This document shows positions 1 through 40,974 of a stretch of DNA of 40,974 nucleotides, piece by piece. Source of the stretch: SAR86 cluster bacterium AG-447-A08 (GTDB taxonomy: Bacteria; Pseudomonadota; Gammaproteobacteria; Magnimaribacterales; Magnimaribacteraceae); NCBI GenBank assembly GCA_003212335.1, contig QCQA01000011.1, forward strand, positions 1 through 40,974. The letters are read 5' to 3'. The position numbers and the translations under genes were made by a program. The first letter of the stretch is position 1; every line of letters begins with the position of its first letter. Under the pieces are notes generated by a model that was not told the origin of the DNA, ran no database searches, and worked only from the letters and a program-made list of their open reading frames with translations.

Positions 1-1002
1 CATGAAGTAATCTTCTTAATCGGTGATTTTACTGGATTAGTTGGAGACCCTTCTGGGGTGAACGAAACTCGTCCTGTTCTAACAAAGGAACAACTTGATA
101 AAAATGCTGAAACCTATAAAGAACAGGTATTTAAGATTCTCGATCCAAAAAAAACAGAAGTTAGATTTAATTCTGAATGGATGCAGAGTGTAGATCCTTC
201 TGAATTCATTAAAATGCTATCTTCTTATACCGTTGCCAGGATGTTAGAAAGAGATGACTTTTCAAAACGTTATAAATCTCAACAACCTATATCAATACAT
301 GAATTTTTGTACCCAATTTTACAAGGTTTCGATTCTGTAAAACTCGAAGCCGATATAGAGCTTGGAGGGACTGATCAGAAGTTTAATTTACTACTGGGTA
401 GAGAAGTTCAGAAGCATTATGGCCAGGAACAGCAATCAATTCTGACTGTTCCTCTACTGGAAGGACTAGATGGAGTAAAAAAGATGTCTAAATCTCTTGG
501 GAATTACATTGCTCTAGAGGATAGTCCAGATGATATGTTTGGGAAGGTAATGTCTATCTCCGATGACCTGATGTGGCGTTACTTTTCTCTATTAAGTTTT
601 AAGTCTTCAGAGCAAATATCAGACTATAAAAGAGACATTGAAGAGGGATCCAATCCTAGGGATACCAAGTTTCTACTAGCAGAAGAGATAGTAGATAGAT
701 TTCATGAGGGTTTAGGTAAGAAATCTAAAGAAAATTTTATAAATAGATTCCAGAAAGGAAATATCTCTCAAGACTTAGAAGAAGTTGTTGTAACTATAGA
801 ATCTGAATCAGAACTTTTAACACGTATACTTAAAGAATCTAACCTCCTGAAAAGTACATCTGAAGCCCTTAGGTTGATTAAACAAAGTGCTATAAAAGTT
901 AATGATGAGAAGGTTTCAGACACTAAGTTTATGCTAAAAAAGGGCACTTCTAATCTTGTCCTTGTAGGAAAGAAAAAAGCTGCAAAAATTATTGTTAATT
1001 AA
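1..1002 (+). CDS. tyrS: Tyrosyl-tRNA synthetase, 5' end cut by the window
   Basis: Charges tRNA-Tyr with tyrosine in the cytoplasm. The frame is open from base 1 (reads [10 protein letters not shown]), so the 314-residue stretch beginning at the GTG at 58 is only an internal start; 333 codons are visible and the N-terminus with the HIGH-type motif lies outside. The class I signature KMSKS is present at about 481-495 (KKMSKSLGN), which marks the TyrZ-like type rather than the E. coli TyrS type with its KFGKT. The C-terminus has the S4-like RNA-binding region (roughly the last 70 residues, with [15 protein letters not shown]). It is followed by the rRNA operon, an arrangement I recall for tyrZ in pseudomonads. 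A hairpin with a T-run 50 bases downstream probably ends its transcript. Confidence 0.95.
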
Positions 1003-1015
1003 TAGTTAAAAACTC

Positions 1016-1052
1016 CTTTTAAACCTATATTTTTGATGTATACTGCGCATCC
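1016..1052 (+). promoter_or_regulatory. Candidate rRNA promoter (P1-like)
   Basis: TATACT at 1039-1044 is followed directly by GCGC, a GC-rich discriminator like those of stringently controlled rRNA promoters. The sequence upstream (about 996-1022) is A/T-rich like an UP element, but no good -35 hexamer is seen (TTTTAA at 1017-1022 would give a 16-base spacer). A second TATAAT lies at 1110-1115, but it is inside the processing stem, so starting there would remove the left arm. Confidence 0.4.
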
Positions 1053-1076
1053 CTCGTTCGCGAAGGGAAGTTTTTT
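1051..1076 (+). terminator. Probable intrinsic terminator after tyrS
   Basis: CCCT-CG, a TTCG loop, then CG-(A)-AGGG forms a short GC-rich hairpin with a UUCG tetraloop (1051-1067), followed by AAG and six T (1071-1076). This is the expected shape of a rho-independent terminator for tyrS. It sits just downstream of the best rRNA promoter candidate, so its role in the rRNA leader is unclear. Confidence 0.55.
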
Positions 1077-1084
1077 AAAAGTTT

Positions 1085-1108
1085 TAAATAAGTAATTCGT
1101 GTGGGCGC
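1085..1108 (+). other. Left arm of the pre-16S processing stem
   Basis: Bases 1086-1103 are the exact reverse complement of 2786-2803 (18 bp). G-U pairs and a CGC/GCG block on the inner side (1104-1108 with 2781-2785) and one outer pair extend it to about 24 bp. The arms flank the 16S gene, as expected for an RNase III processing stem. A smaller hairpin, GCGCTTA/TAAGCGC (1105-1111 with 1116-1122), overlaps its inner end. The rest of the leader up to 1205 shows no gene and no recognisable boxA. Confidence 0.85.
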
Positions 1109-1205
1109 TTATAATTAAGCGCAACTTACCAAAGTCAGTATTTAGATTATATTTATATAATTTAATAAACTGATTTAGTGTCATTTAGGCACTTAATTCA
1201 AAATT

Positions 1206-2758
<1,553 letters not shown>

Positions 2759-3046
2759 AAATAAAATCGTTTTTTTGTAGGCGTTCACACGAATTACTTA
2801 TTTATCTCTATCTTAAATTAGATAAGAGATGAGTTTTTTAACATTTTTATAAGTTCAATCAAGTCATATCAAAAACATTTATGTTTTAGATATGCAAATT
2901 AACTATTCATACAAGGTTTTATTATTCTTTTAATCCGAAACCTTATATGAATAACTGCAAAGTAATTTGGCGTTTTTGTGTTTTTTTAAAACACATATAG
3001 TAGATAGAAATGCTTGAAAATATCATTAAGTTAATTGATGTAATAT
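2759..3046 (+). other. 16S-23S spacer without tRNA genes
   Basis: This spacer of about 288 nt is very AT-rich and contains no tRNA: there is no T-loop GTTCRANYC, no acceptor pairing and no CCA end. Two clear hairpins are seen. One is 2865-2878 with 2881-2894 (14 bp, one mismatch, 2-base loop); the other is 2905-2919 with 2938-2952 (15 bp, one mismatch, 18-base loop). A 9-bp match between 2962-2970 and 5972-5980 may extend the 23S processing structure outward. Most gammaproteobacterial spacers carry Ile/Ala or Glu tRNAs. Confidence 0.85.
2781..2804 (+). other. Right arm of the pre-16S processing stem
   Basis: Bases 2786-2803 are the exact reverse complement of 1086-1103, with wobble-extended pairing through 2781. 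It begins 22 bases after the mature 16S end, the usual place for the RNase III stem. Confidence 0.85.

Positions 3047-3053
<7 letters not shown>
3035..3053 (+). other. Left arm of the pre-23S processing stem
   Basis: TTGATGTAATATGGTCAAG pairs with 5937-5955 over 19 positions with one G-U wobble. The inner part is the mature 5'/3' end helix of 23S rRNA and the outer part is the RNase III site region. Confidence 0.8.
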
Positions 3054-5936
<2,883 letters not shown>

Positions 5937-5945
<9 letters not shown>

Positions 5946-5955
5946 ATTACATCAA
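5937..5955 (+). other. Right arm of the pre-23S processing stem
   Basis: CTTGACCGTATTACATCAA is the partner of 3035-3053 and spans the mature 3' end of 23S. Confidence 0.8.
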
Positions 5956-6005
5956 GTAATTTCTTGATATACCAAATTACATTAATGATTGAATTTATAA
6001 GTTTT

Positions 6006-6123
6006 TGTCTGATGACCATAGCGAGAGTGAACCACCTGATACCTTTTCGAACTCAGAAGTGAAACCTCTTAGCGCCGATGGTAGTGTGGTTGCGACCATG
6101 TGAGAGTAGGACATCGTCAGACT
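6006..6123 (+). rRNA. rrf: 5S ribosomal RNA
   Basis: About 118 nt. The 5' end TGTCTGAT pairs with the 3' end ATCGTCAGAC (helix I). The internal CGAACTCAGAAGTGAAAC and GCGCCGATGGTAGTGTGG are the classical bacterial 5S motifs. It lies 60 bases after 23S and is directly followed by the operon terminator, with no distal tRNA. Confidence 0.96.
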
Positions 6124-6132
6124 TTTTTTTAG

Positions 6133-6167
6133 AACCCCTCTAGTTTCTTAATTAGAGGGGTTTTTTT
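6133..6167 (+). terminator. Intrinsic terminator of the rRNA operon
   Basis: AACCCCTCTA (6133-6142) and TAGAGGGGTT (6153-6162) form a perfect 10-bp stem with a 10-base loop, followed by T at 6161-6167. The hairpin contains the stop codon and last codons of the convergent pantothenate kinase gene. On the minus strand the hairpin is followed by A, not T, so it acts for the rRNA side only. Confidence 0.93.
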
Positions 6168-6978
6168 CTGCTACAAGTAATGCTCCTAAAGCAGAAGCAT
6201 ATTCACCTTTTTCAGGAAAGTGGGGAGTGAATCCAGTTATTGATGCCGCATCTTCAAGTGACTTCTTTAATCCGTTAAATGAAGGAGCTCTGCCAACCAC
6301 AACTATTTGATTCGCTTGGAACATCATAGCGACTGAAGTTGCGATCCTTGCCGCTGTCTGTCCCACTAAGTTAATAATCCCTGATGCTATATCTTCTTTA
6401 GAGAATTCTTTATCTACTTTAGATATTTTTCCAAAGTTAACTGCCGTTGTGGTGGAAGGAAGTTGGCCTATAGGTCCGGAGACAACATCCTCTAATATTA
6501 GATCTACCTGACTTTCATTACCTTTCTCGGCCAAAGTTGCAATTTCTTCAGGGTTGTCTGTACCTAAAAGTAGTTTGCTTAAACCTAAGACTGTTCCTCC
6601 TCCTACTCCAGTACCAGAGCAGTGAGTATAAACTCCATTTTGTGCATGTATGCATGCAGTTCCCGAACCGGCACTTACTATTATAGTTGATTCATCTTTA
6701 TTTAATTTTGCTAAACTCATTGAACCTTCTCCTATGGCTTCAATTTCATTGACATGAATGATGGGAGTTTCGTCAATATTTTCGCCTAGTTCAAGATGTC
6801 TTCCGCCAGTAACCGCTAGAAATCCTGTATTGCTATTAAAGTCTATATCAGGAAAAATCTCTCTAACTCTATCATGGTCTAAATTATCAGAGCTTAAATC
6901 CATTCTATGGATTAACTCATCATTTTTCCTTCTTAGCGTATCTGTAACCGTTATTCCAAAATCAGCAGAAATATTCAT
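6148..6978 (-). CDS. coaW: Type II pantothenate kinase (CoaW-like)
   Basis: Phosphorylates pantothenate with ATP, the first step of coenzyme A synthesis, in the cytoplasm. The 276 residues follow the staphylococcal CoaW / eukaryotic Fumble pattern. There is an N-terminal phosphate-binding DFGITVTD (residues 6-13); TGGRH with a following E-x-x-A-x-G segment that should hold the catalytic acid; the adenine-site SAGSGTA and GTGVGGGTVLGLS; and a C-terminal GKGEYASALGALL-type end (here EKGEYASALGALL). The length matches the bacterial family. The start ATG at 6978 gives the expected N-terminus, but no Shine-Dalgarno sequence is evident. It is divergent from the VOC gene (67-base gap) and convergent with the rRNA operon, whose terminator overlaps its 3' end. 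Most gammaproteobacteria use CoaA or CoaX, so this enzyme class is unexpected. Confidence 0.82.
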   Translation of the reverse strand: MNISADFGITVTDTLRRKNDELIHRMDLSSDNLDHDRVREIFPDIDFNSNTGFLAVTGGRHLELGENIDETPIIHVNEIEAIGEGSMSLAKLNKDESTIIVSAGSGTACIHAQNGVYTHCSGTGVGGGTVLGLSKLLLGTDNPEEIATLAEKGNESQVDLILEDVVSGPIGQLPSTTTAVNFGKISKVDKEFSKEDIASGIINLVGQTAARIATSVAMMFQANQIVVVGRAPSFNGLKKSLEDAASITGFTPHFPEKGEYASALGALLVAEKNPSN

Positions 6979-6995
6979 AAGGTGTTTCTTTAAAA

Positions 6996-7023
6996 TTGAG
7001 TTAGTATTAAGTTATATTATAAA
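6996..7023 (+). promoter_or_regulatory. Candidate promoter of the VOC-protease pair
   Basis: TTGAGT (6996-7001), a 16-base spacer, then TATAAA (7018-7023). The predicted start near 7030 is followed by AGGA at 7036-7039, six bases before the ATG at 7046. Confidence 0.5.
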
Positions 7024-7045
7024 TGGCTTCAGGACAGGATTATAA

Positions 7046-7780
7046 ATGGATATAAGACAGATAGTTATGGTTTCTCAATTAAGAGATCCTCTAGTAAATG
7101 ACCTTTGTGAGCTTTTTGAATTTGAAGTTGCTTTTAATGATCCTGGTGTAAGTCATTTCGGTCTTGAAAATGCTGTAATACCAATTGGTAAAGACTTTTT
7201 AGAGGTCGTTAGCCCTGTGCAAGAAGATACTACTGCTGGAAGATTTATAGATAAGAGAAATGGCGATGGGGGTTATATGATCATTGTTCAGGTAGATGAT
7301 TTACAGGAATCTAAGTCCTTAGTATCTCAAAAAGGCATAGATATTGTTTGGGAAACAGATCTACCAGAAGCAAAAGCTATCCATCTTCATCCAAAACAAA
7401 CAGGTGGTGCGATACTTTCGTTGGACTGGATGAACCCAAAAGACAGTTGGAAATGGGCAGGCCCAAATTGGACTGACCATATATCAGGACCCATATCCGG
7501 CGTAGAGGGAGTAGAGATACAGTCAAATAATCCACAAGAAATGTTTGAAACTTGGTCTCAGATTTTAGGAAATCCTAGAATGAATAAAGAAGATTGGGTG
7601 ATATATTTAGATAATACTCGGATAAAATTCATTCCAGATTTAGACGGAAGAGGACCAGGAGTTTCCTCATTTATCTTAAGATGTAATGAGATAGAAAGAA
7701 TACAAAAGAAAGCAGAAGCTCTAGAACTTCTTCATGATGATGCAATATTGTTAGGGGGTATGAAGTTTTACTTAAAATGA
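7046..7780 (+). CDS. VOC / glyoxalase-like domain protein
   Basis: A cytoplasmic protein of 244 residues with the vicinal oxygen chelate look. The N-terminal half runs from IRQIVMVSQ through a beta-rich segment to AILSLDWMNP, close to the 'glyoxalase-like' PF13468-type proteins of marine bacteria. A second, poorer copy of the fold follows (about residues 145-244, starting near SGVEGVEIQSNN). Metal ligands cannot be assigned with confidence and the substrate is unknown. The start has a good AGGA Shine-Dalgarno. Its stop overlaps the start of the downstream protease (ATGA at 7777-7780), so the two are translationally coupled, although no functional link is known to me. Confidence 0.7.
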   Translation: MDIRQIVMVSQLRDPLVNDLCELFEFEVAFNDPGVSHFGLENAVIPIGKDFLEVVSPVQEDTTAGRFIDKRNGDGGYMIIVQVDDLQESKSLVSQKGIDIVWETDLPEAKAIHLHPKQTGGAILSLDWMNPKDSWKWAGPNWTDHISGPISGVEGVEIQSNNPQEMFETWSQILGNPRMNKEDWVIYLDNTRIKFIPDLDGRGPGVSSFILRCNEIERIQKKAEALELLHDDAILLGGMKFYLK

Positions 7781-10278
7781 AATCATTAATTCAAATAACA
7801 TTTATTATTGTTTTAGTTTCTTGTGGAGGCGGTGGTGGTGGCAGTTCAAGTTCACCTACTATTCCTGATGGATCTAGTTCTACGGGTACTTCCCAAAGCA
7901 CAGGCAGTACTTCAACTGGATCAAATACTTCAACTACAACAACATCTTCTTCAACAACTACAACAACAAGCTCATATAACCCAAACTTACCAACTTCTGG
8001 AGCAATTACCCTTTCTGGGAATTTTGATTCAGATAAATTAGCTTACGAAGAGTCATCTGAATATACAGAACAATATGGATTGGCTTTAATTAACGCCTCA
8101 GCTGCTTATGCTAGAGGAGCTACTGGAAGAGGATCAATAATTGGAATAATGGACTCAGGAGTTGATACATCTCATCAAGAATTAAATGGCTATAACAAAC
8201 TTCTTTCTGAAAGTTATTTAGTTTACCAAGATAGATCTCCTACCACAGATGAAAAACGACATGGTTCACACGTAGCCGGTATAGCTCTCGGTGAGAGAGA
8301 TGGTACAGGGATTCATGGTGTTGCATTTGATGCTCAACTTTTCTTTATTTCTATCGAACTTGGAACAGCTGGAGACACTTATGAGCCAGCAACTATAGAT
8401 TCCACGGTTGACTATACTGGTATTGATAATAGCTGGTCGCAGCTAGAGGCTGAGTTTGTTGATAAGAATGTTACTGTTGTTAATGGTAGTTTCGGATATC
8501 AAGGGAATATTAATGATTATACAGAAGAAAATTTAAGAACAGCTTTTCCAAAAACAATCAATGTGTTAGCTCAACCTGATAAGGCAGATGCTGATAAAAC
8601 AATTTTTGTTTGGGCAGCTGGTAACGGAGGAGGTTATGCAGACCAAGGAGTAGATTATTCTAGCCCTGAAGTTTTTGGAGGCTTAGCTTATCTTTTACCA
8701 GAATTAAGAGGAAATACAGCCGCAGTTGTGTCAGTAGATGAAGATGGTTCCATTAGCAGCTTTTCAAACAGATGTGGAGTAGCTAAAGATTATTGTTTAG
8801 CTGCACCAGGAAGATCTATATTAAGCGTTTATGCACAAGATTCTCCTGTAACTGACTCTTATGGGAGAGCTAGTGGTACTTCCATGGCAGCACCTCATGT
8901 TTCGGGAGGCATTGCTCTTTTGTCAGATTACTTCGAAGGACAGCTTGGTAATACAGAAATACTTCAACGTTTATTTTCTACGGCCAATAAATCTGGAATT
9001 TACTCTGATTCGGAAATTTATGGTCAAGGTTTGATGGATCTAGATGCAGCAACAAAGCCTGTAGGAACTGCAATGATAGCAACTAGTGGATCGAATCTTT
9101 CGAACCTAACACTCGCAGAAGAAGGTAGTTATGTTGGAATTGTTGGACCAGCTTTTGGTAATTCAATTTCCACAAATTTAAGTCAATTGTCTTATGTTGT
9201 ATTTGATGAACTTGGAGCCCCTTTCAAAAGATCTTTTAATCAAAGGATACTCAATAACATCCCTAATATAAGATGGCTTACTGACTTCCAATCAAATCCT
9301 AATAAAAAAGTAAATCAGCACGCGATTATGACAGGAAATGGTGGAAAAATTCGATTAGGGATTAATCATAATTTATCAACCATACCTCAATCTTCAAGAT
9401 TATGGGCTGATACGCAAACTAATTTAGAGTACATATCAATAGAACAGCACATAACAAAAAATAGTAAATTATTTTTTGGAAATGGTACGAACCCAAATAT
9501 CTATCTTTCTGCAAACAAAGGCATTGGCCATAGAGGAATTCCTTTTCTTGAATTCTCTTCAGATGGATCTTTCATGGGAATGGATATCTCTTTACCCTCT
9601 GGTAAGTCATTGATTTTTTCCTTTTTCGAAGGCTCTCATCAAGATAACCGAATGTTTATTAGTTCTTTGGATGAAAGTACGGGTGTTTTAATGGAGATCA
9701 GTGATAGATTTGGGAGCTCGGAGGTTTCATATCAGTTTGGCATGACACTGGATGACTCTAATTTATTAGGTATTTCTTCTCAAGGTGGTTTTGGAAGTCC
9801 AGAAAATACTTTAACTTCATTTTTTGGTATAGAAGCTCTAACTAGAACTAAAGACTTTATGTGGAGGAGTTCGCTTCATGTAGGTCAAACTGAATCAGAT
9901 TTTAATCAGTTGGGATTGATACAAGATATTGAGGATACTTATTTCTCTTCATTTGATTTAGGTGTTTACAAAGAAAATATCTTTATGAAAAATGACTCTA
10001 TAGGAATACAGATATATCAACCTTTAAGGGCTGAGTATGCAAATCTGAATTTCAATATTCCTATCGGAAGAACTAAAGACAAACAAATACTCTTTGATGA
10101 ATTGAGCATTGACCTCACACCTTCTGGCAGGCAGATTAATTCACAATTAATTTATGCTATGTCGGATGATAAACTTACATTCTTTGGCAAGTTAGGGGTT
10201 ATATCAAATGAATACCATCAGAGTGAAAGTAAGATTGAGCCTTACTTTCAGCTAGATATAGAATTTAAATTAGAATAA
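7777..10278 (+). CDS. Subtilase (S8) lipoprotein with autotransporter-like C-terminus
   Basis: A secreted serine protease of 833 residues. It has a signal peptide with lipobox LVSC (lipidated Cys16), followed by a run of six Gly and a Ser/Thr-rich low-complexity linker to about residue 67. The subtilase domain spans about 80-430 with the triad Asp126 (MDSGVD), His162 (RHGSHVAG) and Ser369 (GTSMAAPHVSGG). Residues about 430-833 are rich in alternating hydrophobic strands and contain VVFDELGAPF, as in the passenger-to-barrel region of subtilase autotransporters. The chain ends with an amphipathic strand. The layout (lipobox, glycine run, subtilase, barrel) recalls Neisseria NalP, so a surface-anchored processing protease is likely. 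The final residue is Glu, not the usual aromatic, so the barrel call is less certain than the protease call. It overlaps the convergent ferritin-like gene by 9 bases. Confidence 0.85.
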   Translation: MKSLIQITFIIVLVSCGGGGGGSSSSPTIPDGSSSTGTSQSTGSTSTGSNTSTTTTSSSTTTTTSSYNPNLPTSGAITLSGNFDSDKLAYEESSEYTEQYGLALINASAAYARGATGRGSIIGIMDSGVDTSHQELNGYNKLLSESYLVYQDRSPTTDEKRHGSHVAGIALGERDGTGIHGVAFDAQLFFISIELGTAGDTYEPATIDSTVDYTGIDNSWSQLEAEFVDKNVTVVNGSFGYQGNINDYTEENLRTAFPKTINVLAQPDKADADKTIFVWAAGNGGGYADQGVDYSSPEVFGGLAYLLPELRGNTAAVVSVDEDGSISSFSNRCGVAKDYCLAAPGRSILSVYAQDSPVTDSYGRASGTSMAAPHVSGGIALLSDYFEGQLGNTEILQRLFSTANKSGIYSDSEIYGQGLMDLDAATKPVGTAMIATSGSNLSNLTLAEEGSYVGIVGPAFGNSISTNLSQLSYVVFDELGAPFKRSFNQRILNNIPNIRWLTDFQSNPNKKVNQHAIMTGNGGKIRLGINHNLSTIPQSSRLWADTQTNLEYISIEQHITKNSKLFFGNGTNPNIYLSANKGIGHRGIPFLEFSSDGSFMGMDISLPSGKSLIFSFFEGSHQDNRMFISSLDESTGVLMEISDRFGSSEVSYQFGMTLDDSNLLGISSQGGFGSPENTLTSFFGIEALTRTKDFMWRSSLHVGQTESDFNQLGLIQDIEDTYFSSFDLGVYKENIFMKNDSIGIQIYQPLRAEYANLNFNIPIGRTKDKQILFDELSIDLTPSGRQINSQLIYAMSDDKLTFFGKLGVISNEYHQSESKIEPYFQLDIEFKLE

Positions 10279-11409
10279 TCCCTGAGCTGTATGAGCAGCA
10301 AGCTCTTTTTCCGATTGCTCATCTATTTCCTTTGATGATTCAAGAGGTTTATTTAGTTCAGCCCAATCTATTTCAAATTCGCTCTCAGCATCCATATAGG
10401 ATGTTAAATCTAATTTTTCATAAAGAGGAAGTACTTTGTCGGTCAGAAGTCCAATTCTTTTTAGGTTAGGCATAACCCTGCTGAATAGCATATTAGTGAA
10501 CATGTCTTGAGTTTCATCGTTAACAAGCATTTCCCTAATCTCTTCTTCGCTAATATTGAACCATCGTGCAGGTAACTCTGTATTTAAAATTCTATCTCTC
10601 ATAACAACACAGGCCTCATAGGCGAACATTGCTCGATCTTCAACTTCTTCTTCAGAAAGAGTAGATAGAAATTCCTCCAGATAGTTAACCCCAAAGGTAA
10701 CATGCCTTGCTTCATCTCTAATCACATAATGGACTAGTTGCCTTAAAAGAGCGCAATTAGATGTTTCTTTTGTTGTTTGAAAAGCTGCCAAAGCGAGCCC
10801 TTCAATTATTATCTGCATTCCTATGAATTTTAAGTCCCATCTTGGATCAGAAAGGATTTTATCTATCAAGGATTTTAGGTTTTTATTTATAGGATATTCA
10901 ACTCCTGAAACTTGTTTAAGGTATCTAGCAAAAACTTCAACATGTCTTGCCTCATCAAAAGTTTGGGAGGCCGCATAAAGTTTAGCTTGATAGGTAGGAG
11001 CACAAGATACAAGTTGAGACGCAACTAATAAGGCTCCCTGCTCTCCGTGGAGGAATTGGCTTAAACCCCAAGCTTGATCATGCCACATATACTCTATTCT
11101 TTCTTCTTCTGGTAGAGCAGCAAGAGGTCCTTCAATTCTAGCTATTAATTCAGCCTTAACTGGTGTTTCTCCTTTTTTGATACCTTTAGACCAATCTAAA
11201 TCAATTGATCCATCCCAATTGAGCTTTTTACCAAGTTCATAAAGCTTTTTAATACGGGTATCAGCATCAGTATAGTCCCAATTATAATGGCCGATTAGGG
11301 GAGTATTGAAGATTTCGACTATGTCTTCAATATTTTCCTCACTGAAACTTTCAGGTAGGTCAAATTCTCTAGGATCAACAGGAGGATTATCTACTACAGT
11401 TATTTTCAT
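10270..11409 (-). CDS. Diiron ferritin-like protein, copy 2
   Basis: 379 residues from the ATG at 11409. An upstream in-frame start at 11460 would add 17 residues inside the preceding gene, but the paralogue also begins MKIT, which supports 11409. The diiron ligand pattern is complete: Glu123 (GEQGALLVA), Glu153-x-x-His156 (DEARHVEVF), Glu203 (IIEGLALAAF) and Glu233-x-x-His236 (RDEARHVTFG). This E/ExxH/E/ExxH set is shared by ribonucleotide reductase R2-like, AurF-like and other carboxylate-bridged diiron oxygenases. The substrate is unknown. It starts two bases after the stop of copy 1, so the pair is co-translated. It could be an N-oxygenase, a hydroxylase or a non-catalytic ferritin-like protein. 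Confidence 0.8.
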   Translation of the reverse strand: MKITVVDNPPVDPREFDLPESFSEENIEDIVEIFNTPLIGHYNWDYTDADTRIKKLYELGKKLNWDGSIDLDWSKGIKKGETPVKAELIARIEGPLAALPEEERIEYMWHDQAWGLSQFLHGEQGALLVASQLVSCAPTYQAKLYAASQTFDEARHVEVFARYLKQVSGVEYPINKNLKSLIDKILSDPRWDLKFIGMQIIIEGLALAAFQTTKETSNCALLRQLVHYVIRDEARHVTFGVNYLEEFLSTLSEEEVEDRAMFAYEACVVMRDRILNTELPARWFNISEEEIREMLVNDETQDMFTNMLFSRVMPNLKRIGLLTDKVLPLYEKLDLTSYMDAESEFEIDWAELNKPLESSKEIDEQSEKELAAHTAQGLF

Positions 11410-11411
11410 TT

Positions 11412-12515
11412 TTATGCAGTTTTTGAAGAGTAATCTAAAGGTTGTGAGAGCTCGTCCCAATCTATGTTGCCGTGGTCTTCAAGATCCTGGAACTGAAGTA
11501 TATCCATTTCTTCATACTTTTCTTGAGTCTTCTCAGTTATAAGACCAATTCTTTTTAGATTTGGCATTATTTTTGCAAACAGGAGATTATTAAATAACCT
11601 TGCATTTTCAGATTGATTTAGAACCTCTTGAGCCTCTTCAACATTCCATCCATAATGCTTCATCACATTATCTGAACCGAATCTATTTCTCATGACAACA
11701 CATGCTTCATAAGCAAAATCAGCTCTTTCTTCTCTTTCTTTATCAGAAAGAGTAGCAACAAATTCTTCTAAATAATTTACACCAAAAGTTACATGCCTTG
11801 CTTCATCTCTAATAACTAAATAAAAGATATCTTTCAATAGAGGATCCATCGCAGCAGCTCTTTGTCTTTCAAAAGCTGCAAGCGCAAGTCCTTCTATGAT
11901 TATTTGCATTCCAATAAACTTTAAGTCCCATCTTGGATCAGAAAGGATTTTATCAAGTAAAGCTTTAAGTCCGGGCATAACTGGATAATTCCATCCTATC
12001 CTTTCTTGCAAATACTTATTAAAGACTTCTACATGCCTAGCTTCATCAAAAGTTTGTGAAGCAGCATAAAGTTTAGCGTTGTAGGTAGGAGCACAGGATA
12101 CTAACTGAGAAGCAACTAGAAGAGCACCTTGTTCTCCATGAACTATTTGACTTAATCCGCTAGCAAGAAGATGCCATGAGCACTCTATTTTTTTCTCTTC
12201 AGAGAGATCATCATATGGTTTGAAACCCGATAACTGTTGTATTTCGGGATTAGTTGCCCAATCTTTTAATGAATAGGGCTCTTGAGTCCAATCTAGATCT
12301 AATGTTGCATTCCAATTGAGTTTTTTCCCTAATTCATAAAGCTTCTTTAACCTATTGTCGGCATCTGTATAGTCCCAATTATATGTTCCAGTTAGAGGTG
12401 TTTGAAATATCTCAACTATATCCTCAATATCCTGCGGTTCAAGCTTACTTTCGAGATCATCTTTATCGAAATAGTGTAGCCCTGTAGGGCAATTTTCTAC
12501 TTGTGTAATTTTCAT
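11412..12515 (-). CDS. Diiron ferritin-like protein, copy 1
   Basis: A 367-residue paralogue of the next gene, with closely matching blocks from residue 28 on (EDIVEIFQTPL; YNWDYTDAD; SDPRWDLKFIGMQ). Diiron ligands are Glu128, Glu158/His161, Glu208 and Glu238/His241. Its helical ferritin-like core is longer than in ferritins and similar in size to diiron oxygenases. The ATG at 12515 is preceded by AAAGGA nine bases upstream, a good Shine-Dalgarno. It lies 56 bases after cobT on the same strand. A TAGAAT at 12541-12546 could be a -10 element, but no -35 is seen, so read-through from cobS-cobT is also possible. No signal peptide or membrane segment is visible, so it is cytoplasmic. Confidence 0.8.
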   Translation of the reverse strand: MKITQVENCPTGLHYFDKDDLESKLEPQDIEDIVEIFQTPLTGTYNWDYTDADNRLKKLYELGKKLNWNATLDLDWTQEPYSLKDWATNPEIQQLSGFKPYDDLSEEKKIECSWHLLASGLSQIVHGEQGALLVASQLVSCAPTYNAKLYAASQTFDEARHVEVFNKYLQERIGWNYPVMPGLKALLDKILSDPRWDLKFIGMQIIIEGLALAAFERQRAAAMDPLLKDIFYLVIRDEARHVTFGVNYLEEFVATLSDKEREERADFAYEACVVMRNRFGSDNVMKHYGWNVEEAQEVLNQSENARLFNNLLFAKIMPNLKRIGLITEKTQEKYEEMDILQFQDLEDHGNIDWDELSQPLDYSSKTA

Positions 12516-12571
12516 GTTTTAAATCCTTTATGTACCTTTTATTCTACATTAAATTTTAAGATTCTTCCTTT

Positions 12572-14329
12572 TTAATCCACTTTAAATAAATCTGTAAGTT
12601 GTTCAAGCATAGCTCCACCCAGCTCTTCCGCCCTGTGTATAGTTACCGCATTTTTATAATACCGTGTTACATCATGGCCAATACCTATTGCTATTAGATT
12701 GACATCAGATTTAGTCTCTATTGAGTGTATAACTTGCCTTAAATGTAGATCTAAGAAATTAGTTGGATTGGTAGATAAAGTACTATCATCAACAGGAGCT
12801 CCATCAGAAATGACCATAAGTATCTTCCTTTGTTCCGGCCTCCTGCTAAGTCTGTCATGAGCCCAAATGAGAGCTTCTCCATCAACATTTTCTTTTAGGA
12901 GACCCTCTCTCAACATTAGTCCGAAATTCTTTTGTCCTCTTCTCCATGGAGTATCTGCAGATTTAAAAATGATATGTCTAATGTCATTCAATCTTCCGGG
13001 GTTTTCAGGCTTGCCATCATCCATCCACATCTTTCTGCTTTCTCCGCCCTTCCACTGTTTAGTTGTAAAGCCAAGAACCTCGGTTTTTACATTACAACGT
13101 TCTAATGTAGTACTGATAATGTCTGCACAAATAGCAGCTACTGTCATGGATCTTCCTCTCATTGATCCTGAACTATCTACTAAAATTGAAACGCTTGTAT
13201 CTCTAAATTCAATATCTTTTTCTACTTTGTAAGTAAGGGGTGTAAGAGGATCTGTAATAATTTTATGCAATCTTGCAGAATCCAACATACCTTCTTCTTT
13301 ATTAAATTCCCAAGATCTATTTTGTTGAGCCATTAGAAACCTTTGTAACCTATGAGCTAATTTTGAGATTGTCGCCTTACTAGGACCCATCAATTGATCA
13401 AGATGCTTTCTGAGTCTTTGTAGCTCTTCCGGACTGCACAAATCCTCTGCCTTAACTTCTTCATCAAAACTTCTTGAATAAACTTTATAAGTAAAATTTG
13501 ATGTTTGACCTACAAGAGATTCCAGCCAAGATTGATTGGTCATCATTTCTTGATTTTCATCTACGATAGCATCTTCATCTATATCACCAGCATCTGCATC
13601 AGTTTCTTCAGTACCTTCTTGATTGTCTTGTTCAGGAGAGCTTTCGGATTCTTGAGATTCATCATCCTCACCACTATCAGAAGCTGATTCTTCCTCTTGT
13701 TCTGTTTCATCTTCTATATCATTATCTTCAGAATCTTTTTCTTCGTCCTCTATATTAAGAGTTCTTAGAAACTCTTCGGCGATCTCTAAAAATCGAGCTT
13801 GATCACCCAGAGAGTCAATAATTTCATTTTTCAGTTTTGTGTCTTGTTTATCAAATAGCTTGCCCCAATACTTTAGAAATAAATTTGAGTTTTCAGATTC
13901 TGCATTGGGAAGACATGCCTGTCTTAACCAAGTCTCTAGAGCTATTTCTAGGTTATCCTCTTGATCTTCAAAACTTTCATATAGCTTACATTTATCATTA
14001 AATTTAGAAGTAATATTTGTTGCAATGCCTGGATAGTGTATTGAGCCGAGTATCTCGACTCTTGCATCTTCCATTACTTTCAAAAGAGAGTTGAATCTCT
14101 CAACACCGGTATTTATCTTTATCGATTTGTCTCTATATTTCTCTATGCAAGCAATGGCATCAGCCTTACCTCTGTAAGACGAAAGTTCTTTCAGATTTTT
14201 AGGAAGATTTCCATTGGAAGATCCTATACCTGCTGAATCTACTTCTAATTCAGGATTGCCTGAAATGGCTCTAGATGCTGCCGAGACAGCTTCTTTTATA
14301 GTCTCAGAATGAGAATTCTTAGATACCAT
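12572..14329 (-). CDS. cobT: CobT-like VWA protein (cobaltochelatase subunit family)
   Basis: 585 residues. An N-terminal helical part is followed by a strongly acidic stretch (about residues 191-258, nearly all D/E/S/Q) and a C-terminal von Willebrand A domain with the MIDAS motif DSSGS near residue 385 ([13 protein letters not shown]). Specific CobT blocks follow: [43 protein letters not shown] and [12 protein letters not shown]. In the aerobic B12 pathway CobT works with CobS and CobN to insert cobalt into hydrogenobyrinate diamide. No CobN or other cobalamin gene is in this window; the neighbours are diiron proteins. It starts 7 bases after cobS. The family is certain, the role here is not. 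Confidence 0.92.
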
Positions 14330-14336
14330 AGGCGCT

Positions 14337-15320
14337 TTAGGCTTCTTCTATATCTTCAGCGATGGAATCTACAGCTTCAGAATCAAAACATCTTTGATAA
14401 TATTCAGCAATGATCACCCTTTCAGTCTCATCGCATTTATTTAGAAAAGTTATCTCAAATGATTTATTTAGGTCATTGAATATTTGATAGTTCTCCGCCC
14501 AGCTTATTACTGTTCGAGGGGACATGAGAGTTGAAATATCACCGTTAGCAAAACCTTGCCTTGACAAGTTCGCAACTGAAATCATATTTTTGGCTATTTC
14601 TACACCTTCTTTATTATCTAAACTTTGTACCTTCGAAAGTACTACTTTCAATTCAAGCTCCGGATCAAGATAATTGAGGGTTGAAACAATATGCCATCGA
14701 TCCATTTGCCCCTGGTTTATCTGTTGAGTTCCATGATACAAGCCAGATGTATCTCCAAGTCCAACTGTATTTGCGGTAGCAAAAAGTCTAAAGCCAGAGT
14801 GAGGCGATATAACTTTGTTTTGATCCAGTAAAGTCAATTTTCCTTCAACTTCCAAAACCCTTTGTATCACAAACATTACATCAGGCCTTCCCGCATCATA
14901 TTCGTCAAAAACCAATGCCGTAGGTGTTTGTAAGGCCCAGGGTAAAATACCCTCTTTAAATTCAGTGATTTGTTTACCATCTTTTAAGGTGATTGCGTCT
15001 TTGCCTAATAAATCTATTCTACTGATATGACTATCTAGGTTTACCCTGATGCAGGGCCAATTCAATCTGGCTGCAACTTGCTCTATATGTGTAGATTTAC
15101 CAGATCCGTGATATCCCTGAATCATAACTCTTCTGTTATGAGAGAAACCTGCAAGAATAGCTAATGTCGTATTTTTATCAAATTTATAAGATTCATCTAA
15201 TGTAGGTACATATTCATTAGGTTCTTTGAAACCCATTACCTTCATATCAACATCTATATCAAATGTATTCCTAACATCTATCTCTAAGTTAGGTATTCCG
15301 TTATCACTTTTATTATTCAT
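14337..15320 (-). CDS. cobS: CobS-like MoxR-type AAA+ ATPase
   Basis: 327 residues. The N-terminal CobS signature ([19 protein letters not shown]) is followed by Walker A GYHGSGKS (69-76), Walker B LVFDEYD with Asp139/Glu140, sensor 1 LFATANT, and [17 protein letters not shown], the typical CobS arginine-finger region. Such ATPases form hexamers that remodel a target together with a VWA partner, here CobT encoded next. Known MoxR/VWA pairs activate metalloenzymes (CobST, NorQD, CbbQO). It is the first gene of a leftward operon cobS-cobT-ferritin-ferritin and is divergent from cysE. No Shine-Dalgarno is seen before the ATG at 15320. Confidence 0.92.
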
Positions 15321-15347
15321 GTTAAATTATTTAAAGAAAGGCGCTCC

Positions 15348-15375
15348 ATTATCCTGATTTGAATCGTTTCAGCAA
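15348..15375 (-). promoter_or_regulatory. Candidate cobS promoter
   Basis: Read on the minus strand: TTGCTG (15375-15370), a 16-base spacer, then GATAAT (15353-15348). The predicted start is near 15341, giving a leader of about 21 bases. The -35 region overlaps the -35 region of the cysE promoter on the other strand. Confidence 0.45.
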
Positions 15376-15402
15376 TACTTTGCCTGAAGTACAATATAGA
15401 TA
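15367..15402 (+). promoter_or_regulatory. Candidate cysE promoter, leaderless
   Basis: TACAAT at 15390-15395 lies exactly six bases before the cysE ATG (15402), with a weak TTTCAG at 15367-15372 (17-base spacer). Transcription would start at or next to the A of ATG, and there is no Shine-Dalgarno sequence. Confidence 0.45.
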
Positions 15403-16190
15403 TGGATAATAATGAATCAATAGACTCTTTATGGAGAACCATTCAGGATGAAACAGAAAGGAGAGTAAAAGCTGAACCTGTTCTTGCCAGTTTCTTTCAC
15501 ACTACTGTACTTGAACACACATCTTTTTCTTCAGCAGTTGCAGATCTTATAGCTAACGATTTAGGCAGCTCTTCAGTTCAACCTATGATGTTAAGGAGCG
15601 TAATTAAAGATGCCATAAACTCGAGCGATGAAATACTTGAAGGAACAATGACTGACTTGCTTGCCGCAAAGGAAAAAGATCCTTCATGTAAATACCTTTC
15701 TGAACCCCTTCTATTTTTTAAAGGATTCAAATCGCTACAATCGCACCGGGTTGCAAGTTGGCTTTGGGATAACTCAAGACATACTTTGGCACATTATTTT
15801 CAAAGTAGGACATCTGAGGTCTATGGAGTAGATATTCATCCTGCAGCTAAATTAGGTCGGGGTATTATGATTGATCATGGTACTGGGGTTGTAATAGGAG
15901 AGACTTCGGTTGTAGAGAACAATGTATCTATCTTTCAGGGTGTAACCTTGGGCGGAACAGGTAAGGAAACTGGAGATCGACATCCTAAAGTTAGAGAAGG
16001 AGTTCTTCTTAGTGCTTCTTCAACAGTTTTAGGCAATGTAGAAATTGGAAGAAATGCTAAAATTGCTGCAGGCAGTGTTGTCTTAGAAAATGTTAGAGAA
16101 GGGGCTACAGTTGCTGGGGTTCCAGCCAAGGAAGTAAGACAAGATGTCAGTAATGTTCCAGCAGATAATATTGATCACTTAATTGAATAG
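15402..16190 (+). CDS. cysE: Serine O-acetyltransferase
   Basis: Makes O-acetylserine from serine and acetyl-CoA, the committed step of cysteine synthesis. 262 residues, a normal length. The N-terminal helical SATase domain (about 1-140) precedes a left-handed beta-helix of hexapeptide repeats with the CysE block DIHPAAKLGRGIMIDHGTGVVIGET, GVTLGGTGKETGDRHPKV and AAGSVVLENV. The His pair of the active site is within HPAAK/DHGTG. The start appears leaderless. It lies eight bases upstream of the crotonase gene, so the two may be cotranscribed. Confidence 0.96.
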   Translation: MDNNESIDSLWRTIQDETERRVKAEPVLASFFHTTVLEHTSFSSAVADLIANDLGSSSVQPMMLRSVIKDAINSSDEILEGTMTDLLAAKEKDPSCKYLSEPLLFFKGFKSLQSHRVASWLWDNSRHTLAHYFQSRTSEVYGVDIHPAAKLGRGIMIDHGTGVVIGETSVVENNVSIFQGVTLGGTGKETGDRHPKVREGVLLSASSTVLGNVEIGRNAKIAAGSVVLENVREGATVAGVPAKEVRQDVSNVPADNIDHLIE

Positions 16191-16198
16191 GAAAATCT

Positions 16199-17080
16199 AT
16201 GAATTTTGAAACTATAAAATATGAAGTTGAGAATAAAATCTTAACCTTAACCTTAAATCGTCCAGATAAGTTAAATGCTTTCACAGGGCAAATGATGGAC
16301 GAACTTATTTCGGCCTTTGATAAGGCAGGAAAGGATGATGATGTTAGGGTAATTATCGTTACAGGTGAGGGCAGGGGCTTCTGTGCCGGAGCAGATTTAT
16401 CTTCTGGATCTAATACTTTTAATAGAGATGTGAGGAATAATAAAGGTGACCAGGTAGATCATAAAAAAGATCCTGAATGGATGAGAGATGGCGGGGGAAG
16501 GACGACTCTATCTATTTATGATTGCCCAAAACCAATTATCGCTGCGATCAATGGTCCTGCAGTAGGAGTTGGAGTCACAATGACCCTTCCTATGGATATA
16601 AGACTCGCTAGTGAAGAGGCTAAGTTTGGATTTGTTTTTGCTAGGAGAGGTCTGGTGCCAGAAGCTGCTTCCAGTTGGTTTTTACCAAGATTGGTAGGAA
16701 TAAGTAAAGCTCTGGAGTGGACCTATTCTGGAAAGGTTTTCAGTGCCGAAGAAGCAAAGGAGGGTGGTTTAGTTAGATCAGTTCACAAACCAGATGAACT
16801 GTTGAATGAAGCCAAGTCTATTGCAGAAGAAATCATTCAAAATACATCTTCAATATCAGTTTCTTTAACTAGGCAGATGCTTTGGAAAATGTTGGGCGCT
16901 GATCATCCTATGGAGGCTCATAAGGTTGATTCAAGATTTATCTACGAATTAGGAAGAGGAGATGATGCCAAAGAAGGCGTAAATTCTTTTCTTGAAAAAA
17001 GACCTCCAGAATTTCCTAATAAAGTCTCTAAAGATATGCCAGATTACTACCCTTGGTGGGATGAAAAGGAGTTTAGTTAA
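16199..17080 (+). CDS. Enoyl-CoA hydratase/isomerase (crotonase) family
   Basis: Acts on an acyl-CoA thioester in the cytoplasm, probably hydrating or isomerising an enoyl-CoA. 293 residues, slightly longer than the usual 260. The oxyanion-hole segments are AFTGQM...GRGFCAGADLSSG and AAINGPAVGVGVTMTLPMDIRLASE. The second catalytic glutamate is likely in GLVPEAASSW, while the position of the first is occupied by RR, so an isomerase or atypical activity cannot be excluded. GGAAAA-type sequence (GGAAAATCT) precedes the ATG. The stop is followed after one base by tesB, and the pair suggests acyl-CoA turnover. Confidence 0.88.
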   Translation: MNFETIKYEVENKILTLTLNRPDKLNAFTGQMMDELISAFDKAGKDDDVRVIIVTGEGRGFCAGADLSSGSNTFNRDVRNNKGDQVDHKKDPEWMRDGGGRTTLSIYDCPKPIIAAINGPAVGVGVTMTLPMDIRLASEEAKFGFVFARRGLVPEAASSWFLPRLVGISKALEWTYSGKVFSAEEAKEGGLVRSVHKPDELLNEAKSIAEEIIQNTSSISVSLTRQMLWKMLGADHPMEAHKVDSRFIYELGRGDDAKEGVNSFLEKRPPEFPNKVSKDMPDYYPWWDEKEFS

Positions 17081-17081
17081 T

Positions 17082-17951
17082 ATGACAAAAAAGGCATTAA
17101 ATAAGTTAGTAAAACTTCTCGCATTAGAGACTCTGGAAGAAAATCTTTTCAGAGGGCAGAGTGAAAATATTGGAGGACCAAGAGTATTTGGAGGACAAGT
17201 TATAGGACAAGCTCTAACTGCTGCGGCAAGGACTGTGCCTGAAAAGAGGTTTGCGCACTCTCTGCATGCTTATTTCCTTCGTCCTGGAGATATGGAATAT
17301 CCAATCATTTACAACGTAGAAAGAACTAGAGATGGAGGAAGTTTTACTACCCGTCGTGTTGTTGCTATACAGAAAGGAGAGCCAATATTTGATATGGCAC
17401 TATCCTTTCATAAAAAGGAGAAAGGTCCTTCTCATCAAATAGACATGAGTGATATTCCTGGACCTAATGAATGTATTAGTGACATGGACATTAAAAAGAA
17501 AATTATTGAAAAGATTCCAGCAAAACATAGAGATTTCTTTCTAAGAGAGAGGCCTATAGAGATGAGACACTTGCCGGGTGAAAGTATGTTTGATGAACCA
17601 ACCAATCAACTTCCCTATAAACATGTTTGGATGAAAGCTGCGGGGAAATTACCAGATGAAGTCTTGCAGCATCAGGCAATTCTGGCTTATGCATCTGATA
17701 TGGGACTTCTAAGCACATCCATGCTTCCTCATAAGCTTAGTTACGCAAAAGGAAATGTCATGAGCGCCAGCTTAGATCACGCAATGTGGTTTCATAGGCC
17801 TTTTAGAGCTGATGAATGGATGCTTTATTCAACCGATAGTCCTAGCGCAAGTAATGCTAGAGGTTTTAATAGAGGAAGTGTTTATACCGAGAAGGGCATT
17901 CTGGTTGCCTCTGCTGTGCAAGAAGGTTTGATGCGCGTAGTGAAGAAATAA
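17082..17951 (+). CDS. tesB: Acyl-CoA thioesterase II
   Basis: Hydrolyses acyl-CoA to free fatty acid and CoA. 289 residues from the ATG at 17082, which has AAGGAG at 17066-17071; a longer reading from 16992 would run inside the crotonase gene and lacks homology. It is a double hot-dog fold. The first half contains RVFGGQVIGQALTAA and HAYFLRPGD. The second half contains HQAILAYASDMGLLSTSM, SLDHAMWFHRPFRADEW and FNRGSVYTEKGILVAS, which hold the Asp, Thr/Ser and Gln catalytic triad of TesB. It ends 10 bases from the convergent gltD stop, and an AT-only hairpin (17946-17953 with 17960-17967) covers both ends. Confidence 0.95.
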   Translation: MTKKALNKLVKLLALETLEENLFRGQSENIGGPRVFGGQVIGQALTAAARTVPEKRFAHSLHAYFLRPGDMEYPIIYNVERTRDGGSFTTRRVVAIQKGEPIFDMALSFHKKEKGPSHQIDMSDIPGPNECISDMDIKKKIIEKIPAKHRDFFLRERPIEMRHLPGESMFDEPTNQLPYKHVWMKAAGKLPDEVLQHQAILAYASDMGLLSTSMLPHKLSYAKGNVMSASLDHAMWFHRPFRADEWMLYSTDSPSASNARGFNRGSVYTEKGILVASAVQEGLMRVVKK

Positions 17952-17961
17952 AAGATAAATT

Positions 17962-19413
17962 TTATTTAAGAACAGTTTCACCCATCAAGTATTGATCTAT
18001 CTCACGTGCAGCCGCTCTGCCTTCGTTTATCGCCCAAACTACAAGGGACTGTCCTCTTCTGCAGTCACCTGCAGCAAATACTTTAGGATTAGATGTCTGA
18101 TGAACATTATGATCAGCTTTATAATTAGACCTCTCATCAAGATCAACTTTTAAGTTATCAACTGCATAATGTTCAGGGCCTAAAAAGCCCATTGCTAGTA
18201 AAATGAGATCAGCTTCCCAATCTTTTTCAGTGCCGGGGACTTCTTGAAAGTTACTATCAACTTCAACAGTTTTAATTCCTTTAAGAACACCTTCTTCATC
18301 TCTTAAAAATTCTTTTCCAGATATTGAATAGACTCTCGGATCTTCTCCATAAGTCTCTTGTGATTCTTCATGACCATAATCGACTTTATATATCCTAGGG
18401 AATAGTGGCCACGGGTTGTTGTCAGCTCTCTCTTTTGGCGGCTCAGGCATTATTTCAAAATTAATTAACGATTTGCAACCGTGTCTCAAGGAAGTGCCAA
18501 TGCAGTCTGTTCCAGTATCTCCACCGCCTATAACGATTACATTTTTACCTTTAGCAGAAATATAATTACCATCGTCATGTTCTGAATCTAGAAGACTCTT
18601 GGTATTGGTTCTAAGGAAGTCCATTGCAAAATGCACCCCATCACCCTCTCTTTGAGGAATAGGTAAATCTCTGGGTTTGGTGGCACCTGTAGTCAGCAAA
18701 ACAATATCATTCGACTTGTCTAAGTCATTCATGCTTACTGAATTCTCTCCTTTTCCACCTACATCGGCATTAGCAAAAAATTCTATACCTTCCATTTCCA
18801 TTATCTCGACCCTTTGATCAATTATAGATTTGTCCAATTTCATGTTAGGGATACCGTACATCATTAGGCCGCCTATACGATCAGCCCTTTCGTATACCTT
18901 TACATGATGTCCAACACTATTTAATTGTTGAGCTGCAGAAAGTCCTGCCGGCCCAGAACCAACAATTGCTATTGATTTTCCTGTTCTATTAGATGGAATT
19001 CGAGGTTTTAGCCAACCGTTCTGAAAGCCTTTGTCTGCTATTGCAAATTCAAGGTTTTTGATTGCAACAGGACTCTCAGTTATTCCGAGCACACATGCTC
19101 CTTCACAAACTGCAGGACATACTCTGCCTGTCACTTCAGGAAAGTTATTTGTTAACATAAGCTTATCAAAAGCTTCTTCCCATTTATCTTGATAGACTAG
19201 ATCATTCCATTCCGGAATCAGGTTGTAAACTGGACATCCTTCTCCAGATTGACAGAACGGAACTCCGCAGTCCATACACCTTGCCCCTTGCACAGACAAT
19301 TTTTCATCATCATGGTCAGTGTATATTTCTTTAAAATCTAAAAGTCTCTCTTTGACAGGTCGATAAGGCTCGACAGCTCTTGAGAATTCTTTAAATCCTG
19401 TAGTTTTACCCAT
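17962..19413 (-). CDS. gltD: Glutamate synthase [NADPH] small chain
   Basis: Supplies electrons from NADPH through FAD and Fe-S clusters to the large chain for glutamate formation from glutamine and 2-oxoglutarate. 483 residues, normal. The N-terminal cysteine clusters CMDCGVPFC...CPVYN and VCPAVCEGACVLG bind [4Fe-4S]. The FAD-binding motif is IAIVGSGPAGLSAA, the NADPH site is VIVIGGGDTGTDC, and the C-terminal FAD part is VFAAGDCRRGQSLVVWAI. It overlaps gltB by 8 bases, so the two subunits are translationally coupled. Confidence 0.97.
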   Translation of the reverse strand: MGKTTGFKEFSRAVEPYRPVKERLLDFKEIYTDHDDEKLSVQGARCMDCGVPFCQSGEGCPVYNLIPEWNDLVYQDKWEEAFDKLMLTNNFPEVTGRVCPAVCEGACVLGITESPVAIKNLEFAIADKGFQNGWLKPRIPSNRTGKSIAIVGSGPAGLSAAQQLNSVGHHVKVYERADRIGGLMMYGIPNMKLDKSIIDQRVEIMEMEGIEFFANADVGGKGENSVSMNDLDKSNDIVLLTTGATKPRDLPIPQREGDGVHFAMDFLRTNTKSLLDSEHDDGNYISAKGKNVIVIGGGDTGTDCIGTSLRHGCKSLINFEIMPEPPKERADNNPWPLFPRIYKVDYGHEESQETYGEDPRVYSISGKEFLRDEEGVLKGIKTVEVDSNFQEVPGTEKDWEADLILLAMGFLGPEHYAVDNLKVDLDERSNYKADHNVHQTSNPKVFAAGDCRRGQSLVVWAINEGRAAAREIDQYLMGETVLK

Positions 19414-22400
19414 TGCTTTGCTCGTTAATATTTTTCATTTCATTTAGAACTCTTTTGTAGTCGGTAGGCATAACTTTGATAAATTTCTCTCTCTGATTAT
19501 TCCAATCTTCTAATATGAAGCTCGCAACATCTGATTCTGTATAATCAAGATGTTTTGATATTAAGTCTTTAAGATCTTTTTCATCTTCTTCTATTAGATC
19601 TTCAATCTCAAAAGTTTCGTTGTTGCATTTTTTAGAGAAAATACCTTCGTTATCATATATATACGCAATACCTCCACTCATTCCTGCTCCAAAATTCCTT
19701 CCTGTAGGGCCTAGTATCACTGCCTTACCGCCAGTCATATATTCACAACCATGGTCTCCAATACCTTCTACGACTACAGTTGCGCCACTATTTCTTACAC
19801 AAAATCTTTCAGCAGCTATTCCTCTAAAATAAGCTTCTCCTCCTGTAGCACCATATAGAGCAACATTTCCTAGGAGGATATTTTCTTCAGCCTTAAATGA
19901 ACTATCTTTCGGTGGATATATTATTAATTTTCCACCAGAAAGGCCTTTGCCTACGTAGTCATTTGCATCACCTTCCAATCTAAATGTAATGCCTTTGACA
20001 AGCCATGCAGAAAAACTTTGACCAGCAGAACCATTAAAATTTATTTCTATGGTGTCATCGGGAAGATCATTTGTTTCCCAAACTTTAGCAACTTCATTCG
20101 ATAGCATCGTTCCGACAGTTCTATTTGTATTAACTATTTCGCTATCAAATGAAACCTTTTCTCCCTTTTCGATGGCGTTTTTACATTTTGCTATCAATGA
20201 ATTATCTAAGGCTTTTTCTAGTCCATGATCCTGGGCTCGTGTGTTGTAGACTTCAGTATTATCGAAGATCTTTTCAGCAGGTTGGAGAATACCACTGAAA
20301 TCCAGTCCGTTCCTTTTCCAGTGATCTATTGCAATATCAGTTTCCAAACAATCCACCCTGCCTATCATTTCATTAACAGTCTTAAAGCCTAATTCTGCCA
20401 TTATCATGCGAAGATCCTTAGCAACCATAAAGAGGTAATTAACAACATGCTCTGGTTTACCTTTAAATTTCTTCCTGAGTTCTTTATCTTGTGTAGCAAT
20501 GCCTACCGGACAGGTATTAAGATGGCACTTTCTCATCATTATGCAACCAAGAGTTACTAAAGGTGCAGTCGCAAATCCAAATTCTTCTGCTCCTAATAGA
20601 GCAGCAATAGCAACATCTCTTCCAGTTTTGATTTGACCATCTGTTTGAAGCACTACTCTAGATCGTAAGTTATTCATGACAAGAGTTTGGTGAGTTTCGG
20701 CTACTCCTAATTCCCAAGGAAGACCTGCATGTTTTATAGACGTGAGAGGAGAGGCCCCAGTTCCGCCATCATGACCTGCTATTACTAAATGATCTGTTTT
20801 AGCTTTTACAACTCCCGCTGCAATTGTTCCAACTCCTACTTCAGATACCAATTTGACACTTATCCTCGAGCTTCTATTAGCATTTTTTAGGTCATGAATA
20901 AGCTGAGCTATGTCTTCTATTGAGTAAATATCGTGATGAGGAGGAGGGCTGATCAGGCCAACTCCAGGTGTTGAGTGTCTAATTTTTGCAATATAGTCAT
21001 CAACTTTTTTTCCAGGAAGTTCTCCTCCTTCGCCAGGTTTTGCACCTTGGGATATTTTAATTTGTAATTCATCAGAGTTAGTTAGATACCTCATCGTTAC
21101 CCCAAACCTTCCTGAGGCGACCTGTTTTATTGCAGATCTTTTCGATACACCTGATGCATCGGGCTTAAATCTAATTGGATCTTCACCTCCCTCTCCTGTA
21201 TTGGACTTACCACCCAATTCATTCATAGCTATAGCAAGAGATTCATGTGATTCAGTAGAAATAGAGCCTAAACTCATAGCGCCAGTTGCAAATCTCTTGA
21301 CTATCTCTTTTTCACTTTCTACTTCATCAATACTTACAGGTTTAGATGATTTCTTGAACTTAAGCAAACCTCTCAGCGAACTTTGCTTAGTTGAAACCTC
21401 ATTTGCGTGTCTTGCGAAGTCCCAATATGCATCCTCATTGTTTGTTCTTGCAGCTAGCTGAAGTGAAGATATTGTTTTAGGATCCCACATATGGGCATCT
21501 CCACCATTTCTCCAGTGAAAGTCTCCAGGGTTTGGTAACGTAGTTACATTAATCGCTTCTTCAGGATATCCAAGATCATGCCTTCTCTTTTGTTCATTAA
21601 AAAGAGCTTCGAAACTAATACCTCCAACCCTGCTTGCTGTACCAGGGAAGGAATTTTGTATGATTTCATCTGAAAGTCCTACTGCCTCAAAAATTTGAGC
21701 CCCCTTATAAGAATGAAGCGTAGATATGCCCATCTTAGCCATAACCTTGAGAATTCCTTTTTTGGTTCCCTTTTTATATGCCTCTACGATTTGATCTTTT
21801 TCTTTCAAATTCTCATCTTGAAGAGTTCCATCTTCAAGCGATTGATAAATAGCTTCAAAAGCTAAATAAGGATTTATTGCATCCGCACCGTATCCAAAGA
21901 GCAAACAGTGATGATGAACTTCTCTTGCTTCTCCAGTTTCTAAAATAATACCTATCTTAGTTCTGAGTTGTTTTTTTATGAGGTGATGATGAATTGAAGA
22001 ACAGGCCAATAGAGAGCTTAGTGACATTCTAGAAGAAGAGACTTCCTTGTCGGAAAGAATGATAAAAGAATATTCATCTTGAATTGCTGCCTCAGCTTCT
22101 AGTGCAATTTCAGTCAACCTTGAGAGCATACCTTTTAGCCCATCTTTTTTTGAATATGTAAGGTCTATCGTTTGTGTTTTCCAATCATCTACAGATATTT
22201 CTTTGATTGCGCTTAAATCTTGATTAGAAAGTATGGGATTCTTAACTCTCAGTCTTTTGACATTGCTTTTATCATTTTCAAGTAAGTTTCCCTCTGGACC
22301 TATCAAGCACTCCAACGACATAATTACTTCTTCTCTTATAGAATCAATAGCAGGGTTTGTAACTTGGGCAAACAATTGTTTGAAGTAATCGAATAAAAGC

Positions 22401-23968
22401 CTTGGTTTATCTGATAGACAAGCTAAAGCCGCATCATTACCCATTGATCCTAGAGGATCCCTTAATTCCGATACCAGAGGAAGCAACATAAATTGCATTG
22501 TCTCGGTCGTGTAACCAAACGACCTCATTCTAGCTATAAGATTTGGCTCTATGACATCTTTGTCTAAATTTCCCTTGAGTTCTTCCACATCAATAATTGA
22601 TCTATTCCATTCTAAATAATCATTTCTGTTGACGATATCTTCCTTAATGGTCTCATCAGGAATCATCTCTCCCTTTTCAAAGTCTATAAGGAACATCTTG
22701 CCAGGTTGCAACCTTCCTTTTTTAACTACTTTTTTAGAGTCCACGGGAAGGACCCCCACCTCAGAAGCCATTATTACTTTGTCTTCATCAGTAAGATAAA
22801 ACCTGCTAGGCCTTAGACCATTTCTATCTAGAACCGCCCCAACTTTTTTTCCGTCTGTAAATACAATAGAAGCTGGACCATCCCAGGGCTCTATCATTGA
22901 AGAACTGAATTGATAAAAAGCTTTCTTTTGCTCGGACATGTTTTTATCAGACTGCCAGGCTTCAGGTATCATCATCATGACAGACTCTTGCAGGCTTCTC
23001 CCAGAGAGGATAAGAAATTCTAGAACATTATCGAAACTTCCGGAGTCAGTACAATCCAATTCTGTGATTGGAAAAAGTTTTTCTATGTCTGCACCAAATA
23101 AATCACTTTTCACCGTACCCTGTCTTGCCTTCATGGCATTCATATTGCCTCTTAATGTATTGATCTCACCGTTGTGGCACATATACCTATTAGGTTGCGC
23201 TCTATCCCATGAAGGAAAAGTATTTGTACTAAATCTGGAATGAACCATAGCTAAGTGCGTCTCAAATTCCTCATCTTCAAGATCAGGATAAAAAGGAAAT
23301 AATTGCGAAGGGGTCAGCATACCTTTGTAAACAATAACTGAAGTCGATAAGCTGCATACATAGAAAAGTTTTGCCTCATTAAGTTCACTATCGCCTCTTA
23401 GTAAGTGGCTAACTCTCTTTCTAATTAAAAATAACTTCCTGTCAAATTCTTCCTGACTAAGACCTTCTTCGGCCTGAATAAACAGTTGTTTAATGAAAGG
23501 TTGAGCACCTCTGGATGCAGGACCTACATCTGCTTTGTCAGGATCGACGGGCACATCTCTCCATCCAATGCTTTTCTGATTTTCTTGAGCAATTATTTTT
23601 TCGAATTCACTAACGCAGTGATCTCTTTCTTTATCATTAACAGGAAGAAAGATATTTCCAACAGCATATTTACCCATTTCGGGGAGTTCGAAGCCGGCTT
23701 TAGTAGCCTGGGATCTAAAAAAACTATCAGGTAGAGCAATCAGTATTCCAGCACCATCTCCTGTATTTTCTTCAAATCCGCATCCACCTCGATGATCCAT
23801 CTTCGAGTTGACATGAAAAGCATCATCCATGATTTCTCTGGACGGTATACCTTTAATATTTGCAACTAGTCCGACACCACATGAATCTTTTTCAAATTGG
23901 GGATCGTACAACCCGCTTTTTGCAGGGAAACCAAATCTATACTTATGTTTAAGCTTAAAATTCTTCAT
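19406..23968 (-). CDS. gltB: Glutamate synthase [NADPH] large chain
   Basis: 1520 residues, the usual length. The class II amidotransferase domain begins at the N-terminal nucleophile Cys30 (KDSCGVGLVANIKG), so a 29-residue leader should be removed. Then come a central domain, the FMN/2-oxoglutarate synthase domain (SGVSKRSAIKQVASGRFGV; GEGGELPGKKV; GHDGGTGASPLTS) and the [3Fe-4S] cysteines in CIMMRKCHLNTCPVG. The C-terminal beta-helix domain has GYGTGG-like repeats (GATGGEAYFRG, GEYMTGGKAV-like). With gltD it forms the NADPH-GOGAT of ammonia assimilation. A 13-base palindrome (23976-23988) lies just upstream of the ATG. Confidence 0.98.
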   Translation of the reverse strand: MKNFKLKHKYRFGFPAKSGLYDPQFEKDSCGVGLVANIKGIPSREIMDDAFHVNSKMDHRGGCGFEENTGDGAGILIALPDSFFRSQATKAGFELPEMGKYAVGNIFLPVNDKERDHCVSEFEKIIAQENQKSIGWRDVPVDPDKADVGPASRGAQPFIKQLFIQAEEGLSQEEFDRKLFLIRKRVSHLLRGDSELNEAKLFYVCSLSTSVIVYKGMLTPSQLFPFYPDLEDEEFETHLAMVHSRFSTNTFPSWDRAQPNRYMCHNGEINTLRGNMNAMKARQGTVKSDLFGADIEKLFPITELDCTDSGSFDNVLEFLILSGRSLQESVMMMIPEAWQSDKNMSEQKKAFYQFSSSMIEPWDGPASIVFTDGKKVGAVLDRNGLRPSRFYLTDEDKVIMASEVGVLPVDSKKVVKKGRLQPGKMFLIDFEKGEMIPDETIKEDIVNRNDYLEWNRSIIDVEELKGNLDKDVIEPNLIARMRSFGYTTETMQFMLLPLVSELRDPLGSMGNDAALACLSDKPRLLFDYFKQLFAQVTNPAIDSIREEVIMSLECLIGPEGNLLENDKSNVKRLRVKNPILSNQDLSAIKEISVDDWKTQTIDLTYSKKDGLKGMLSRLTEIALEAEAAIQDEYSFIILSDKEVSSSRMSLSSLLACSSIHHHLIKKQLRTKIGIILETGEAREVHHHCLLFGYGADAINPYLAFEAIYQSLEDGTLQDENLKEKDQIVEAYKKGTKKGILKVMAKMGISTLHSYKGAQIFEAVGLSDEIIQNSFPGTASRVGGISFEALFNEQKRRHDLGYPEEAINVTTLPNPGDFHWRNGGDAHMWDPKTISSLQLAARTNNEDAYWDFARHANEVSTKQSSLRGLLKFKKSSKPVSIDEVESEKEIVKRFATGAMSLGSISTESHESLAIAMNELGGKSNTGEGGEDPIRFKPDASGVSKRSAIKQVASGRFGVTMRYLTNSDELQIKISQGAKPGEGGELPGKKVDDYIAKIRHSTPGVGLISPPPHHDIYSIEDIAQLIHDLKNANRSSRISVKLVSEVGVGTIAAGVVKAKTDHLVIAGHDGGTGASPLTSIKHAGLPWELGVAETHQTLVMNNLRSRVVLQTDGQIKTGRDVAIAALLGAEEFGFATAPLVTLGCIMMRKCHLNTCPVGIATQDKELRKKFKGKPEHVVNYLFMVAKDLRMIMAELGFKTVNEMIGRVDCLETDIAIDHWKRNGLDFSGILQPAEKIFDNTEVYNTRAQDHGLEKALDNSLIAKCKNAIEKGEKVSFDSEIVNTNRTVGTMLSNEVAKVWETNDLPDDTIEINFNGSAGQSFSAWLVKGITFRLEGDANDYVGKGLSGGKLIIYPPKDSSFKAEENILLGNVALYGATGGEAYFRGIAAERFCVRNSGATVVVEGIGDHGCEYMTGGKAVILGPTGRNFGAGMSGGIAYIYDNEGIFSKKCNNETFEIEDLIEEDEKDLKDLISKHLDYTESDVASFILEDWNNQREKFIKVMPTDYKRVLNEMKNINEQSNG

Positions 23969-23975
23969 ATTTTGT

Positions 23976-23988
23976 GGGTTATTAACCC
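23976..23988. repeat. Short palindrome upstream of gltB
   Basis: GGGTTATTAACCC, a perfect inverted repeat around a central T, ends 8 bases before the gltB start codon. It lies where a Shine-Dalgarno would be, and none is otherwise seen. It may be an operator or a translation-control hairpin; function unknown. Confidence 0.4.
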
Positions 23989-24076
23989 TCAGCTAACTAT
24001 TTTGCCGAAAAAAGTAAATCTGAGAATTGCGCAGGTGAAAGATTGTACCTTTTGTAGAGTCATCTGGGAAGATTGA

Positions 24077-25150
24077 CTATGTTAATTTTATTGAATTTAG
24101 AATCTCTCGATCATCAATATCACTGCAAACTTCTGCACTTCCTATGGAGTTAAGAAGAACAAAATTTAATTGATTTCCTTTTCTTTTCTTATCCGACGAC
24201 ATTAATTCTAGAAGATGATCAGGCTGAAATTCTTTATTTTTATGCTCATCAGAAAGTACATTTGAAATAAGGCCTTTAATTCTTTCACTCTCAACTCTTT
24301 CGAGACCCAGAACCTTTTCAGAAAGATTTGTAGCCATTATTATCCCCAAAGCAACAGCCTCGCCGTGTGAGAACTCTTTATACCTCCCATAAACTTCTAT
24401 AGCATGGCCAAAAGTATGACCGAAATTAAGCCACTTTCTGACACCTTGTTCTGTTTCATCTCTTGAAACAACTTCAGCTTTAATTTCAATAGATTTTGAT
24501 ATCGCCTCTAACAACATAGAATCTTCTGCCTTTATAAGATCGTCAATGTTTTCTTGTAGCCAAATGAAGAACTCTTCATCAATTATTAATGAATGTTTTA
24601 CGATTTCCGCTAAACCTTCCCTAATCTGAGATTCATTTAATCCTTTTAGAAGAAGAGTATCACTTAATACCTTAGTAGGCTGATGAAAAGACCCGATCAT
24701 ATTCTTTCCTTTAGGGTGATTGATAGCAGTTTTACCGCCCACGGAAGCATCGACTTGGGCCAATAATGTAGATGGCATCAGAACAAAATCAACTCCTCTT
24801 TGATAAGTAGCCGCCGCAAAGCCAGTCATATCACAGATTATCCCTCCACCGAGCGCAAATAGGACACAATCCCTGCTGAAACTTTTCTCTATAAGCAAAT
24901 CATGAATTAGGGCCAATGTCGTATACGTTTTATTTTCTTCACTAGCATCTAATGTAATTTCAGCAAATTTGGAAGATATTCCCTCAAGTCTTTCTTTGAC
25001 ATTATTTTTTACTTTTAAATCAATATTCGAATCAATTACCAGAAGTATTTCTCTTTCTGAAAACTCCTTAAAATTTTCTTGGTTAAGAATTTCTGAACCT
25101 ACCAAGACTGAATAGTTCTTGGAATCTGTATTAATTTTTATTTCCTTCAT
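24077..25150 (-). CDS. aroB: 3-dehydroquinate synthase
   Basis: Converts DAHP to 3-dehydroquinate, step two of the shikimate pathway, using NAD and a divalent metal. 357 residues, typical. The NAD-binding ALGGGIICDMTGFAAATYQRG is followed by the substrate and metal blocks VDASVGGKTAINHPKGKNMIGSFHQP, RKWLNFGHTFGHAIE and FSHGEAVALGI. The start codon overlaps the aroK stop by one base (TAATG), so it is coupled to aroK. A 108-base gap separates it from gltB. Confidence 0.97.
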   Translation of the reverse strand: MKEIKINTDSKNYSVLVGSEILNQENFKEFSEREILLVIDSNIDLKVKNNVKERLEGISSKFAEITLDASEENKTYTTLALIHDLLIEKSFSRDCVLFALGGGIICDMTGFAAATYQRGVDFVLMPSTLLAQVDASVGGKTAINHPKGKNMIGSFHQPTKVLSDTLLLKGLNESQIREGLAEIVKHSLIIDEEFFIWLQENIDDLIKAEDSMLLEAISKSIEIKAEVVSRDETEQGVRKWLNFGHTFGHAIEVYGRYKEFSHGEAVALGIIMATNLSEKVLGLERVESERIKGLISNVLSDEHKNKEFQPDHLLELMSSDKKRKGNQLNFVLLNSIGSAEVCSDIDDREILNSIKLT

Positions 25151-25653
25151 TAAATCAATTTGAGCTCTTGAATTATTTTATCCACTGTCTCATTGGGAGT
25201 ATTTGTCTCTTCTATAATTATCTCGCTACAAGTTTCATAAATTGGATTACGTAATTTTGCCATCTCCTTGAGAGTTTCTTCTTTATTATCAGTATTTTGC
25301 AAAAGTGGTCTGTCTTTATCATTCATAGTCCTTTCTAATTGACTTTGAATGCTTGTTTTTAAATAAATACCTGTACCTTTTTTTAACAAAGCTCTATTTT
25401 CTTCTCTTAGAACTATACCTCCACCTGTTGAGATTACGCAATTATCTTCTTCAATGAGTTTACTAAGAGTTTCAAATTCTCTTTCTCTAAATCTCTCTTC
25501 TCCTTCTATATCAAAAATCCAAGAAATAGTTGCTCCAGCTTTCTTTTCTATTTGTTCATCTGTATCAAAGAAATTAAGACCCATTCTTTTAGAAAGTTTT
25601 TTACCTACAACTGACTTTCCAGAAGCCATAGGTCCAATAATAATTAGCTTCAT
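25150..25653 (-). CDS. aroK: Shikimate kinase
   Basis: Phosphorylates shikimate with ATP. 167 residues, typical. P-loop GPMASGKSVVGKKLS (residues 7-21), shikimate-binding DTDEQIEKKAG, Walker-B-like STGGGIVLREENR and the lid arginine region KDRPLL. It is the first gene of aroK-aroB, 20 bases from the divergent PBP1a frame. In related bacteria pilMNOPQ (hofM-Q in E. coli) lies between ponA/mrcA and aroK; here that block is absent. Confidence 0.96.
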   Translation of the reverse strand: MKLIIIGPMASGKSVVGKKLSKRMGLNFFDTDEQIEKKAGATISWIFDIEGEERFREREFETLSKLIEEDNCVISTGGGIVLREENRALLKKGTGIYLKTSIQSQLERTMNDKDRPLLQNTDNKEETLKEMAKLRNPIYETCSEIIIEETNTPNETVDKIIQELKLI

Positions 25654-25673
25654 TGAGTTATTATAACTCCTAG

Positions 25674-28046
25674 ATGTTTGTTAAATTGAAAACATATTTA
25701 GTTTTAATGACTAAGAGCCTAATTGGCAGATTAAGCCTTTTATTTTTATCTCTTACTTTTATGTTTCTCTCTAGTCTAAACCTATATATAGGCAGCAAAC
25801 TACCTGATGAACGAACAATTAGAGATATTGAACTACAAATACCTTTAAAAATATTTTCATCTGATGCGAAGCTAATTGGCGAGTTTGGAGAAAAAAGAAG
25901 AACTGCATTAAACTTTGACGAAATTCCAACACACTATGTTCATGCAGTATTAGCTGCAGAAGATGATAATTTCTTTTCTCATTCCGGAGTTAGCTACACA
26001 GGTCTTGCACGTTCCTTATACCGTCTATTAGTATCAGGAAGAATTCAAGGAGGCGGTAGTACCATCACAATGCAAGTAGCCGGTAACTATCTAACCAGCA
26101 GAGATGTGAGTCTTTTTAGAAAAGTAAAAGATATTTTTCTTGCATATAGGCTTGAAGAAACTTATTCGAAAGAAGAAATCTTCGAGTTTTATGTCAATAG
26201 AATCTTCTTTGGAAATAGGGCTTATGGAATTGCAGCTGCGAGTGAGGTCTATTACGGAAGACCTTTATCAGAATTAAATCTTGCTCAGTGGGCTATGATT
26301 GCAGCACTTCCCAAAGCTCCGTCGTCGATGAATCCACTTGTTAATCCTAGAAGAGCGCTTGTAAGAAGAAACTGGATATTAGAACGTATGCTTGAATTAG
26401 GTTTTATTCATTCAGAACAATTCAGACTTGCCATAGATGCCCCATTAACCGCAAATTACTATGGTCTCGTTTCTGAGGTTGAGGCTCCTTATGTTGCTGA
26501 AGAGGTAAGGCGCTATATGATTCAGGAATATGGCTTAAAGGCTTACTCAGAAGGTTTGGAGGTTTTCACAACAATTGACTCAAAGTTTCAAAACCAAGCC
26601 TCAAGATCAGTCTCCCTTGGTTTAGAGGACTACGATAAGCGCCATGGATTTAGAGAGCCAGAAAATATATTTGAAGTTTTTCCAGAAGGATTCTTCGATC
26701 AGCCAAAGAATGTTAAACAGACTAATATAGAAAATAGTCTCAAGCGAGATGATGAGGATTTGTTAGATACAGAATCAACCCTATTAGATGTTTTAGATTA
26801 TCTAGATAAATTTACGGAAAATAAAAACCGTTTCTTGGGCGTCGTAACTAAAGTTGAAACGAACCTTGAATTTTTAACGAAGGCTGGTGATATATTAGAA
26901 ATTCCTTGGATAGAGAAATATAACTGGGCAAGGCCTTATATAAATGAAAACAGGCGTGGAGCAAGACCAAGAAGCTTTGAAGACATATTAAATTTAGGTG
27001 ACATTATCTGGTTAAAACAAGATGCTCTTACCCAGAATATTGAGCTCACTCAGATCCCTGATGCTCAAAGTGCTCTTATTTCTTTGGATCCTCAATCAGG
27101 TGCTATTCTTGCTTTAGTTGGAGGATATGATTTTTTTCTAAGTAAGTTCAATAGAGCTGAACAAGCATCACCTTTACTAGGATCAAATTTCAAACCTTTC
27201 CTATATGCAGCAGCCTTCTCAGATAAGTTTACCCCTTCTTCTTTGATAAATGATGCTCCTATAATATTCGATGATGAGGCCTTAGAAGAAAGATGGAGGC
27301 CCAGAAATGCCAGTGGTAAATTTTTTGGTCCGACAAGACTCAGAGAAGGGTTAATTCAAAGTAGAAATCTTGTTTCTGTGAGACTGCTTAGAGAATTGGG
27401 GATTGAAAAGGTTCGTTCTTATTCTGAAAAATTTGGCTTTGACAAACAAAGACTTCCTGCAGATTTATCATTATCTTTAGGCACAGCATCTTTAAATCCA
27501 TTAAGCAATGCCTCTGCTTATTCTGTTTTTGCAAGTGGTGGAAAGAGAGTTGAGCCTTATTTGATTAAAAAGATTACAGATAGATCGGGAAAAATACTCT
27601 TTGAAAAACAAGTAGAGAATCCTGAACAAGTTATAGATCCTCGCGTAGCCTTCCTTGTCAATGATATTTTAAAAGAAGCTGCAACTAGAGGAACCGCAAA
27701 AAAAGTTTCAGAACTACAAAGGACTGACTTTGCTGGCAAAACAGGAACTACCAATAAAGCAGAAAGTACTTGGTTCACAGGATATAACGATCATATTGTT
27801 ACCTCTGTGTGGGTAGGATTTGATCAACCCAAAAGTTTAGGGGATAGAGAATTTGGTTCATCCATTGCTTTACCTATTTGGCTGAATTATAAAAAAGAGA
27901 TTATAGATAATGTACCCATATCTCAGACACTTCCTCCCGAGGGCCTCTCGATAATCAAAATTGACAAGGATTCTGGTGAAAAGGCAAGGCCAGATAGCAA
28001 TAATGTAATGTTTGAATATTTTTTAGAAGAAAATATGCCTAATTAG
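25674..28046 (+). CDS. mrcA: Penicillin-binding protein 1A
   Basis: A bifunctional peptidoglycan synthase anchored in the inner membrane, 790 residues as read. A single N-terminal membrane segment (about residues 14-40) is followed by PDERTIRDIELQIPLKIFS, the usual PBP1A start. The GT51 transglycosylase has its catalytic Glu in AAEDDNFFSHSGV and the motif GGSTITMQ. The transpeptidase has SNFK (Ser about 504) and KTGTT (about 689-693). The ODD/OB-like insert is about residues 310-460. The ATG at 25707 (residue 12) gives an N-terminus closer to the family and may be the true start; neither has a clear Shine-Dalgarno. It ends in an 8-base overlap with the convergent slmA. Confidence 0.95.
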   Translation: MFVKLKTYLVLMTKSLIGRLSLLFLSLTFMFLSSLNLYIGSKLPDERTIRDIELQIPLKIFSSDAKLIGEFGEKRRTALNFDEIPTHYVHAVLAAEDDNFFSHSGVSYTGLARSLYRLLVSGRIQGGGSTITMQVAGNYLTSRDVSLFRKVKDIFLAYRLEETYSKEEIFEFYVNRIFFGNRAYGIAAASEVYYGRPLSELNLAQWAMIAALPKAPSSMNPLVNPRRALVRRNWILERMLELGFIHSEQFRLAIDAPLTANYYGLVSEVEAPYVAEEVRRYMIQEYGLKAYSEGLEVFTTIDSKFQNQASRSVSLGLEDYDKRHGFREPENIFEVFPEGFFDQPKNVKQTNIENSLKRDDEDLLDTESTLLDVLDYLDKFTENKNRFLGVVTKVETNLEFLTKAGDILEIPWIEKYNWARPYINENRRGARPRSFEDILNLGDIIWLKQDALTQNIELTQIPDAQSALISLDPQSGAILALVGGYDFFLSKFNRAEQASPLLGSNFKPFLYAAAFSDKFTPSSLINDAPIIFDDEALEERWRPRNASGKFFGPTRLREGLIQSRNLVSVRLLRELGIEKVRSYSEKFGFDKQRLPADLSLSLGTASLNPLSNASAYSVFASGGKRVEPYLIKKITDRSGKILFEKQVENPEQVIDPRVAFLVNDILKEAATRGTAKKVSELQRTDFAGKTGTTNKAESTWFTGYNDHIVTSVWVGFDQPKSLGDREFGSSIALPIWLNYKKEIIDNVPISQTLPPEGLSIIKIDKDSGEKARPDSNNVMFEYFLEENMPN

Positions 28047-28626
28047 CTCTTAGTGCAGAAATAAGAAATTCAAATTGGTCATTTATCCTCTTGGATGGTG
28101 AGTCTTGAAAACCAGATCTAACGAATTGTTGAATAATCCCTTCTGAGCAAGCAAGAAGGAGGTTAGCTGCCGAAGCTGTAGGTAGATTGAGTTTCTTTTT
28201 AGTAACTTGTTCATATTTTTGGAGGTTCTGCTTCATTAAAAGCTCAATCTTAGACATCATCTGACCTATTCTTTCATCAAGACTCGTCTCATCAACTGAG
28301 AAGGCTTCCCTAGTTAAGAGTCGGGCTAACCCTGGATTTCTTTCGCTGAAAGTAACTAATAAAATAAGAGTTTTCTTTACTTTATCTAATTCGTCCCCGT
28401 CTGCAGAATTTATATTACTTATCAAGTCAAAAATATTTTGTTCACAGAAATCTACCAAGCCAGAATAAATCTTTTTTTTACTAGGAAAATGTCTATAGAT
28501 AGCAGCTTCAGTTATACCGCACTCATTGGCAAGAAGTGACGTTGTAATCTTAACTGGGCCTTTTTCACCAAGCATTTTAGCCAGGCTTTGCATGATATCT
28601 AGTTGACGTGGCTTTAGCTCATTCAT
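28039..28626 (-). CDS. slmA: Nucleoid occlusion factor SlmA (TetR family)
   Basis: A DNA-binding division inhibitor that blocks FtsZ ring assembly over the chromosome. 195 residues, normal. The N-terminal helix-turn-helix runs ITTSLLANECGITEAAIYRHFPSKKKIY, followed by the SlmA block FSERNPGLARLLT and the C-terminal LLACSEGIIQQFVRSGF. These blocks separate SlmA from other TetR proteins. It is third in algC-argB-slmA, 8 bases after argB, the usual neighbourhood near dut/pyrE in gammaproteobacteria. Confidence 0.93.
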   Translation of the reverse strand: MNELKPRQLDIMQSLAKMLGEKGPVKITTSLLANECGITEAAIYRHFPSKKKIYSGLVDFCEQNIFDLISNINSADGDELDKVKKTLILLVTFSERNPGLARLLTREAFSVDETSLDERIGQMMSKIELLMKQNLQKYEQVTKKKLNLPTASAANLLLACSEGIIQQFVRSGFQDSPSKRINDQFEFLISALRAN

Positions 28627-28634
28627 GTCACTAA

Positions 28635-29498
28635 TTAGCTTATCATAGTTCCTACACCTTCCTCAGTAAGTACTTCTAATAGAACTGCATGAGGAACTCT
28701 TCCATCTATAATGTGGCAAGATTTAACACCATTTTTCTTAGCTTCTAACGCGGCAGTTAATTTAGGAGTCATTCCCCCTTTGATGAATTTTTCCTTGAGA
28801 ACTTTTTGACCTTTTTTTAGAGAAATCTTAGAGATAAGTTTATTTTCTGAATCTCCAATGCCTTTAACATCGGTTAATAGAATTAATTTTTCAGCCTTTA
28901 GTGACTGCGCTACCTCTCCAGCAACAACATCTGCATTAATATTCCAGTAATCATTATTTTTTGATTTACCGATTGGAGCTATAACAGGGATAAAGCCATT
29001 ATCAATTTTTTTCTTTATCTCTCCAGTCAGAATTTTTTGAACTTTTCCAACATATCCAAGGTCTGGACCTGCATCATTATTTCTTTTTGTAGCTCTAATA
29101 ATCGAATACTTATTATGGTTGAAGGAAATTGCATTACCTCCAAAATGTTTAATTAACCTAACTATTTCATGATTTATTTGTGTGCCAAGTATTTTTTTTA
29201 CGACACTCATCACAGATTTAGTAGTTACCCTTAAACCTCCGATAAATTCAGATTCAAGCCCAGCTTTGGAGAGCTCTTTGCCAATTTGAGGTCCTCCTCC
29301 ATGAATTATTACCGGATTCATGCCTACAAGCTTCATAAGTGCTATATCTCTTGCGAAGCTTTTTTTTAGAGATTCATCCGTCATCGCAGCTCCTCCGTAT
29401 TTAACGACAATTATCTTCCCTTTAAATTTTTGTATATAAGGCAATCCCTCACTTAGTACTAAAGCAATGTTTTCAGCTTGTTTTCTAGTTATAGCCAT
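28635..29498 (-). CDS. argB: Acetylglutamate kinase
   Basis: Phosphorylates N-acetylglutamate, step two of arginine synthesis. 287 residues, typical of the cyclic-pathway enzymes. VVKYGGAAM (N-terminal ATP-site Lys) is followed by IIHGGGPQIG, GGLRVT, NINADVVAGEVA, LLTDVKGI and the C-terminal KGGMTPKLTAALEA with HIIDGRVPHAVLLEVLTEEGVGTMI. Several Lys-rich segments reflect AT-biased codon use. It lies two bases after algC and 8 before slmA. Confidence 0.97.
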   Translation of the reverse strand: MAITRKQAENIALVLSEGLPYIQKFKGKIIVVKYGGAAMTDESLKKSFARDIALMKLVGMNPVIIHGGGPQIGKELSKAGLESEFIGGLRVTTKSVMSVVKKILGTQINHEIVRLIKHFGGNAISFNHNKYSIIRATKRNNDAGPDLGYVGKVQKILTGEIKKKIDNGFIPVIAPIGKSKNNDYWNINADVVAGEVAQSLKAEKLILLTDVKGIGDSENKLISKISLKKGQKVLKEKFIKGGMTPKLTAALEAKKNGVKSCHIIDGRVPHAVLLEVLTEEGVGTMIS

Positions 29499-29500
29499 TT

Positions 29501-30865
29501 TTAAAATCTGTCTGTTTCAGGTTCAATCTCTTTCAGGTTCAAGTAAAAAATTTCTTTGATCTTTGCTAATTCTTCTTCAGTTTCAGCTTCAAATCTTAAA
29601 ACTAAAAATGGAGAGGTATTAGAAGCTCTTAACAGCCCCCATCCTTTCTTAAATTCAACTCTTATACCATCAATATCAATCATATTGGCATTCTCAAAAT
29701 TAGAGTGTTTTATAAATTGATCTACGATTTGGAATTTTCGATCATCTGTAGCTTTAATGTTTATTTCTGGGGTTGAAACCAAATTAGGAACACTTTCAAA
29801 AACATTTTTGTCATCTGAGTTTGCAATAATCTCTAGCATTCTTGCTCCTGCATATATTCCATCATCAAAACCTGGCCATCTATCATTAAAAAATATATGA
29901 CCGCTCATTTCACCGCCAAGATGGGCTGACGTTTCTCTTATTTTTTGCTTGATGAAAGTATGTCCTGTTTTGCATATCAATGGATTTCCTTTTAAACGAG
30001 ATATTTCATCAGATAATAATTGTGAGCATTTCACATCAAAAACCACTGAAGCACCTGGGTTACTTTCTAGTACTTGCCTAGAGAATAAGATCATTTGCCT
30101 ATCAGGATAAATCATCTCTCCTGAAGGTGAAATTACACCCAATCTGTCAGCATCACCATCGAAAGCTAGGCCAACTGTTGAATTATTTTTTGCAACACTA
30201 TCAATAAGGTCAAGCATATTTTCTTTTTTAGATGGATCAGGATGATGATTAGGAAATAAACCATCAGGATTTCCATAAAGTTCTATAACATTGCAACCTA
30301 ATTTTTCATAGACTTCCTTTGCAACTACTCCAGCTGCTCCGTTTCCACAATCAATTGATATATCAAGAGCCTTATTGAGTTGAACACTCTTTACTATTCT
30401 ATTTATGTAACTCTCTTTAATATCAACTTTGTCTAACTTGCCCTGACCAAGCTGAAAATCTTTATTTATGATTCTTTCTCTAAGAAGCAAAATTTCATCA
30501 CTTGAAGTCGACTGGTTTTTAAAAACAATCTTAAAGCCATTATATTCTGCTGGATTATGACTACCTGTTATTACCACCCCGCTTGAAGCTGCGAGTTCAA
30601 AAGTAGAATGGTAAAACATAGGGCTTGTTACTATCCCAATATCAATAACATTACATCCCGTAGATAAAATACCAGAAGAAAGCCATTCCATTATTTCTGG
30701 GCTTGAAACTCTAGCATCTCTGCCGATGATTAAATCTTTTATGTCTCGGGAAAGTGCTTCCGATCCAAGCGATCTTCCAAGCAAAGAAACTACTTGTTCG
30801 TTAAGATCCTCATATGCTATTCCTCTTATATCATTAGCTCTAAATATGTGCTCATTAAGCTTCAT
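29501..30865 (-). CDS. algC: Phosphomannomutase/phosphoglucomutase
   Basis: Interconverts hexose 6- and 1-phosphates and provides precursors for LPS and other polysaccharides. 454 residues from the ATG at 30865 (MKLNEHIFRANDIRG), which matches the family N-terminus; a GTG at 30886 would add seven residues. The catalytic phosphoserine loop is TGSHNPAEYNG, the metal loop is AFDGDADRLGV, the sugar-specificity loop is GGEMSGHIFF, and the C-terminal phosphate-binding region is RASNTSPFLVLRFEA. It is the first gene of algC-argB-slmA and divergent from ilvE. Confidence 0.94.
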   Translation of the reverse strand: MKLNEHIFRANDIRGIAYEDLNEQVVSLLGRSLGSEALSRDIKDLIIGRDARVSSPEIMEWLSSGILSTGCNVIDIGIVTSPMFYHSTFELAASSGVVITGSHNPAEYNGFKIVFKNQSTSSDEILLLRERIINKDFQLGQGKLDKVDIKESYINRIVKSVQLNKALDISIDCGNGAAGVVAKEVYEKLGCNVIELYGNPDGLFPNHHPDPSKKENMLDLIDSVAKNNSTVGLAFDGDADRLGVISPSGEMIYPDRQMILFSRQVLESNPGASVVFDVKCSQLLSDEISRLKGNPLICKTGHTFIKQKIRETSAHLGGEMSGHIFFNDRWPGFDDGIYAGARMLEIIANSDDKNVFESVPNLVSTPEINIKATDDRKFQIVDQFIKHSNFENANMIDIDGIRVEFKKGWGLLRASNTSPFLVLRFEAETEEELAKIKEIFYLNLKEIEPETDRF

Positions 30866-30953
30866 GCACGGATTATATCTGTTCACTAATATATTTGGTC
30901 TATATAAAATTATTTATATCGATAGAATATAGAGTCAAAAAAGGGGATTAGCT

Positions 30954-31874
30954 TTGGATCTTTCTAAAATAAACGGAGAAATATGGTTTGATGGCCAAAT
31001 GATTGACTGGCAGGATGCCAATACTCACTTATTGACTCATACTCTTCATTATGGACTGGGTGTTTTTGAAGGTGTTAGAGCCTATAAAACAAATAAAGGT
31101 CCATCAATCTTTAGACTTCATGATCATACTGACAGGCTTTACAAATCAGCTTCTACAGTCAATATTGAAATACCCTATTCCAAAGATATTATCAATGAAG
31201 CTCATCAAGATGTTATTAGGTCTAACAATCTTGAAGAGGCCTATATCAGACCAATGTGCTTTTATGGCTCAGAAGGGATGGGACTGCGAGCTGATAATTT
31301 AAAAGTACATACTATGGTTGCTGCTTGGGAGTGGCCTTCCTATATGGAGCCCGAGGCAAGAGAGAAAGGCATTAAAGTAAAGCTTTCATCATATACCAGG
31401 CAAGTTAGAAACCCAGTTTCAAACTCTAAGGTTAATGGAAACTATGTGCATTCAATTGTTGCTTTAAATGAAGCTCTTGAGAGTGGATTTGATGAAGCCT
31501 TAATGTTAGATGCAGAAGGTTACGTAGCGGAAGGCAGTGGAGAGAACTTTTTTATAGTTAAAGAAGGGACGCTTTACTCACCGGACCTTGATTCCTGTTT
31601 AGATGGCATAACAAGAAGAACAATTATAGATTTAGCTTCCGAACTTGATATTCCCTTTGAAATTAAGAAACTTAAAGTGGAGGATGTCCTAAGAGCGGAT
31701 GAATCGTTCTTTTCAGGTACAGCAGCGGAAGTTGTACCAATAAACTCTCTCGATGATAAACCCATAGGATCTGGTTTGAGAGGACCCATAACAGAGAAAT
31801 TACAAAGTGCATACTTTGACCAAGTTAGAGGAGTTAGAGAAAAAAACTCTTCTTGGCATACCTACGTCAAATAG
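30954..31874 (+). CDS. ilvE: Branched-chain amino acid aminotransferase
   Basis: Final step of leucine, isoleucine and valine synthesis; a PLP fold type IV enzyme. 306 residues. The start is TTG at 30954 with a strong AAGGGG at 30941-30946, and no better ATG exists. Family blocks are LHYGLGVFEGVRAY, YIRPMCFYG, the PLP lysine near residue 159 in SKVNGNYVHS, EGYVAEGSGENFF and ELDIPFE/FFSGTAAEVVPI. It is the first gene of the rightward run into the LPS core genes, with waaF starting 6 bases after its stop, as in pseudomonads. Confidence 0.97.
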   Translation: MDLSKINGEIWFDGQMIDWQDANTHLLTHTLHYGLGVFEGVRAYKTNKGPSIFRLHDHTDRLYKSASTVNIEIPYSKDIINEAHQDVIRSNNLEEAYIRPMCFYGSEGMGLRADNLKVHTMVAAWEWPSYMEPEAREKGIKVKLSSYTRQVRNPVSNSKVNGNYVHSIVALNEALESGFDEALMLDAEGYVAEGSGENFFIVKEGTLYSPDLDSCLDGITRRTIIDLASELDIPFEIKKLKVEDVLRADESFFSGTAAEVVPINSLDDKPIGSGLRGPITEKLQSAYFDQVRGVREKNSSWHTYVK

Positions 31875-31879
31875 ATCCC

Positions 31880-32893
31880 ATGAAAATTTTAATAATTGGA
31901 CCATCTTGGGTTGGAGATTCTGTCATGGCTCAAACTCTTTATAAAAGACTGAAAGAAGAATCTTCAGACTGCAAGATTGATGTCATATCTCCAGAGTGGT
32001 CTTCAGAGCTTATGAAAAGAATGCCCGAGGTCTCCAAAACAATTAAATCTCCGTACTTACATGGAGACCTTAAATTTTTTTCTAGACGTCACTTTGGCAA
32101 AAATTTAAGGAAATATAACTATGATCAGGCAATAATTTTGACTAATTCCTTGAAATCCTCACTGATACCTTTCTTTGCAAGAATACCCATTCGAACTGGC
32201 TGGTTAGGAGAAATGAGGTATGGGCTATTGAATGATATAAGATACCTTGATAAGAATAAGAATCATTTGATGGTTGAAAAATTTGCAGCTCTTTCAATGC
32301 AAGACAGTAATTATTGTCTTGAAAGCTTATCTTTTCCGAAACTAAGCATTGATTATGACAATCAACAATCTTCCTTGGTTAAATTTGGTATTAATCAAGA
32401 TTTACCCTGTTTAGGTATTTGTCCTGGAGCGGAGTTTGGACCTGCGAAGAAATGGCCTGAAGATAATTATTCTATAGTTGCAAAAAATTATCTAAAAAAA
32501 GGTTGGAATGTTTTATGTTTCGGGTCTGCAAATGATCATGAAACTGGAAAGAAAATTTCTAATTTTGATAACTTACTAGAAGAAGATCATTTCTATAATT
32601 TAATTGGCAAGACCTCTTTAGTTGATGTTGTAGATCTCTTATCTTACTGCAAGAAGGTTGTATCAAATGACTCAGGTCTGATGCATATAGCTGCAGCAGT
32701 TGAAACTCCTCTAGTAGCGGTTTATGGTCCTTCCTCTCCCGAATATACTCCACCTTTAATTAATCAAAAGGTAATCATTAGAAAAATGGAAGGTTATAAA
32801 AAAATAAGAGAAGGTAATTTACCTGACGGCTACGATGCTTCACTTTTGTCTATTAGCCCTGAAGAAGTGATGGAAGCCCTTGAGACATTGTAA
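31880..32893 (+). CDS. waaF: ADP-heptose:LPS heptosyltransferase II
   Basis: A GT9 enzyme that adds the second heptose to the LPS inner core at the inner membrane. 337 residues from the ATG at 31880, giving the family start MKILIIGPSWVGDSVMAQ; a longer frame from 31853 overlaps ilvE. The C-terminal half shows PGAEFGPAKKWP (heptosyltransferase II signature) and SNDSGLMHIAAAVETPLVAVYGPSSP. waaC, normally next, is not present before waaG. Confidence 0.94.
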   Translation: MKILIIGPSWVGDSVMAQTLYKRLKEESSDCKIDVISPEWSSELMKRMPEVSKTIKSPYLHGDLKFFSRRHFGKNLRKYNYDQAIILTNSLKSSLIPFFARIPIRTGWLGEMRYGLLNDIRYLDKNKNHLMVEKFAALSMQDSNYCLESLSFPKLSIDYDNQQSSLVKFGINQDLPCLGICPGAEFGPAKKWPEDNYSIVAKNYLKKGWNVLCFGSANDHETGKKISNFDNLLEEDHFYNLIGKTSLVDVVDLLSYCKKVVSNDSGLMHIAAAVETPLVAVYGPSSPEYTPPLINQKVIIRKMEGYKKIREGNLPDGYDASLLSISPEEVMEALETL

Positions 32894-32901
32894 TAGAGCG
32901 T

Positions 32902-34002
32902 GTGAAAAAGAAATTAGCCTTATTATTATTTAAATATTTTCCATATGGAGGACTACAAAAAGACTTTCTTGGAGTTGCAAATGAGTTAATTTTGAGAGGA
33001 CATGTACTGAAAGCTTTTACTCGCAGTTGGGAAGGTCCAATACCGGAAGGTTTAGATGTCGTTGTTCTTGGAGAAAGAGGAAAGTTTAATTATGCAAAGA
33101 ATAGGAATTTTGTGAAAGATGTTTATCTTTCTATGCAAGACTTTTCTCCTGATATTATTTTTGGATTCAATAAAATGCCTGGCCTAGATTTGTACTTTGC
33201 TGCAGATACTTGCTTTGCTAAGCAAGCTCTAAAAAAAAATATAGTTCAAAAATTTACAAGAAGATATAGGCAATCTATGCAGTTTGAAGAAGATGTATTT
33301 TCCCAAAAATCTAATACCAAGATACTTTCTCTTAATGATAAGCAGTCAAATGAATTCAGAGAATTTTACTCTACTCAAGCTGAGAGAATAATCATCGCTC
33401 CACCCGGTATTGATAAGGATTGGTCCGATCATGAACCAGTGAATATTTATGAAGCTTTAAATATTTCACTTGGTGAAAAGATATTGCTTTTTGTTGGTTC
33501 AGATTTTTCACGAAAAGGGTTAGATCGTGCAATACTTGGATTGCGTCACCTTAATGAAAAGAACATATGCTCTAATTTGGTAGTGATAGGCGACGATAAG
33601 TCAAAACCCTATGAAAATCTTCTTACCGATGCTTCTCTGTCTAAGAAGGTCCATTTTTTAGGTCCAAGAAAAGATGTTGCATCATTTATGAAGTCTGCAG
33701 ATTTACTAATACACCCAGCTAGAGAAGAGGCTGCTGGGAATATAATAATTGAAGCTTTGGTATCAGGTTTGCCTTCTTTAGTAACTAGCGAAGTTGGATT
33801 CTCTAGTGAGGTTCTAAAATTTAGATCCGGAACTGTACTGGAAGGAGAATTTAACCAAAACAGATTTAATTTACTTTTAGAAGAGAGTGTTTCAGATAAA
33901 AATTTATTTGACATTAGAAGCTCGATTAGCAACTTGTCTGATAACAAATACTTTTTTTCTAGGTTTAAATTTATTGCTGATTTCATAGAAGAAACTTTCT
34001 AA
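32902..34002 (+). CDS. waaG: LPS core glucosyltransferase (GT4)
   Basis: Adds the first outer-core hexose to heptose II. 366 residues, starting with GTG at 32902. The WaaG N-terminus KKLALLLFKYFPYGGLQKDFLGVA is followed by FGFNKMPGLDLYFAADTCF, APPGIDK, FVGSDFSRKGLDRAI and the GT4 glutamate region HPAREEAAGNIIIEAL. These blocks match WaaG of E. coli and Pseudomonas. It begins 8 bases after waaF and its stop overlaps the next start by one base (TAATG). Confidence 0.93.
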   Translation: MKKKLALLLFKYFPYGGLQKDFLGVANELILRGHVLKAFTRSWEGPIPEGLDVVVLGERGKFNYAKNRNFVKDVYLSMQDFSPDIIFGFNKMPGLDLYFAADTCFAKQALKKNIVQKFTRRYRQSMQFEEDVFSQKSNTKILSLNDKQSNEFREFYSTQAERIIIAPPGIDKDWSDHEPVNIYEALNISLGEKILLFVGSDFSRKGLDRAILGLRHLNEKNICSNLVVIGDDKSKPYENLLTDASLSKKVHFLGPRKDVASFMKSADLLIHPAREEAAGNIIIEALVSGLPSLVTSEVGFSSEVLKFRSGTVLEGEFNQNRFNLLLEESVSDKNLFDIRSSISNLSDNKYFFSRFKFIADFIEETF

Positions 34003-35510
34003 TGAGTAACGTTAAAATTTTAGATAAGCATTTAGAGCATTTCTTTCATAATAAAGATACTTTCACAGTTGCAAAAAACTTTGAAGGAGAAATTTATAGA
34101 AAATATGAAAATAGAATCACAAAGAAATTTGTGAATGAGGGCAGAAGCTATTTCATAAAATTTCATGGAGGTGTAGGCTGGAAAGAGATTTTAAAAAATA
34201 TTCTACAATTAAAAATTCCTGTAGTTGGTGCCCGAAGAGAATACGAGGCTTTAAATCATTTGTATGAATGTGGCATTAATTGCCCTCAAGTTAAAGGTTT
34301 TGCTACTCGCGGATTCAATCCTGCAAACTCTTCTTCTTTTCTTATTACCGAAGAGTTGTATGAAACCATATCTTTAGAAGACTTTTTTTTAGAGGGCTTG
34401 CATAAGAAACTTACTTTTAATCAGAAAAATAAACTCTTGAAAGCGGCTGCTTCTATCATCAGAGAAATGCATCTTAGCGGGTTAAATCATAGAGATTTAT
34501 ATCTTTGTCATCTGCACATAAATAAGGAAATTGATTTTAACAATATACAAATCTATCTTATTGATTTGCACAGAGCTCAAATAAGATCAAAAGTTCCGCA
34601 TAGATGGATTGTCAAAGATTTGGGAGGTTTCATACATTCTATTTTGCAGTTTGATCTCTCAGAAAGAGATTTCTATAGATTTATGATGACCTATTATGAT
34701 TGTACGTTTAGAGAATTTACTTCAAATTATTCAGTTACTACCAAAGCCATTTTAAGTAGGGCTTTTTCTATGTATTTAAAGCCTCACCTCAAAATATTTA
34801 TAAAAAACTCATCATTAACTTCTGAAGACGGTATTTTTGCAAAACACATAAGTAAATCTTCAAGATACCTTGCAAGAAAAGACGTAGATACAAAACATTT
34901 CCTAAATCTCTTTAGAGATGAAGATTTACTCATTAAGAGCGGAGAAATAATAAAAAATGAAAAGGGTCACTTAATTACCAAAACTAATATTCAAGGTAAA
35001 AACTTCTACATAAAAAAATATAGAATTAAGGGCCCCTTGCACTTCTTTTCAAGGTTGTTCAAGAAAACCAGAGCTCATAACTCTTTTTTATCAACGTATT
35101 GGTTGAATGCCATTGGCATCAGGACAGCGAAACCTGTTCTTTTGTATGAAGGATCAGGCATTTTAGGCGCTAGAGATTCATTTTTTGTCACAGAAGAAGT
35201 TTGCGGTCAGAGACTTGATGATGCAATAGGAGAAGACCTTGATCAATTGAGATTAATTGGTCATATAGTGTCCTTCTTTAAAAGAATGGAGTGGCTAAAA
35301 TTCATTCACGGAGATGCTAAAAGTTCGAATTTTTTCTTGGACGGAAATGGGCTTGTTGTTTTTGATCTAGATTCTTCCAGAAAGCTACATAGCACTTATT
35401 TTTTTAATAAGTTTATAAAAAAAGATAAAAAGAGAATTTTAAGAAGCTTGAAAGGGCACAGATCTATATATGACCTTTTGTCCAAGAGATTACAAGGAAA
35501 GCAATATTGA
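34002..35510 (+). CDS. waaP: Fused LPS core kinases: WaaP plus a second WaaP/InaA-like kinase
   Basis: 502 residues, about twice the length of WaaP. Residues 1 to about 265 are a full WaaP (heptose I kinase): Lys53 in YFIKFHGGVGWKEI, Glu80, catalytic NHRDLYLCH (Asp165) and metal motif LIDLHRAQ (Asp188). Residues about 305-502 form a second kinase of the same superfamily: FYIKKYRIKG (Lys338 or 339), FFVTEEVCG, catalytic HGDAKSSNF (436-444) and FDLDSS (455-457). In pseudomonads I recall waaP followed by separate kinase genes (wapP, wapQ); here two seem fused. Both sets of catalytic residues are present. There is a one-base overlap with waaG and a four-base overlap with the next gene. Confidence 0.9.
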   Translation: MSNVKILDKHLEHFFHNKDTFTVAKNFEGEIYRKYENRITKKFVNEGRSYFIKFHGGVGWKEILKNILQLKIPVVGARREYEALNHLYECGINCPQVKGFATRGFNPANSSSFLITEELYETISLEDFFLEGLHKKLTFNQKNKLLKAAASIIREMHLSGLNHRDLYLCHLHINKEIDFNNIQIYLIDLHRAQIRSKVPHRWIVKDLGGFIHSILQFDLSERDFYRFMMTYYDCTFREFTSNYSVTTKAILSRAFSMYLKPHLKIFIKNSSLTSEDGIFAKHISKSSRYLARKDVDTKHFLNLFRDEDLLIKSGEIIKNEKGHLITKTNIQGKNFYIKKYRIKGPLHFFSRLFKKTRAHNSFLSTYWLNAIGIRTAKPVLLYEGSGILGARDSFFVTEEVCGQRLDDAIGEDLDQLRLIGHIVSFFKRMEWLKFIHGDAKSSNFFLDGNGLVVFDLDSSRKLHSTYFFNKFIKKDKKRILRSLKGHRSIYDLLSKRLQGKQY

Positions 35511-36745
35511 GAATTGGAATCTTAAGCTATAGAAGTCATCCTTATTCAGGAGGGCAAGGTATTTATATTAAGCACTTGAGTAAAGCTCTAAGTGATCGTG
35601 GCCATCAAGTTTCTGTCTTATCTGGCCCGCCTTATCCCGAGTTAGATGAATCAGTAGAATTAATAAAAATTCCTAGTTTAGGATTATTTGAGACTCAAAA
35701 TAGAATGAGCTCGTTCGGTTTGAATTTATTATTTCGTCCCCTAGATCTTTACGAATGGCTTACTGTAATGACCGGTGGCTTTCCTGAGCCTTATACTTTT
35801 GGAAAGAGAGTACTCAAATATATTAAACATAATAAAAGTGATTTTGAGATTATTTTGGACAACCAATCTTTATCTGGATCTTTATTAAGAATCCAAGAGA
35901 TTCTTCCTTTGGTGGTTACTATCCATCATCCAATTACAAAAGATCATAAACTAGAAATGCAAAATGCTACTAATTGGAAAGAGAAACTATCTTCAAAGCG
36001 ATGGCATAACTTTCTTCCTATGCAGAAAAGAGTTGCTCCAAAGCTAAAAAAAATTATTTGCGTTAGCAAACCTTCAAAAAAAGATGTTGTCGAAGAGTTT
36101 CATGTTGACCCGAATAGAATAGAGGTTATTTTAAATGGTATTGATATAAATACATTTAGTCCGTGTTCTTTTGATAAGAGAGAAGAAAACAAAATCATTA
36201 CAACTGCTAGTGCAGATATACCATTGAAAGGTCTAAAGTATTTAATTAAAGCTTTACCTAAGATATTGCACTCATTTCCTAAAACTACCTTAACCGTGAT
36301 AGGTAAATCTCCCAATAATAGTGAGGTTAGTAAACTCATAGAGGAATTGAATCTAAGCAATGTAATAACTTTTAGATCAGGTATATCTGAGAAAGAGATT
36401 GTTGATTTATACCACTCTTCTGAATTAGCAGTTATACCTTCTCTTTATGAAGGTTTTGGTTTTGGAGCAGGTGAAGCCATGGCCTGCGGAGTTCCCTTAA
36501 TCAGCACTCATTCTGGAGGACTAGAAGAAGTAGTTGGCGATGCTGCCTTAAAAATAATGCCATCATCTGCAGAAGAAATTGAGAAGGCAGTGATAAAATT
36601 ATTCAATAATCCAGAAGATATGAGAAAACTGTCCATAAAAGGAAGGCAAAGAATGGAAGAAATCTTTGACTGGAAAATTGCAGCAAGTTCTTATGAATCT
36701 TCTTTTAAGGCAGTAATAGAATCTTTCATCAATGAATACAATTAA
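35507..36745 (+). CDS. GT4 family glycosyltransferase
   Basis: 412 residues with two Rossmann domains. The acceptor side runs IGILSYRSHPYSGGQGIYIKHL (G-G-Q-G loop), with GFPEPYTFGKRV and TIHHPITKDHKLE. The donor side has NGIDINTFSP, TTASADIPLKGLKYLIKAL and the GT4 motif PSLYEGFGFGAGEAMACGVPLI with the nucleotide-binding glutamates. The start is TTG at 35507 inside the TTGA overlap with the previous gene, preceded by AAGGAAA. As I remember them, the closest look-alikes are actinobacterial GT4 proteins encoded beside the same types of genes as here, not the Pseudomonas core transferases. Donor and acceptor sugars are unknown. Confidence 0.85.
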   Translation: MRIGILSYRSHPYSGGQGIYIKHLSKALSDRGHQVSVLSGPPYPELDESVELIKIPSLGLFETQNRMSSFGLNLLFRPLDLYEWLTVMTGGFPEPYTFGKRVLKYIKHNKSDFEIILDNQSLSGSLLRIQEILPLVVTIHHPITKDHKLEMQNATNWKEKLSSKRWHNFLPMQKRVAPKLKKIICVSKPSKKDVVEEFHVDPNRIEVILNGIDINTFSPCSFDKREENKIITTASADIPLKGLKYLIKALPKILHSFPKTTLTVIGKSPNNSEVSKLIEELNLSNVITFRSGISEKEIVDLYHSSELAVIPSLYEGFGFGAGEAMACGVPLISTHSGGLEEVVGDAALKIMPSSAEEIEKAVIKLFNNPEDMRKLSIKGRQRMEEIFDWKIAASSYESSFKAVIESFINEYN

Positions 36746-37439
36746 ATATAACAACCTTAATCTTAGAGAAGGGCAGCTAATGTTGGATATGGGTTGTGGA
36801 GAAGGAAGGCATTCAATTGGTGCATTGTTGGACACTCCAGCGAGTATAGTGGGTATGGATCTTTCTTTTGAAGATTTAAAAATTGCTCAGTCCAGACTGA
36901 AAGATTTTGATATTTCTGAACTTAGTACATCTTGTACTTTTGGACTTGGTAATATAGATGATATTCCTCTTAAAGATTCTTCTCTTGATGCAGTTATTTG
37001 TAGTGAAGTTCTGGAGCATGTAGATTCACCGAATGAATCAGTAAGAGAGCTTGTAAGAGTTCTAAAGCCGGGAGGAGTCATGGCATTAAGCGTGCCAAGA
37101 TATTTACCTGAGTTGATATGCTGGAAGCTAAGTAAAGAATATTCAAAAACACCAGGCGGACACGTGAGAATATTCAAACATCAGGAACTAAAGAATTTGG
37201 CTGTATCTAATGGTCTTGAATATCAGTCTTTCCATTGGGCTCATGGATTGCATTCCCCATATTGGTGGTTGCAATGTCTTTTTTGGAAAACTAAAGAGGA
37301 TTCTTTTCTAATTAAGCAATACCATAAACTTCTAGTTTGGGATTTAATGAAAAAACCTCTATTTACAAAGATATTAGAATCGATTCTGCAACCTCTTATA
37401 GGAAAAAGCCTGGTAATGTATTTTAGGAAACCGATATAA
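36732..37439 (+). CDS. Class I SAM-dependent methyltransferase
   Basis: 235 residues with a UbiE/Methyltransf_11 core: motif I LDMGCGEGRHSIG (residues 18-30), acidic end of strand 2 in GMDLS, motif for strand 4 AVICSEVLEHVDSP, and post-motif LKPGGVMALSVPRYLPE. The C-terminal half has an aromatic-rich GHVRIFKHQELKNL and WAHGLHSPYWWLQ that may bind a membrane or hydrophobic acceptor. It overlaps the GT4 gene by 14 bases, and its stop abuts the next ATG with no gap, so the three genes form one tightly coupled unit. The substrate is unknown. Confidence 0.85.
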   Translation: MNTIKYNNLNLREGQLMLDMGCGEGRHSIGALLDTPASIVGMDLSFEDLKIAQSRLKDFDISELSTSCTFGLGNIDDIPLKDSSLDAVICSEVLEHVDSPNESVRELVRVLKPGGVMALSVPRYLPELICWKLSKEYSKTPGGHVRIFKHQELKNLAVSNGLEYQSFHWAHGLHSPYWWLQCLFWKTKEDSFLIKQYHKLLVWDLMKKPLFTKILESILQPLIGKSLVMYFRKPI

Positions 37440-38447
37440 ATGGACTACTCTAGTCTTGAGTTTTATAAGAACTCAGTAGATTACATACTAGATGTTCAAA
37501 ACAAAGATGGATCTATTCCTTGGGAAATTGGAAAGAAGCTTGATCCATGGGACCATATAGAAGCTGCCATGGGTTTGGCAATAGCTGGAAAAAAAGATGA
37601 AACAGAAAGAGCCTATAAATGGTTAAGGGATAATCAGCTTACAGATGGTTCTTGGTACTCTGAATATATTAAGTCGGAGCCCACTACTAAAAGAAGAGAA
37701 ACAAATTTCTCTGCTTACATAGCTACCGGACTATGGCATCACTATTTAATCTTTCAAGATGAACAGTTTCTAAATGAAATGCTGCCATCATTATCTAAAG
37801 CAATTGATTTTGTTATCTCCATGCAGACAGAAAATGGAGATATTTACTGGGCTGCAGAGGATGGTAAAGAAATATTAGATGACTCATTAATTACTGGAAG
37901 CAGTTCAATATATAAGAGTTTGGAATGTGCTTCTGCGATTTTTACGCTCTTTGGCAGGTCTATAGACAAAATTCACTTATCTATGAATAGATTAAAAGAA
38001 TCAATAAATAATCATCCTGAGAGATACGATAGGAGTTGGGAAAGTAAGTCCAGATACAGTATGGACTGGTATTATCCAGTTTTATGTGGCGTCTATGATC
38101 AAGATAAAAGTATTCAGCAAATAGAATCGAAATGGTCAGATTTTATCGTTGAAGGAAAGGGTTGTAAGTGCGTAAAAGAAGAACCCTGGGTAACAGTAGC
38201 GGAAAGTTCGGAGTTAGTCCTCGCTCTTGTAAGAATTGGATTGTTAAGTGAAGCTGAGGAGCTTTTAGATTCCTTGCATCAGTGGCGTGATGATGATGAA
38301 CTTTATTGGACTGGGTATGTTTATGCGGATGATAAATTTTGGCCAATTGAAAAGCCAACTTGGACTGCAGGTGCAGTCTTACTTGCTGCTGACGCTGTCT
38401 ATAAGTTTACACCTGGGTCTGAGTTATTCTCTAAAGCGTGGGCGTAA
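37440..38447 (+). CDS. Alpha/alpha-toroid protein of the 'prenyltransferase-like' family
   Basis: 335 residues made of repeated helices with squalene-cyclase/prenyltransferase-type QDGSW elements: VQNKDGSIPW (19-28), DNQLTDGSWY, SMQTENGDIYW, DDELYWTG. Family-specific blocks are KLDPWDHIEAAMGL, TNFSAYIATGLWHHYL, LITGSSSIYKSLECA, SRYSMDWYYPVL, EPWVTVAESSELVLAL and FWPIEKPTWTAGAVLLAADA. There is no signal peptide. The invariant DDTA of class II terpene cyclases is not visible and no prenyltransferase motif is complete, so the common annotation 'prenyltransferase' is unsupported; a carbohydrate-active toroid (hydrolase or epimerase) is equally possible. The ATG follows directly on the methyltransferase stop. 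Confidence 0.8.
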   Translation: MDYSSLEFYKNSVDYILDVQNKDGSIPWEIGKKLDPWDHIEAAMGLAIAGKKDETERAYKWLRDNQLTDGSWYSEYIKSEPTTKRRETNFSAYIATGLWHHYLIFQDEQFLNEMLPSLSKAIDFVISMQTENGDIYWAAEDGKEILDDSLITGSSSIYKSLECASAIFTLFGRSIDKIHLSMNRLKESINNHPERYDRSWESKSRYSMDWYYPVLCGVYDQDKSIQQIESKWSDFIVEGKGCKCVKEEPWVTVAESSELVLALVRIGLLSEAEELLDSLHQWRDDDELYWTGYVYADDKFWPIEKPTWTAGAVLLAADAVYKFTPGSELFSKAWA

Positions 38448-38448
38448 A

Positions 38449-39072
38449 TTATTCCTTAATTTTACTGAGTATTCTCAGAGACTTTATTGCCTCTATTTCT
38501 TGAAATTGACCACTATCAAGGGCCTTCTTATAGATATTAAAAGGGGGCCTACCTCCATCTTTCGGGTCAGGGAAAACATCATGAATTGCTAATAAGCCAC
38601 CTAAAATTAACCTGTTTCCCCATAGTTCATAATCTTTTTGAGCTGCTTCCTCACTGTGCCCACCGTCAATAAAGATAAAACTGAACTCCAATTTAAGGTC
38701 AGCATAAGCTTCTTCTGACGTTGAAACTACTGGTATTACAACTCCCTCTAATTGAGATCGATGAATAGTTGCAAGAAAGTAAGGCAGGGTATCTATTCCT
38801 TTTCCTGTTTTATCAACTAAATCAGGATCAAAATACTCTTCTCCTGGTTGCTGTTCTTCTGACCCTTGGTGATGATCTACAGAATAAAGTTTTTCATGAT
38901 TCTCTTTTACAGCTGAGCCAATATAGACTGCTGATTTTCCACAATAACTTCCAATTTCTAGTGCAGGACCTGCTTCAGTTGCAGTTTTTGAGTGAGTGTA
39001 TAGAGCCTCTCCTTCCGATGGATCAAGAAAGCCTTTCACTTTTTTTATATCAATAGGAAGATTTAATTTCAT
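38449..39072 (-). CDS. MT24-type class I SAM methyltransferase
   Basis: 207 residues. The SAM site is ALEIGSYCGKSAVYIGSAV, then YSVDHHQGSEEQQPGEEYFDP, FSFIFIDGGHSEEAAQKDYELW and LLAIHDVFPDPKDGGRPPFNIYKKAL, the last a metal/substrate region typical of the Methyltransf_24 family. It is convergent with the toroid gene (stops one base apart) and divergent from hldE. As I recall, actinobacterial relatives with the same VDHH-GSEE and HDVFPDP-DGGRPP blocks sit in the same orientation as the toroid gene, so its inverted position here is a local rearrangement. The substrate is unknown. Confidence 0.83.
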   Translation of the reverse strand: MKLNLPIDIKKVKGFLDPSEGEALYTHSKTATEAGPALEIGSYCGKSAVYIGSAVKENHEKLYSVDHHQGSEEQQPGEEYFDPDLVDKTGKGIDTLPYFLATIHRSQLEGVVIPVVSTSEEAYADLKLEFSFIFIDGGHSEEAAQKDYELWGNRLILGGLLAIHDVFPDPKDGGRPPFNIYKKALDSGQFQEIEAIKSLRILSKIKE

Positions 39073-39157
39073 TAATTTTTAACATCATTTTGAACTCGAT
39101 AAAACTTACTACAATACTTAAATCAATAATATAGAACAGCATAATGAACTCAAGGTA

Positions 39158-39171
39158 TATAATTACCTCAT
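39158..39171 (+). promoter_or_regulatory. Candidate hldE promoter, nearly leaderless
   Basis: A perfect TATAAT (39158-39163) lies eight bases before the hldE ATG (39172), so transcription would start within a base or two of the start codon. The only AAGG (39152-39155) is upstream of the -10 and could not serve as a Shine-Dalgarno. No convincing -35 was found. Confidence 0.45.
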
Positions 39172-40584
39172 ATGGACCTTAAGATATTAAATAAAGGACA
39201 TGTCCTAGTTTTTGGAGATATCATTTTAGATAGATATATTTCTGGAAGTGTCGACAGAGTTTCTCCCGAAGCACCTGTGCCTGTTCTCAAACCATCTAGT
39301 GAAGAGATCAGATTAGGCGGGGCAGCAAATGTTGCTCTAAATTTATCTAGTCTCGGTTCTAATGCAACAATAATTGGAGTAATTGGAAAAGATGCTTCTT
39401 CGACTCAGGTTATTGACCTATTGCAGAAAAACAATATTAAAAAAGCTTTAAGCAAATCTGATCATCCTACTATCTCAAAGTTAAGAATCCTGGCATCTCA
39501 GCAACAATTAATCAGAATAGATAATGAAGAAGAATTCTCTGAAACAGACCGGCAATCAAGTTTATCTCATTATAAAAAGCACATAAATTTAAAAAAAAAC
39601 AAGGTCCTTATTATCTCTGACTACGGAAAGGGTACCTTAAAGAATATCCCGCTAATCATTAGAGAAGCAAAAAAAACAAAAAAAACAATCTTAGTTGATC
39701 CTAAAGGAGATGATTTCTCGAAATACAAGTCAGCTGACATCATCACTCCAAATCTTCATGAATTTGAAAGAGTAGTCGGAAAGATAAATAACGAATCTGA
39801 AATTACGAAGAAAGGGAAAGAACTTATCAAATCTCTTAGGCTAAATTCACTTCTAATAACCAGAGGCTCAGATGGAATGACACTCTTAGACAAGAGAAAT
39901 GGAAAAATCATTAGAGAGGATTTTCCTACAGAGGCAAGAGATGTATTTGATGTATCCGGAGCCGGCGATACTGTTATTGCTAGTATTGCTGCAGGGCTGG
40001 CAGGAGGATTCACTCTTTCAGAGTCAATTCGATTGGCTAACATTGCTGCCGGAATAGTGGTAGGTAAATCTGGTACAGCTACAGTTACCCAGGCTGAGTT
40101 AGTTCCTTACCTGGGTCTTTCCGAATCTTACGTTACGTCTAATGAAATAAAAGGTTATTCACAAGACCTTCATGAAAGATCCAAAAAAATAGTTTTCACT
40201 AATGGATGTTTTGATATTTTGCATGCTGGGCATGTCGAGTATCTTGCGGCTGCAAAAGAACTTGGAGACAAGCTCATAGTTGCTATAAATACTGATAGAT
40301 CAGTTCGTAAATTAAAAGGCTCTGGTAGACCAATTAATACCCTGGCTCATAGAGCCAAAGTTTTAGCTTCTTTACAATGTGTAGATAAGGTAGTTTTTTT
40401 TGATGAAGAAACTCCAATTAAGCTTATTAAAACTATTAAACCAGACGTGCTTGTAAAGGGAGGAGACTATAAAATTAAAGATATCGTGGGTTATAAAGAG
40501 GTTACCAAGTCAGGAGGTTCTGTAGTCACAATTCCCTTATTTGAAGGCTTATCAACTACAAAGATAATTTCTAAGATACTTTAA
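39172..40584 (+). CDS. hldE: Bifunctional heptose-7-phosphate kinase / heptose-1-phosphate adenylyltransferase
   Basis: Makes ADP-D-glycero-beta-D-manno-heptose, the donor used by the heptosyltransferases of the LPS core. 470 residues, normal. The N-terminal ribokinase-type domain (about 1-315) has FGDIILDRYISG, RLGGAANVALNL and the GAGD motif FDVSGAGDTVIA. The C-terminal nucleotidyltransferase (about 338-470) has FTNGCFDILHAGHVEYL, the RINTL-like RPINTLAHRAKVL and VKGGDY. It is separated from the core transferases by the cassette genes. Its stop overlaps that of the convergent acyltransferase (40581-40584). Confidence 0.97.
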   Translation: MDLKILNKGHVLVFGDIILDRYISGSVDRVSPEAPVPVLKPSSEEIRLGGAANVALNLSSLGSNATIIGVIGKDASSTQVIDLLQKNNIKKALSKSDHPTISKLRILASQQQLIRIDNEEEFSETDRQSSLSHYKKHINLKKNKVLIISDYGKGTLKNIPLIIREAKKTKKTILVDPKGDDFSKYKSADIITPNLHEFERVVGKINNESEITKKGKELIKSLRLNSLLITRGSDGMTLLDKRNGKIIREDFPTEARDVFDVSGAGDTVIASIAAGLAGGFTLSESIRLANIAAGIVVGKSGTATVTQAELVPYLGLSESYVTSNEIKGYSQDLHERSKKIVFTNGCFDILHAGHVEYLAAAKELGDKLIVAINTDRSVRKLKGSGRPINTLAHRAKVLASLQCVDKVVFFDEETPIKLIKTIKPDVLVKGGDYKIKDIVGYKEVTKSGGSVVTIPLFEGLSTTKIISKIL

Positions 40585-40973
40585 TCTTTATTGCGATTCA
40601 TTCTTCTCTTTTCTCTTCTCTTTTCTCTACTTGTCCACTTAGGATAAAGAGATTCAGCTTGTCCGGACTTAAATCGTCTATGCATCCAAAGATAACCACT
40701 TGGATCTTTTTTAATGAACTCTTCGTAAGTTTTGTTCATTTCAAATAAGAAATCCTCTTCGTTCATAGAGAGCTCAATATTTTTTATTTCAATTTCATAT
40801 GAATTATCTACTTTAGAAACGTCAGCCAAAACTATTTTTATATCTTTTTTGAGAAATAAAGCAGGAAAAGTAACAGTTGCTGCCTTTCGTCCAAAGAAAG
40901 GAACCATTTTGGATACTTTGAGGCCATAATCTTGATCCGCTGCATATAAGAAGTTCTTACCCGATCTAATCCA
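40581..40973 (-). CDS. LpxL/LpxM-family lipid A acyltransferase, N-terminal part outside the window
   Basis: The C-terminal 130 residues are visible; the frame is open to the window edge (first full codons W-I-R-S-G-K). It reads AADQDYG followed by VPFFGRKAATVTFPALFLKKD and ends with GYLWMHRRFKSGQAESLYPKW, matching the last third of late acyltransferases that add secondary fatty acids to lipid A (DQDYG, VPFFG and W-x-H-R-R-F-K blocks). The HX4D active site lies upstream of the visible part. The C-terminus is very basic (REKRREKRRMNRNKD). LpxL and LpxM cannot be told apart here. Its position beside hldE fits an LPS locus. Confidence 0.87.
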   Translation of the reverse strand, partial: WIRSGKNFLYAADQDYGLKVSKMVPFFGRKAATVTFPALFLKKDIKIVLADVSKVDNSYEIEIKNIELSMNEEDFLFEMNKTYEEFIKKDPSGYLWMHRRFKSGQAESLYPKWTSREKRREKRRMNRNKD

Positions 40974-40974
40974 T

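What the first reader, a model, noticed from the sequence alone, without database searches (positions are those of the whole stretch)
35507..39072. Four-gene GT4 / methyltransferase / alpha-alpha toroid / MT24 cassette inside the LPS core locus
Seen: a GT4 glycosyltransferase, a class I methyltransferase and a toroid protein overlap or abut with no gaps, and a second methyltransferase (MT24 type) lies tail-to-tail one base away. They sit between waaP and hldE, where pseudomonads carry core-specific genes. Each protein has long family-specific blocks beyond generic motifs (WYYPVL/PWVT in the toroid, HDVFPDP-DGG in the MT24). From memory, the same four families occur together in actinobacteria, which lack LPS. 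If so, this is a conserved pathway making a methylated glycan or glycolipid of unknown structure that moved between phyla, not a core-LPS detail. The toroid is usually called prenyltransferase without evidence.
Basis: partly seen in the sequence, partly recalled or inferred. Interest (0 to 1): 0.78.

Follow-up and report, generated by a model that had tools for sequence, protein, structure and literature searches.

The report
Mycobacterial methylmannan gene set in SAR86
Four neighbouring genes in an abundant ocean bacterium match the four-gene set that mycobacteria use to build and recycle a rare methylated sugar chain, and the same set turned up in other bacteria and, lacking one gene, in a salt-loving archaeon.

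Summary
The four genes are real and match the mycobacterial methylmannose polysaccharide (MMP) cluster. Against the PDB the GT4 is closest to ManT (7qsg, E 1e-92), the toroid to the endomannosidase MmpH (7qsj, 3e-86) and the MT24 protein to MeT1 (6g7d, 4e-54). Residues whose replacement cut activity in MmpH and ManT are conserved in every aligned row; the toroid model fits 7qsj at 1.5 A.

The host order is SAR86. The full cassette stands in 80 of 87 other MmpH-bearing genomes; five are cut by contig ends, two lack a nearby MeT1. waaF and WaaP flank it only in the window's family; one genus elsewhere has a divergent GT9 gene there. Two sister families without any heptosyltransferase over cut-off keep it, so it is not a heptose-core detail. 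Among 398 Pseudomonadota, MmpH and strong MeT1 fall in the same five genomes. Kept hits of an all-species scan include other gammas, alphas, deltas and, without MeT1 in view, a haloarchaeon. The published survey covers actinobacteria.

Open: no product is known here, GDP-mannose supply is unproven, no FAS-I marker was found. 'Moved between phyla' is not shown: SAR86 forms one clade.

The parts
35507..36745 (+). ManT: GT4 alpha-(1->4)-mannosyltransferase homologue
   Evidence: PDB 7qsg_A E 1.1e-92, next best 3.5e-20; 7QSG is ManT; G15, H142, K240, E313, E321 equivalents identical in 18 of 18 rows
36732..37439 (+). pMeT3: putative 3-O-methyltransferase homologue (class I, Methyltransf_11)
   Evidence: position between ManT and MmpH as in M. 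hassiacum; 43% identical to the gene in the same place in Nonomuraea; AF2 model pLDDT 93.3, nearest folds RebM, SpnF, TleD and AtmM
37440..38447 (+). MmpH: (alpha/alpha)6-barrel alpha-endomannosidase homologue (the 'toroid')
   Evidence: PDB 7qsj_A E 2.5e-86, next 0.16; D47, D50, E262 equivalents in 14 of 14 rows; AF2 model TM 0.92, rmsd 1.5 A to 7qsj
38449..39072 (-). MeT1: 1-O-methyltransferase homologue (MT24)
   Evidence: only PDB match at E<=0.01 is 6g7d_A, E 4.1e-54 (that 6g7d is MeT1 is recalled); same five genomes as MmpH in 398 Pseudomonadota
29501..30886 (-). phosphomannomutase/phosphoglucomutase-like gene (manB in my scripts), neighbour in most SAR86 loci; possible mannose-1-phosphate supply
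   Evidence: NCBIfam NF046027 PgmG E 1.8e-131, below its cut-off; neighbour in SAR86 loci
30954..31874 (+). ilvE: context; directly upstream of ManT in 53 of 59 scored loci of the sister families
   Evidence: TIGR01122 E 4.7e-118
31853..35510 (+). waaF, GT4 and WaaP-like LPS-core genes: neighbours, not counted as part of the cassette; waaF and WaaP homologues upstream only in the window's family
39172..40584 (+). hldE: neighbour in the window's family, in five f3 loci and in ten non-SAR86 loci; not counted as part of the cassette
   Evidence: NF008454 E 1.2e-176

Best explanation
The cassette is a SAR86 version of the MMP biosynthetic and recycling cluster, and most likely makes a short, free, cytosolic alpha-(1->4)-linked 3-O-methylmannan. 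Inferred cycle, by analogy with M. hassiacum: MmpH cuts a finished chain internally; ManT adds mannose to the fragments; pMeT3 methylates O-3 of the new residues; MeT1 methyl-caps the new reducing end (O-1). Each old chain thus primes new ones. Shown here: homology of three of the four proteins to solved enzymes, conservation of the catalytic residues tested in mycobacteria, the fold of MmpH, conserved gene order, lack of a strongly hydrophobic segment, and persistence without heptosyltransferases. Inferred: the activities, the sugar and donor, the product, and its job. The job is probably lipid- or temperature-related; control of FAS-I is unlikely, as no FAS-I marker was found.
For: PDB sequence matches; residue table; fold; same gene order as M. 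hassiacum MHAS_04402-04405 by locus tags and as Nonomuraea; 80 of 87 SAR86 loci full; the MmpH-positive genomes are exactly the five with strong MeT1 among 398 Pseudomonadota; 73 of 80 kept loci of the all-species scan hold ManT-MeT3-MmpH in order, 61 of these with convergent MeT1; correlated distances of the four proteins, r 0.75-0.92 over 136 loci; highest 19-residue hydropathy 1.0-1.6 in the four proteins (no signal-peptide predictor was run).
Against: No product has been measured. No TIGR01479 (GMP) match in G000 (88% complete), and none over cut-off in 96 of 101 genomes. In six near-complete sister-family genomes no clear mannose-1-phosphate guanylyltransferase was recognised (8 of the 20 candidates scanned). 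The guanine-contact residue D293 of ManT is not conserved. N101 and F102 of MmpH are changed in 6 and 4 of 14 rows. G019 and G025 and several other loci lack MeT1 nearby (in G025 only 1.3 kb was visible). pMeT3 is only putative in mycobacteria too. LPS-type genes flank the cassette in the window's family, in f3 genus g13 and in ten non-SAR86 loci.
Confidence: 0.76

Rival explanations
1. The cassette makes a methylated mannan that decorates LPS (an outer-core or O-chain detail).
For: In the window's family it sits between WaaP and hldE, with waaF and WaaP upstream in 20 of 20 scored loci. In all six f3 genomes of genus g13 a divergent GT9 gene ends about 2.0 kb upstream of MmpH, that is directly before ManT, and hldE is within the locus in five. 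hldE lies beside it in 10 of 77 non-SAR86 loci of the all-species scan; one of these has rml genes and a Kdo transferase nearby.
Against: waaF and WaaP homologues are upstream in 0 of 59 scored loci of the sister families. Families f2 (no PF01075 match) and f4 (one match, below cut-off) keep the cassette. It exists in Nonomuraea and, without MeT1 in view, in a haloarchaeon, groups that lack LPS (established knowledge). A reducing-end methyl cap and a recycling hydrolase without an export signal fit a free chain better than a lipid-anchored one (inference).
Confidence: 0.12
2. Same enzyme set, but a different polymer (another hexose or donor, as methylglucose in MGLP).
For: Canonical GMP missing from many genomes, unconserved D293 of ManT, changed N101/F102 in the most divergent MmpH rows.
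Against: D47, W49, D50, M215, Y219, E262, E265 and W315 are identical in 14 of 14 MmpH rows. The GT4 is far closer to ManT than to any other PDB glycosyltransferase. Eleven genomes of the window's own family carry a TIGR01479 match of at least 200 bits over the guanylyltransferase part (15 of 101 in all).
Confidence: 0.17
3. The toroid is a terpene cyclase or prenyltransferase and the cassette makes a methylated glycosylated isoprenoid.
For: Weak squalene-cyclase profile hits; drimenyl diphosphate synthases appear low in the fold list.
Against: 7qsj leads the fold search by more than 20 orders of magnitude in E-value and the sequence search by about 85. The conserved acidic residues are those of the glycosidase.
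Confidence: 0.01

Closest known systems
MMP gene cluster of nontuberculous mycobacteria (MHAS_04402-04405; Maranha et al. 2023, PMC9883506)
   Same: Order manT, pmeT3, mmpH, meT1 by the M. hassiacum and M. avium locus tags; three proteins match solved enzymes; tested catalytic residues conserved
   Different: Gram-negative gammaproteobacterium, beside LPS genes in this family; no FAS-I marker; GDP-Man enzyme unclear; product unseen. The M. smegmatis tags as printed swap mmpH and meT1. The paper's survey covered actinobacteria
MGLP (6-O-methylglucose lipopolysaccharide) pathway
   Same: Methylated intracellular polysaccharide of mycobacteria (PMC9883506, introduction)
   Different: Glucose-based; MmpH did not cut MGLP (PMC9883506). 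Its enzymes were not searched for here
LPS core biosynthesis locus (waa/hld)
   Same: Physical neighbourhood in the window's family, in f3 genus g13 (GT9, hldE) and in some other gammas (hldE)
   Different: Cassette kept where heptosyltransferases are absent and in organisms without LPS

Membership tests
MMP biosynthetic cluster | Four adjacent genes ManT, pMeT3, MmpH, MeT1 | tested here: met
   published locus tags
MMP biosynthetic cluster | MmpH with catalytic D47, D50 and E262 and the (alpha/alpha)6 barrel | tested here: met
   The paper's text names Glu262, one figure legend prints E256A
MMP biosynthetic cluster | ManT with E313, E321, K240 and H142 | tested here: met
MMP biosynthetic cluster | ManT guanine contact (D293), GDP-mannose donor | tested here: inconclusive
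   E295 in the window; position variable over 18 rows and alignment uncertain there
MMP biosynthetic cluster | MeT1 homologue | tested here: met
MMP biosynthetic cluster | pMeT3 homologue | tested here: inconclusive
   Right place and 43% identical to the Nonomuraea gene; no mycobacterial pMeT3 sequence was at hand
MMP biosynthetic cluster | GDP-mannose supply in the same genome | tested here: inconclusive
   No TIGR01479 in G000; relatives mixed
MMP biosynthetic cluster | Product is alpha-(1->4) 3-O-methylmannan, 1-O-methyl capped | not testable with these tools
   needs chemistry
FAS-I modulating role of MMP (link recalled, not in the text searched) | FAS-I present | tested here: not met
   PF08354 in 0 of 101; control Corynebacterium glutamicum positive; FabF present in G000
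LPS heptose-core gene set | Cassette found only where heptosyltransferases are found | tested here: not met
Prenyltransferase / terpene cyclase | Closest relatives are terpene enzymes | tested here: not met

The most novel reading that the evidence does not exclude
A self-priming cytosolic methylmannan, thought typical of mycobacteria and their kin, is a near-universal trait of SAR86 and widespread in marine proteobacteria, present even in a haloarchaeon. Its ancestral role would then have nothing to do with FAS-I, mycolic envelopes or LPS.
Probability: 0.58. Interest if true: 0.82.

Novelty: new member of a known kind. Interest (0 to 1): 0.7.

Why it matters
MMP has been proposed to sequester fatty-acyl-CoA in mycobacteria, and loss of mmpH slows growth in the cold, but its role is still open (PMC9883506). 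Here the same four genes are as widespread in the SAR86 sample as lipid A synthesis (38 of 39 near-complete genomes for MmpH and for LpxC), in bacteria without a FAS-I marker. That offers cultivable marine hosts (Microbulbifer, Halieaceae and the like) in which to test the role. It would also mean that surface-ocean bacteria may hold a methylated mannan for which I found no report.

Tried and rejected
LPS heptose-core role: rejected as the main reading, although linkage persists in the window's family, in f3 genus g13 and in ten other loci. On checking the g13 linkage I lowered the best explanation from 0.78 to 0.76 and the novel case from 0.60 to 0.58, and raised the LPS rival from 0.10 to 0.12. 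Terpene cyclase or prenyltransferase: rejected. Recent transfer from actinobacteria: not supported by the MmpH tree (quick tree, LG+G4, long branches and odd letter make-up flagged; 76 of its 103 rows come from a scan ranked by similarity to Microbulbifer MmpH). Single-gene trees of 78 loci do not keep every group whole: SAR86 is one clade for ManT, MmpH and MeT1 (support 80 for MeT1) and needs two changes for MeT3; alphas are one clade only for ManT. Phage carriage: no match in the phage collection; none of 25 pattern matches in viral contigs confirmed. Plasmids: one match, the Nonomuraea record of 11.85 Mb filed as a plasmid. GDP-mannose route: left open.

The library lacks most subscription papers, and the 2019 MeT1 paper was not seen. 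That I found no report outside actinobacteria rests on (30 of 50 papers listed; 10 of 55 listed), and on the parts read of PMC9883506; one search was too broad to be of use. In one search only titles and abstract starts were seen.
Full report
WHAT IS THERE. Pfam and NCBIfam give GT4, Methyltransf_11, a toroid with only weak and mixed profile hits, and Methyltransf_24. The window is contig C11 of a 1.54 Mb genome, 88% complete. Two contigs from the same family bear SAR86 titles in the public collection: L181 has the contig length and range of G026 contig 1, and L182 those of G034 contig 4. The host order is therefore SAR86. The 2024 SAR86 paper lists four families (PMC11582366, passages seen), the number of families in the relatives sample.

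WHAT IT IS. phmmer against the PDB gives MmpH of M. hassiacum for the toroid (7qsj, 2.5e-86; next hit 0.16) and 7qsg for the GT4 (1.1e-92; next 3.5e-20); the paper states that 7QSJ and 7QSG are MmpH and ManT. The MT24 protein has one hit, 6g7d (4.1e-54); that 6g7d is MeT1 is recalled, since the entry's title says only methyltransferase. pMeT3 has no close solved relative; its model (pLDDT 93.3) is nearest to RebM, SpnF, TleD and AtmM; one search names the AtmM entry D-glucose O-methyltransferase. The published MMP cluster (PMC9883506; abstract, introduction, discussion and six result sections read, other parts as passages) consists of exactly these: MHAS_04402 ManT, 04403 pMeT3, 04404 MmpH, 04405 MeT1. 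The M. avium tags give the same order; the M. smegmatis tags as printed swap MmpH and MeT1.

RESIDUES AND FOLD. With the paper's numbering, MmpH D47, W49, D50, M215, Y219, E262, E265 and W315 are identical in 14 of 14 rows (window, M. hassiacum, 12 SAR86). T163 is kept in 13, N101 in 8 and F102 in 10 of 14; the N101 and F102 changes are to histidine. The paper's text names Glu262 as the mutated base, while one legend prints E256A. ManT G15, H142, K240, E313, F315 and E321 are identical in 18 of 18; L291, D293 and L317 are not. The AlphaFold model of the window MmpH (pLDDT 90.6) superposes on 7qsj with TM 0.92 and 1.5 A; the next fold stands at 3e-7. None of the four proteins has a strongly hydrophobic segment.

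THE CASSETTE TRAVELS AS A UNIT. MmpH was found in 88 of 101 genomes of the order sample (38 of 39 at least 90% complete), as widely as LpxC (91 of 101, 38 of 39). The loci of all 87 MmpH-positive genomes other than the window's were fetched: 80 have ManT>pMeT3>MmpH>MeT1< in that order and orientation, 5 are cut by contig ends, and 2 of one genus (G019, G025) have no MeT1 nearby. In 398 Pseudomonadota drawn without regard to the cassette, the window's genome among them, the MmpH profile finds 5 genomes. The MeT1 profile finds the same 5 at E below 1e-85 and 8 others at 1e-11 to 1e-33, most of them partial matches. Leaving out the window's genome, the chance that two independent sets of 4 among 397 coincide is about 1e-9 (relatedness ignored). 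The four others carry the complete cassette in the same order.

HOW WIDE. By record title the 80 are mostly gammaproteobacteria (Halieaceae, Microbulbifer, Spongiibacter, Cellvibrio, Endozoicomonas and others), with alphaproteobacteria, deltaproteobacteria, one labelled SAR324, and the haloarchaeon Natrinema gari; three are SAR86 (L181, L182 and L188, the last by its contig length that of G014). Of the 80, 61 have the full canonical cassette and 12 more have ManT-pMeT3-MmpH in order without MeT1 downstream (10 not in the locus, 1 contig short, 1 elsewhere); 4 lack part of the upstream genes on contigs that end within 2.1 kb; 2 Desulfobacterales have MmpH alone; 1 has a short upstream contig and no MeT1. 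Natrinema is among those without MeT1. An actinomycete, Nonomuraea, has the four genes with MeT1 1.2 kb further on.

LPS. In the window's family, waaF and a WaaP-like kinase precede ManT in 20 of 20 loci with enough sequence, and hldE follows MeT1 directly in 19 of 21. In the three other families homologues of this waaF and WaaP precede it in 0 of 59, and ilvE stands next to ManT in 53 of 59. The six exceptions are genus g13 of f3: there a divergent GT9 gene ends about 2.0 kb upstream of MmpH, directly before ManT, and hldE is within the locus in five. PF01075 was found in 41 of 101 genomes, 40 over cut-off: 34 of the window's family, the six g13 genomes, and one f4 genome below cut-off; no f2 genome is among them. 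LpxC is found in most genomes of each family (91 of 101 in all). hldE also lies beside the cassette in 10 of 77 non-SAR86 loci. My reading: the LPS locus is an old home of the cassette in gammas, and the cassette outlived the loss of the heptose genes in much of SAR86. That argues against dependence on a heptose core; it does not exclude every link to LPS.

ORIGIN. In the MmpH tree of 103 rows SAR86 is one clade (100), and alphas and deltas group largely by lineage (quick tree with flagged long branches). Pairwise distances of the four proteins correlate at r 0.75 to 0.92 over 136 loci, and 0.66 to 0.86 over 60 loci outside SAR86. This suggests long joint inheritance; transfers between phyla are possible, above all for Natrinema, but are not demonstrated.

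MECHANISM AND GAPS. By analogy with the mycobacterial model, MmpH cuts finished chains, ManT extends fragments, pMeT3 methylates O-3 and MeT1 caps O-1. In M. smegmatis, loss of mmpH abolished MMP and slowed growth at 15 C (18% longer generation time). The paper says that MMP is proposed to sequester fatty-acyl-CoA; a specific tie to FAS-I is recalled and is not in the text searched. SAR86 has no FAS-I marker (0 of 101) and the window's genome has FabF. The donor is the weak point: a TIGR01479 match over cut-off is in 5 of 101 genomes and none in the window's genome; 15 of 101, 11 of them in the window's family, have a match of at least 200 bits. In six near-complete sister-family genomes PF00483 gave 20 candidates; 8 were scanned, giving MurU-like, GalU-like and CBS-domain proteins, all below the models' cut-offs, 6 more look GalU- or RfbA-like by their first residues, and the other 6 were judged by size or not at all. 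A non-canonical enzyme may make GDP-mannose, or the polymer may differ in some families.

VERDICT. A new member of a known kind, in a place where it was not expected. Searches listed no paper placing it outside actinobacteria, within the held library and the listing limits told under Tried and rejected.

Noticed in passing
window 1206-6122: Complete 16S-23S-5S rRNA operon; ARAGORN found no tRNA in the window, so none in the 16S-23S spacer.
   Followed up: partly
window 34002-35510: The WaaP-like ORF is 502 aa, with an N-terminal RfaP/WaaP match over residues 6-260 and a second kinase-like stretch (two Kdo-family stretches, weak Bud32-type hit in the C-terminal half).
   Followed up: no
SAR86 families f2, f4 and most of f3: Heptosyltransferases (PF01075) not found while LpxC mostly is, pointing to a heptose-free LPS in much of SAR86.
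   Followed up: partly
G042, G045, G051, G081, G084, G093 (f3 genus g13): A divergent GT9 gene directly before ManT, the only heptosyltransferase-type genomes over cut-off outside the window's family.
   Followed up: partly
L192, L196 (Desulfobacterales): MmpH homologues without ManT or pMeT3 within the locus; a possible stand-alone methylmannan-degrading enzyme.
   Followed up: no
L190:4871-8020 (Natrinema gari): ManT-pMeT3-MmpH in a haloarchaeon, no MeT1 within about 7 kb; archaeal membrane lipids lack fatty acids (established knowledge), so a fatty-acyl role is doubtful there.
   Followed up: partly
G019, G025 (SAR86 genus g2): Cassette without MeT1 nearby (7 kb and 1.3 kb visible downstream), a possible natural test of what the 1-O-methyl cap is for.
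   Followed up: no
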